Shown piece after piece: positions 1 through 57,499 of a stretch of 57,499 nt of DNA. The stretch is taken from positions 1 to 57,499 of the forward strand of contig WQXA01000002.1 in the NCBI GenBank assembly GCA_009785095.1. The letters run 5' to 3'. How positions within the stretch are numbered: position 1 is the stretch's first letter; every line of letters begins with the position of its first letter. The translations under genes were made by a program, and so were the position numbers. The notes below the pieces were generated by a model. That model saw only the letters and a program-made list of their open reading frames with translations. It was not told the origin of the DNA and did no database searches. The DNA is from Candidatus Saccharimonadota bacterium. GTDB taxonomy: Bacteria > Patescibacteriota > Saccharimonadia > Saccharimonadales > Saccharimonadaceae.

Positions 1-2
1 AT

Positions 3-30
3 GTCGCCCAACAATCAATGGGCGACTTTT
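3..30 (+). terminator. Candidate Rho-independent terminator
   Basis: Hairpin GTCGCCCA-acaatcaa-TGGGCGAC followed by TTTT. Confidence 0.55.
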
Positions 31-814
31 AGTTGGTCAACCACGACGTCGCGGCGGCCTGGATTGGGTCGCGCTGCCAGATTTGCCAAACGGCCGCGCG
101 GGCGGCGATTTCCCCGCTCCAAACGCGCATCGGTTGGTTGAATTCTTGACTAACGACTTGGCCGCCGTGAGCCGCAAACAGATTGCCCGAATGCCAAAGC
201 GTGATCGTGCACGGATATGTCACAGTGAATTTGTGCAATGTTTCGGCGATTTGCTTGACGCCTTGACTAAAAGTCACAACACGCGGATAATAAACATTTT
301 TCAGCAGTTTTTGCAACTGGCTCAGGGAGACAACCAAATGCGTCGGCGTACGATTCAGCACGGCCTCGGCGGCGTTCTTGACCAAATCCACAGCGTCGCG
401 CGTGATCATAACCGGCGTCTCGGTGTCTTTTGCCAGGAAAGTTTCGAACAGGCCGGCCGTCTCCGAGTTCTGACCGTTGTCACCGATGAAAAGGATCAAA
501 TTCGCCCAAGTCGTCGCCGCGCGCAGGTCGACCAGCGCCTCGCGCGACAGACCACCACTCGGGTTGGTCGGCGCAAAAATACAATCAGGCGGCAAAGTTT
601 TTTTCAAAACGTCCGGCAAGATCACTTTTGCCGCGCCGACACCGGTCGCGAGCGCCGTTTGGTAGGCCGCAGCCACCGCCGCAAAACCGTGCGAGTTGCC
701 GCCAACGATGGCCAATTTGCCCGCCGCGTCGCGCCGCTCGGGCTTGCTCCACAACACGTCGGGGAACAGCGGTTTGTCCGGGTTCTGCTTGCGCCAATAA
801 TCACTCGAGCTCAT
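29..814 (-). CDS. NAD(P)H-hydrate dehydratase / ribokinase-like protein
   Basis: ORF with AGKLAIVGGNSHGF and LFIGDNGQNSETAG motifs. ATG at 814 (MSSSDYW) is preferred because the upstream extension is repeat-derived sequence. Confidence 0.6.
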   Translation of the reverse strand: MSSSDYWRKQNPDKPLFPDVLWSKPERRDAAGKLAIVGGNSHGFAAVAAAYQTALATGVGAAKVILPDVLKKTLPPDCIFAPTNPSGGLSREALVDLRAATTWANLILFIGDNGQNSETAGLFETFLAKDTETPVMITRDAVDLVKNAAEAVLNRTPTHLVVSLSQLQKLLKNVYYPRVVTFSQGVKQIAETLHKFTVTYPCTITLWHSGNLFAAHGGQVVSQEFNQPMRVWSGEIAARAAVWQIWQRDPIQAAATSWLTN

Positions 815-1619
815 AGCGCGGCCTACCCTTTCCATCTCCGCTAACCCCATTCTTGCAAGCTCCGTCCTTGCAAAGGTGTTGACTACTATCCTTGCAGGAA
901 CCGTTCCTGCAAGAAGAAGGCTCGCCATAAGAACCGTTCCTGCAGGAGAGATTGTAGACGACGTCTTTGCGCTCTACCACGATTGGCCAACCGCGGCGGC
1001 GTGCGGCGGCGAATAATTCCTGATCGGGGTTGAACGCGATCGGCCGCTCGACCATCTGGAGCATGGCGATGTCTGAGGCGCTGTCGCCCACGGCCACGCT
1101 GCCGGCGAGAGTCAACCCGTGCTCGTCGACCAATTTCCCTAGCGTTTTATCTTTGTCAAGCACCGGCGTGATGACTTGACCGGTAAAGCCATCGCCGCGC
1201 CGCTCGAATTCACAGGCCACAAATTCGTCAAAACCATAATATTCGGCCAGCAGCGCGACAATTTCGCGCGGCGAGCCGGAAATCGCCATCAAAAAATAAC
1301 CCTGCTCCTTTAATTCCTTGATCAAATCGCGCGTGTAAACATAAGTTTGATCACGATATTCGTCCCAGATATCGCGAATCACCCGGTCGTAATCCGACGC
1401 GCTGAGATCCGACAGTAGCGGCACAAATTTGTCCATTAGCACGCGCTCGTAACTTCGAAAAGAACGGGCGCGCTCTTTCCATTTGAACCGCGCGGCGTGG
1501 ATTTGATCGTACGAGCTGTCCCCCAATTTCCCGGTGGCGGCCAACCGATTGACCACCGCGTGATAGAGTTGCCAACGAATCAGCGTGCCGTCGATGTCGA
1601 AAACTGCGAATTTTTTCAC
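801..1619 (-). CDS. HAD-superfamily (SerB-like, HAD-IB) phosphatase with repeat-derived C-terminal extension
   Basis: FDIDGTLIRWQLYHAVV, ISGSPREIV, AVGDSASDIAML motifs. C-terminus SCRNGSYGEPSSCRNGSCKDSSQHLCKDGACKNG is encoded by short repeats. Confidence 0.8.
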   Translation of the reverse strand: MKKFAVFDIDGTLIRWQLYHAVVNRLAATGKLGDSSYDQIHAARFKWKERARSFRSYERVLMDKFVPLLSDLSASDYDRVIRDIWDEYRDQTYVYTRDLIKELKEQGYFLMAISGSPREIVALLAEYYGFDEFVACEFERRGDGFTGQVITPVLDKDKTLGKLVDEHGLTLAGSVAVGDSASDIAMLQMVERPIAFNPDQELFAAARRRGWPIVVERKDVVYNLSCRNGSYGEPSSCRNGSCKDSSQHLCKDGACKNGVSGDGKGRPRYELE

Positions 1620-1620
1620 G

Positions 1621-2451
1621 TTAGAACTCCAAAGTTAGCGAGATCGGACAGTGGTCAGATCCCATTTGTTCAGGATGAATATCCGCCGCGACGATTTTCT
1701 TTGCAAGGACGGAGCTTGCAAGAAAGTAGTCGATGCGCCAACCGATGTTGCGCTCGCGGGAACGCGCCAAATAGCTCCACCAGGTATAAGCCTCTTTTTC
1801 ATCAGGATGAAGTTTACGAAAAACGTCAACAAATCCGGCGTCCAAAAAGGCCGAAAAGCCCATGCGCTCTTCGGTGGTGAAACCGTGCTTGCCTTTGTTG
1901 GCGGCCGGCCGCGCGAGATCAATCTCCGAGTGCGCAACGTTCAGATCGCCGCAAAAAATCACCGGTTTTTTCTGTTGCAACTCTCCTACATAATCCCGAA
2001 AAGCCGGATCCCATTGGTTAGCGCGCAACTCGAGGCGACCGAGATCGTCTTTGCTATTCGGCGTGTAAACTGTGGTCAGAAAAAAGTCATCCAGCTCGAT
2101 AGTCAGGATGCGACCCTCGCGATTCGGATCGCCGAATTGATCGTCGTACAGACAGTAGCGGTCAGCCAAGCGTGTCGGCAGGTCGTAGTACACGTTCATT
2201 AGACCATTACTCCCACGCCGCTCGTCGCGCAAACGCTCGTGCACAAAAATCGCCGTACCGCTGTAACCGGCGCGCTCGGCCGAATTCCAAAATTCTTCGT
2301 AATCCGGCAGATCGATCTCGACCTGGCCGCGCTTGGCCTTGGTCTCCTGGAGACAAAGGATATCCGGCCGATATTTCTCGATGAACTTGGCGAACTCGCC
2401 CTTCTTGATCACCGCCCTCAGCCCGTTCACATTCCAGGAAAAGATTTTCAT
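1621..2451 (-). CDS. xth: Exodeoxyribonuclease III
   Basis: MKIFSWNVNGLRAV, LQETKA, GDLNVAHSEIDLA, MGSDHCPISL motifs. Confidence 0.93.
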   Translation of the reverse strand: MKIFSWNVNGLRAVIKKGEFAKFIEKYRPDILCLQETKAKRGQVEIDLPDYEEFWNSAERAGYSGTAIFVHERLRDERRGSNGLMNVYYDLPTRLADRYCLYDDQFGDPNREGRILTIELDDFFLTTVYTPNSKDDLGRLELRANQWDPAFRDYVGELQQKKPVIFCGDLNVAHSEIDLARPAANKGKHGFTTEERMGFSAFLDAGFVDVFRKLHPDEKEAYTWWSYLARSRERNIGWRIDYFLASSVLAKKIVAADIHPEQMGSDHCPISLTLEF

Positions 2452-2469
2452 GTTTCTATTGTAGCACGC

Positions 2470-2979
2470 CTATGACTTTCGAGCCCGCTGATTTTCGCGG
2501 TCGAGGTCGCGTTTTTTTATCGTCTCGCGTTTGTCGTATTTTTTCTTTCCCTTGCCCAGAGCGATGACCAATTTAATATAACGCCCGCTGGTCAAAAGTT
2601 TCGTCGGCACGATGGTCAGGCCGCTATTTTTCTTGGCCACTAATGAATCGATTTCCTTTCGTTTAGCCAGGATTTTGCGGGATCGGCTGTCAACGACGGA
2701 GGTCGGCTGGCCGCTGTTTTTCGGTACATTGGTGGCGAGCGAAAACGAGGCGTTTATGAGGAAAAGCTCCGGATTTTGGCGACCGCGCACGGTGACATAA
2801 GCGCCGCGCAGTTGCACGCGTCCCAGCCGCGCGGCTTTAGCCTCGGCGCCGGTCAACTCTAATCCAACCGTCAAATTATCCGACAGCTCGTAATCGAACG
2901 ACGCCCGGCGGTTAGTGACGGCCGAGTTTGGGCGCTTGCTGGCGGTCTTGTGTCCGCGTCTTTGCTTCGACTTTTTCAT
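2470..2979 (-). CDS. smpB: SsrA-binding protein SmpB
   Basis: FDYELSDNLTVGLELTGAEAKAARLGRVQLRGAYV and KGKKKYDKRETIKKRD. Confidence 0.93.
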   Translation of the reverse strand: MKKSKQRRGHKTASKRPNSAVTNRRASFDYELSDNLTVGLELTGAEAKAARLGRVQLRGAYVTVRGRQNPELFLINASFSLATNVPKNSGQPTSVVDSRSRKILAKRKEIDSLVAKKNSGLTIVPTKLLTSGRYIKLVIALGKGKKKYDKRETIKKRDLDRENQRARKS

Positions 2980-3001
2980 GAAAATATTATACACTAGTGA
3001 T

Positions 3002-4021
3002 ATGAAGAAAATCAAAGTCAACGTTCTCTACGCCACTAAATATAAGGGACAAGGCGTGGCGACGGCGTTCGAGGAGATGGTGCGTGGCCTAAAAGCGCGC
3101 GACGACGTCAAAATCAAAATCAATAGTTGGCAGAAATCTGATATTATTCACGGCCACTCGACCGACCCGAAATCGGCTTTTCATCTCTGGTTTCGGCGTG
3201 GCAAAAAAGTTTTCACTGCCCACCAGGTTTACGGTTCGATGGACGGCTCTATCAAAGGCGGCAAAGTTGTCGAACGTATCTTCTTCTGGTATGTGCGGCA
3301 CGCTTTCTATAACAGAGTTGATCGGATCGTGGCGGTCAGTGCCATGTCAGCGGATATTTTAAAAGACAAGATGAAAGTCAAAACGCCCATCGTGACCATT
3401 TATAACACTATTGATATGGCGGCGCTCAAAATTACGCCGAGCAAGCGCGCCGCGGCGCGGAAGAAGTTCGGCCTGGCCGAAAATGATTTCGTGGTGGTCG
3501 GAAACGGCCAAACCCAGCCACGCAAACGCATTGACACTTTCGCGAATGTGGCGAAAAACTTACCGGATGTTAAATTCATCTGGGTCGGCGGCTTTAATTT
3601 TGGCGCGGTGGCGGCTAGCACTGGCCGGATGGAAAAAATCATCAAAAACGCGCCCGAAAATGTGACTTGGACAGGCGTGGTGCCACTCGAGATGGCGCGT
3701 GAATATATGGCCGCAGCCGATGTTTTCTTCTTGCCTTCTGATCAGGAAAACCACCCAATGTCGGTGCTCGAGGCCGCCGGCGCAGGACTACCGATAATTT
3801 TGCGCGACATTCCTGAATATGACGACACTTTCCGTGGCGATGCGCTGATGGCGAAGGACGACGCGGGCTTTGTCGAGATTATCGAACGCCTACGCGACAA
3901 CCGTGAATATTACGATGAGGCCAAAACCGGCGCTCAAAAAATCGCCGATCGTTTCGATAGCAAAACTGGCGCCGAGCAATTTGTGGCGCTCTACCGCGAG
4001 CTGTTGGAGGGCGAAAAATGA
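3002..4021 (+). CDS. Glycosyltransferase family 4
   Basis: GNGQTQPRKRIDTF, VFFLPSDQENHPMSVLEAAGAGLPIILRD; ATG at 3002. Confidence 0.85.
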   Translation: MKKIKVNVLYATKYKGQGVATAFEEMVRGLKARDDVKIKINSWQKSDIIHGHSTDPKSAFHLWFRRGKKVFTAHQVYGSMDGSIKGGKVVERIFFWYVRHAFYNRVDRIVAVSAMSADILKDKMKVKTPIVTIYNTIDMAALKITPSKRAAARKKFGLAENDFVVVGNGQTQPRKRIDTFANVAKNLPDVKFIWVGGFNFGAVAASTGRMEKIIKNAPENVTWTGVVPLEMAREYMAAADVFFLPSDQENHPMSVLEAAGAGLPIILRDIPEYDDTFRGDALMAKDDAGFVEIIERLRDNREYYDEAKTGAQKIADRFDSKTGAEQFVALYRELLEGEK

Positions 4022-5295
4022 GAATCGGCCTATTCACCGATAGCTATCATCCGACTAGTAACGGTGTGGTGGTGGTGGTGGATGTGACGCGGCGCGAACT
4101 CGAAAAACTGGGTCACGAGGTCTTTGTCATCGCGCCCGACGGCGGTGTCTTGGAGAAAAACAAATTGCCCGACGACGATCACATTATTCGCCTGCCGGCT
4201 ATTCAATACGATATACAACTGAGTGTCTTTTTCCCGCCTGCCCTACTCAAGAAGATTCGGGCGCTAAAACTCGACATCATCCATTTCATGACGCCGGCAC
4301 AGATCGGCCTGATGGCGGTGCTGGCGGCGCGCAAAACCGGCGCGGTGTTGGTCGGCCAACATACCACCGACACTTATGAATTCAGCAAAGACTATCCCAC
4401 CATGGCGCTGAGCTACATTTTCGGCGGGCTGCTCGGGCCGCTGTTTATAAAATTATCTAGCGAGCAAAGGAGAACTTTTTTCAAATTGTATCTGTCGCCA
4501 GTCGATCGTGATGAGACTGATGAAAAATGGACTCAGCGGTTGGTGGCGGGGCTGATGGTGCTGCTCTATGCTAACTGCGACGGTGTGGTGGCGGTGTCGT
4601 ACAAATCGGCCGATCAGTTGGCTGGATTCGCCGCGCGCTTTGACGAAGAATTGAATCTGTGTGTCATCCCGACCGGTGTTGATATTCTGCCGCCGGCCAA
4701 GAAGTCGGAAATCGAGGCTTTTTGCAAGAAATGGCGCATCACTTCGACGGACGAAGTCATCGTTAATTTTGGGCGCATGGCCGAGGAAAAGAATCTGACG
4801 CTCTTGATCGACATGTTGCCGGAGCTATTAAAGAAGAGACCGCGCGCTAAATTGTTGTTGGCGGGCGATTATATTTACCGTGAGAAGTTGGAGAAAATCG
4901 CCAGCGCCAGCCCGGCGGCGGAGCGGATAATTTTCAGTGGTCGCTATCGTCGCGAAGAAATTCCGACGATTTGCCGGGCGGCCAAAGTGTTTGCTTTTCC
5001 GTCGCTGACCGACACCCAGGCGCTAGTGCTAAACGAGGCGGCCGGCCAGGGTCTGCCGATCGTGATGTGTGACCACGGTGTGAATGATGTATTTCGAGAC
5101 AGCGAGAATGGATTGTTGGCGGCCAACGACGCGGCTGACTTTGCCGATAAAGTAGCGCGAATTCTGTCCGACGATTCTTTGCGGACTCAGTTTAGCAAGC
5201 GTTCGCGCGAACTCGCGGCGGAATTTTCCGAGGAACATCAAACCGAAAAGCTAGTCGAATTCTATCGTGAACTGCTGCGCCAACCGATGAAATAA
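4018..5295 (+). CDS. Glycosyltransferase family 4
   Basis: MRIGLFTDSYHPTSNGVV, FGRMAEEKNL, VFAFPSLTDTQALVLNEAAGQGLPIV. Confidence 0.88.
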   Translation: MRIGLFTDSYHPTSNGVVVVVDVTRRELEKLGHEVFVIAPDGGVLEKNKLPDDDHIIRLPAIQYDIQLSVFFPPALLKKIRALKLDIIHFMTPAQIGLMAVLAARKTGAVLVGQHTTDTYEFSKDYPTMALSYIFGGLLGPLFIKLSSEQRRTFFKLYLSPVDRDETDEKWTQRLVAGLMVLLYANCDGVVAVSYKSADQLAGFAARFDEELNLCVIPTGVDILPPAKKSEIEAFCKKWRITSTDEVIVNFGRMAEEKNLTLLIDMLPELLKKRPRAKLLLAGDYIYREKLEKIASASPAAERIIFSGRYRREEIPTICRAAKVFAFPSLTDTQALVLNEAAGQGLPIVMCDHGVNDVFRDSENGLLAANDAADFADKVARILSDDSLRTQFSKRSRELAAEFSEEHQTEKLVEFYRELLRQPMK

Positions 5296-5856
5296 TTAAA
5301 AATCAATGCCCTCTTGCGCTAAAAAGCCGTCGTCGTAGTGGTGTTTGGTCTTTTTCATTTCTGTGGCGATGTCGACTAGCTCGAGCAACTTTTTCGGAAA
5401 ATCGCGACCGGTTAGGCATAGCGATGTCGTGGGCTTTCGCAAAGTAATCAGCTCGCGCAAATCGTCCGCGGTCAACAATCCGTCGTGCACGGCGTTGTTG
5501 ATCTCGTCACAGATCACCAAATCGAAATCGCCGCTCGTGGCGCAGCGTTTCGCAAAGTCAAGAGTCTGGCGCGCGGCCGCTCGGTGTTCGGCGTCGCTGA
5601 CGTTCTTGGCGGAATGCTCGCCGGCGCGGAAAAAGCCCTTGCCGCCCCTGTGAAACACCAACCTATCCTGCAGGAACGGTTCCTGCAGGATGTCGGCAAA
5701 AAATTTGTGCTCGCTAACCGCCCACGTTTTGATAAATTGCACAAAAGCCACCCGCCGGCCGGCGCCGAGCGCGCGGATGGCCGTGCCGATAGCGGCCGAA
5801 GTTTTGCCCTTGCCGTCGCCGGTGAAAACGATGACGATGGAGTCCTTTTTCATCAC
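5296..5856 (-). CDS. cobO: Cob(I)yrinic acid a,c-diamide adenosyltransferase
   Basis: FTGDGKGKTSAAIGTAIRALGAGRRVAFVQFIK, DLVICDEINNAV, LTGRDFPKKLLELVDIATEM. Confidence 0.88.
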   Translation of the reverse strand: MMKKDSIVIVFTGDGKGKTSAAIGTAIRALGAGRRVAFVQFIKTWAVSEHKFFADILQEPFLQDRLVFHRGGKGFFRAGEHSAKNVSDAEHRAAARQTLDFAKRCATSGDFDLVICDEINNAVHDGLLTADDLRELITLRKPTTSLCLTGRDFPKKLLELVDIATEMKKTKHHYDDGFLAQEGIDF

Positions 5857-5941
5857 ATAGGAATTATATCATAATTGTAATATTTACAACACTTCTACTC
5901 TGTTAAACTAATAAAAATCATAACAACATCAAATTCAAGTA

Positions 5942-5970
5942 TTGACAATTCAGAGAGAGAGAGAGATAAT
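5942..5970 (+). promoter_or_regulatory. Sigma70-like promoter with a (GA)n dinucleotide repeat in the spacer
   Basis: TTGACA (5942-5947), 17 bp spacer attCAGAGAGAGAGAGA, GATAAT (5965-5970). Confidence 0.65.
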
Positions 5971-6000
5971 TAGAGGCGAAAATAATGGCGAAGGAGTAGC

Positions 6001-6342
6001 ATGGATGAACCTAGACCTCGGTTTGTGAAAAGATTTGAAATTGTGGATATGTCCGAAGAGGATTATGAGGATTGGTACAATTCCGGTACCTGGCCGACAG
6101 TGACTTCCCTTTTGGACGAGTTAGTCATTAAAGAAGCTTCGGAAGAATACTGTAGTACGCTCGGCTGTGGACCATGTGTAGCCGGAGGCGGACGACGCGG
6201 ATGCGGAGCTGCAGATCAGGTAATCAGGAGATCCCTCTTAGATACTGACGGCAAAGGCAGAGGCCCTGCTGCGATAGTAACTTGCTCAGAACGCACGCGC
6301 AAAGAGTGCGAGGAACGAATAGCTAATTTGTCTCTGAGTTAA
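6001..6342 (+). CDS. Hypothetical small Cys-rich protein
   Basis: 113 aa ORF preceded by AAGGAG; CSTLGCGPCVAGGGRRGCG. Confidence 0.65.
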   Translation: MDEPRPRFVKRFEIVDMSEEDYEDWYNSGTWPTVTSLLDELVIKEASEEYCSTLGCGPCVAGGGRRGCGAADQVIRRSLLDTDGKGRGPAAIVTCSERTRKECEERIANLSLS

Positions 6343-6363
6343 ACGAAATATAGCCTCCGCGCC

Positions 6364-6627
6364 CTACGCCTCTTTCAACGCCGCGTCGATTTGGGCGCGG
6401 TCAAAGCCGAATATGATGACGCCGGCGATGTCGATGACCGGTACGCCGCGGAAATTGCCACCGATTTTGTCCATCAATTCTTGGTGTGCCGCGGGGTCTT
6501 CCTCGATGTTTTTCTCCTCGACGGCCACGTTTTTGTCGGTCAAATATTTCTTAGCCATTTTGCAATAGGCGCACCAATTGGTGCTGTAAACGATAACTTT
6601 TTTGGCGTCTTTTGCGTCGTCGCTCAT
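6364..6627 (-). CDS. Glutaredoxin-like protein
   Basis: VIVYSTNWCAYCKMAKKYL and FRGVPVIDI. Confidence 0.9.
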   Translation of the reverse strand: MSDDAKDAKKVIVYSTNWCAYCKMAKKYLTDKNVAVEEKNIEEDPAAHQELMDKIGGNFRGVPVIDIAGVIIFGFDRAQIDAALKEA

Positions 6628-6721
6628 TTTGTTTCCCTCCCCTTAAAAGATTAACGATAACTATTGTAACAGGATTACAAAATAGAAGTCAATACATTTA
6701 GCGTTGTAATTTTAACCACAA

Positions 6722-6760
6722 ACGCTACATATGGTGTATGAGACGCTACATATGGTGTTT
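6722..6760. repeat. Tandem ACGCTACATATGGTGT repeat
   Basis: Two copies of ACGCTACATATGGTGT separated by 5 bp; related sequence at 44480-44518. Confidence 0.6.
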
Positions 6761-6925
6761 TCGCCTGTTCCAATCTTTTGTGAAACCTTTCGAATTTCCG
6801 GAAATTTTTGAAGAATTTTTCATCAAATGCGAGTACGAGCTTGTTCTCCGCACGGAGCATCTGAGAAAAATTTAAGAAAATTTCGTCGCGAAATTCGACT
6901 TAGGTTGAACAAAGATTGGAACAGG

Positions 6926-7123
6926 TTAATCAGTACCCGATTTTCTAGTCAAATGCCATTTCCCACAACTCGAGCAATGATACGATTTCAAGCGCAAATC
7001 GTCGCCGGCGAAAATGGTTTCTTGCTCGCGTGCTACGGCGTCGGCTTCTTGGCGCGATTGATAGCAATTCTTGCCACAGGATTTGACGGGTTTCGGCGGG
7101 ACAAAGGGTTTGATTTTGCGCAT
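6926..7123 (-). CDS. Small zinc-ribbon-like protein
   Basis: 65 aa; CGKNC and YHCSSCGKWHL. Confidence 0.6.
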   Translation of the reverse strand: MRKIKPFVPPKPVKSCGKNCYQSRQEADAVAREQETIFAGDDLRLKSYHCSSCGKWHLTRKSGTD

Positions 7124-7160
7124 GATTTAATCATAGCACAATTTTAACTTGAGAAAACTC

Positions 7161-7189
7161 TTGCATAAACAAAATAAACTTGTTACAAT
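7161..7189 (+). promoter_or_regulatory. Candidate promoter of the ATP synthase operon
   Basis: TTGCAT-17 bp-TACAAT upstream of 7199. Confidence 0.6.
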
Positions 7190-7198
7190 GACGAAGTA

Positions 7199-7498
7199 AT
7201 GGGTAAAAAACTGACTACCCCGGGGTTTAGGAATGTTGGAGATGACTCTAGCATGAAAGAGATCAAATTGTCGCTGTTTACGGCGGCCGTGTCGGCGACT
7301 CTGCGTATGGTGGTGCCAACGATGGGGTTGTTTCTCATCGGCCTGATTATCGATTTTAGCTTGAGGCAAACGGTCTTTTACGCCATCATTGGGGCGTGTC
7401 TCGGTTTCGTCGTTGCGGCCGTTCTAATCTATTTCCAAATCAAGAAAGTCAAAAGCCAAATGAAAAAGGACGCAAGCGAGTCCAAGGAGAAGAAGTAG
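7199..7498 (+). CDS. AtpZ/AtpI-like membrane protein
   Basis: Small two-TM protein directly upstream of atpB. Confidence 0.65.
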   Translation: MGKKLTTPGFRNVGDDSSMKEIKLSLFTAAVSATLRMVVPTMGLFLIGLIIDFSLRQTVFYAIIGACLGFVVAAVLIYFQIKKVKSQMKKDASESKEKK

Positions 7499-8302
7499 GT
7501 GCACGTTTCGATAAAAGCCGAACCACTTTTTGAGATGTTTGGTATTGAGATAACCAACGCGATTTTGCTCGGGATTATCGGCCTGGGTTTTTTGATCGTG
7601 TGGATGATTTTTGTAGCGCGAAAAATTGCCCAGGATCGCTACGGCTCGGATAAGAAAGGTTTCTTTACGCGGCTGGTGCTCTGGGTGTTCGAGGGTTTGT
7701 ATAAAACCGTCCACGAAACTATCCCGAATAAAAAAGTCGCCCGTCAGGTCGCGCCGTTCGTCATTACGATTTTCTTTATCGTGGTGATCCAATATTACAC
7801 CGGGATTTTGCCGTTTGTTGGCGAGGCTATGACGTTCGGTCACACTCCCCTGTTCCGCTCACAGGCGGCCGATTTGAATTTCACGCTGACACTAGCGATT
7901 ATCACGATTGTGGCCTGTCAAGTTTGGGCGTTTCGCGTGCTCGGTTTCAAGGGTAACATGCATCGTTATTTTGTTAATCCGCTCAAAGATCCGATCGGTT
8001 GTTTCGCCGGTTTTCTCGAGCTAATCGGCGAATTTTCGCGCATGTTGGCGCTGGCCATGCGTTTGTTCGGGAATGTCTTTGCGGGCGAGGTGCTGCTAGT
8101 TGTGGTGGCTTATCTCGGTTCGTTTGCGAGCCCGGCGCTGCTGCCCTTCTTTTACATTTTTGAATTATTCATCGGTGGCATCCAGGCCTATGTCTTTTTC
8201 ATGTTGGCCACCGTTTTCATCGGATTGGCTGTCTCGCACGACAGTCACGCGGAATCTGTTCACTCAACTGAGGTTAAAATGGTGAGTGAAATGTCAACTT
8301 AA
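7499..8302 (+). CDS. atpB: ATP synthase F0 subunit a
   Basis: GTG start; LALAMRLFGNVFAGEVLL and FELFIGGIQAYVFFMLATVFIGLAV. Confidence 0.95.
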   Translation: MHVSIKAEPLFEMFGIEITNAILLGIIGLGFLIVWMIFVARKIAQDRYGSDKKGFFTRLVLWVFEGLYKTVHETIPNKKVARQVAPFVITIFFIVVIQYYTGILPFVGEAMTFGHTPLFRSQAADLNFTLTLAIITIVACQVWAFRVLGFKGNMHRYFVNPLKDPIGCFAGFLELIGEFSRMLALAMRLFGNVFAGEVLLVVVAYLGSFASPALLPFFYIFELFIGGIQAYVFFMLATVFIGLAVSHDSHAESVHSTEVKMVSEMST

Positions 8303-8316
8303 ACGAAAGGAACGAA

Positions 8317-8529
8317 ATGGAAAGCATGGCATTTAGTCTGGCGTATGTGGTGCCGGCCTTTGGTGCGGCGATCGGTGTGGGTATCATCGGTAGCGCGGCA
8401 CTTAACGCGGTGGGTCGCAACCCCGAAAAAGCTAGCACGATTCAGCAAATGATGATCCTAGCCATCGCCTTTACCGACGCTCTGGCTATTATCGGTGTCA
8501 TTGTGGCAATTCTTGGTAAGGTCATGTAG
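8317..8529 (+). CDS. atpE: ATP synthase F0 subunit c
   Basis: GAAIGVGIIGSAALNAVGRNPEKASTIQQMMILAIAFTDALAIIG. Confidence 0.96.
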   Translation: MESMAFSLAYVVPAFGAAIGVGIIGSAALNAVGRNPEKASTIQQMMILAIAFTDALAIIGVIVAILGKVM

Positions 8530-8537
8530 GGCGACAC

Positions 8538-9101
8538 GTGGAGAAATTACTCTATCTATTCGCCTCTACCGAGGCCAGCGAAGAAGTTACGGGCGGGATG
8601 TTTGGTAGCTTGGGCATCGATTGGAAAGTCATGATTCTGCAACTCATCGCCTTTGGCGTTTTGGTGTTTGTCTTGGCAAAGTGGGTTTATCCGCCGATCC
8701 TGGCTATGCTAGATCGTCGCCAAAAACTGATCGATGACAGCATCAAGGCAGCCAAAAAAGCCAGCGCCGATTCCGAAAAGGCCGCCAAAGACATCGCCCA
8801 GCAGCTATCGAAAGCCCGCGTCGAGGCCGAGGATATCGTGGCTGCCGCGCACAAACAAACCGAACAGATCCTAGTCGACGCCAACCAAGAGGCCGAGCGG
8901 CGATCCGAGGCGACCGTGGCGGCTGCTCGAGCGCAGTTAGCGCGTGACGTCGAAACAGCGCGCAAAACTCTGCGCGACGAAACGGCCAATTTGGTGGCGC
9001 TAGCGACCGAAAAAGTCGTCGACGAAAAAGTCGACATGACCAAGGACGCCAAATTGATCCGCGAGGCGATCTCTAAAACTGAAAAAGAGGTTAAGGAATA
9101 A
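8538..9101 (+). CDS. atpF: ATP synthase F0 subunit b
   Basis: GTG start; membrane anchor plus long Ala/Lys/Glu-rich helix; operon position. Confidence 0.93.
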   Translation: MEKLLYLFASTEASEEVTGGMFGSLGIDWKVMILQLIAFGVLVFVLAKWVYPPILAMLDRRQKLIDDSIKAAKKASADSEKAAKDIAQQLSKARVEAEDIVAAAHKQTEQILVDANQEAERRSEATVAAARAQLARDVETARKTLRDETANLVALATEKVVDEKVDMTKDAKLIREAISKTEKEVKE

Positions 9102-9490
9102 TGCAAAATCCGTCTCGCCGTCGCATTGCCAAATTCATCGCCGACCAACTCATGAGTGGTGAGAGCGTCCAACGTGTCGCGAAAGTTCTAGCGGCGTGGT
9201 TGGTCGAGAGCCGACAGACGCGGACGTCGGAGCTGGTTCTGCGCGACATCGAGACCGCTCTGCTGAACGATCACAAATTTCTAGCGGCGGATGTTTCGAG
9301 CGCGCGCGAATTGAGCCACGAAACGATCGCTAGCTTGCGCGAAATGTTGGCGGCCGAAACCGGCGCGCAGAAAGTAGAAATAATTCCACAGGTCGACGAA
9401 AATCTAGTCGGCGGCGTCATCGTGCGCACACCCGATGCGGAAATGGATGCTTCCCTGCGCACGAAATTGCGAAAGTTGAGGGCGATATGA
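9101..9490 (+). CDS. atpH: ATP synthase F1 subunit delta
   Basis: C-terminal VDENLVGGVIVRTPDAEMDASLRTKLRKL; operon position. Confidence 0.88.
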   Translation: MQNPSRRRIAKFIADQLMSGESVQRVAKVLAAWLVESRQTRTSELVLRDIETALLNDHKFLAADVSSARELSHETIASLREMLAAETGAQKVEIIPQVDENLVGGVIVRTPDAEMDASLRTKLRKLRAI

Positions 9491-10152
9491 AAAAACAACC
9501 CGTCACTTACGCTTTTATCGACAGCCAGAATCTTAATCTCGGCATATCTCACGACGTTACTAATAGCCATGGGCGCAAAATTTATGAAGGCAAAAAACTA
9601 GATTGGCGACGATTTAGACATTATTTGCGCGAAAAATATGGGGTTAGGCAGGCTTATATCTTTATTGGTATGATGCCAGGCAACAGTCAACTCTACGAGT
9701 ATCTGCAACGTTGCGGCTTTACGTTGATATTCAAAGAAGTCGTCGAATATGTTAACAAAGACGGCAAAACCGAAGTCAAGGGCAATGTCGACACCGATTT
9801 GGTGCTTTGGGCAGCGGCGCGTGAATTCGCTAATTACGATCGGGCGATTTTTGCTAGTGGTGATGGCGATTTCTTGAGCTTGTATAAGTTCATGGCAGAA
9901 AAGAAAAAATTGCTGAAAATTCTTGTGCCGAACCGGTTTCGCTATTCGAAATTACTGAAGTCTAATTTTCACAAATACCTAGTGTTTGTTTCTGACAAGA
10001 CTGATCTGTTTAAGCCAATTAAAAAGGCCAGGAGTAGCGGTCGGATCACATCCTTAGGCATGCCTGGTCATCGTGATAAACCCAGTTTAGCAAAACCACG
10101 CGCGAAAGTCAAGCAAGTTACGCGCAGGAAATCAAATCATGGTAAAAAATAA
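9487..10152 (+). CDS. NYN-domain (LabA-like) putative RNase inserted between atpH and atpA
   Basis: YAFIDSQNLNLGI, GNVDTDLVLWAA, YDRAIFASGDGDFLSLYKFM. Confidence 0.85.
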   Translation: MKKQPVTYAFIDSQNLNLGISHDVTNSHGRKIYEGKKLDWRRFRHYLREKYGVRQAYIFIGMMPGNSQLYEYLQRCGFTLIFKEVVEYVNKDGKTEVKGNVDTDLVLWAAAREFANYDRAIFASGDGDFLSLYKFMAEKKKLLKILVPNRFRYSKLLKSNFHKYLVFVSDKTDLFKPIKKARSSGRITSLGMPGHRDKPSLAKPRAKVKQVTRRKSNHGKK

Positions 10153-10164
10153 GGAGGAAAACTA

Positions 10165-11721
10165 ATGTCAGAACTATCAGTCAAAGAACTAAGCCGCGAG
10201 TTGCGCGAAGCGATCGCCAATTTGGATGCGAGCGAGGGGCTCGAAAAGGCCGGTATCGTGACGCGAGTCGGCGACGGCGTGGCTTGGGTGCACGGCCTGC
10301 GCGACGCTGGCTCGTCGGAGATTTTGAAAATCGAGACGTTGGACGGCGACGTGACGGAAGCTTTCGCGCTGAACCTCATGGAGGACGAGATCGGAGCTGT
10401 GCTCCTCGGCGATGAGGAACAAGTGGCGGCCGGCGCCAAAGTCACCCTGACCGGCGAAGTGGTCTCTGTTCCGGTTGGGTCGGAGCTCCTAGGTAGAGTC
10501 GTCAATCCGCTCGGTCAACCTTTGGACGGCTTGGGCGAAGTCAAAACCGAACTGCGCGGCCTGGTCGAGAAATCCGCCCCGGGCGTCATGGCGCGTCAAT
10601 CTGTTAAAGAACCGTTGATGACCGGCATTATGTCGATCGACACGATGATTCCGATCGGTCGCGGCCAGCGAGAACTAATTATCGGCGACCGCCAGACCGG
10701 CAAGACGGCCATCACGCTCGACACTATGATTAACCAGGCGCGCCAAAACACCGGCGTGGTCAATATTTACGTGGCGATTGGCCAGAAGCTGAGCAAAGTC
10801 GCGCGGCTCGTTGAGCGACTAAAACAAGAAGGCGTCATGGATCAAACGATCGTGGTAGCGACTAGTCCGGCCGATCCGGCTTCCCTGCTCTATTTGGCGC
10901 CTTATGCTGGGGCGGCCATGGGCGAATATTTCCGCGACAACAAGGAGCACGCCTTGGTTATCTACGACGATTTGACCAAGCACGCCAATGCTTACCGCCA
11001 GATGTCGCTCTTGCTACGACGGCCGCCGGGGCGCGAGGCTTATCCGGGTGATGTCTTTTATTTGCATTCGCGCTTGTTGGAGCGAGCTGCTAAATTGTCG
11101 GATGAATTTGGCGCCGGGTCGCTGACCGCTCTGCCGATCATCGAGACGCAAGCCGGCGACATTTCGGCCTACATTCCGACCAACGTGATTTCGATTACCG
11201 ACGGCCAGATTTTCCTGGAGACGGATTTGTTCTACCAAGGCATCCGCCCGGCAATCTCGGTCGGCCTCAGCGTGTCGCGAGTCGGCGGTAACGCCCAGAC
11301 CAAAACGGTCAAATCAGTCAGCGGCAACCTGAAACTCTACCTGGCGCAGTTCCGCGAATTGGCGTCGTTCGCCCAATTCGGATCGGATCTCGACGCCGAA
11401 ACCAAATCCATTATCGAGCGTGGCCAGCGTCTGACCGAGCTGCTCAAACAACCGCAATATCACCCGCTCGACATCTGGGAACAGGTCGTTAGCGTGGTGG
11501 CTTTGACCTCGGGCGCCTTTGACGGTGTGCCGGTGGCGAAAATCCACACCGCAGTCGAGAATTTGCTGGCTCGTATGAAAACTGATAAAAAAGATTTGAT
11601 CAAGAGGTTGAACACCGGCGCCGACAAAGTCGAGGGCGACGCTCTAAAATCCATCGAAGATTTAGCGCGCAAAACCGCTAAAGAATTCGCCGATAAACCC
11701 GCTAAGAAAGAGGAAGAGTAG
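10165..11721 (+). CDS. atpA: ATP synthase F1 subunit alpha
   Basis: [10 protein letters not shown], full-length match to family motifs. Confidence 0.97.
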
Positions 11722-12183
11722 ATGAACATCATCGTTGGCAGCGTCGTAGTCCAGGACGGAAAAATCTTGCTGGTTCAAGAAGCCAGGCCGGCTGTTTACG
11801 GCCAGTGGAATGTCCCGGCTGGCTATTTGGATGAAGGCGAAACGATTGTGTCCGGCGCAATACGAGAGACCAAAGAAGAAACTGGTTACGATGTTGAGCC
11901 GGAGGAGGGGGGCTTGCTTTTGATTAGTGATCCGACGTTCCAAGTCCGTGGCCATGCGATCGTGGTAATTTTATTCAAGATGAAGGTCGTTGGCGGTGAA
12001 TTGGCGTTTGACAAAAACGAAATTTTGGATGCCAAATGGGTGCCGATCGATGAGACTTCTTCCTTAGAATTTCGTGACGGTATCAGGAGGTTACTCGGCG
12101 AAATATTACGTCGCCTCAAGAGCGGCGAGAGCTATCCACTGAGCCTGACGTATGATGCGATCACGCAGAAAGAGGCGGGATGA
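11722..12183 (+). CDS. NUDIX hydrolase
   Basis: GYLDEGETIVSGAIRETKEETGYDVEPEE NUDIX box. Confidence 0.9.
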   Translation: MNIIVGSVVVQDGKILLVQEARPAVYGQWNVPAGYLDEGETIVSGAIRETKEETGYDVEPEEGGLLLISDPTFQVRGHAIVVILFKMKVVGGELAFDKNEILDAKWVPIDETSSLEFRDGIRRLLGEILRRLKSGESYPLSLTYDAITQKEAG

Positions 12184-12683
12184 AAGTTTTGTTCGTCTGC
12201 AACAATACCGTCGGTCGCTCGCAGGCCGCAAAAGCGTTTTACAATCAGTTGACCAATTCACATGACGCGGATGCGGCGGGGGTTGGGCTGAGGCTTCCCG
12301 AGGCCGATACCATGCTCAAGTTTTTTGTGGCAAAGAACGGAGAAGCTGCGATGTACAAAACTCTGCAAGAGATCGGCATTGACATCGGTGATTATCCGCG
12401 CGTGCAGCTAACACCCGAGATGCTTGGGGGGGGGTATGACTTGATAGTGAATATTGCTGACAAGAGTCAAACGCCGAAATGGCTGCGTGGCGACAAAGTA
12501 ATCTGGTGGAATGTTCCTGATCCCGGCCACAAAGAAAATTTTGAGGAGCGCCTAGTGTACTCAAGAGTCACGCGCGATTTGATGCGCGAGCGCGTGAAAA
12601 AGCTGATCGAAATTGAAAAATCCGGTGGGGATTTTCACAAACTCGACGACAATATCGACGGAGGCAAAAATGACAGGAAATGA
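12180..12683 (+). CDS. Low-molecular-weight phosphatase / arsenate reductase-like protein containing a G9 tract
   Basis: MKVLFVCNNTVGRSQAAKAFY N-terminal motif; G9 at 12426-12434 encodes GGG. Confidence 0.78.
   Translation: MKVLFVCNNTVGRSQAAKAFYNQLTNSHDADAAGVGLRLPEADTMLKFFVAKNGEAAMYKTLQEIGIDIGDYPRVQLTPEMLGGGYDLIVNIADKSQTPKWLRGDKVIWWNVPDPGHKENFEERLVYSRVTRDLMRERVKKLIEIEKSGGDFHKLDDNIDGGKNDRK
12426..12434 (+). repeat. G9 homopolymer tract in phosphatase-like CDS
   Basis: ATGCTTGGGGGGGGGTATGAC. Confidence 0.95.
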
Positions 12684-12698
12684 TTTACTTGCTATAAT
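12670..12698 (+). promoter_or_regulatory. Candidate internal promoter upstream of atpG
   Basis: ATGACA-17 bp-TATAAT at the end of the phosphatase gene. Confidence 0.6.
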
Positions 12699-12770
12699 AG
12701 GGACGAAAGCGACGGCGCCGTCCCTGAACTGGGTCGGCCTACGTCGCTTCTTTGATAGGAGGAAAATCTA

Positions 12771-13652
12771 ATGGCCAGCGTCCAGCAACTAAAGAGCCGC
12801 ATCAAGAGTGTCAACTCGACCAAACAGATCACTCGTGCCATGCAATTGGTGGCGGCTAGCAAAATGCGGCGCGCCATCGAGCGGGCGGTTTCGGCGCATG
12901 ACTATATCTATGCGGCGCGCGATCTGTTTATTTACCTGTCAGAAATTTGTCACACTGATCGGCATCCGTTGTTCATCCGTCGCCCGATCAAGAATCGCCT
13001 GCTGGTGGTAATTAGTAGCGACACCGGCCTGGCCGGCGCCTATAACAGTAACGTTTTCAAAAAATACATTTTCGAGCTAAAGCGCGACAGAGATCGCAAT
13101 GTGAACACCGATACGCTAGCGATCGGTCGTAAAATTTCTCAGTTCGCCTCGCGCCTCGAGGGCAACAACGTGATCGGCACGTATGAGCGATTGCCGGAAG
13201 ACCTAGCGCACGCCGAGTTTGGCAGCCTTTTCAATATAATCTTGGACGGCTACAAAACAGAGAAGTACGATGCGATCGACGTTATCTACACCAAATTCAA
13301 CTCGTCCATCTCCCAAGAAGTCCGCATGCACTACCTACTGCCGATGGGTCATGCCCCGGGGGACGAAGATTTCAAACAATCTTATACGGTGGCCGACTAT
13401 ATCAAGTTCGAACCGCGTCCGGGCGAAGTTTTGGATTTCGTGGCGGATCGTCTGGCGCAGGCTGACATCGTGCACTTTTTGTCTGAATCATTGGCGAGTG
13501 AGCACTCCATGCGCATGATGGCCATGAAGAACGCCACCGACAACGCTTCTTCCCTGTCGGACGATTTGACGCTGGCCATGAACAAGGAACGCCAAGCGGC
13601 GATCACCCAGGAATTAAGTGAAATTTCAGCCGGAGCGGAGGCGGTATCATGA
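12771..13652 (+). CDS. atpG: ATP synthase F1 subunit gamma
   Basis: MASVQQLKSRIKSVNSTKQITRAMQLVAASKMRRA and C-terminal MAMKNATDNASSL. Confidence 0.96.
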   Translation: MASVQQLKSRIKSVNSTKQITRAMQLVAASKMRRAIERAVSAHDYIYAARDLFIYLSEICHTDRHPLFIRRPIKNRLLVVISSDTGLAGAYNSNVFKKYIFELKRDRDRNVNTDTLAIGRKISQFASRLEGNNVIGTYERLPEDLAHAEFGSLFNIILDGYKTEKYDAIDVIYTKFNSSISQEVRMHYLLPMGHAPGDEDFKQSYTVADYIKFEPRPGEVLDFVADRLAQADIVHFLSESLASEHSMRMMAMKNATDNASSLSDDLTLAMNKERQAAITQELSEISAGAEAVS

Positions 13653-14161
13653 ATCGTGCATTGTCTTCACCAGGCAAGAAGGTCATCATTGATGCACTAG
13701 CGGGCAGTCTCTTTGACCCGAATCAAGAAACGTTATTTCCTATAGGGAATGGTTATCCTGATTATGATATTCCGATACCACCAAACTATGTCGTTACAAG
13801 CATGGAGGAACTAATGAGATTGATGTTCGCTGCTGCTGCATATGTATTAGGCTTCGCACCATTTGATATGACCTACTCGGCTAACCATGAAATGACAGCA
13901 ACACGTGAGCGCAATATAGTAGACGACGCACTGGATGGTGCAGATCCTGTAAGTTGCATCGGTCAAACGAGTCGTAGGGAGGTGTTTGGCGATCGTGTGT
14001 GCATAGATAACGGCTGGGGATTTAGGCTTCATGGTGATCCTAATTCCATAGAATCTTTGGACGAGCCATTGGCGGTTTCGGAAAAGGATCTCCGCTTTTT
14101 ACTCGAGGGAGCATGCAAGTCGGCTCGTGATTGTCGCGATATGGTGAGAGCAGGGACATAG
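13649..14161 (+). CDS. Hypothetical protein inserted between atpG and atpD
   Basis: ATGA overlap with atpG; 170 aa, no family recognised. Confidence 0.65.
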   Translation: MNRALSSPGKKVIIDALAGSLFDPNQETLFPIGNGYPDYDIPIPPNYVVTSMEELMRLMFAAAAYVLGFAPFDMTYSANHEMTATRERNIVDDALDGADPVSCIGQTSRREVFGDRVCIDNGWGFRLHGDPNSIESLDEPLAVSEKDLRFLLEGACKSARDCRDMVRAGT

Positions 14162-14195
14162 TGCAGTGTGTAATGGTTAATAAGAAGGAGGAAAA

Positions 14196-16507
<2,312 letters not shown>

Positions 16508-16515
<8 letters not shown>

Positions 16516-16960
16516 CTACCCGACTCTGACGCTGCGGCTGGTGACGCTGCTCGGCGAGAAAATGAAAGAAGACGTCTACGAGGTCATTCTGCCGACGACG
16601 ACTGGTGAAATCTCGGTTTTTCCGGGTCACGAGCCGCTGGTGACACTGGCCAAGCCGGGCGTGATCGCTGTGCGTCGCCGGAAAATTGACCCTGATGAGT
16701 TGCTCGAATATTTTGCTACGAGCGGCGGCATCATCGAAATTAACACCGATCATGTCAAGATTTTGGTCGACGAGGCGGATCATAGCGACGATATTGTCGA
16801 ATCCGAAACCCAAAAAGCCCTCGAGCGTGCCATGGCGATGCGCGATAATGCTTCTGACCAGGTCGAGCTAGAAAAAGCCACCCAGCTAGTCGATCGCCAC
16901 CAAGTCCGCCTAAAAGTCGCCGGCCTCAGACGACACAAGAAACCGACGCAGTACAAATAA
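16508..16960 (+). CDS. atpC: ATP synthase F1 subunit epsilon
   Basis: GTG start; TTTGEISVFPGHEPLVTLAKPGVIAV; overlaps the methyltransferase end. Confidence 0.92.
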
Positions 16961-17009
16961 TTTTTTCCCAAAATTAATTAGACGCGACTATCCGTGCTAT
17001 AATGCTAGC

Positions 17010-17501
17010 ATGAATGTGGTCACAGCCAGAGACGTTTTTGGGAAGCAGCACCTAGTCGACGTGAGCGACCTCACCCAGGACGCTCATATTTACGGCATTG
17101 CCGTGGAGGGCGAAAAAATCCTAATCGTGCCGCAATTTGACGGTTACGATTTTCCGGGCGGCACGATCAAAAATGGTGAAACGCATGGGGAGGCCTTGAG
17201 ACGAGAATTCAAGGAAGAAACGGGTTTAGAAATTGAGCCGATCAAGCTACTGAACGTTTATACTAGTTTCTTTCACCACCAAAAATATGGCACAAATTAC
17301 CAATCGCTGCTCATCTTCTATCTAGTAAAAATTGTCGGCGGCACAATCTCCGCGGACGGTTTCGACGAGGATGAAAAAGAATACGCCTCAGAAGCTGAGT
17401 GGAAAAACATCGACGATCTAAAAGAGATGAGACACGTATGCAGCATCGATGTCGCCAGCGAAATAATCGCCTCCACCAAGGCGGCTAGTTATTCGCGATG
17501 A
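17010..17501 (+). CDS. NUDIX hydrolase
   Basis: GGTIKNGETHGEALRREFKEETGLEIE. Confidence 0.88.
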   Translation: MNVVTARDVFGKQHLVDVSDLTQDAHIYGIAVEGEKILIVPQFDGYDFPGGTIKNGETHGEALRREFKEETGLEIEPIKLLNVYTSFFHHQKYGTNYQSLLIFYLVKIVGGTISADGFDEDEKEYASEAEWKNIDDLKEMRHVCSIDVASEIIASTKAASYSR

Positions 17502-17512
17502 TGTTGCACACT

Positions 17513-18193
17513 TTATTTTGCGTTTAGCTGTTCTAGCACCGACTCGAGCTTGGTCACGTCGTCGATTATGTATTTGACGCCGATCTTTTTTGCGCCCGCT
17601 CTGCTGAGATGTCCCGTCAATACGGCAACCGGTTCGATGCCGGCATTCCACGCCATCTGCATATCGCTTACGGCGTCACCGACCAAAATTGTTTCTGTTT
17701 TTGCCACATTCTCGGCTCTCATAATTTTGTTTGGCATAAATGGATGCGGTTTGCCATGGTTGGGGTCGGCTAGGTCGTATATGGATAAAATATGGGAAAA
17801 GACATCAGGTATGTCAAACTTCGCCAAGAGCCGTTCGCGCAAAATTCGCGGGTGTGCTCCTGTCGCAATGGCTAACTTGTAATGTTTTGCTAATTCTTTC
17901 AAAAATTTCTGGCTGCCCGGAGTGACTGTCAAGCAATCAATAAAGGTATTGCCAAACAAGTTTTCCTCATAGATTTTCACTGCCTTGTCTAGGAGCTCCG
18001 GGTTTTCTTTCAAGAGTCCTCTAATTAGTTCCCTGTGATGCGCACCCCATTTGGCTTTGATCCGCCTGTCTTCTTCTTCGGGCGGGAGAGAAACGCCGAC
18101 GCCTTTTACAGCCTCGTGATAACACTTGTAGTAACCTTTTATGGAGCCCCGCGTAAAAACGTCATCCCAATCGAAAATAATCAATTTAATCAT
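17513..18193 (-). CDS. HAD-superfamily hydrolase
   Basis: IIFDWDDVFTRG, LAIATGAHPRIL, ILVGDAVSDMQMAWNAG. Confidence 0.85.
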   Translation of the reverse strand: MIKLIIFDWDDVFTRGSIKGYYKCYHEAVKGVGVSLPPEEEDRRIKAKWGAHHRELIRGLLKENPELLDKAVKIYEENLFGNTFIDCLTVTPGSQKFLKELAKHYKLAIATGAHPRILRERLLAKFDIPDVFSHILSIYDLADPNHGKPHPFMPNKIMRAENVAKTETILVGDAVSDMQMAWNAGIEPVAVLTGHLSRAGAKKIGVKYIIDDVTKLESVLEQLNAK

Positions 18194-18255
18194 TGTTGCC
18201 TATTGTAAGTCATATTTTGTTTATTGGCAAATTTTTACCAAACGTCTCGCGCACT

Positions 18256-18717
18256 TCATCGGTGGTTGTATCTAGAAAATTTTAGAAAGCTCTGCGAACG
18301 AGCTAATGACTCTAGTAGCTCCAGCCTCGAAAAGTCGCAATTGTTTGCAAGGACGGAGCTTGCAATGAGGGCGCTGCCGCCGCCGGATTTGACGACTTTC
18401 TTGTCGGGACAGCCCATGTTGATGTCGATACCGGCGAAACCTCTGGTGGCCAAGGCGTGCGCCATTTTTGCAAAATGTTCGGGCTGGCTGCCCCAAATTT
18501 GCGCCACGATCGGCATTTCGTCCGGCGTAAAAGTCAAACGACCACGCGTTGAAAATTCCCCCTTCTCGGAACAGAAACTGGCGGTGTTGGTGAACTCAGT
18601 AAAGAAAACATCAGGCCGTCCAGCACGCGCCACGACGTGACGAAAGACCACGTCGGTGACATCCTCCATCGGCGCCAGCGCGAAAAATGGTCGCGGCAGT
18701 TCGTCCCAAAAACTCAT
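18256..18717 (-). pseudogene. Truncated tRNA-dihydrouridine synthase (N-terminal part only)
   Basis: [16 protein letters not shown] and [23 protein letters not shown]; homology-like sequence ends at a short repeat and the C-terminal half is absent. Confidence 0.7.
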
Positions 18718-21700
18718 TCTTTCCCCAGTAAAAACTTTTCAAAATCGATCACGCCGGCTAGGTTGGGCGTGAATTTGTCAATCGTCGGCAGATCGAGCGT
18801 CATAATGCGCAACCAAACTTTTTTCAGTAACTTGATGAATTCGGCCATTTCTTTTTCATCAAAATCCAATTCTAATTTCACTAACTGACCGTCGAGAGGC
18901 TCGACGAATTTCAAAACGCCTTTCTCGGCCGACCAGCCGGCAAACTCGCGGGAATTTTCGATGAGCAGTTTATAAAACATCAGCTGGTGGCGATAGCCGT
19001 GCAATTTGACTTTTTCGTAATCGCTCTGGCCTCGCCAGCCGCGCGGCGCCTTGCCGGTTTTGTAATCGATCAAAACTAATTTCTTCTTTTTCTTATCAAT
19101 GTCGATCAAATCAATCAGGCCGGTCAGTCGCATCTCGCCCACCACCGCATCGAAATGTTGTTCGGTTTTCTGCTGCGGCGTGAAAGTCTTCGTGTGCTCG
19201 GGCAAGAAAACATTCAGCGCGTCCACGCCCTTTTTCAAATAGAATTTTTGATGACTCAAGCTAAGCTCAGCGTTCATAAGAATATTTTCAAAGTCACCGA
19301 TAACGTCCTCGAGCGGCTTGGTTTGCTGGGCGGCCGCCAGATGCGTATGAGCCCATTGCAGCGCGGTGTGGATGGCCGTGCCAAAAATGGCCTGGGGCGA
19401 GCGAGCGGTCGGGAATCTCAGCAAATACTTCAATAAAAATTCTTCCGGCCCACCGCCCATGACATCGATAAATGTGCCAAAATGACTGGCCGATATTTTG
19501 TAATTGGCCAGCCTATCGGAAAGTAGATCGCGCAAATTATCGTCGACTGTGGCCAGCGGCGCATGCCAAGAAACGCTGAGTTGCTCGGCGGCCGTGGCGA
19601 TGCCTCTCGGCGGGAGTTTTTCGGTTTCTAAATCCAAAGTATACTCGAGCGGCAGTAGAGGTTTATCGCCATCAGTCTCGGCCGAAGTCATGGTCAAATA
19701 TTTGCGAGCGCGCGTCAACGCCACAAACAGCAGTCGCAGTCGCTCGTCGTCATTATCACCGCTCAACCGAAACGGCATGTTGTGCGGCCATCCCAACAAA
19801 CTGCCGCGCGTGCGGGTCTTGCTACCCCAAATTTCCGAATTAGCGCCGATGATAAAAACGTGGTCGAATTCCGAACCTTTGGCCTTGTGCGCGGTCAGGA
19901 GCTTGATTCTGGCCTTGGTGGCCAGCGTGAAATTACTGGTCAGCGGTTTGCCTAGTTCATCGATCTCGCGCACGAAATCGAGAAAATCGATCAGCCGCAG
20001 TGATTTATTAGGTCGCCAATCGCGCAAGTGATCCCTCAGCGTCGTTAAATCGGCCAGGAAATTCAAGTAACTCTCAGGCTCGCGATCCAAGGCCTCGGCC
20101 GAGAAGAAATAATTGTAAAGTGGCGAATGGATCTGACCAAACATTTCCTCCAAGATCCCGTCTCCTCCTCGCTTCGCCTCGTCGTCGACCGTCTGGCGGT
20201 TTGGCGCCAGCCCAGGATCTTGGAGTAAAGTTTGGTCAGATCCAATCAACTTATCCAAAATGATTTCGAGCGGTTCGTTTTGCGCTAGTTGAGCGGTTGT
20301 CTGGAGCCAATCGGCGAGCGGCGCGGATTTCTTGTCGGTGGCTAGAACATCCAACCAACCAAGTTTTTTATCATGCGCGGTCAGACTAATGCGCCACAGC
20401 TCGGCCGGCGGAATATTCCACGCCGGGTGCGCCAAAACTTGCGGTAAATACTCGTCCACAATAGCCGTCACACCGCGCGAAATCGCCTCGACCACTAGGC
20501 TGAGATGGATGAGTTGCCGGATCGGCTCACTGCTCAAAACGTCGCGCCGCCGCTCATAATCAACCGCCAAATTTTGCTCAGCCAAGAACGGCAACAAACT
20601 CTCCAACTGTCGGTGGTTTCGGGCGATGACGGCGATAGTTTCAGGATTAGTTTTAGCGTCGATGAGACGGCGGATTTCTCCGGCGACAAAAGCGCTCTCG
20701 GCCTGGCGCGTAGCGGCCGAAACGCGCCGGACTTTGGCCGAATGTTCGACTTTCTTGATTAATTTCTTGGTCGAACCGTCCGCTCCCAAAAGTCGCTCGG
20801 AAATCTGCGCAGCCGCGCGGCGCGCCAAATCCAAAATCGCTTCTCCGCTGCGATAATTTTCGCTCAAAGACACAACAGTCAAGTTCGGAAAACGCACGGC
20901 GAACTGTTGAATATTGCTAATGTCCGCGCCCTGGAATCGATAAATCGCCTGGTCGTCGTCGCCCACCACCATCAAATTCGGCTCGGTATCATAATCGGTC
21001 AATAGGTGGAGCAAGCGCATCTGGGCGTCGTTAGTGTCTTGGAACTCGTCGACCAAAACGTATTGAAAAGTCTCCTGGAGCTCGGATTTCAAATCGGGAT
21101 TTTGCTCGATGGCCGTGATGACGCGCAGGATCATGTCGTCGAAATCATAGAGTCCGCGACGGGGCATTTCGTCCATGTATTTGGCGTAAACTTCCGCGGC
21201 CAACAGCAATTTCTGGCTCAGTTTATCGTCCTTTAGAATCAAATCACCACGCGGGTTTTTGACCGTCCAAGTTTTTTTCCACTCGGTTAGCGGTTTGGTT
21301 TTGTTGGTGGTTTTGGTTTCGTCTAGGGCGCGCCTTAGGCTGCTCCCGAAAACCTCCGCCAAAGTCGGTTCGGCCGAAAATGCTAGGCGCGGCGTCTCGG
21401 CGACTGCCTTTTCGGCCTCGTCCATCAATTCGGCGGCCGCGTCGCACGTGGCGGCTACTATTTTGCCCGCGAAAACTCGGCGCAGCGTCGGCGTGATATT
21501 AGCGCAAAATGCCAAATTTTGCGCTAATAACTCTCGGATCTCGTCGGGCGCGAGACCGGCTTTTTTGAAATCAGAAATCACCCGTGCCAGCTCGCCAAGA
21601 TAAGTCCAGCGGCCGTTCATGGTCGTAGCTAGCGGATTATTGTGCGGCAAACTTTCGAGAATTTCGTTTAGAACCGCCAAAGTCATCAACTCATCAGCCG

Positions 21701-22034
21701 GCCGAAAAAGCGCGCCACCATAAAAATATTCCGGATGACGACTAATAATTTCCGAACCAAAACTATGAAAAGTATGGATGGCGACTTTGTAGGCGTCGCT
21801 GCCGATAATCTGGCTCAGTCGCTCGGTCATATTAGCCGCCGCCGATTCGGTAAAAGTCAAACACAAAATCGATCGCGGATCGGTGTCGGTCTTCTTTAAA
21901 ATATTGGCCACACGCAGCGCGAGTAATTGGGTTTTGCCGGTGCCCGGCCCGGCGATAATCATCAATGAACCATCGATCTGGTTGATGGCTGCTGCCTGCG
22001 CCTCGTTCGGTCTCTTGATACTCACATTAAACAT
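18714..22034 (-). CDS. UvrD/PcrA-type ATP-dependent helicase with C-terminal nuclease-like domain
   Basis: [55 protein letters not shown]. Confidence 0.93.
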
Positions 22035-22082
22035 TTTACGCTATTTTGGCGATTTTTGAAAAATATGGTAAAATACATAGCC

Positions 22083-22568
22083 ATGAAGCAACTTTATGCA
22101 GAAGTGAGTCTAGAAAAACACCTCTACGCCATGTTTGGGCTGCGGATTGACATTAAATCGGTGATCGCTAATAAAATTCCGGTCGGCGCCAGCACCGGAG
22201 CGACGGTGTTTCTGTCTGAAAAAGGTCAACTCTATGTTTTCATCATGACGCATGGCGGGCAGAATCTGGGCGATGTCAAGAAAATTCTAGCGCGGATGAA
22301 TTTAAAACCAGAGCAATTTATGCCGCCCAAGGGAGACAACGGTTATTTCGATCGTGTCGCCACGGTAAAGTTCCGCGAAGTTTTCCCCGGTCGCACGCCG
22401 AAAAACGACGGTGACCTAAAGTTTTATCGCACGGTGGCGCCCTACAATCCGGCGTTAGTGCAAATTTCCGAAGTCCAAAACGGCATCATCAAGCAATACG
22501 ACAGCGACGCTGTCGGCCGCTGGCGCCCCGCGATCAAATTCCAATATCGGCGAATTAGGACGAGCTAG
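22083..22568 (+). CDS. Conserved hypothetical protein
   Basis: 162 aa ORF with good coding character; ATG at 22083. Confidence 0.7.
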   Translation: MKQLYAEVSLEKHLYAMFGLRIDIKSVIANKIPVGASTGATVFLSEKGQLYVFIMTHGGQNLGDVKKILARMNLKPEQFMPPKGDNGYFDRVATVKFREVFPGRTPKNDGDLKFYRTVAPYNPALVQISEVQNGIIKQYDSDAVGRWRPAIKFQYRRIRTS

Positions 22569-22601
22569 CGATATTTTAGTTTTGTGATTAAAATTTAGCA
22601 C

Positions 22602-22631
22602 TTGACAAATGTGCATGGGGGGGGGTATACT
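22602..22631 (+). promoter_or_regulatory. Promoter with a G9 tract filling half of the -35/-10 spacer
   Basis: TTGACA (22602-22607), 18 bp spacer AATGTGCAT+G9, TATACT (22626-22631). Confidence 0.8.
22617..22625 (+). repeat. G9 homopolymer tract in promoter spacer
   Basis: GTGCATGGGGGGGGGTATACT. Confidence 0.95.
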
Positions 22632-22660
22632 CTCAGGGTAAGTTAATTAGGAGAGAGCAT

Positions 22661-22927
22661 ATGAGCCCCGAAGCACAAGGTGACAGGAAACCAAGACAAA
22701 GACCAAATAGGAAACGTGGACGAAAAGATCCTGTAGCGGCAGCCATGGCTGCAAGAATTAGCGGGGCGGCTGGCGGTTTGGGTATTGTTGATGGGGTTCG
22801 TGCGGATGATCAGACAAAGCGGAATGAGGCTGCCGCAGCAGCAAGAGCGGAGGCGGATCGCGTGAGAAGGATGAGTTTCGCAGAACAGGAAGCCCATTAT
22901 GCAGAACTGTACAGTCACCTGTGGTAG
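22661..22927 (+). CDS. Hypothetical small protein with basic N-terminus
   Basis: GGAGAG RBS; MSPEAQGDRKPRQRPNRKRGRKDP; sits under the G9 promoter. Confidence 0.7.
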   Translation: MSPEAQGDRKPRQRPNRKRGRKDPVAAAMAARISGAAGGLGIVDGVRADDQTKRNEAAAAARAEADRVRRMSFAEQEAHYAELYSHLW

Positions 22928-22934
22928 CGATCAG

Positions 22935-23396
22935 TTACTCAACCGTCTCAGCGACCAACTCCCCGCCGATTTTCTCGATGTCGGCTAGGCCGTGTAGATC
23001 GATTATGTTGGTGAATCCGGCTTTTTCTAAAATCTCAGTCGCTCGCGCTGAGCGGGCGCCGCTGCGGCAATGCAAATAAATTTTGCTGTCGTGCGGCAGG
23101 TCGGGCAATTCGCCGGCCTCGATATCTTCGATCGGCCAATTCTCCGCCCCGACGAAATAGCCGGCCGCGTACTCGTCGCTGCGGCGCACGTCGTAAAATT
23201 TGGCGCCGCTCGCGATATCGTCCTGGATCTGCTCGAAAGTCAACTCCGGCGTGGCGGCGGCTCCTTTTTCGGACACACCGGCTACTTCGGCCGGCGCTCT
23301 CTCGGTCGATTCTTCCCCGCCGCGCCCTAGTGATACGCCCACAATCACCCCGCCGGCTACTGTGACGATGGCGATGACGATGATAATTTTGCGCAT
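22935..23396 (-). CDS. Membrane-anchored rhodanese-domain protein
   Basis: FYDVRRSDEYAAGYFVGAENWPIEDI and IYLHCRSGARSARATEIL. Confidence 0.9.
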   Translation of the reverse strand: MRKIIIVIAIVTVAGGVIVGVSLGRGGEESTERAPAEVAGVSEKGAAATPELTFEQIQDDIASGAKFYDVRRSDEYAAGYFVGAENWPIEDIEAGELPDLPHDSKIYLHCRSGARSARATEILEKAGFTNIIDLHGLADIEKIGGELVAETVE

Positions 23397-23408
23397 CTTT
23401 TCCTTTCT

Positions 23409-23699
23409 TTAATGGCTCAGAGCCACGATAGCAATGACGCCGACCACGACCCACATTGTGTTAGTGGCGGCCGACGGGTAGGCTTTGCGGATCAGAGCCA
23501 ACACCAATAAACCGCTACCGCCGATAATGTTTAGTGTCTGATACAGATACGATTGAGCGGAAACCACGTCCGAGCTAACGAGGATGTAGGCGCTGACCAG
23601 AGACAGAGCGCCGATCCAACCAAGAACGTCACCGATCAGGAGTCGCCGATTATCCCGGCTGCTATCGGGTTTGTGATGATGCAAAGGATGATAACGCAT
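23409..23699 (-). CDS. Small membrane protein
   Basis: GDVLGWIGALSLVSAYILVSSDVVSAQSYLYQTLNIIGG. Confidence 0.65.
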   Translation of the reverse strand: MRYHPLHHHKPDSSRDNRRLLIGDVLGWIGALSLVSAYILVSSDVVSAQSYLYQTLNIIGGSGLLVLALIRKAYPSAATNTMWVVVGVIAIVALSH

Positions 23700-23773
23700 A
23701 CGATAGCCATTGTATCACTTCTATTTGAAAACGAAAAATGTTATAATGGTAAGAACATATCTAAGGAGGGATA

Positions 23774-24526
23774 ATGAATGAAAAACCGATCCTAGCGGCT
23801 AAGCGCTTGACCAAAATTTACGGCAAGAAATCACTCGAGGTCAAGGCGCTCGACGGAGTCAATCTAGAGATCAATCGCGGCGAAAGCATGGCGATTATCG
23901 GCAAAAGTGGTTCCGGCAAAAGCACACTGATGCATATCTTGGCGTTCCTCGATACACCGACGTCGGGTGTGATCGAGATTAACGGTAAAAACGCCACCAA
24001 ACTAAAGACACGCCAAGTCAACCGGTTGCGCAATCGGCGATTCGGTTTCGTCTTCCAACAATTCTTTATGAACGCGCGCGACACAGTGCTAAACAACGTC
24101 ATGTTGCCGCTGAAAATCGCCGGTATCAGGAAATCCGAGCGCAAGCGCCGCGCTATGGAAGTGCTCGAGATCGTGGAATTGACCGACAAAGCCAAAACGC
24201 GAGCCAACGATCTGTCCGGCGGCCAAAAGCAACGAGTTTGCATCGCGCGAGCCTTGGTCAACAATCCAGCGGTGATTTTCGCCGACGAGCCGACCGGCAA
24301 TCTCGACTCGGTTACCGGCGCTGCGGTGGAAAATCTGCTGTTTAAACTCAACAAAGAAAAAGGCATCACGCTGATTATCGTGACGCATGATGCTGATCTC
24401 GCGGCGCGCTGTGATCGGCAAATTTATCTAAAGGACGGCAAGATCATAAAAAGTCCCGTGTCCAGTGGAGTAAAAACCGTGAGTCCACCCGGCAAACGGG
24501 GCGTAAAAAAAGGAGGCCGCATATGA
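23774..24526 (+). CDS. ABC transporter ATP-binding protein (LolD/MacB-like)
   Basis: GKSGSGKSTLMHIL, LSGGQKQRVCIARAL, ADEPTGNLDS. Confidence 0.95.
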   Translation: MNEKPILAAKRLTKIYGKKSLEVKALDGVNLEINRGESMAIIGKSGSGKSTLMHILAFLDTPTSGVIEINGKNATKLKTRQVNRLRNRRFGFVFQQFFMNARDTVLNNVMLPLKIAGIRKSERKRRAMEVLEIVELTDKAKTRANDLSGGQKQRVCIARALVNNPAVIFADEPTGNLDSVTGAAVENLLFKLNKEKGITLIIVTHDADLAARCDRQIYLKDGKIIKSPVSSGVKTVSPPGKRGVKKGGRI

Positions 24527-25854
24527 AACTTCTCGATATCATCAAGAGCGCCAACGCAAATCTCTTGCGCAACAAAGGCCGAACCTTTTTGACGATTTTG
24601 GCAGTTTTCGTCGGTTCGTTCACCATCATTCTGACGAGTGGTATTCGCACCGGCGTCAACAGCTACATCGACACGCAAATGAATAACGCCGGCGGCGAGA
24701 ATGTGCTGGAAATTAGCTCGTCGGCAATGAGTGAGGCGATGGAAGGTAGCATGATGGGCGGCTCGTCTGCACCGAAAAAATACGACCCCAGCAGGAGCCC
24801 GATATCCACCACTGGCATGGCTATCACAGGCGAGCAGCTAAACAAAGCCCGCAAAATTAACAACATCGAATCGGTCAGTCCGTTCATCATGACGAGGATG
24901 ACTTCGATGATTCCGATCGGCGTGGCCATCAAATACGCGGTCGGGGTCAATGGCGAAAAGTACGAATTCGATGTGCGCAGCTCGATCGACGGGGTTAATT
25001 TGGACATCCGCGAGGGCACGAAGTTGGACAACCAAACAAAAGAACGCCAAATCGCCATCGGGATGGATTATGTGGCGGCCTTTGGATTCAAGGACGACAA
25101 GGACGCCATAGGCAAAGAACTAACGATCTACGTTCTAGATCGCGGTCGCCCGGGCAAATTGGTACCGATCAAAGCCAAAATCGTGGCCGTTCTTAACAAA
25201 TCGATTTTGACCATGAGCGGCGGCTCGGTCAACGACAGCTTAGCCAGGGCGATGTTAGATGCCGCTAGCCAGAATTTACAGGACAATTTCCGCCAAATGT
25301 ACACGATGGCTACGGCACAACTCAAACCCAACCTGAGCGACGCCGAGCTCGACAAAATCAAGGATCAACTAAAAGAAATCGGCCTGTCCGGCATGACCGC
25401 GGAAGAAGAAGTCGGCATGATCAAGGCGTTCTTTGACGCGATTATTTTGGTGTTCACGATCTTTGGCGGTATCGCTCTACTGGCCGCCAGCATCGGTATC
25501 ATCAACACACTGTTTATGGCGGTCCAAGAACGCACGCGCGAAATCGGCCTAATGAAAGCTATGGGTCTCGGCCGAAGCAAAATCTTTCTGATGTTTAGCA
25601 TCGAAGCCATCTCACTCGGTTTCTGGGGCTCGGCGCTCGGCGTCGGCGTGGCTTACTTGGTCAAAATGATACTCAATCCATTAGCGGCCGACACTTTCCT
25701 AAAAGACCTACCCGGCTTTAATTTGATGAAGTTCGACCTCGTGCTGTTGCTGCTATTGGTCGCTCTGGTGATGGCGATCGCCTTTTTGGCCGGCACCCTA
25801 CCCGCCCGCCGGGCCGCTAGAAAAGACCCCATTGAGGCGCTCCGGTACGAATAG
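24523..25854 (+). CDS. ABC transporter permease (MacB/FtsX family)
   Basis: RTFLTILAVFVGSFTIILTSGI, IGIINTLFMAVQERTREIGLMKAMG, RRAARKDPIEALRYE. Confidence 0.93.
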   Translation: MKLLDIIKSANANLLRNKGRTFLTILAVFVGSFTIILTSGIRTGVNSYIDTQMNNAGGENVLEISSSAMSEAMEGSMMGGSSAPKKYDPSRSPISTTGMAITGEQLNKARKINNIESVSPFIMTRMTSMIPIGVAIKYAVGVNGEKYEFDVRSSIDGVNLDIREGTKLDNQTKERQIAIGMDYVAAFGFKDDKDAIGKELTIYVLDRGRPGKLVPIKAKIVAVLNKSILTMSGGSVNDSLARAMLDAASQNLQDNFRQMYTMATAQLKPNLSDAELDKIKDQLKEIGLSGMTAEEEVGMIKAFFDAIILVFTIFGGIALLAASIGIINTLFMAVQERTREIGLMKAMGLGRSKIFLMFSIEAISLGFWGSALGVGVAYLVKMILNPLAADTFLKDLPGFNLMKFDLVLLLLLVALVMAIAFLAGTLPARRAARKDPIEALRYE

Positions 25855-25868
25855 CTACCGCGACAAAA

Positions 25869-26366
25869 TCATTGATCGTCGTACCGCGGTTTTTCTTCTG
25901 AAATCATTTCGAATGATACGTCGGCATTTTTGAAAATGTCGGCGGTTTCTGACTTGCCGTGATAATCGTGTTGGACGACGACGCGTTTGACGCCGGCGTT
26001 CACGATCAGCATGGCGCAATTTCTGCACGGAGTCATTCGACAATAAAAAGTGGCGCCGTCGATCGACACACCGTTTTTGGCCGCTTGGCAGATGGCGTTG
26101 GCTTCGGCGTGGGCGGTTCGCATGCAATGTTTGGATTTCGAACCGTCTTCGTGGGTTATTTCTTTCATGAGGTGCCCAACGTCATCGCAATGTGGCGATC
26201 CTTTCGGGCTGCCGACGTAACCCGTCGAGAGTATTACTTTGTCGCGAGCGATAACGCAACCGCTCCGGCCGCGATCGCAGGTGGCGCGCTTGCTCACGGC
26301 GTCCATAATTTCCATAAAATATTCTTCCCAAGTCGGTCGAATGTACACGTTGGTTTTCTTTGGCAT
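25869..26366 (-). CDS. dCMP deaminase (ComEB-like)
   Basis: HAEANAICQAA and CRMTPCRNCAMLIVNAGVKRVV. Confidence 0.9.
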   Translation of the reverse strand: MPKKTNVYIRPTWEEYFMEIMDAVSKRATCDRGRSGCVIARDKVILSTGYVGSPKGSPHCDDVGHLMKEITHEDGSKSKHCMRTAHAEANAICQAAKNGVSIDGATFYCRMTPCRNCAMLIVNAGVKRVVVQHDYHGKSETADIFKNADVSFEMISEEKPRYDDQ

Positions 26367-26452
26367 AGTCCTCCTTTTCGTTATTTATTCTAACACAAAA
26401 TGTGGTAGAATGTTATTAGCCAGAGGTGACATTATGGTAAACAAAGGTCAAT

Positions 26453-27133
26453 ATGAAAATTAGTAAAAGCACGCTTTTCATGATAGTCGTGGCCTTGTCG
26501 GTGACGGTTTTGATCGTCAGCAACATCGCTAGCACCAAATTGTTCGATTTTTTCGGGACGGGTTTGGTTTGGGACGGCGGCGCGATTTTGTTTCCTTTAG
26601 CGTATGTTTTGGGCGACGTAGTGGTGGAAATTTACGGTTTCAAAGTAGCGCGCAAAATCGTGTTGGTGACTTTCGCGATGAATTTGCTGGCGGTTTTGGC
26701 GCTCTGGATTGTGCAGATTTTGCCGCCGGGCGTTGGTTGGGGCAACCAAGCGGCCTACGAAGCCATCATCGGTTTCATGCCGCGATTGGTGGCCGGCAGC
26801 CTAGTGGCCTACGCCGTCGGCCAGATCGCCAATGCGTTTGTTTTCGCCAAAATCAAGGTCGCCACCAAAGGCCGCCGATTGTGGCTCAGAGCGCTCGGAT
26901 CGAGCCTCGTCGGCAACCTCATCGACACGCTGATTTTTGTGAGCGTCGCTTTTTACGGCGTGATTTCTCCCGTCCAATTCGTCGGCCTAATCTGCATCGC
27001 CTACGCTACAAAAATGATCGGCGAAACGCTGCTGCTACCGGTGACATACCGCGCGGTCAAATTCATGAAAAAAGTCACGGGCGATGATCATTATGATAAA
27101 AAACTAAGGTTGCGCAATGTCTTTTTCAAATGA
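26453..27133 (+). CDS. Queuosine precursor transporter (YhhQ family)
   Basis: FPLAYVLGDVVVEIYGFKVARKIV; overlaps tgt. Confidence 0.85.
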   Translation: MKISKSTLFMIVVALSVTVLIVSNIASTKLFDFFGTGLVWDGGAILFPLAYVLGDVVVEIYGFKVARKIVLVTFAMNLLAVLALWIVQILPPGVGWGNQAAYEAIIGFMPRLVAGSLVAYAVGQIANAFVFAKIKVATKGRRLWLRALGSSLVGNLIDTLIFVSVAFYGVISPVQFVGLICIAYATKMIGETLLLPVTYRAVKFMKKVTGDDHYDKKLRLRNVFFK

Positions 27134-28610
27134 TCGGAAAGATCCGAGAGCGGAAGAATTTTTTAGTTTTGAAATAACAGCTCGGTACGGTGATTTGGCG
27201 CGGGCGGGGGTGATCCACGCGCCGCATGGTTCGATTGAGACACCGACGTTTACGGTGGTGGGCACGCACGCGGCGGTGAAATGTTTGACGCCGAACGACC
27301 TAAGGGCGGTTGGTGTGCAGGTGATGCTGAGCAACGGTTATCACCTGCTCCGGCGGGCGGTTATGATCGATGCGGCCGGCGGTCTCGCGGAATTCAACGG
27401 CTGGCGCGCGCCGACGATGACCGATAGCGGCGGCTTTCAAATCATGTCGCTCGGCTCGGGACTAGGCAAAATTGTGTCGATGAGTGAAGAGGACGGCGCT
27501 ATTTCGAGCAACGTTTTTTCTTCATCGTCGGCTCGATCCGAGCAATCCGAGCCGGACGACATCCCCATGCTTGATAAATCAAGCGGGGGCCCTGTCGTTC
27601 GGTCGGCTTCATCGGCTCTTCGCGCGAATGAATATGATTCAGAAAAAAATTGCTCGAACGCGCCTGGCAGAGCTCGAAACTTAACAGAAGTCGATGACGA
27701 GGGCGTGACTTTTCGCGATCCGTATCACGGGCGGATTGTCAAATTCACGCCGGAGCTGTCTATCGCGACGCAGCACAAAATCGGCGCTGACGTGATGATG
27801 GCTTTTGATGAGCTGACTTCGTTTGGCGATGATTACGATTACAATGTGGAAAGTTTAGAGCGGACGCGAATTTGGGCGGAGCGCAGTTTGCGCGAACATG
27901 TACGACAGGCAAATCTGCGGCGCGGCAAACCATACCAAGCATTATTCGGCGTCCTCCAAGGCGGCCGCTGGCAGGATTTACGCGAAAAAGCCGCGCACGA
28001 TCTCGCGGCGATGCGAATCCGCGGCGCGGAATTTGACGGTTTTGGTTTGGGCGGCGCTTTTGAAAAGGAACGCCTGGGCGAAACTATTAAATGGATGACG
28101 CGGATTTTGCCGGAGAACAAACCGCGGCATTTGCTCGGCCTGAGCAAACCCGACGATATTTTTGTCGGCGTCGAAAATGGTTGCGATACGTTCGATTGCG
28201 TGGCGCCGACGCGCGAGGCGCGGCACGGGCGAATTTATACTTTGGATGGTGATATCAACTTGCGCCGCAGTGAATTCGCGAGCGACGAACGACCGCTCGA
28301 TCCGGAATGTGATTGCCCGGCTTGTTGTCCTATTCGTCATTGCGAGGAGCCGAGGGCGACGCGGCAATCTAGTGGATTGCTTCGCGGTGCTCGCAATGAC
28401 AATAATTATTTCTCTCGTGCCACATTGCGCGCCATGCTCAAATCATCCGAACCGGACGAAAAGGCTCGCGCCCTTTCCCTACTTTCCAGGCATAACGTGC
28501 GTTTTATTATTCGGTTGACCGAGCAAATTCGGGCGTCGATCATTGACGGAACTTTTGATGAATTAAAAAGCTTTTGGCTGAAACGATATTATGGTACAAT
28601 AAAGTCATGA
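27117..28610 (+). CDS. tgt: Queuine tRNA-ribosyltransferase with two in-frame repeat-derived insertions
   Basis: TDSGGFQIMSLG, ALFGVLQGGRWQDLREKAA, DCVAPTREARHGRIYT, CDCPACC. Confidence 0.92.
   Translation: MSFSNDRKDPRAEEFFSFEITARYGDLARAGVIHAPHGSIETPTFTVVGTHAAVKCLTPNDLRAVGVQVMLSNGYHLLRRAVMIDAAGGLAEFNGWRAPTMTDSGGFQIMSLGSGLGKIVSMSEEDGAISSNVFSSSSARSEQSEPDDIPMLDKSSGGPVVRSASSALRANEYDSEKNCSNAPGRARNLTEVDDEGVTFRDPYHGRIVKFTPELSIATQHKIGADVMMAFDELTSFGDDYDYNVESLERTRIWAERSLREHVRQANLRRGKPYQALFGVLQGGRWQDLREKAAHDLAAMRIRGAEFDGFGLGGAFEKERLGETIKWMTRILPENKPRHLLGLSKPDDIFVGVENGCDTFDCVAPTREARHGRIYTLDGDINLRRSEFASDERPLDPECDCPACCPIRHCEEPRATRQSSGLLRGARNDNNYFSRATLRAMLKSSEPDEKARALSLLSRHNVRFIIRLTEQIRASIIDGTFDELKSFWLKRYYGTIKS
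27508..27660. repeat. Palindromic element inside tgt
   Basis: Inverted ends CGAGCAACGTTTTTTC...AGAAAAAAATTGCTCG; central CCCCATGCTTGATAAATCAAGCGGGGG. Confidence 0.65.
28331..28407. repeat. Palindromic element inside tgt (zinc-site loop)
   Basis: CGTCATTGCGAGGAGCCGAGGG...GATTGCTTCGCGGTGCTCGCAATGACAA; encodes CHCEEPRATRQSSGLLRGARNDNN... (RHCEEPRATRQSSGLLRGARNDNN). Confidence 0.8.
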
Positions 28611-29812
28611 GAAACGTGAAATTGGGCATCGGCACGGGAACATTCGTGCGGTTTTGGTTGGTTATTTTGGCGTTTATTGCGGTCATCGGGACGGCTTGGG
28701 TGGCGCGCGGCGCCATCATCACGGTGTTGGTGTCGTTCTTTTTGGCGTTGGTTTTGAATCGGCCGGTCTCGTTCATCGCTCGGCACCTGCCCGGCAAATC
28801 GCGAGTCATCGCCACGTTGATCGCCTATGTTTTGGTGGTGAGCATCATCGCGCTGGTTTTCTTCCAGGTCGTGCCGGTTTTCGTCAAGCAAATCTCGGTT
28901 TTCTTGGGCTCTTTGCCGGATCTATTGCGCAGCTTCCAGGGTCAATCGGGCTGGCTAGCGGATTTCTTAAACGATCATAATTTGGCTGATCAATACGCTC
29001 TTTGGCTCAAGGAATTCCAGGGCGAAATCACCAACATCGCCAAAGGCATCGGCAGCTCGTTTATGGACATATTGAACGCATTGGTCAATGTGATTATTAA
29101 CGTGATTTTTGTGGCGGTTTTGACTTTTCTGATGCTGATCGAAGGGCCGACGTGGGAGGAGCGTTTTTGGCGGCTAGTTTATAACGACGACAGAAAGCGC
29201 AAAACTCACCAAGCCATCGCGCACAAAATGTACAACGTGGTCAGCGGCTACATTAGCGGCGTCAGCATGGTGGCGGCGATCGCGGCGACGTTGACTGCGG
29301 TGGCCGTGGCGATATTGTCGGTCATATTTGCTTTTGAGTTGGCGTTGATTTGGCCGGCTTGGTTGATTGTTTTCCTGTTGACGTTTGTGCCGATGTTCGG
29401 CTCGATGATCGGCGGCACGATTGTGGCGCTGCTGCTCCTGCTCTACTCGTGGCCGGCGGCGGTGATTTACGCGGTGTTCTTTGTCGTCCAACAACAGGTC
29501 GAAAACAACATCATTTCGCCCAGGATCCAGTCCAAGCGACTCAACATGTCGGCCATGGTCGTCTTGATCGCGGTTTTGTTTGGCCTACAGGTGGCCGGCC
29601 TGCTCGGCGCGTTGGTGTCGATTCCGGTGGCCGGTTGCGTGATGGTTCTGCTCAAAGAACACCTGCGTGCCAAGCGCGTCCAACAAGCAAAAGCCGCCGG
29701 CCGAGAAGTCGACCCAAACAACGAAGCCGAAGTCGCGGTCGTCTTCAACGAAAAGAAATCTTTCACGAGACTGCGTTTGCCGAGGATTAAACGGAAGCGG
29801 AATCAGGGTTAA
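28607..29812 (+). CDS. AI-2E family transporter-like membrane protein
   Basis: FFLALVLNRPV, FVPMFGSMIGGTIVALLLL, QQVENNIISPRI. Confidence 0.85.
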   Translation: MRNVKLGIGTGTFVRFWLVILAFIAVIGTAWVARGAIITVLVSFFLALVLNRPVSFIARHLPGKSRVIATLIAYVLVVSIIALVFFQVVPVFVKQISVFLGSLPDLLRSFQGQSGWLADFLNDHNLADQYALWLKEFQGEITNIAKGIGSSFMDILNALVNVIINVIFVAVLTFLMLIEGPTWEERFWRLVYNDDRKRKTHQAIAHKMYNVVSGYISGVSMVAAIAATLTAVAVAILSVIFAFELALIWPAWLIVFLLTFVPMFGSMIGGTIVALLLLLYSWPAAVIYAVFFVVQQQVENNIISPRIQSKRLNMSAMVVLIAVLFGLQVAGLLGALVSIPVAGCVMVLLKEHLRAKRVQQAKAAGREVDPNNEAEVAVVFNEKKSFTRLRLPRIKRKRNQG

Positions 29813-29813
29813 G

Positions 29814-30838
29814 CTACAATTCGGCGCCGGCCAATTCGGGCGGTAGTTTCAAACCGGCAGTCCGCGCCAGTGCTTTGCTGGACATAAATCTTTCGCAGGC
29901 TTCCCTTGCCATCGACACTTCATTTGCGCCCGCTTGCTCTAAATGATGTTCGGTGCAATAATTAACTATTGCTTCATCAACCTTACTCTGTAATCCCTTG
30001 GGGATATGGAGCATTGTCTCAGGGTTTTCACCTTCAGTGCTTGTAAGACATAACGCCCCGTTTTTGTCTAGGCTTACGAGAGTGTGACGGAGAATTCTTC
30101 GATCTCCGTCCCCACAACCGCTCTCGGGTATTTGATCGGGGATCATATAAAAGGGTCTGCCTACTACGTCATATATCAGTTGCAAGAAGTCATAATTAGC
30201 CTGTTTTATTGCTACTACTCTAGTGTGCCTAATATCCGCTATCCCACAATTTACTCCTAAAAATTCTGATGCTTTGCCCCTAGTGTGTAGCGGATTATTT
30301 AGTGTTAAACTTGCAGGTATGGTTATAACATCTGATACTTGAAGACGAGCTAAGCCAAGAAGCTTTGCTTTTTCTAGTTGTGACTTATTGGCTAGTGTCT
30401 TTGCAGTTTTGCCGACCCAAGATTTACATTTTTGCGCCCTTATAAGCTGAGCAGACAAGGCTTCCACCGACAACAGATCCTCTATATCAATGATTGAGGT
30501 CGCGTCTAGCGGGGGAGTGCCTTCCTCAATCAACATCCCCATTACCGCTCTTACGGAGTGTGACTCGACGGATTGAGCCGTGCTATCATCTTCAGCAAAT
30601 ACGTCAGTACCAGCGACGTATTGTCCTCCGGGCGACATATAGCGAATGGCTAACGGAGCCAATCCCGATGCCGCAAGGCTCCTGACGTGTTCCGACACGC
30701 TCGTTTCTACTATGCGCAAACCGGGATTGGCAATCGTTGCACCAGTACCAAACCCCTTTAGCAAGCGGCTACGTACATCATCTGGGGGGGGGTCACGTTA
30801 CCTGAATCCCCTTTTGGGCGCCGACGTAAAAAACTCAT
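29814..30838 (-). CDS. Hypothetical protein, candidate phase-variable gene in OFF frame
   Basis: ATG at 30838 with upstream purine-rich RBS and TTGACT-17-TATCAT. The ATG frame stops after the C9 tract. C10 restores MSFLRRRPKGDSGNVTPPPPDDVRSRLLKGFGTGATIANPG... into the long ORF. Confidence 0.7.
30784..30792 (-). repeat. C9 (coding strand) homopolymer tract near 5' end of ORF
   Basis: CATCTGGGGGGGGGTCACG on + strand. Confidence 0.95.
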
Positions 30839-30912
30839 ACTAAACTTCTTTCTCCACCCGTGAATTGTTGATGCAATGATACGCTAATTTTGTCGGTAAG
30901 TCAAGAGTTTTG

Positions 30913-32337
30913 TTATTTCCGCGACCATATCGAGCCGACGGACGAATCTTTGATCTCGATTCCCTGCTCTAATAGCTCGTCGCGAATTTTGTCGGAGGTC
31001 TCGAAATTTTTGTTGTCGCGGGCGGTTTGGCGCTGGGTGATCAGGCTCTTTTGCTCGTCCGAAATGTCCGGCGTGGATTCGGCGATCCTTAGGCCGAGAT
31101 GATCATCAACGAATCGGATCAAATTGTCCAACGCGAGATGATTGACGTTGCTCGGTGCAAAAATCTCGATCGCGGCGTCGAGGTGTTTCAGTGCCTGCGG
31201 CGTGTCGAGATCATCGAGCAACGCTTCCTTAGCCTGATTTAATAAATCGTTAACGATTTCAGTTTGACCGTCGTCACCGGAATCTACGACTTGCCATCTT
31301 AATTCCGCGATATTTCGCCAATTACGCCGGCGATTTTGTGCTGCGGCCAAATTTTCCCAACTGAAATTCGTGCTCTTCCGATAATGCGATTGCAAAACCA
31401 ACATGCGAAAATCGAGCGGATCGTAGCCTTTTGCAACTATGTCCGGCAAAGTGTAAAAGTTATTCGCGGACTTGGCCATCTTCTTTCCATCAACCAACAA
31501 ATGTTCGTTATGCACAAAAAAGTTCGCCATCATTTCCGGCCGATCGCCAGCCGTGATTTGGGCGATCTCGTTCTCGTGATGCGGAAAAATCAAGTCCACG
31601 CCGCCAGTGTGAATGTCGAACGGCTGACCCAGGTTATCAACCGACATAACCGAGCATTCGATGTGCCAACCCGGGCGACCGCGGAAATTTTGCACGCCGT
31701 ACGGCTCCGCGCCCTGCGGGATCACAAAGTCCCACGCCGGTTCGCCAACCTTTTCGCTCTTCCACAGCGCAAAATCCGCCGCCGTGTCTTTGTCATATTC
31801 ATCGTTGTTGATACGCGACTTGGTTTCGCTTGCTAGTTCGATTTTGCTCAGTTGGCCGTATTTGCGCGTCTTGGAGTACTCGGCGATGCTGAAGTAGATG
31901 CCATCGTCGGCAACATATGCGATGCCCATTCGCAGGAGTTCGGTGATCAGCCATTGCATCTCAGGAATATTTTCCGTGGCTCGCGCGAACTGAACTTCGT
32001 CGACCAAGTTGCCAATCTCGCGCATTTCGCGCCGGAAAATTTCCTCGTACTGACTCGTGAATTCGATCAACGCATCCATCGGATCCAAATCTGGAAAAGC
32101 CGCCGCTGAACCGCGAATCGTTTTGTCGTCAACGTCGGTAAAGTTCATGACGCGTTGCACATTGTAACCAGCTAATTTCAAAGTGCGATGTAAAATGTCT
32201 GACGCGACATACGAAGATAGATTGCCGATGTGTGCATGATTGTAAACCGTCGGCCCACAAGAATAAACCCGCGCGATATTGTCATTGCTCGGCGCAAAAT
32301 CGTCGACTTTTTTGGTCAGTGTATTATAAAGTCTCAT
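30913..32337 (-). CDS. cysS: Cysteinyl-tRNA synthetase
   Basis: VYSCGPTVYNHAHIGNL, GWHIECSVMS, MAKSANNFYTLPDI. Confidence 0.96.
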   Translation of the reverse strand: MRLYNTLTKKVDDFAPSNDNIARVYSCGPTVYNHAHIGNLSSYVASDILHRTLKLAGYNVQRVMNFTDVDDKTIRGSAAAFPDLDPMDALIEFTSQYEEIFRREMREIGNLVDEVQFARATENIPEMQWLITELLRMGIAYVADDGIYFSIAEYSKTRKYGQLSKIELASETKSRINNDEYDKDTAADFALWKSEKVGEPAWDFVIPQGAEPYGVQNFRGRPGWHIECSVMSVDNLGQPFDIHTGGVDLIFPHHENEIAQITAGDRPEMMANFFVHNEHLLVDGKKMAKSANNFYTLPDIVAKGYDPLDFRMLVLQSHYRKSTNFSWENLAAAQNRRRNWRNIAELRWQVVDSGDDGQTEIVNDLLNQAKEALLDDLDTPQALKHLDAAIEIFAPSNVNHLALDNLIRFVDDHLGLRIAESTPDISDEQKSLITQRQTARDNKNFETSDKIRDELLEQGIEIKDSSVGSIWSRK

Positions 32338-32771
32338 TTGCCCACTCCTTCTAAGATGTCACTTTCTGGCCAGTCTTTTAAAAACATCGCACCTTCATTG
32401 TCTTTTATTTCGAAACCAAATCTAGCATAAAATTTTTCGTTCTTAGAGAACTCGGTAGTCAATACTTGGCGGCCGAAACCGCGATAATTTTCTAATAATT
32501 TTTCTACTAGTTTTTGTCCGATTCCATGACCCTGATATTCTGGTAAAACTACGGTAAAGGTTAAAAACATCGAAATCGCGCCGTCATCAATAGCCGAAAC
32601 CAGCCCAATTAATTTGTCATCATCCCACGCAGACACTACGCGGTCAGCGCCGTTAATGGCGCGTGCCAGATGGTTAGGAAATTTAGAAGAAGTCCAGCCA
32701 GTGAAAGCAAAAAGACGGCTAGTTTCTTCCGTGCTGAAATTTTTGTCAGTTTTGTAAATTATTTTCATCAT
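32334..32771 (-). CDS. GNAT family N-acetyltransferase
   Basis: VLPEYQGHGIGQKLVEKLLE. Confidence 0.88.
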   Translation of the reverse strand: MMKIIYKTDKNFSTEETSRLFAFTGWTSSKFPNHLARAINGADRVVSAWDDDKLIGLVSAIDDGAISMFLTFTVVLPEYQGHGIGQKLVEKLLENYRGFGRQVLTTEFSKNEKFYARFGFEIKDNEGAMFLKDWPESDILEGVGK

Positions 32772-33832
32772 TTTCCTTCCTTTATGCGGAAGCTTTTGAA
32801 CCCATCGCCGTTCGTTGATCTGGTTGTTTCGCGTGGATTCTCGTTGTCGTATTCTCTATAAACTTTTTCCATCATCGCGGTGAATTCGGGCAGCCACTCG
32901 TCGTACTTTTCATAAATGCGAAAACCGGCTGCGTATGGGTGACCGTCGCCACCAAAGAATTTTGCGACCAAGTGCGACACCGGAATGTTGCTGCGCAGCT
33001 TCCCCGTTAATTTACCATCAGGATAAGTTTTTGCACCAATCGCCACGTCAACGCCGATGACTAGACGCATTTCATCGAGCACCAACATGGTCGGGTTGTA
33101 GTCGTTGGAATATTCCTGGATTTCCTCGAACGGCACGAAAACTAACGCTGTGCGACCGTCGTTATAATACTCAATTCGGTCGATAAGCTGACCTTTGTAC
33201 TTCAAAATTTCTGGTTTTTTCTTCATAAATTCACGCCGTTTCTCCTCGATATCGGCCGGATTGGCACCGAGACGAACCAATTCTGCGCAGGCGGCAAAAC
33301 TTTCCGCGGTCGTGGCGGCGGTGGTCAGGCCCAAACTATCGGCCTGGATAGATATGAACAAATTGGTCGCGGCCGTGGCGTTAATCGTCCACTTTTCTTC
33401 TCGACACAAATCATAAATCAATTCACCAGTAGCCACGGCGGTGTCGCTCATTATGTATTCGGCGTCGAATGGCAAATCTGGTTCGACGCTGACGTGGTGA
33501 TCAAAAACCAATACAGGGTGTGTGTTCAAAAAGTTGGCCGAAGTGGGATTATCTAAAGTTTTGCTGAGCAAGATTTTCGACGAAGTATCGACAATTATAG
33601 CGATGTCGGCATCAGTCGGGAAATCCAAACTGACACGATCCCAACCGACGATATGCCGCAGATAAGTCGGAATTTGCACCGGACAATGCAATGCGACTTC
33701 TTTGCCCATTTCGCCGAAAATTTCCTCCAGCGCTAGAGCCGACCCCAATGAATCACCATCGGGATTTTCGGCTTGGATGACCAAAATCTTCTTGGCGTCG
33801 GCGATTAATTTCCTTTGCGAATCGTTCAACAT
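32768..33832 (-). CDS. DHH-family phosphoesterase (NrnA-like)
   Basis: NPDGDSLGSALALEEIF, VFDHHVS, GGDGHPYAAGFRI. Confidence 0.9.
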   Translation of the reverse strand: MLNDSQRKLIADAKKILVIQAENPDGDSLGSALALEEIFGEMGKEVALHCPVQIPTYLRHIVGWDRVSLDFPTDADIAIIVDTSSKILLSKTLDNPTSANFLNTHPVLVFDHHVSVEPDLPFDAEYIMSDTAVATGELIYDLCREEKWTINATAATNLFISIQADSLGLTTAATTAESFAACAELVRLGANPADIEEKRREFMKKKPEILKYKGQLIDRIEYYNDGRTALVFVPFEEIQEYSNDYNPTMLVLDEMRLVIGVDVAIGAKTYPDGKLTGKLRSNIPVSHLVAKFFGGDGHPYAAGFRIYEKYDEWLPEFTAMMEKVYREYDNENPRETTRSTNGDGFKSFRIKEGK

Positions 33833-33851
33833 ACGAATATTCTACCAGAAA

Positions 33852-34415
33852 CTAGAGTTTTTCGCGAGCGGCCAAACATTCTAAATGCTCGAAAAGTTGC
33901 GAAAAATAAGCATCGCTGTGCGGCACGATCTTTTCTTTTGGATCGTCATCGAGCAGCCAACTTTTTAGCTCCGGCAGAGAGAACCATTTCAAATCGCTAA
34001 CCTCACCGTCATTGAAATTGAATTTCTTATCCCCATAAATCCTGTACAGAAAAACATCACGAATCTCTTCGTATTTGCCAAAATGGTGGTCGGAAAATAT
34101 GTAGTAAAGTTTTTCGCGATCAATTGATAAACCGATTTCCTCGAGAGCCTCACGTACCGCAGCGTCAAGCACGGTCTCGCTGACATTAATTTTACCGGCC
34201 GTTGAAATATCCCAGCAGTTTGGCCAACTAACTTTGCCTGGCGAGCGTAGTTGCAGGAGGATCTCTACGCCCCCGTCCACAACTGGTCGCCAAATCCAAA
34301 CATGCGCCACGCCGCAAATTTTTGCATGATTCGAAAATGCCGATCTATGAAAGCCTCGATTCTTGCTCGCGCCATTGGCGGCAAACTCCTGCCACAATTC
34401 ATCGTCGTGATTCAT
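33852..34415 (-). CDS. NUDIX hydrolase
   Basis: GKINVSETVLDAAVREALEEIGLSID. Confidence 0.88.
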   Translation of the reverse strand: MNHDDELWQEFAANGASKNRGFHRSAFSNHAKICGVAHVWIWRPVVDGGVEILLQLRSPGKVSWPNCWDISTAGKINVSETVLDAAVREALEEIGLSIDREKLYYIFSDHHFGKYEEIRDVFLYRIYGDKKFNFNDGEVSDLKWFSLPELKSWLLDDDPKEKIVPHSDAYFSQLFEHLECLAAREKL

Positions 34416-34437
34416 GCATCTATTGTATAATGGTTGG

Positions 34438-36522
34438 GTGAAAAATAACAGCTTACTGCGATTTCTGAGTTCATGCCGGGGTGTGTTTTTGTTGGGTGCG
34501 TTGGTTGGCGTGATATTTTTTGCCGTGCAATTCGGATTGGCGACTGCGAACCCGCTAGCGACTGATTGGATTTGGCACGGTGTGACACACGATACCGCGC
34601 AGCATTTCATTGGCTGGGAATTTTTCCGCGCGGATTCGACCGGCGCCGTGATTAATGGTTTGGCCTACCCGGAAGGTTTGCCGATTACATTTATGGATGG
34701 GATTCCGCTGTTGGCGTTGCCGTTGAAACTCATAGCAGGAATTTTGCCGGCCGGATTTCAATATTTCGGTCTGTGGGCGCTAGCTTGTTATATCTTACAG
34801 GGCGGCATCGCTGCGGTTTTGGTGCGAAAAATTTGGCGGAAAGTTTTCAAATCACAAATTATTTCCGCTGCTCATTCGACCGGATTTCGCGACGGAAACT
34901 TGACTTCTGAAAATCAGGAATCACGCTCCAGGCATTCGCGCTATCCTGATTTTCAATCAAGGCAAGTTTCCCGGAAATCCGGAGAAATCGCAGACAAAAA
35001 TAATTTGCGCTGCTCGATTTGGCAAATTCTCTTTGTGGTAGCCGGTGCATTAATTTTCGTCCTCGCGTCGATGATGATTGCGCGAACGTTGTACCACCCA
35101 GCGCTGGCGGCGCATTGGCTGATTTTGCTCGGCATATTGTTGGTTTGGGATGCGCCGAAATTTGCGAAATGGTGGAAATCCGTGCTCGTTTGGTCGGCCA
35201 TGCTCGTCGGCGCCGTGTTGATCCACCCGTACTTTTTGCCGATGCTGACTGTAATTATGCTGGTGGCAATGCTGCGGCTCTTGCCGAATAGTTCTTCTGA
35301 GGCTGTACGTAGTTACGACGAGGCGAAAGTGATTTCCCCCGTAACGACGGGCGGAAATCACGTACCGAAGAAGAAACTTTTGGCAAGAGTCGCTGAATCC
35401 GCTATGAGAGTCATAATCCCGATTGCGTTAGCCGGACTAGCTTTTTGGGCAATCGGCGGCTTTGCGCTCGGTTCGGGCGCCGAAATTCGCGATTTGCACG
35501 AGAAAGGATTTAATTTGCTCAGCTTCGCAAATCCCGGCGGTTATTCGATTATCCCGGCCTTTCCCAACGCGTCGAGCTCGCCGGAAACTTTGATGTGGCT
35601 TGGGCTCGGTGTCTGGGCGATGCTGATCGCCGCGGCGATTTTGTGGCGCGGGCGATATAAAAAATCAGTGAAAAATTTGGTAAAGAAATTCAAGAAACAT
35701 CGCGGGCGCAACATCGCCATCGCGGTCGTCGGCTGCGCGCTCCTAGCGTTCGCGATCGGCGTGCGAGTTGATGTCGGGCCGTTGGTGGTGTTCCAATGGG
35801 AACCGCCGGCCAAGATTTACGAGCTCTGGTCAGCATTCCGCGCGGCGGCGCGCGAGGCTTGGCCGTTTTATTATTTGACGATTTTGCTGGTGATTTATTG
35901 GTTTGCCAAAGCTATAAATTGTCATTCCGAACTCGTTTCGGAATCTAAAAAATCTTCGAGTAAGATCCTGGGCGCAGCGTTCGGAACGAACCATCAAGTT
36001 CAGGATGACAAGAAAAAGTTTTTCCGGAAATTCAGAGAGGTCGCAGAACAAAATATTTTTGCAACTGTAGCGGTCTTGTTTTGCGCAGTTTCGGCAATGC
36101 AATTCATCGACATTTGGTTCAGCGAAAAAGCAGTGGCGCGGCGCGAAGGTTTCGCGATCGCCCGCACGGCCGAACCACAATTTCGACCGATGGATATCAA
36201 GGATTTACTGACCACGCAAAAACATTTGGTCATGCTCGACAGTAGTTTTCGTGGCGACCAAAGCGGTACGTATGAAATTGCGCGAACCGCGCTCGCCAAT
36301 AATTTGACGATGAACATTGGTTTCTTTGCGCGGATTCCCGACCCGATTTGGGAACAGCAGACCACCTGGCGCAACAAAGTTTTGCGTGGCAAACTTTCCG
36401 TCGATGACCTGCGCGACTACATCTTCGCAACACGCGACGAGAAAACTGCCAAAAAAATCGCCAAACATTATAGAGTCGAAAAACGTGAGAATTTCTGGTT
36501 TATAATAAAATATGAGGAGTAA
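34438..36522 (+). CDS. Large multi-TM membrane protein with repeat insertions
   Basis: Long hydrophobic ORF; three palindromic repeats within the frame. Confidence 0.75.
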   Translation: MKNNSLLRFLSSCRGVFLLGALVGVIFFAVQFGLATANPLATDWIWHGVTHDTAQHFIGWEFFRADSTGAVINGLAYPEGLPITFMDGIPLLALPLKLIAGILPAGFQYFGLWALACYILQGGIAAVLVRKIWRKVFKSQIISAAHSTGFRDGNLTSENQESRSRHSRYPDFQSRQVSRKSGEIADKNNLRCSIWQILFVVAGALIFVLASMMIARTLYHPALAAHWLILLGILLVWDAPKFAKWWKSVLVWSAMLVGAVLIHPYFLPMLTVIMLVAMLRLLPNSSSEAVRSYDEAKVISPVTTGGNHVPKKKLLARVAESAMRVIIPIALAGLAFWAIGGFALGSGAEIRDLHEKGFNLLSFANPGGYSIIPAFPNASSSPETLMWLGLGVWAMLIAAAILWRGRYKKSVKNLVKKFKKHRGRNIAIAVVGCALLAFAIGVRVDVGPLVVFQWEPPAKIYELWSAFRAAAREAWPFYYLTILLVIYWFAKAINCHSELVSESKKSSSKILGAAFGTNHQVQDDKKKFFRKFREVAEQNIFATVAVLFCAVSAMQFIDIWFSEKAVARREGFAIARTAEPQFRPMDIKDLLTTQKHLVMLDSSFRGDQSGTYEIARTALANNLTMNIGFFARIPDPIWEQQTTWRNKVLRGKLSVDDLRDYIFATRDEKTAKKIAKHYRVEKRENFWFIIKYEE
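34880..34995. repeat. Dispersed palindromic element, copy A (inside CDS)
   Basis: GATTTCGCGACGGAAACTTGACTTCTGAAAATCAGGAATCACGCTCCAGGCATTCGCGCTATCCTGATTTTCAATCAAGGCAAGTTTCCCGGAAATCCGGAGAAATCGC; aligns to copy at 51170-51285. Confidence 0.8.
35305..35368. repeat. Palindromic element inside CDS
   Basis: GTACGT...GTGATTTCCcccgtaacgacgggcGGAAATCACGTAC. Confidence 0.55.
35928..36010. repeat. Palindromic element inside CDS
   Basis: TTGTCATTCCGAACTCG...GAACCATCAAGTTCAGGATGACAAG; encodes CHSELVSESKKSSSKILGAAFGTNHQVQDDKKK. Confidence 0.7.
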
Positions 36523-36523
36523 A

Positions 36524-36895
36524 ATGAAGAGTAATTCTTTTGAAGTTTATCGTGATCCAAAGCTAGGCGCGATCTTCTATTTTAGCCAGTGTGACGAAAA
36601 TCTGACGACGGGAGTTCTGTTTCTGCCACCACATACGGAGCTAACGAAACATAATCGCCCGCTCGCTTTTGAAAACCTGATCCAGATTTCCGGCAAATGT
36701 GTCATGAAAGTTTTCGATGACAACGATCGTGTGACCGAGTATCCGCTGTCGGTCGGCGATACGCTGCGCATGGATCGGGGGCAATGGCACATTCACGCCA
36801 ACCCACACGACGAGGCTTCCCTAACGATTTTCAAAATTGAGGGCGACATCACCGCGATCGTGCAAGCGATCCGTGAGAGTTGTGAAAAGTTGTAG
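36524..36895 (+). CDS. Cupin-like protein
   Basis: LPPHTELTKHNRP...LRMDRGQWHIHANPHDEASLTIFKIEGD. Confidence 0.65.
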   Translation: MKSNSFEVYRDPKLGAIFYFSQCDENLTTGVLFLPPHTELTKHNRPLAFENLIQISGKCVMKVFDDNDRVTEYPLSVGDTLRMDRGQWHIHANPHDEASLTIFKIEGDITAIVQAIRESCEKL

Positions 36896-36920
36896 CCAAA
36901 ATATTTTCGCGGCGACTAGA

Positions 36921-39860
36921 CTATGGGCGGGGATCTTTCATTGAATCTATCAAAGCTCCCATACTCAACTTGATAGCTCCAAAGCCATCTTGTTCATCTA
37001 GTCTAAGGAAAGTATATTTTTTGCCGTGCGCAGACAGTATTCTCTCCAGTTCTATTTCTGCGACTATGTCTGGCCCGCAGCCCATCGATGACAGGTGTAC
37101 AAATTCGAGTTGATCCGGATATTTGCAGACCGCACTGGCCGCACGGTACAAATGTGTCGGCAAAGCCCACTGATCTCTTACGTTTAGCTGCGGTGGGTCG
37201 GCAAGATGGCTTATAGAATCAGCCGTCAGCACCCCGTAGCCCATGGAGCGAATAATATCTGGCGCCAAGTGATGAACCAGCGGATCAATTTGATAGGGAC
37301 GACAGGCCAGCACTATGGCGCGCTTGCCACTATCTCGTAACGACTGCAAGGCGTCCTCGCCGGCTTGTTTGAGATCAGCCTCAAATCGGTCTTGTTCTTG
37401 CCAGGCATATTCAACAGCGGCACCGATTTCTTTTTTCGACAATCTATACCCTTGACCTTTCAAAGTTTCACGCAGCTCGCGTGCAAACTCTTTTTTATCC
37501 AGCAGCGACATGCTGGGATTTAGAAAAGGTATTTCGGACGTGCGGACTTCATGAATATTATCGGCAATACGGATTGGAGTTCCGGAAACGAGCGGGCAGC
37601 TGTAACTGTCGCGCATGCCAGCAAAAGGTGGTCGTCCCCATCGACACGATGGCATGAAAACAAAATCTACGTCGCTCTTGGCCAGCTCAATAACATGGCT
37701 GTGTGACAACTTTTCCGGGAAACAATCGTTGTCTCCCAATATAGTATGAGCACTTTCCAGTTGCGCCTTTTCATTCGATTCGGACGACAGGACAACCCGA
37801 AATCCCAGCCTGGTGAAAGCTTCGCAAAATAGCGGGAAATTTTTATACATATCCAAGGCGCGTGGTATACCAACAGTTCCGCGCTGATTAGGACCCTTTG
37901 GCTCCATATCTCTATCGAACAACAGTTGATAATTAAGGTTGAATAAATCTGGCAGACTCGGATCAATGCGCTCCCTGATCGAAGCGACGTGATCGATTGA
38001 GATTTCAACACCGCCGAGCTCCGTAGCTGGTAGGAGACTTGATCTGTGATCACTCTCAGTTCCCTTTTCCATGGCCATTACAGCCGCCCCGTAGGCACCC
38101 ATAATTCCTGATAAACCGCCTGATGGACGAATGACCGGCATGCCCAGTTGATTCTCGAACGCCGCCAGCAAGGCATCATTAAGGAACGTGCCGCCCTGGA
38201 CCAATATCGGCCTACCCTCTAGAGCTTCCTGGAACTTCGCGCCCGCGTGCACTTCACGCCTGGCTATGTTCCTGGCCAGTCCACATATTAGCCCAGCCGC
38301 AATATCCTCAGCAGGAACATTCTTCTGTAGAAGCCCACGCATAGCAGATGTAAATAATATTGTGCATCGTTCATTAACGCTGGCTGGATGCTGCGCATTG
38401 AGTGCCATTTCTGATATTTCCTTAACTGATTTACCAAACAACAGTGTCGCGGCATCCTCCAAGAAAGATCCGCTGCCAGACGAACATATTTCGTTTTTGC
38501 GTGTAGTGTAGCCATTCTCGTCGCACATCATCACCTTGACATCTTTGCCGCCAACGTCTACCACGCAACCAACATCTGGGGCCAAGGTTTTGGCGGCCTT
38601 GTGATGAGCCGACATTTCGACTACGTATTCATCGGCCTTGAACGCCCGTACTGCAATATCTTCGCCACCGTAACCAGTCGCCACTGTATAGGTAATATGA
38701 GATGAGTCTGGTATAACCTCATACAGATCCGCAAGTACATTAGCTAGAGCGGTTTTTATATCAGCTTTGTTACTAAAATAGCTATCGTGGACAATTTGGC
38801 CGCGTTTGTTCAGCAGCACAATTTTTATCGTCGTCGATCCGGCGTCAATGCCCAGGAAAAGTTTCGGTGTGAACTCATCAGAGCGCTCGGCCGTTACATC
38901 ACTATTGTGACGCTCCAAGAAAGCTGCTCGATCTTCTGGCCCAGCAAATATCGGCGGTAGCTGATCATATGACCCGCGAATGTTAATACTTTCGGCCAAT
39001 CTGGCTTGCAGTGCCCCAAAAGCTATCGTGGTCGAGCTGCCCAACGCCGCGCCTAGCGCGGGATAATATAAAGCCTCTTCGGTCGGCCGCACGATCTCGG
39101 CACCTGGTGATTGCATGGAAATTATTTCCTCAAATGCTCGACTTAGTTCTGGGGAATAATACAGCGCACCACCAGCCATTTGAACTCTTCGTCCATCAAT
39201 CGGAGTACCTTTAGCTAGCTGCATAGTTTGCCCCGCCACGCCATAGAACGCTGACTTCGCTAGTTGCGGCAATGAATATCCCAGATTAGATGATTCCTGT
39301 ATGGCATTTCTGAGAAACACACCGCAACGATAACCGGTCGGGAGCAACTCGCCATCATCCGGCCACTCTCTGGCAAGCTGATTGAGGCCAGCCACATCTG
39401 TACCCATACGCGAAGCTACCTGTTCTATGATGCTGCCGGTTCCGGCAGCACAGGTCAAATTCATAGTCGGATCGATGCGAACCAGATCACCTTCCTCATC
39501 ATAGGTCACTCTGACGATCTTTGAATCTTCACCGCCCAGTTCAATGTAAGTTGTCACGCCCGGGAAAAAACTATTCCTAAAAAGTGCTTCGGTAGCCTTG
39601 AGCTCCTGGGTGAATGGCACGCCAATTTGTTCCGCTAGCACCTTGGCGCCAGTACCAGTCATAGCCACAGTCACCATTTGATCCGGTGTGACCAGGTTGC
39701 CAGTCACCATACTGGCCAGATCCCTGGACAGCGTAGCGCGATTATCAGCATTGTGGCGGCCGTAATTTTCATGAATGACATTGCCATCGGGCCCCACTAA
39801 TACCTCCTTGGCTGTCGTAGAGCCCAAATCTATTCCCAGTCGCAGGTGGTCTGCCATCAA
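36921..39860 (-). CDS. Double BadF/BcrA/HgdC-type activase ATPase with C-terminal acyl-CoA dehydratase-associated domain
   Basis: Two ASKHA copies: LGIDLGSTTAKEVLVG and LGIDAGSTTIKIVLLN; VDVGGKDVKVMMCD; CRWGRPPFAG. Confidence 0.85.
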   Translation of the reverse strand: MMADHLRLGIDLGSTTAKEVLVGPDGNVIHENYGRHNADNRATLSRDLASMVTGNLVTPDQMVTVAMTGTGAKVLAEQIGVPFTQELKATEALFRNSFFPGVTTYIELGGEDSKIVRVTYDEEGDLVRIDPTMNLTCAAGTGSIIEQVASRMGTDVAGLNQLAREWPDDGELLPTGYRCGVFLRNAIQESSNLGYSLPQLAKSAFYGVAGQTMQLAKGTPIDGRRVQMAGGALYYSPELSRAFEEIISMQSPGAEIVRPTEEALYYPALGAALGSSTTIAFGALQARLAESINIRGSYDQLPPIFAGPEDRAAFLERHNSDVTAERSDEFTPKLFLGIDAGSTTIKIVLLNKRGQIVHDSYFSNKADIKTALANVLADLYEVIPDSSHITYTVATGYGGEDIAVRAFKADEYVVEMSAHHKAAKTLAPDVGCVVDVGGKDVKVMMCDENGYTTRKNEICSSGSGSFLEDAATLLFGKSVKEISEMALNAQHPASVNERCTILFTSAMRGLLQKNVPAEDIAAGLICGLARNIARREVHAGAKFQEALEGRPILVQGGTFLNDALLAAFENQLGMPVIRPSGGLSGIMGAYGAAVMAMEKGTESDHRSSLLPATELGGVEISIDHVASIRERIDPSLPDLFNLNYQLLFDRDMEPKGPNQRGTVGIPRALDMYKNFPLFCEAFTRLGFRVVLSSESNEKAQLESAHTILGDNDCFPEKLSHSHVIELAKSDVDFVFMPSCRWGRPPFAGMRDSYSCPLVSGTPIRIADNIHEVRTSEIPFLNPSMSLLDKKEFARELRETLKGQGYRLSKKEIGAAVEYAWQEQDRFEADLKQAGEDALQSLRDSGKRAIVLACRPYQIDPLVHHLAPDIIRSMGYGVLTADSISHLADPPQLNVRDQWALPTHLYRAASAVCKYPDQLEFVHLSSMGCGPDIVAEIELERILSAHGKKYTFLRLDEQDGFGAIKLSMGALIDSMKDPRP

Positions 39861-41179
39861 TTATTCTCCCCCAGGCCAATCACCCGACTGAGAACATGGG
39901 TACCTTCCAGGTCTTCGATACGCCGTTCGACAAGTTGAATGTTAACATCCGGATAAAGTTCTTTGATGCGAGCGATTGGTGACATAGCTGCCACTTTGCC
40001 AGCCAGGCAGCTATAAGGCTGAATGATGACTATGTGCTTGACGCCGTTTTCGATAGCTTCAACAATTTCTGCTGATAGCAGCGGACCTTCGCCGCCCGAC
40101 CACTCACCTCGAATCATCCTTTTCTGGTACATGTCCATGAATTTGACATGGGGTTCAAAGTGTTTGGATTTTCTCATGGCGCGTCGAACCGGCGCCCGAT
40201 ATCGCTCAATAAGATGAATCGCCAGCTCAGCCATCACACTATAGCCAAGTGGTGTGCGAAACGCTTTCCGCCTGTGAATGTTACCAGCAATAGATTACAT
40301 AAAGAAATTCAACATATCCGGCAGCTCTACTTCGCGGCCGATGTCTTCGAGTCTTTCAACAATATGATAGTTATAATCTGCCTGATAATTAGCAAATATC
40401 TCCCCTATGACAAGAGTCTTGTCCTTGGGAGTAACCCCCCCCCTGCGCTCTAAACCATCAAAACTGTCAACTATGTATTTGATAGCGGCGACATATTCTC
40501 GCCAGCCCCTAGTGGCAATAATACCTAGACGACCCTGCATTCGACTGAGACGCTCTTTGAGCCCCTCAATACACTCTACAGTGAGCCTATCTGTTGAGCC
40601 TGGTTCGACTTCATATGGCCGCGTGCTGTTGGCGCATTGCTGTAGGGTATCAGCAAGGATAGTAGCCTTGGCTAGCCCAAAAAACATATCTAGGGACGGT
40701 ATCATTCTTGTGGTGCGACGGCTGCCTCCATCATTAAGTGATGGCGGCACCAAATCCATGTCGTTATCGCCTGGCACGAGGGATAACAGCATCAGATCCA
40801 TGTCGACGTTGGCTTCATCCAGACCGTTGCCTATAATGAACGAGTAGTTTGAGGCGCGGCATGGACCGCCAGTCGCCGTAATTAAGGCTACCCTTTCCTT
40901 GCCGTCCAAATTCTTAGAATGATGATCTAATAGGGCACCGGCAACAGCCGTAGCTGGTCCACAAATCTCTATTGGCATGTGATCCAGACCACGCTGAATA
41001 GCTGTGGCACCGATAGCATTTTCCACCTCAACTGCGTTAAAGCCAGCTTGCCTTAGCAGCTCAGTATACAGCGGCATAGTGTACGGATTCATTGGAGGAA
41101 CTAAATACTCAACTCCGTCCCTGGGCTGGGTCGGTTCCCCTAGAAATTTTTTTGATAGTTTAGCTATTATTTCGTACAA
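39857..41179 (-). CDS. 2-hydroxyacyl-CoA dehydratase-like subunit, interrupted by in-frame TAA at 40295-40297
   Basis: Two ORFs (41179..40295 and 40237..39857) in the same frame; MPIEICGPATAVAGALLDHH and IIQPYSCLAGKVAAMSPIARIKELYP. Confidence 0.65.
40435..40443 (-). repeat. G9 (coding strand) homopolymer tract in dehydratase-like CDS
   Basis: GAGCGCAGGGGGGGGGTTACTCCC on coding strand. Confidence 0.95.
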
Positions 41180-41233
41180 CCTTTCAATCAGACGACACTA
41201 GAGCCAGTCTGTTTCCTCACAAATACCATATCA

Positions 41234-41262
41234 ATAATAAATGTTATCTCAGGGTTTGTCAA
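41234..41262 (-). promoter_or_regulatory. Sigma70-like promoter of dehydratase/activase operon
   Basis: TTGACA-17-TATTAT on reverse strand. Confidence 0.7.
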
Positions 41263-41314
41263 TATTTCCGATATCTATGTTTCTTAGGATGCGACAAGTG
41301 GTTCGAGCAGATAA

Positions 41315-41947
41315 TCATCTTGCCGGCGGGTTGTTGCGAATCTTGCCATTGGACGCCGCTTTCGTCTCGTCATAATCAGCGACGAACCAGTCAAAAACTT
41401 GCTTGTAAAGATCCTTCACTAAAGGTGATGCATTTTCAACTTGTTTGCCATGCACTTGGCGCACTTGCTCAAGCAGAATCCCTTGCTCGTAATATGATCG
41501 ACAATAATCAAGCCTGCCCTGAATTAATACTTGCATCTTGTCCACCGACCACACAAACAGAGCCTCATCGTCCGAGCGCGCTTCGTAATCGCGCATGATC
41601 GCGACGAGATCCGGAAAATCAACCTTCATTTCTTTTTCAATTCGCGCCAAAGATTTAGCCTCGCGCCGCTTCTTCTCAGCACGCAGCTCCGGGCTGGCAT
41701 AGGCGTTAATATCACCAGCATAAATCTCGACAATATCGTGCGCCAACGCATATTTCAAAATTTTGCCAAGGTCTAGGTCGAGGTTCAAATCCTCATAAAT
41801 CTGCCAAGCCAAGAAAGCCACGCTAGCGCTGTGATGCAGGTCGCTCTCATCTTCGTCGAGGCCGGGCATGTAAACCGATCGCCGAATTCTCGAAAAGTCG
41901 TTGATTAGTTTTTGCAGATTAAGCAGTTTGGCGGGAGGAGGCGTCAT
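41315..41947 (-). CDS. HD-domain phosphohydrolase (YfbR-like)
   Basis: LHHSASVAFLAWQIYEDL, YALAHDIVEIYAGDI. Confidence 0.85.
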   Translation of the reverse strand: MTPPPAKLLNLQKLINDFSRIRRSVYMPGLDEDESDLHHSASVAFLAWQIYEDLNLDLDLGKILKYALAHDIVEIYAGDINAYASPELRAEKKRREAKSLARIEKEMKVDFPDLVAIMRDYEARSDDEALFVWSVDKMQVLIQGRLDYCRSYYEQGILLEQVRQVHGKQVENASPLVKDLYKQVFDWFVADYDETKAASNGKIRNNPPAR

Positions 41948-42652
41948 TTATAACTCCTGCCTACCCTTCAACGCATGCGACAAAGTAATCTGATCAGCGT
42001 ATTCGAGGTCGACACCGATCGGCAAGCCGCGCGCCAGGCGGGTGATTTTCAGTGGTTCTCGCGGTGGCGCATTATCGTCATTGCGAGGCGATTTATCGCC
42101 GTGGCAATCCATAGATTGCTTCGCGTTGCTCGCAATGACGGTGAGATCGGCTTCTTCTAGCTGTTTCTGAATGTAGAGCGCGGTCGATTCACCCTCGACG
42201 CTGGCGTTGGTGGCGAGGATGACTTCGCGAACGTCGTCGTCCTTTAACCGCTGAATCAGCTCAGGAATATGTAATTGCTCCGGCCCGACACCGTCAATTG
42301 GCGAAATGGCACCGCCCAACACGTGATAAGTGCCGCGGAATTGACCAGTATTTTCGAGCGCCAAAACGTCAAACGGCTCCTCGACGATGGCGACGAGTTG
42401 GCGGTTGCGCTGCGGATCGTCGTAAAGCGGTGAAATCTCCTGCCCGGAATTGATCAACGCAAAAGTTTTCGGGCATTGTTTGATCCGGCCGTGTAAATTT
42501 TCCAAAGCTGCCGCCAATTTCCGCGCGTCGCCGGCTGATTTTTTCAAAACCGCATAGGCATAGCGCTCGGCCGTGCGGGCGCCGACACCAGGCAACGACC
42601 CGAACGCCTCGATGAGGTCGGTCAATGCCTTCGGGAGTGCAGAATTCTGCAT
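41948..42652 (-). CDS. recR: Recombination protein RecR with an in-frame repeat insertion
   Basis: ALTDLIEAFGSLPGVGARTAERYA, YHVLGGAISPIDGVGPEQL, RLARGLPIGVDLEYADQITLSHAL. Confidence 0.93.
   Translation of the reverse strand: MQNSALPKALTDLIEAFGSLPGVGARTAERYAYAVLKKSAGDARKLAAALENLHGRIKQCPKTFALINSGQEISPLYDDPQRNRQLVAIVEEPFDVLALENTGQFRGTYHVLGGAISPIDGVGPEQLHIPELIQRLKDDDVREVILATNASVEGESTALYIQKQLEEADLTVIASNAKQSMDCHGDKSPRNDDNAPPREPLKITRLARGLPIGVDLEYADQITLSHALKGRQEL
42068..42145. repeat. Palindromic element inside recR
   Basis: TCGTCATTGCGAGGCGATTTATCGCCGTGGCAATCCATAGATTGCTTCGCGTTGCTCGCAATGACG; same family as 28331-28407. Confidence 0.8.
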
Positions 42653-42655
42653 ATT

Positions 42656-42952
42656 TTACATTCCCAACGAGCCCAAATTCCCCATGAGCGGTTTCATTTT
42701 CTCGGCGGCGACTTCTTGGGCTTCTTTCAAACCATCGCGGACGGCGGCCTTGATCCAGCCTTCCAACTCGGCGATATTGCCAAGATCGATCAGCTCCGGA
42801 TCTAGTTTGACATCGACGATTTTTATTTCGCCATTGATCTGAATCACAACAGCGCCGTCGCCGGCCTCAACCTCGACCACTTCCCTGGCGAGTTCTTTTT
42901 GCGCCTTTTTCAGCTTCATCACCAGCGCCATTTGATCTTTCATTCCAGGCAT
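42656..42952 (-). CDS. YbaB/EbfC family nucleoid-associated protein
   Basis: Position next to recR; VEAGDGAVVIQINGEIKIVDVKLDPEL. Confidence 0.9.
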   Translation of the reverse strand: MPGMKDQMALVMKLKKAQKELAREVVEVEAGDGAVVIQINGEIKIVDVKLDPELIDLGNIAELEGWIKAAVRDGLKEAQEVAAEKMKPLMGNLGSLGM

Positions 42953-43008
42953 AAATCCTCCTCTTATATTTACCTACACATTGTACCATATGATACAATG
43001 GTCGAGCA

Positions 43009-44478
43009 ATGAAAAGCGACCTCGTGCAACAGATAACTCTGTACAAATATCGCTACGTCGTCAGTTTTGGGGTTTTGGCGCTGATCGCCCTGCTGGTCGT
43101 GGCCTGGCAGTTTTGGGTGTTGCCCGATGGCTTAACGGAATCGGAAATAGCGTCCGCCACCGCGGCGGGACACTTTTCGCCGACGCAGTTTTTGGGTAGC
43201 GTGGTCAATCTGCCTTGGACGATAATGCAGTGGCTGTCTATCAAATTGTTCGGCGCCACAATCTTGGCGTTTCGTTTGCCGGCGGTGATTTTGATGATTT
43301 TGTCGGCCGTTGGTTTGGTGTTGTTCTTGCGCAAATGGGCGCGCCAAAACATCGCCGTTGTTAGTGGTTTTTGGGCTGTTACTTCGATGATGTTTATTGG
43401 GCTCAGCCGATCAGGCACGCCGGCGGCCATGACTACCTTCCTGATCATTATGATCCTGTTGTCGGTGGTCACGATCCTAAAATCTGTCGAGGAATATGGC
43501 CAGGACAAGGCGGAAAACCAAGTGCGCCGTAGCTGGCAGACGCTCCTGGCCAAAATTATTGTTTGCGTGGCGTTGGCGTTATTATGCTATCAGGAAGCCG
43601 GCATTTATTTGGTGGCGTTATTCATCGCGGTCGGGGTGATCCACCCCAAAACGCGCCTAGTTTTTCTTAAAAGTAAACCCTGGAAAATCGCCGTTGGTTT
43701 AGCGGCTGGTTTCGCGGTGTTGGCGCCGCTGATTTTCGGCCTGGTGGCGAATGGTTGGTCGTTGATCAAAGATTGGCTGGCGCTAGACGGCGCGTGGTCG
43801 CTTGGGAATCTCGGCTGGTTGGGATCGGCGCTGGGTGGATTCGAGGCTGGTTTGGTCGGCGGTTTGGTGATTCCCGCGGTGACGTTGGTGGCTTTGGTGG
43901 TGGCTTTCTTGGGACTCATGAAAATCTGCGTCGATCGGCTATCGGCTAGGTCTTATTTGACGCTGGCACTCCTTTTGGTGACGCTAACGCTCGCGGCTTG
44001 GCGGCCGACGTTGGTTTATTTGTTGTTCGTGCCACTGACTTTGCTCGTCACGGTTGGCATCGATACCTTGATCCGCCAATGGTATGATCTGTTCCCGTGC
44101 AACCCTTACGCGCGGATTCTGGCTGTGGTGCCGCTAGCCATTATGATCGCCACGCTGGGATGGACGAGCATCACGCGTTTCGGTCTCAGCCAAAATTATG
44201 ACGAGAGTGTGGTTTATCATTATAATCAGGAATTTATGGCGGCGCGTAATGTGCTGTCCAAGGACAAAGACGCGCGGGTGCTAGTGGTCGCGGCCGATCA
44301 GAAAAGTTTCTACGAGATCCTGGAGCGCGATTTCCCAGGATTAGTCGTTGCCACCAAACCACAAAGCGGCGCAAAAAACATAGTGCTAGGTTCCGCGAAT
44401 GTCAAAAAGTCGGAAATCCCCAGCCACGTCACCACGAGTTCGCGCAGCAAAAACGCCGTGCTTCTCAGAGTTTACTAA
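43009..44478 (+). CDS. Membrane protein, ArnT/PMT-like glycosyltransferase family 39
   Basis: Multi-TM with ATILAFRLPAVILMILSAVGLVLFLRKWA. Confidence 0.65.
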   Translation: MKSDLVQQITLYKYRYVVSFGVLALIALLVVAWQFWVLPDGLTESEIASATAAGHFSPTQFLGSVVNLPWTIMQWLSIKLFGATILAFRLPAVILMILSAVGLVLFLRKWARQNIAVVSGFWAVTSMMFIGLSRSGTPAAMTTFLIIMILLSVVTILKSVEEYGQDKAENQVRRSWQTLLAKIIVCVALALLCYQEAGIYLVALFIAVGVIHPKTRLVFLKSKPWKIAVGLAAGFAVLAPLIFGLVANGWSLIKDWLALDGAWSLGNLGWLGSALGGFEAGLVGGLVIPAVTLVALVVAFLGLMKICVDRLSARSYLTLALLLVTLTLAAWRPTLVYLLFVPLTLLVTVGIDTLIRQWYDLFPCNPYARILAVVPLAIMIATLGWTSITRFGLSQNYDESVVYHYNQEFMAARNVLSKDKDARVLVVAADQKSFYEILERDFPGLVVATKPQSGAKNIVLGSANVKKSEIPSHVTTSSRSKNAVLLRVY

Positions 44479-44479
44479 A

Positions 44480-44520
44480 CGCTATATATGGTGTGTCAGA
44501 CGCTACATATAGCGTTTTTT
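44480..44520 (+). terminator. Rho-independent terminator between convergent genes
   Basis: AAACGCTATATATGGTGTGTCAGACGCTACATATAGCGTTTTTTT. Confidence 0.75.
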
Positions 44521-45096
44521 TCGTCGTCGAAAAATCATTATGAAAATTAGAAGGACGCTCACAAAAGCACCCACAGCTCGCCCGAAAATATTAACAAAAT
44601 CAAAATTCTCGGTCGCGGCAATGCCAAAAGTCACTATCAAGAAAAAAACAACCCAGGTGTAAAGGGACTCGCTGCGCGGATCTCGCCAAGTTTTGGTGAT
44701 TGTCGGCACGAAACCGAGAGCGCTAGCCGCAGCAAGCAAAATAACTGAGATCACGGCCAGGTCTCGAGACAACAGCCACAAAACTAACGCGGCCAAGGCG
44801 AGTAGTAAGAATACGATATCAGCCCGCGAAAACTTACTAGATTTCCGATAATTGAAGAATGACAAAATCGTCACAACCAAACAGAAGGTCGTGCTAACTA
44901 GATACCCCCAAGAACCAGCATGCGCGCCATTGAAAAGCAAAATCATACCGCCGGTGCCGAGAACTAGCACTTGGATGAACCAAGTCACCGGATGCGGCTT
45001 GAGTTTGCCTTTGATCGTCGAAATGATTAGCGGAACATAAACCAACGCCGAGAGCACGACCGTGAGCGCGCCAAAAATCTCACGAAAATCGTTCAT
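44503..45096 (-). CDS. Multi-TM membrane protein (PQ-loop-like)
   Basis: Hydrophobic ORF with repeated KPHPVTWFIQ and DPRSESLYTWVVFF half-motifs. Confidence 0.65.
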   Translation of the reverse strand: MNDFREIFGALTVVLSALVYVPLIISTIKGKLKPHPVTWFIQVLVLGTGGMILLFNGAHAGSWGYLVSTTFCLVVTILSFFNYRKSSKFSRADIVFLLLALAALVLWLLSRDLAVISVILLAAASALGFVPTITKTWRDPRSESLYTWVVFFLIVTFGIAATENFDFVNIFGRAVGAFVSVLLIFIMIFRRRKKRYM

Positions 45097-45098
45097 GT

Positions 45099-46736
45099 CT
45101 ACTCGGATTTCTTATCTAGCGTCATAAACTTTAGCCGCTCGGGGTGGAAATAGAGCTCGACTCTGCCGGTCGGTCCGTTGCGGTGCTTGGACAGCAAGAG
45201 CTCAGTGATATGTTGGCGATCGGTGTCGGGATTGTAGTAATCTTCGCGGTACAGAAACAGCACTAGGTCGGCGTCCTGTTCGATCGAGCCAGATTCGCGC
45301 AGATCCGACAGCATCGGACGCTTGTCGGGACGTTGTTCGACCAAGCGCGACAGCTGCGACAGCGCAAGCACCGGCACGTCGAGCTCGCGCGCCAGCAATT
45401 TCAAACCGCGCGAAATCTCGCTGACTTCCTGGACGCGATTGTCACCATATTTACCGGCCGTCGACATCAGTTGCAAATAATCCACGATGATGAGACCGAG
45501 CGGCGTTTTGTGCGCCTGGCGGCGAGCCTTGGTGCGCATTTCGAGGATGCTCAGTCCCGGCGTGTCGTCAAAGAAAATCGGCGCTTCGGCCATCTCGCCC
45601 ATGGCTTCGGAAATCTTGGCAAAGTCATCGTCGCTCAAATTACCGGTGCGAATATTCCAACTATCGACGCCCGACGCTTCGGCCAACATGCGATCGACCG
45701 TCTGGGAATTCGACATTTCGAGGTTGAAAATGAGCACGGCTTTGTTTTCTTTGGCCGCGACGTTATAAGCGATGTTCTGCGCCAGAGTTGATTTGCCCAT
45801 GCTGGGTCGCGACGCCAAAATCACTAGGTCGGATTTCTGCAGTCCGGCCGTCAAGCGATCGAGATCACGAAAACCAGTTTTGATGCCGCGCAGTTTACCT
45901 TTGTCGCGATGGAGCTCCTCCATGCGGTCGAAACTCTCGGTCAAAATGCTCTCTATGCTCACCAGGTCGGATTTCTCGTTGGCCTCGCTCACCTGGAACA
46001 AACTCGATTCAGCCGTAGCCAAAATTTCGGCGATTTCGGCGCTGTCTGAAAAAGCTAGTTCGCTAATTTTCGAACCGGCGTTGATCAAGCGGCGGCGGAT
46101 GGCGGCGGCGGACACGATGTCGGCATAAGAAGCGGCGTGAGCGCTCGATGGCACGTAATTCGTCAGCTCGGACAGATAGGTGGCGCCACCGATGGCTTTT
46201 AGGTCGTCGCTTTTTTTGAGCTCGTCGGTCAAAGTCAAAAGGTCGACCGGCGCGTGTTTTTCGTACAAACGGATCATGGCGGCGAAGATTTTTTCGTGGC
46301 GCGGATCGTAAAAGTCGATGGCGTGGACTTTATCGGCCACGTCCGCCAAAACTTCTTCGTCGATCAAGACAGCACCGAGCAGCGACATCTCAGCGTCGAG
46401 ATTTTGCGGCGGGATTTTGCCGGTGGGCAAGGATTGTGCTTCCCGCGAGCCAGCCCCGCTGCTCACCAAACTACCCGCGACAGTTCGCTCGTCAAGCCCG
46501 TCGTCACGGGTCTCCTCGCTCGTCCTCGCCGTAGCTGAGATAGACTGTCGCGATTGGTTTGGTTCGCGCTCGTCATTACGGGATGAAGAAAATGATTCGG
46601 GTAGAGTCGGCAACTTAGCCGAAGCTGGACTCGCCTTCTCTTTCGCGTTATTCTTTCTCGCCGCAGCTTCAACAACCGGCGCGTCGGTTTTGCGCTCACC
46701 GCTCAAATCTGCACTAGTGGAACTATGTTTTGCCAT
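45099..46736 (-). CDS. dnaB: Replicative DNA helicase DnaB with extended N-terminus
   Basis: PPQNLDAEMSLLGAVLID, LVILASRPSMGKSTLAQNIA, LSQLSRLVEQRPDKRPMLSDLRESGSIEQDAD. Confidence 0.95.
   Translation of the reverse strand: MAKHSSTSADLSGERKTDAPVVEAAARKNNAKEKASPASAKLPTLPESFSSSRNDEREPNQSRQSISATARTSEETRDDGLDERTVAGSLVSSGAGSREAQSLPTGKIPPQNLDAEMSLLGAVLIDEEVLADVADKVHAIDFYDPRHEKIFAAMIRLYEKHAPVDLLTLTDELKKSDDLKAIGGATYLSELTNYVPSSAHAASYADIVSAAAIRRRLINAGSKISELAFSDSAEIAEILATAESSLFQVSEANEKSDLVSIESILTESFDRMEELHRDKGKLRGIKTGFRDLDRLTAGLQKSDLVILASRPSMGKSTLAQNIAYNVAAKENKAVLIFNLEMSNSQTVDRMLAEASGVDSWNIRTGNLSDDDFAKISEAMGEMAEAPIFFDDTPGLSILEMRTKARRQAHKTPLGLIIVDYLQLMSTAGKYGDNRVQEVSEISRGLKLLARELDVPVLALSQLSRLVEQRPDKRPMLSDLRESGSIEQDADLVLFLYREDYYNPDTDRQHITELLLSKHRNGPTGRVELYFHPERLKFMTLDKKSE
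46463..46570. repeat. Palindromic element in dnaB N-terminal extension
   Basis: ACCAAACtacCCGCGACAGT ... ACTGTCGCGattGGTTTGGT inverted arms. Confidence 0.6.
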
Positions 46737-48153
46737 TGTATACCACCTCTCCTCCGCCCATTATATCAAGAATTTGCGCTGCGGCCGAATTCTCGCGCAC
46801 TGCTGATGCGGAAATCGTGATTTTTGGCGCGGAACCATAGAGTTTTTGAAAAGCTTGGCCGAGGACGTTGCGGAATTTGGCGGTGTCAGCCTTTTTTCGA
46901 TGGAAGATTTTTGAAAAGTAAAGCGTCAGCCGGCCGTCGTCGTAATCGAAATCGGCGAATTTGAGCGTGGCCAAAACCGTCGGCTCGTCAAGATTTTTCA
47001 CCTCCGCCAAAATGTCGCCCCAGGCGAAATTGGTCCGCATCTTGCTCGTCGAATCGTCTTTCTCGGCGAAAGCATCACCTTCCTCCGCGATCTTCTGCTC
47101 AATAATCTCAGCCAACTCGATGTCGGCTTTAGTCGAAGTGGCGACGGCAGCAGAAGTCGTCGGAACGCTCTTGCTCGCGGCGCTGGCTAATATGGCGGTC
47201 AATTTGATGTCCGGCGCCGAAGATCGGGCGACCTCTAATAACTTTTCAATCAAATCATACAATCGCGGCTTGTCGGGCGCCAATTTGCCGAGTTCGCGCA
47301 GGAGCTGGTCGACAATCAACGCCGGCGCCACGCCGTCACTAAACGAATCGTTCAACGTCGCGATCACGGTCGGCGCGTCGTGCGCGGTGATAGCATCGAT
47401 GATCGTGGCAATAGTCGTCTCGGGCGCCAGCCCTAGAATCTCCTCGACCATCGAGCGCGTTACTCGGCCGCCCGAATTGGACAGTTGATCGAGCAGACCG
47501 ATGCTGTCACGAAAACTACCCTGCCCGTGCTCAGCGATGAGATTGAGCGCCTCGTCGTCGGCCGCAATTTTTTCCTTATCGGCGATTTGCCTGAGGTGCC
47601 GCGCCATAATTTCGGTCGAAACGGGACGAAAATGAAAACGCTGAACACGACTAAGGACGGTGGCCGGGACTTTATGGATTTCTGTGGTTGCTAGGATGAA
47701 AACAATATGCGCCGGCGGCTCCTCGATAATTTTGAGCAGCGCGTTAAAGGCCGACGTCGACAGCATATGCACCTCGTCGATGATATAAATTTTGTGACTA
47801 GCGGCGGCCGGCGCGATGGCCGATTTGTCGCGCAGCTCGCGGGCGTCGTCGACCGAACCGCGGCTAGCGGCATCGATCTCGATAATGTCCAAATCAGCAC
47901 TAGAATCATCGGCCGTGTACGGCGTGTTGTTGATGAGATGCGCCAAAATGCGCGCCGTCGATGTTTTGCCGGTACCGCGCTGGCCGGTGAACAAATAGGC
48001 ATGAGCAAACTGGCCGCTCTGGGCGGCTGCCGTCAAAATCTCCGTGACCTGCGGTTGGCCAACAACCTCGCCCAACGTCGTCGGACGATAGCGGCGATAT
48101 AGCGCGATTTTCCTAAGCGAAACCCCACTAGCGGATTTTCCCCTCTCACTCAT
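46723..48153 (-). CDS. dnaX: DNA polymerase III subunit gamma/tau
   Basis: ALYRRYRPTTLGEVVGQPQVTEIL, FTGQRGTGKTSTARILAH, IIDEVHMLSTSAFNALLKIIEEPP. Confidence 0.95.
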   Translation of the reverse strand: MSERGKSASGVSLRKIALYRRYRPTTLGEVVGQPQVTEILTAAAQSGQFAHAYLFTGQRGTGKTSTARILAHLINNTPYTADDSSADLDIIEIDAASRGSVDDARELRDKSAIAPAAASHKIYIIDEVHMLSTSAFNALLKIIEEPPAHIVFILATTEIHKVPATVLSRVQRFHFRPVSTEIMARHLRQIADKEKIAADDEALNLIAEHGQGSFRDSIGLLDQLSNSGGRVTRSMVEEILGLAPETTIATIIDAITAHDAPTVIATLNDSFSDGVAPALIVDQLLRELGKLAPDKPRLYDLIEKLLEVARSSAPDIKLTAILASAASKSVPTTSAAVATSTKADIELAEIIEQKIAEEGDAFAEKDDSTSKMRTNFAWGDILAEVKNLDEPTVLATLKFADFDYDDGRLTLYFSKIFHRKKADTAKFRNVLGQAFQKLYGSAPKITISASAVRENSAAAQILDIMGGGEVVYNGKT

Positions 48154-48263
48154 GCGACCATTTTAACACGTCGAAAAAGAAAATACTGTAGTAATTTTTA
48201 CAGGATAACTAACGCATCCATAGGCAAAATTAAGCATTTGCATTATAACATCTATTTAACGTA

Positions 48264-48292
48264 TTGACAAGCAAACAATAGTGGCGTATAAT
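48264..48292 (+). promoter_or_regulatory. Consensus promoter of candidate phase-variable gene
   Basis: Exact TTGACA-17-TATAAT. Confidence 0.85.
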
Positions 48293-48326
48293 CCGTGTAA
48301 TAATTAAAGGATTGGAGAATTAGAGA

Positions 48327-49150
48327 ATGGCGCCGAACAAGGGAAAAAAAGGCAACCAGGGTCAAGGTGGTAATCCGGGGGGGGGCAGGTCAAGAAGCAA
48401 ACTCGGAGGCAGAGGGATGCGGTAAAAAGAGTTCATGAAAGCCGAGGCGAGGGTGAATATACCGGTAAGTCTCCTGAGGATGTTCATGCAGATAACCTAG
48501 AAAAAATAAATAAGATCAGGAGAGGGCGAGGGCTGGGTGCAGTAGCGTCAGATATTGTCGCAGCGCGGATTGAACCAGAGCAACTACAATCGCACGATAT
48601 ACCACTAACCTGGGCTCAAGAAAGAGCGGCAGAACAAAAAGAGAGACAAAAAGAATGGTTGCTTGAAATAAATAGGAGGGCAAAAGAAAAACTAGATGCG
48701 CAACGAGAAGAACGAGAACAAGCGGAGGCGGCAAGACAGGCTCGCTTAGATAAGGTGGAAGCAGCGTTGTTAGCGAAAGCAAAACTTGGTATGAAGGGGG
48801 AAGTTTTTGATGAATATAGGTGGGACGTACCAGCCGTTAACGAAATTCTAGTTGATAGATTCCTGGCGGAGCGCACGCTCGCGCGCAATGATCTAATGGC
48901 TATATTGGGCGAGCCTCATGGTTTGGATGTAGGGGGCATGGAGCGTGTCGTTGCTGATATTGTTCGGGAAAGCTTACGTAAGATTAGTCATATTTATCCA
49001 CAACCCACATCGCTCTCTGAGGAACACATACATGTACCAACAAGATACGATTATAAAAGTAGAAGAGACGTCCCGATTTTTGATGTCGATGGTCGCCTAC
49101 CAATCCATGACATATTAGCTGACATGGCTGAGCAGCTGAAGACTAAGTAA
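48327..49150 (+). CDS. Hypothetical coiled-coil-rich protein, candidate phase-variable gene in OFF frame
   Basis: ATG at 48327 frame stops at TAA just after G9 (MAPNKGKKGNQGQGGNPGGGRSRSKLGGRGMR*). G10 joins it to ORF ending at 49150 (about 274 aa). Confidence 0.75.
48377..48385 (+). repeat. G9 homopolymer tract near 5' end of ORF
   Basis: GGTAATCCGGGGGGGGGCAGGTC. Confidence 0.95.
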
Positions 49151-49204
49151 CGACGCGCGCAATCCAACCCCAGTTTCGATGATGACGCCCACTGTTAGCT
49201 ATAT

Positions 49205-49732
49205 CTACAACACAGCCTCGACCGCGGCCCATTCGGCTTCGCGGTTGTCTTCGGGGACGATAATGGAGACTTGGTCGCCGATGTGGGCTTTGAAAAACGT
49301 CACGCTCGCCAAAAGGACGCGGAATTCTTTGCCGCCGGCCTCGACGTAATAGGCGCCGTCGTGTTGGACTAGTGTGCCGATGAGTTGGCGTCGGGCGACG
49401 GGGCCGATTTGCTTGTAAATGAACGAACCGTCCTCGGCGATGGTCAATTTCAGGATATCGCCCTCAACCAATTTCGATTTAGAGGCGTAATTGGCCGGCA
49501 CGGGGTAGGCTTTGCCGTCGGCGTCGTGCATGGTTTGGCCGTCGAAAACGCCTTCGATGACTTTGCCGGCGACCTCTTCGACGGTGCGCGTTGGCAGATC
49601 GTCGTCACCGACCATGCTGTACAATAATTCTTTGGCGGCCGCCAGATTGGTCTCGGCCTCGTTCAACAGAGCACGCAAACGTTTGACTTGCTTTTCTGGC
49701 AGTAGTGTGTCGTTGGTGTCATTCTCGCTCAT
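49205..49732 (-). CDS. Conserved hypothetical protein
   Basis: 175 aa ORF with strong coding character. Confidence 0.7.
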   Translation of the reverse strand: MSENDTNDTLLPEKQVKRLRALLNEAETNLAAAKELLYSMVGDDDLPTRTVEEVAGKVIEGVFDGQTMHDADGKAYPVPANYASKSKLVEGDILKLTIAEDGSFIYKQIGPVARRQLIGTLVQHDGAYYVEAGGKEFRVLLASVTFFKAHIGDQVSIIVPEDNREAEWAAVEAVL

Positions 49733-49920
49733 AACAGACTCTCGCTTTCTGTCTTGTTCTTAAGTTTCTATCTGTTCGTAATTATACGCCACGAGCTCAG
49801 TAAAGTCAACAACAATCTTTTCCACAATAAATTAAGAGGTCGTGCGCGCGGACGTTGTTTTTTTGAGGCATAAAGTTGCCGGGATGGCAAAAATGCTAGG
49901 GGGCTAGGTCAATGATGGCG

Positions 49921-50609
49921 TTAAGAGCCCACCTTGATTCTCGGCGGGATTTGACCGCCTTCAGGGTCGAATTTGCTGTAATTGATTTCTTGAGGAATAG
50001 GTTGACTTGTCTGTAAATTTCTCACTCTCATACTGAGTGCCAACCAGGTCGCCAACGAATGGTCGTCTGAGGGGTGGAGACCCGATACTGCTATCGCACC
50101 ACCCTCTACAATAACTCCACCAGTTCGTACCGCGAAGCCACCTAGTATATGCGACAAATCGTGGCCTTCTATATCTACTTCGCCCGCTTCTGCTGAGGCC
50201 GTATTACGTCCCAAGGCAATTGCGCCCAAGGCTTTTATTACCGCAATTTCTTCAGGATTTCTGCCCTTTTCATCTTCACCGTACCCCTCAGGTTCGCGTA
50301 GCGTTATCGCGCCTTTAATTAGATTCTGCCGCAACGCCTGGAGTACCCGCGGGTCAACGTCAACTTCTACTCCCTCTCCTCTAGAAAGCGCATCATCAAT
50401 CTTCAATGCTGTCTCGATCATGCCCAGCCTGGTTGCTTTAATGGAGAGCTTCTGAAGTTCTTCCCGACTAAGTTCTAGGGGGGGGTCTCCAAAGGCCGTT
50501 CATTTGAAACGTAGACAGCAAATACGGAGACATTCTCATTGCCGGCCGGAGATGAATGAACGGGAAGAACATCCTTCGCGTCTTTCATCTGATTTTGCAT
50601 GTCGCTCAT
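49921..50609 (-). CDS. Hypothetical protein, candidate phase-variable gene in OFF frame
   Basis: ATG at 50609 frame ends ...NERPLETPP* at a C8 tract. C9 gives ...ETPPLELSREELQKLSIKATRLGMIETALKIDD... through to 49921. Confidence 0.72.
50478..50485 (-). repeat. C8 (coding strand) homopolymer tract
   Basis: TTCTAGGGGGGGGTCTCC on + strand. Confidence 0.95.
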
Positions 50610-50620
50610 ATTATATCCCC

Positions 50621-50649
50621 ATTCTAACAAATAAATCACAAAGTGTCAA
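50621..50649 (-). promoter_or_regulatory. Promoter of candidate phase-variable gene
   Basis: TTGACA-17-TAGAAT on reverse strand. Confidence 0.75.
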
Positions 50650-50670
50650 GCGCGGAGCGCGACTAAATAC

Positions 50671-50699
50671 AAGAACCACCCCATCCGGGGTGGTTCTTA
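50671..50699 (-). terminator. Hairpin terminator downstream of rplL
   Basis: AAGAACCACCCC-atc-GGGGTGGTTCTT. Confidence 0.7.
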
Positions 50700-50722
50700 A
50701 GCAACAATTCGGGCATTTTTGA

Positions 50723-51112
50723 CTAAACAAGCTCGACGGTGGCGCCGGCTTCCTCGAGGGTTTTCTTGGCGGTTTCGGCTTCGTCTTTGCTGACTTTTTC
50801 TTTGACCGGGGCGGGTGCGCCGTCGACGATGGCTTTGGCTTCGCCCAGTCCGAGGCCGGTGATTTCTTTGACGGCCTTGATGACGGCGACTTTTTGGGCG
50901 CCGGCGTCTTTCAATTGGATGGTGTATTCGCTTTTTTCCTCGGCGGCGGGTGCGCCAGCGTCACCACCGGCGGCCGAGCCAGCGGCGACTGCCACAGCCG
51001 CGGCGGCCGGCTCGATGCCGTACTCGTCTTTCAAAATGTTTTTGAGTTCGTTGACTTCCAAAACAGTCAACGCGGTTAATTCTTTGGCCAGTTTCTTGAT
51101 ATCTGTTGCCAT
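50723..51112 (-). CDS. rplL: 50S ribosomal protein L7/L12
   Basis: [56 protein letters not shown]. Confidence 0.97.
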
Positions 51113-51169
51113 GGTTTTCTCCTTAAAGTTTATTAGGTTGTGTTGCGTGAAAGATTTCTTTCACTCACT

Positions 51170-51285
51170 CGACGATTTTCGCGTCGAAAAAGTTGCTCCT
51201 AAAATCCAGGAATCACACTCCATGTATTCGTGCTTTCCTGAATTTTAATCGAGAAACTTTTTCCGGAAAATCGGAGAGGTCGTGA
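51170..51285. repeat. Dispersed palindromic element, copy B (rplJ-rplL intergenic)
   Basis: GATTTTCGCGTCGAAAAAGTTGCTCCTAAAATCCAGGAATCACACTCCATGTATTCGTGCTTTCCTGAATTTTAATCGAGAAACTTTTTCCGGAAAATCGGAGAGGTCGT. Confidence 0.8.
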
Positions 51286-51317
51286 AAAGAAATCTCTGCA
51301 CGCGAATGGTTGCTATT

Positions 51318-51839
51318 TTAGGCTTTCGCGGACGCCTCGAGGGCGTTGACCAATGAACCGAGCGGGTTCAGCGCGCTCACCACGTCGTTGACCGGCGATT
51401 GCAATGTCGCCACCACCTGCGCGATGAGTTCGTGCTTGCTCGGCAATTTAGCCAGCGCGGTGGTCTCCGCGGTGTCGAGGTTGTTGCCTTCGCTCGAAAA
51501 TCCGCCGATCAACACCAGGTTGGGGTGTCCTTTCGCGAATTTGTCGAGCAATTGCGCCGGCGCGACTTCGTCCGTGGCGGAAAAGGCGTACAGGATTTGT
51601 CCCTTTAGCGCCTCGGTCGAAGTGTTTTTTAGCGTGTCGATTTGGCTCATCGCCACGCGCACCAGGCGGTTTTTGACCACTTTGATGGTCACGCCAGCCT
51701 CGCGAGCGGCGCGGCGCAACACCTGTAAATCTTTGACAGAAATGCCGGTGTATTGCGCAAACACGGCCATTTTGGCGTCACGCAAAATCTCGTCTAATTC
51801 AGCAACCAAAGTTTGCTTTTTGGCTTTACTAATCGCCAT
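51318..51839 (-). CDS. rplJ: 50S ribosomal protein L10
   Basis: VFAQYTGISVKDLQVLRRAAREAGVTIKVVKNRLVRVA. Confidence 0.95.
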   Translation of the reverse strand: MAISKAKKQTLVAELDEILRDAKMAVFAQYTGISVKDLQVLRRAAREAGVTIKVVKNRLVRVAMSQIDTLKNTSTEALKGQILYAFSATDEVAPAQLLDKFAKGHPNLVLIGGFSSEGNNLDTAETTALAKLPSKHELIAQVVATLQSPVNDVVSALNPLGSLVNALEASAKA

Positions 51840-51959
51840 AAATTTCTCCTCTGGTTAAAGTTGTTTTACCCCTTTTTGGCCATTTCGGATTTGTTCCAGA
51901 ATGACAAAACTAGGGATTTCGCCCGAATTGTTAAAGTTTTCGTCACCAAAATAAGAGAA

Positions 51960-52012
51960 TTCATCTCGGCGGCAGATTAAGACCCCGTGGGATCAGCCGC
52001 TGTCTTTGATAA
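51960..52012 (-). promoter_or_regulatory. Ribosomal protein L10 leader (autoregulatory mRNA structure)
   Basis: Reverse strand GACAGCGGCTGATCCCACGGGGTCTTAATCTGCCGCCGAG upstream of rplJ. Confidence 0.75.
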
Positions 52013-52062
52013 CGCTACGAGAGATTGTAGCACAAAGCCGCGGGCGGTGCAAGGGGCTCCGG

Positions 52063-54078
52063 TTAGATCTTGCCCCTTCGTCTCCTAGGGGCGGCATCTG
52101 TCGCAGCTACTGCAGCTTCGCCCACACTTGTCTCGCCAAAATGTTCGACCTCCAGGCGTTGCCGCCAAGATTCGTGAGCGCTCCTCACACTCACCGAGTC
52201 TGGACGCCCCATATGTTTTTTGCGTTTAGTGAGTTCCTTAATGGCCGCCACCAGTCTGCTTATGTTGGATGACGCCTTATGACCTGCCTTGAATAGCCAA
52301 TGAGCGATTTTGCCATCCCGCATAGCGGTACGATAATCCTCGGTTACACATTGGATTTCCATAGGTAGCTCAACGCCGTCATCCCTCGTGTAGATAAAGG
52401 TTATTTTAGCGACGTGCACGTCGTCATTTGTGTATTCTATGAATTTCTCACCTTCTCCCTCTCCCCATTTGAATTCAATCATGCCTTGTATGGTTTCTTC
52501 CGAAAGACCTATCTTAGACAAATGAGTGGAAAAATCCTCCGTGAATTTTTTTGTTCCGCGGATTTGAATAGCTTGTTTTCGAGAAGGCGCTGGTTTTGAC
52601 CTATATCTAGAAGGGTCTATCGACTGAGCCTCGAGCAGATTCCCAACCATTCGCCCAAATATAACGTGCTGGTCGCTTTCATCCTGTGCCATGACTGTGA
52701 CACCCACAATATCCATTATTAGTGTGGTAATGTCTGGGCTATTCTCTATTTCGTCTAAGATCTTCTCCGGAGTCTTTCCAGTCTTATCAGCCTCCTTCTT
52801 GACGTATTGCTTGATTTTCCAGCCAAGAGAACCGTCACTTTTTATGCGGTAACGAACTCGGTTCGAATCTCCTGCAGAACCCTCAATCCAACCTTCACCA
52901 TATGTGATTCTGGACGGGGACTCGTCACTTTTAATTAAAGGATTAGTAGCAGCCGTAGAGCCAGATAATTCTTCTAAAACACTTTCCACGGCTGAATTGA
53001 TATTTTCAGCCCCTGGCAAGTCTTTTTTAATTCGGCGGGCTAGTTCTAAACATCGCCGATCCGTATGAGTTCCAAAGGTCAGTCTTATTTCCTTTGCCAT
53101 GCCGTCTAGTGCTATAAACAGGGCATCGAACCCCTGGCTTTCCGCTAAGTGTGCTAGAACCTCTTGGGCGAGCATTACTTCACGGAAAACCACCGGATTA
53201 TTGAATTTATCCCTTTCGGTTGGGTCAGATAGAATTTGCGTCGCCCTGATAAGATCAGCAAGAGCTTCAACTGCCCTAATTAATGAGTTTTCCATATTGG
53301 TATCATGCAACACGTTCCGCATCCGGTCTGCCTGGACTAGATTGCTGACATCGGCTGTCGACCATGTAGATTCATCAATTGGTTTATGTTCCACTTGCTT
53401 TAACACAAAATCCACCAGACCCCCCTCAGGCAGGACAAGTTTCCCAAACTTAAACTTGGTATTCAGTTGTCCGTAGAAGTGCTTTATAAAATCTGCGATT
53501 TTTCGTCGGTGTCTCCCGAGATCATATGTATAGGTTAATTCACGCTCAGGTGATAGCTCGCATGGAAAAATCTCATCAAATGGCTGCTTGCTTTTCAGAT
53601 GGTTTTTGTATGGGTTGTCATGAATGTTCTCAGGCTCGACATAAGAATGGGGGGGGGATTTAGCGAACCAACTACCATCACCCGTTTCGTAGTGATTCCT
53701 AGTCCACTCGCAAAACATTTTCCAAGCAGAACGGAATATTTCCCCAGTTGCTGGAATGAGCCGTAAGTCTTCACGAGTACCATCAAATATCGGGCCTAAC
53801 ATGGCTGTATAATAAGTGAACGGATTTAGCTTTCTATCTTCGCCGTCAATACTACTATCAACGCCAAATTCTTTGAGCAATTGATTTATTAAATTTAGCC
53901 GTTCATATAAAGCATCTCGTTCCTCAGGACTTTTAAACGGATAATTCTCGTAAATCTTTATAACCAGCTCAGTAGCTTCAAGAATAATTGCTTCTCATGA
54001 TTGGATGGCAGCCGCTTTGTAACGGGCGTGACGCCCACGTGGGCGTCCTCCTCTAGGAGTACTTTTCTGGGGATCCAT
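52063..54078 (-). CDS. Large RelA/SpoT-synthetase-like protein with C9 tract and an in-frame TGA at codon 28
   Basis: VRYRIKSDGSLGWKIKQYV, DIVGVTVMAQDESDQHVIF, LPMEIQCVTEDYRTAMRDGKIAHWLFKAG resemble RelA/SpoT synthetase motifs. ATG at 54078 is in frame through TGA (53995-53997). Confidence 0.55.
53649..53657 (-). repeat. C9 (coding strand) homopolymer tract in RelA/SpoT-like ORF
   Basis: AAATCCCCCCCCCATTCT on coding strand, encodes SPPH. Confidence 0.95.
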
Positions 54079-54128
54079 ATCTCTCTATTATAGCACATTT
54101 CATGCTAAAAAACAATATTGCGGATCTG

Positions 54129-54797
54129 TTACAGATGCTGACGAATTTCCGTCTGAATATCATCGATCGACCGCATTTTCTCAGCTGCAGCGTCCCAACA
54201 GTCAATCGCCACGAAATTGTCAGGGTAAAATTTCAACAGTTCACGATAAGCGGCGGCGGCGTTCTTCAAATGATCGGTGTCCTGTTCGTGCAGGTCACGG
54301 GTTTTTGCGGTATAAGAGCGAGCGGCTTTCTTGTCAACGTTGGACTGGGCTATGACCTCGGGCAATAGCAGCACAAAGTTTCGGTCTGGGTGCAGAATAC
54401 CAAATTGATTAAATTCCAAGTCCATTTGCTCCTCATAAAACTGGTGACGTTTAGCCGCATCGGCGATTTTACCGCCCTGATGTGCCAGATTAGACGCGAC
54501 ATAGCGATTGGCCACGATGTAGCCGTCCATGTGAGATGCGACAAAGGCGTCAATTTCCGGTTTGGCTTGCCAGCGGTCAAAAGCATAGAGCATAGACGCT
54601 AAATCGGGCGCAACATCCGAGCCATACTCACCGTTCAAATAGCGCTCGACGTAACGCGCAGAGGCTTCACCATAACGCGGGAAATCTAGTTCCAGGACAG
54701 GCTTTTTCAACTTGTCGCGAATGTATTTAACTAACAAGTCAAACTGGGTTTTCTTGCCTGTGCCGTCTATGCCCTCGATCACAATAAAACGTGTCAT
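54129..54797 (-). CDS. tmk: Thymidylate kinase
   Basis: FIVIEGIDGTGKKTQFDLLVKYI, DRWQAK, ANRYVASNLAHQG. Confidence 0.88.
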   Translation of the reverse strand: MTRFIVIEGIDGTGKKTQFDLLVKYIRDKLKKPVLELDFPRYGEASARYVERYLNGEYGSDVAPDLASMLYAFDRWQAKPEIDAFVASHMDGYIVANRYVASNLAHQGGKIADAAKRHQFYEEQMDLEFNQFGILHPDRNFVLLLPEVIAQSNVDKKAARSYTAKTRDLHEQDTDHLKNAAAAYRELLKFYPDNFVAIDCWDAAAEKMRSIDDIQTEIRQHL

Positions 54798-54837
54798 TTC
54801 CCGACAATTTTAACATGGAATATGGTACAATGGAAAC

Positions 54838-55359
54838 ATGGAACAAGTGAGGGCGATAATTGTGGCATATACGGTGCCGAATCGTGTTATCGGTGATCAC
54901 GGCTTGATTCCGTGGCTGGGTCGGATGCCGGCGGATATGGAGCACGTGCAAGATTTGACGACTGGTAACGCGATCATTATGGGGCTGAACACCTTTAACT
55001 CGATTGTTAGGCCGCTGCCGAATCGACAGAATATCGTGCTGTCGGCCGACAAAATGGTTATTGACGGCGTTGATATCGTAGGTAGTTTTGACGAGGCATT
55101 TTCCGCAGTAGAATCCGGTCGGACACTCTTTATTTTCGGCGGCGCCAGCGTTTACAAACAAGCCCTAGAGCAAGATCTGGTTGACGTAATTTATGCCACA
55201 GAAATTCACGGCGAATTTTCGGGCGACGCATTCTTCCCCGCTCTGGATTTGGATGTCTGGCGCGAAGTTGAGAGGCAGGATTTTCCGGCGGACGAGAATA
55301 ACGTTTTTCCCTATAGTTTCGTAATTTATAAAAGAAAGGATCAAAATGTCAAAGACTGA
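54838..55359 (+). CDS. folA: Dihydrofolate reductase
   Basis: VIGDHGLIPWLGRMPADMEHVQDLTTGNAIIMGLNTFNSI. Confidence 0.92.
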   Translation: MEQVRAIIVAYTVPNRVIGDHGLIPWLGRMPADMEHVQDLTTGNAIIMGLNTFNSIVRPLPNRQNIVLSADKMVIDGVDIVGSFDEAFSAVESGRTLFIFGGASVYKQALEQDLVDVIYATEIHGEFSGDAFFPALDLDVWREVERQDFPADENNVFPYSFVIYKRKDQNVKD

Positions 55360-56449
55360 AGCATTAGCAAAACGCGGGGTGTCAATTTGGTTGGATGATT
55401 TGTCGCGCGAGCGGCTGAACACGGGCAGTTTAGAAGAATTAATAAAGACTAGCAATGTTGTCGGAATTACAACGAATCCGTCGATTTTTCATAAAGCTAT
55501 CTCTGCGGCCGGATCCTACGACTCGCAGATTCGAGAATTAGCGCGGGTCGGCGTGCAGGCCGAAGAGGCCGTCAAAGCCATGACGACGGATGATGTGCGG
55601 GCGGCGCTCGACATTTTTCGGCCGATTTTCGATGCTACCGACGGCGTCGACGGTCGCGTTTCTATCGAAGTCGATCCGCGTTTGGCGCACGATTTGGAAA
55701 CGACCGTGACTCAGGCGATTGAGCTGGCGCACCTAGTTGATCGGCCAAACGTCATGATAAAAATCCCGGCGACGCGCCAATGTTTGCCGGCTATCACGGA
55801 GGTCTTGGCCGCGGGAATTTCGGTCAACGTGACGCTGATTTTCTCGGTTGAGCGATACGCGGCGGTCGCGATGGCCTTTAAAAAAGGATTAGAAGAAGCC
55901 CTGAAAGCCGGCCGCGACATCAGTCAAATTCATTCGGTAGCGTCGTTTTTCGTGTCGCGCGTCGATAGCTCAGTCGACCCGCAACTCGAGGCGATCGGCA
56001 GCGATGAGGCCTTGGCGCTGCGCGGCCGAACAGCCGTAGCGAACAGCCAGTTGGCCTGGAAAGTCTTTGAGGAGAGTTTCTCGGACGAAACTTGGCGAAA
56101 ATTAGCGGCCGCCGGCGCGCACAAACAACGCCCCTTGTGGGCCTCGACGAGCGTGAAAAATCCTGAACTTCCTGATACGTTTTATGTCGATTCACTCGCC
56201 TACGCGCCTTCCGTCAACACCATGCCCGAAGCCACACTCAAGGCCGTGGCTGATCATAGCGACGCGGGGCTTTACCCGGGGGCTTCCAACGATGCGGCTG
56301 AGGTTATTTCGCAAATCGAGGGTTTAGGAATCTCGCTCGATCAAGTGACGGACAAACTAGAAACCGACGGCGTAGCGCAATTCGTGACGGCTTGGCAGGA
56401 TTTGTTGGATGACGTGGAAATGCGGCTTAAAAAAAGTTTGAAAAAGTAA
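55346..56449 (+). CDS. tal: Transaldolase
   Basis: GVSIWLDDLSRERL, GITTNPSIFHKAI, VMIKIPATRQCLPAI, RPLWASTSVKNP. Confidence 0.95.
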   Translation: MSKTEALAKRGVSIWLDDLSRERLNTGSLEELIKTSNVVGITTNPSIFHKAISAAGSYDSQIRELARVGVQAEEAVKAMTTDDVRAALDIFRPIFDATDGVDGRVSIEVDPRLAHDLETTVTQAIELAHLVDRPNVMIKIPATRQCLPAITEVLAAGISVNVTLIFSVERYAAVAMAFKKGLEEALKAGRDISQIHSVASFFVSRVDSSVDPQLEAIGSDEALALRGRTAVANSQLAWKVFEESFSDETWRKLAAAGAHKQRPLWASTSVKNPELPDTFYVDSLAYAPSVNTMPEATLKAVADHSDAGLYPGASNDAAEVISQIEGLGISLDQVTDKLETDGVAQFVTAWQDLLDDVEMRLKKSLKK

Positions 56450-56458
56450 GGAGAAAAC

Positions 56459-57397
56459 ATGTCAAAGTTTGATGAGCAATATCTGGATCTGTGTGAAAGA
56501 ATTCTGGAAAACGGCGAGAAGGTTTCAAATGATCCGAAAGTTGCCGATAAAAAATTGAAGGAAAACGCCGGGACGAACTTTCCCAATCACCTATCGCAGA
56601 CGTTGAATCCGATCGTGACTTATCGTTTGCCGCATCAGACTCTGCAATTCAATTTGGCCGAAGAATTTCCGATTTTGACCACGAAATATGTGGCGTGGAA
56701 AGCGGCGATCATCGAAATGTTTTGGATTTTTCAGGCGCAAAGTAACGACGTGCGCTGGCTGCAGGAACGTGGCGTCAAGATCTGGAACGAATGGAAAATT
56801 GATGAAAATGGTGATTATCTAGGTAAACATTTCGGCTCTGAATTCGCGCACACTATCGGCACGGCTTATGGTTGGATTGTTAATCGTTACAAATTGACGC
56901 AGGGGCTGATCGAGACGCTGAAAAATGACCCGAACAATCGGCGCATGGTGATCAGTTTATGGCAGAACGAGTTCTTGCCGACGGCTGCCCTGCCTTCTTG
57001 CGTCTGGAATTCGCAGTGGAACGTGACGAACGGTCGGTTGAATGTGTTGGTGGCGTCGCGGTCGACTGATGTGCCGCTCGGCCTGCCGTTTAACATCACG
57101 CAGTATGCGGCGTTTTGTCATCTGTTGGCGCAAGTTTGTGATCTGGAACCGGGTTTGATGACTTTTGTAACGAATGATGCGCATATTTATGAAAACCAAA
57201 TTGACGGGATCAAGGAACAGCTGCGGCGGCGGGATGAGAAATTGGCGACGGATGGCAAATTGTTCGACGCGCCGAAACTTTGGGTGAATCCAGATATAAA
57301 GGATTTCTTTAAGTTTGACAATTCGAAAGAGTTGTTGGATGTCCGTTTAGAAAATTACGAGCATCAGGGGAAAATCTCTATGTCAGTGGCGATGTGA
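56459..57397 (+). CDS. thyA: Thymidylate synthase
   Basis: ALPSCVWNSQWNV, STDVPLGLPFNITQYAAFCHLLAQV. Confidence 0.95.
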   Translation: MSKFDEQYLDLCERILENGEKVSNDPKVADKKLKENAGTNFPNHLSQTLNPIVTYRLPHQTLQFNLAEEFPILTTKYVAWKAAIIEMFWIFQAQSNDVRWLQERGVKIWNEWKIDENGDYLGKHFGSEFAHTIGTAYGWIVNRYKLTQGLIETLKNDPNNRRMVISLWQNEFLPTAALPSCVWNSQWNVTNGRLNVLVASRSTDVPLGLPFNITQYAAFCHLLAQVCDLEPGLMTFVTNDAHIYENQIDGIKEQLRRRDEKLATDGKLFDAPKLWVNPDIKDFFKFDNSKELLDVRLENYEHQGKISMSVAM

Positions 57398-57402
57398 ATC
57401 TA

Positions 57403-57499
57403 TCAATGCCGAAAATGTCGCATACTAGTCACCACCATGGCGATGCCATATTTGTCGCAGGCGTCGATGGAGTCCTGATCCTTGATTGAGCCGCCGGGC
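57403..57499 (-). CDS. purH: Bifunctional purine biosynthesis protein PurH, C-terminal fragment (runs off window)
   Basis: [31 protein letters not shown] on reverse strand. Confidence 0.85.

Follow-up and report, generated by a model that had tools for sequence, protein, structure and literature searches.

Nine consecutive G residues lie between the -35 and -10 elements of a putative promoter in a Candidatus Saccharimonadota bacterium (GCA_009785095.1), raising the question of whether slippage in such a tract could switch transcription of the small gene downstream. An earlier note on this DNA had proposed as much, describing transcriptional phase variation of a small basic protein. The window analysed here is a stretch of 57,499 nucleotides corresponding to contig 2 of an assembly of 781 kb (0.78 Mb) in 38 contigs, and the arrangement was followed from this one promoter to the rest of the genome and its relatives.

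A near-consensus promoter around a G tract

The two hexamers, TTGACA and TATACT, are located around the G-containing 18-bp spacer exactly where the note had placed them (Table 1). Together, they match the sigma-70 consensus at 11 of 12 positions and form the top-scoring promoter of the region; both elements are recognisable, and a G homopolymer of at least eight bases fits entirely between them. Tract length sets the spacing of this promoter, which is 17 bp with G8, 18 bp with G9, 19 bp with G10 and 20 bp with G11; gain or loss of one G therefore gives 19 or 17 bp, as originally proposed. Ordinary promoters of the same genome (n = 49) peak at 17 bp (21/49), and one-base changes of the tract would shift the window promoter across this functional range.

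Table 1. Coordinates of the promoter, the gene that it precedes and the neighbouring genes, in positions of the window.
Feature	Position	Strand	Remark
161-aa conserved protein gene, upstream	22083-22568	+	synteny anchor
-35 hexamer TTGACA	22602-22607	+	6/6 consensus match
Promoter spacer, 18 bp, AATGTGCAT + G9	22608-22625	+	AATGTGCAT-GGGGGGGGG
Alternative ATG overlapping the G9 tract	22615-22617	+	
G9 homopolymer, proposed slippage tract	22617-22625	+	last nine spacer bases
-10 hexamer TATACT	22626-22631	+	5/6 consensus match; directly abuts the G9 tract
Expected transcription start	22637-22640	+	6-9 nt past the -10; inferred from promoter geometry
AGGAGA, Shine-Dalgarno-like	22649-22654	+	6 nt ahead of ATG 22661
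88-aa basic orphan ORF	22661-22927	+	ATG at 22661; GC3 0.41
Rhodanese-domain protein gene	22935-23396	-	convergent

If transcription started as expected, the tract itself would stay untranscribed. This geometry bears on a translational alternative, in which the reading frame opened by the ATG at 22615, rather than the promoter spacing, is switched. With G8 or G11, that frame would join the 88-aa ORF to give an N-terminally extended product of 103-104 aa, with G9 (after 8 codons) or G10 it stops early, and other tracts in the genome often fall inside 5' coding sequence. The near-perfect promoter, however, would put the transcript start 3' of the tract; moreover, a good Shine-Dalgarno sequence precedes ATG 22661 and none lies ahead of ATG 22615, and the tract shares its position against the -10 hexamer with the other poly-G promoters described below. 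Translational switching is thus a quite unlikely account of this site.

The product is basic and has the Arg/Lys-rich N-terminus attributed to it, with a pI of 10.2 and a net charge of +5.5 over the first 25 residues; it is hydrophilic (GRAVY -0.91), and no domain was found in it. No Pfam, PHROGs or PADLOC family was matched, no homologue was detected across 80 family genomes, viral contigs and phages, and an NCBIfam anti-sigma match was set aside as sub-threshold (16 bits, where the cut-off is 100). Because the ORF has no homologue, its coding status rests on the Shine-Dalgarno-like sequence and the ORF itself; reading frame 1 is the best of the six, and its codon score is negative relative to housekeeping genes. 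A C-terminal signal shared with a 91-aa orphan (both proteins end in LW) was considered and rejected, being absent from other tract-controlled proteins.

Poly-G and poly-C tracts in the genome and its relatives

Runs of at least eight Gs on either strand number 102 genome-wide, comprising 96 of nine or more and 6 of exactly eight, and exact G7 runs occur only twice. By our own arithmetic, independent bases at 25.5% G would yield about 61 runs of G7, 16 of G8 and 5 of at least G9. Tract lengths in this genome are bimodal, with short runs depleted and lengths of 9-10 strongly enriched, and those of two congeners (G001 and G002) likewise peak at 9-10. Within the window, G runs of 8-9 are found at 12426, 16186, 22617, 30784, 48377, 50478 and 53649 and a C9 run at 40435, together with a single G6 and a single C6; runs of seven are absent. 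The tracts are also strongly co-oriented per contig (contigs C1 to C33 of the assembly; for example, C1 11+/2-, C3 6+/0- and C12 0+/6-), as if the G-rich strands tracked the leading strand or gene direction.

Promoters were sought around 100 tracts on both strands, with the spacer required to contain the tract, shuffled flanks as the control and a score of at least 10 as the threshold. Poly-G spacers, in which the G strand is the non-template strand, reached this score at 9 of 100 tracts (0.26 expected), and poly-C spacers at 8 of 100 (0.22 expected). Two further poly-G promoters have TTGCAA as their -35 element, and approximately 20 promoters of this genome have spacers that contain poly-G or poly-C. 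The typical poly-G form is TTGACAAAnnnnnn-G9/10-TAnACT, where the tract abuts the -10, and the typical poly-C form is TTGACAnnn-C9/10-attgtgn-TATAAT, where it stands directly behind the -35. Both classes are present in G001 and G002. The pattern TTGACA-N5..15-G7 has 10 matches (8 places) in the genome, compared with one for the reversed pattern; of 60 relatives searched, 11 more genomes contain TTGACA followed at a distance by G7, with a single match of the reversed control in G001 and none elsewhere. Spacers that bear a tract span 16 to 20 bp. The spacing of poly-C promoters is mostly 19-20, and many of them may therefore be weak as assembled. Isolated poly-G spacers of the same form occur in many phyla among the matches listed from a public genome collection, so the architecture is not unique to this lineage.

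These numbers speak to the possibility that a random G run simply fell between two promoter-like hexamers or arose in assembly. Sequencing of poly-G is known to be problematic, and contig ends fall at a few tracts; chance or artefact would nonetheless have to account for 102 tracts with meaningful flanks, 17 of them in near-consensus promoters versus 0.5 expected, for the recurrence of the pattern in two congeners and further members of the family at near-zero control counts, and for reading frames that continue unbroken through tens of tracts. The tract counts largely refute this explanation, which we consider hardly credible. Contig ends coincide with tracts in the two congeners (5 observed versus about 0.35 expected in each), and no such enrichment was seen within 75 bp of contig ends in the assembly studied here (1 versus 0.58 expected). 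As proof of mixed tract lengths these breaks were rejected, being suggestive in two congeners and absent here; the enrichment could stem from difficult sequencing.

In a sample of the phylum, most genomes have 0-3 runs of at least nine, and only the genome studied here exceeds 15. Within the family, G001 has 52 tracts, G002 56, G029 61 and G008 50, a few others are rich, and the remaining genomes are mostly at or near zero, many having none. The excess of long G/C tracts, the depletion of intermediate lengths and the placement in promoters and 5' coding sequence are those of a phasome. The mismatch repair domain MutS_I (PF01624) was found in 0 of 121 family genomes, the control being positive in 11 of 14 genomes. 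MutS loss does not explain why some family members are rich in tracts, because tract-poor relatives are also without MutS. Further afield, a Rickettsiales MAG (Gx485_bin9) has 116 G tracts of at least nine in about 0.9 Mb and an Alphaproteobacteria MAG (Emb289P3bin18) 43 in about 0.8 Mb, possibly representing independent phasomes in symbiont-like lineages.

Locus turnover and the genes under tracts

The 161-aa protein encoded upstream shares 68-75% identity with its counterparts in three relatives. In G001, ABC-transporter genes directly follow its gene; in the window, the 88-aa, rhodanese and 96-aa genes intervene, and the rhodanese-domain gene is missing at the corresponding place in G001. 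G001 and G002 instead have a poly-G promoter on the other side of the 161-aa gene, where it drives different small orphans (91 and 127 aa). This orthologous promoter pair, aligned over 595 bp at 72% identity, has G10 and a 19-bp spacer in G001 versus G9 and an 18-bp spacer in G002. Although the difference is between species and at a neighbouring locus, it is the nearest approach to an observed tract change that the genomes offer. A promoter similar to that of the window, with G10, is found at C3:3168 of G002; it was rejected as the orthologue of the window promoter, the gene upstream being a different one (an rRNA-dimethyltransferase-like ORF).

A slippage-prone spacer, as suggested, is the reading with the best support: it is backed by the architecture, which recurs at some 20 promoters in the genome and also in congeners, by the lengths of 9-10, by the missing MutS and by the one-G difference between orthologous promoters. 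The same observations bear on whether the G tract is a fixed promoter element or a relic, tolerated or bound as a constant and without useful switching. Poly-G spacers share sequence beyond the tract (TTGACAAA...), which could be a recognition motif, and spacings of 18-19 bp are common among them. A constant element is nevertheless difficult to reconcile with tract lengths that vary by single Gs across loci and between orthologues, with the 16 to 20 bp range of the spacers, with the presence of the same tracts inside coding sequence and in reverse orientation, or with the missing MutS, and we regard this explanation as unlikely.

Coding tracts, translated in frame as Gly or Pro codons, are found in 54 ORFs, and in 36 of these the tract lies within the initial fifth of the reading frame (p about 1e-13). 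Around ten more lie in frames that are short at present and would extend to 100-700 codons if one G were gained or lost; judged from the ORFs rather than from homologues, these look like OFF states. In the window, candidate translational switches are provided by G9 tracts at 12426, within an arsenate-reductase/LMW-phosphatase-like ORF (12180-12683), at 16186, within a methyltransferase ORF (15832-16515), and at 40435 (-) and 53649, within ORFs 40295-41179 (-) and 52063-53880 (-). At the G8 tract at 50478, one base more or fewer would join frames into an ORF of about 216-239 aa on the minus strand, which looks like an OFF-state gene.

Genes under tracts are mostly orphans. The products of promoter-controlled genes mostly lack a Pfam family, the exceptions being an HTH protein, an inositol-phosphatase-like protein, a phosphoribosyltransferase and a kinase-like protein, together with an aldolase in G001; among the products of the coding-tract set are a reverse transcriptase, a Nudix protein and a methyltransferase, as well as several proteins with lipoprotein-like N-termini. 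Median GC3 is 0.44 in both the promoter and the coding tract sets, compared with 0.62 in 155 other ORFs (p = 2e-7 and 4e-13 for the two sets). Tract-controlled genes look like a separate gene pool, either fast-evolving or acquired.

Several individual cases were noted along the way. The gene at L118:3363-4179 seems to be doubly switched: one tract, at 4179, lies in its poly-C promoter spacer, and another, at 3905, falls on codon 60 of the same ORF. The reverse transcriptase ORF (L116:2576, on contig C17) has a G13 tract at codon 176, and its relative in G002 (L158) has G9, four bases fewer, at the aligned place. The ORFs L113:1944-2519 (-) and L120:2242-2829 (-), both small and membrane-protein-like, have similar N-termini; one is under a poly-C promoter and the other has an in-frame tract at codon 84. 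In the window, a 497-aa queuine tRNA-ribosyltransferase-like ORF (27117-28610) contains extra in-frame stretches, one of which resembles RHCEEPRATRQSSGLLRGARND repeats in the ORF translation.

Proposed mechanism and comparison with known systems

We propose, with a probability of roughly 0.78, that the site is a sigma-70-type promoter contingency locus of the porA/tp0126 type, controlling the 88-aa gene within a large phasome. The G9 tract would be hypermutable, and replication slippage would change the distance between -35 and -10 by one base per step; such slippage would go uncorrected because MutS is absent. Recognition by the sigma factor would follow the spacing and so set transcription of the 88-aa gene in a graded, reversible and heritable manner, that is, by transcriptional phase variation. 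The promoter would be one unit of a phasome made up of about 20 spacer-tract promoters and dozens of genes with tracts in their 5' coding sequence. To our knowledge, known promoters of the poly-G spacer kind govern surface proteins; the 88-aa protein does not look like one, which counts against the assignment to the porA/tp0126 type. Since most tract-controlled genes are orphans with aberrant codon composition, our guess is that it is a dispensable host- or phage-interaction factor, useful to only part of the population.

The Saccharibacteria lineage is thought to be episymbiotic, and simple-repeat phase variation has been described chiefly in pathogens exposed to animal immunity. On a broader reading, to which we give about even odds, a Saccharibacteria genus keeps a dedicated phase-variable gene pool, with approximately 50-100 poly-G/C tracts per genome diversifying an episymbiont without mismatch repair. 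Its tracts, kept at 9-10 bases, would occupy promoter spacers, in either orientation, and the 5' coding sequence of orphans that have a distinct codon composition and turn over fast, and the combinatorial diversification would perhaps be directed against bacterial hosts, host defences or phages. If true, phase variation would extend to bacteria with reduced genomes that probably live on other bacteria, and about 100 switches, some 20 of them promoters, would point to a testable arms race between bacteria. The poly-G and poly-C spacers also provide a large natural series for measuring spacer length against promoter strength, and the tracts single out many orphan genes that lack annotation as likely interaction factors.

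A search of open papers for homopolymer phase variation turned up no description of it in Saccharibacteria or Patescibacteria, and a phasome of such density in Saccharibacteria seems, in that literature, to be unreported. The only repeat-based hypervariation that the search yielded for a CPR bacterium is a hypervariable repeat gene of Gracilibacterium BD1-5 (PMC6851277), which differs in being a 9-mer array in one gene rather than a set of homopolymer switches.

Among single promoters, porA of Neisseria meningitidis has a poly-G tract between -35 and -10 and is expressed in the order 11G > 10G > 9G (PMC3639595). The parallel with porA and opc drawn in the earlier note holds for porA, where a G homopolymer likewise occupies a sigma-70-type spacer; porA, however, encodes a major outer membrane protein, whereas the window gene is an 88-aa orphan of a Saccharibacterium without MutS. 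The C tract of the opc promoter, described as extending into the -35 region (PMC7864442), resembles the poly-C class found here, with C residues just past the -35, but in this genome TTGACA is intact and the C tract lies wholly in the spacer. In Treponema pallidum tp0126, poly-G also separates -35 from -10, and transcription is best at 17 nt (PMC7864442); its target is again an outer membrane protein, and the window promoter, at 18 bp with G9, would need G8 to reach 17. The predicted polarity, with 17 bp stronger and 19 bp weaker, fits both tp0126 and the 17-bp mode of ordinary promoters. Given the order seen for porA, the optimal spacing cannot be taken for granted when the spacer DNA is poly-G, and a G-rich spacer may shift it.

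At the level of whole genomes, the closest likeness is to the phasomes of Neisseria and Campylobacter, in which many G/C homopolymers likewise occupy promoters and 5' coding sequence; for the meningococcus, the title of one paper gives 115 phase-variable genes (PMC5084427). The system described here differs from these in having about 100 tracts in 0.78 Mb, in belonging to a candidate-phylum lineage, and in its targets, which are mostly low-GC3 orphans rather than known surface-modifying enzymes.
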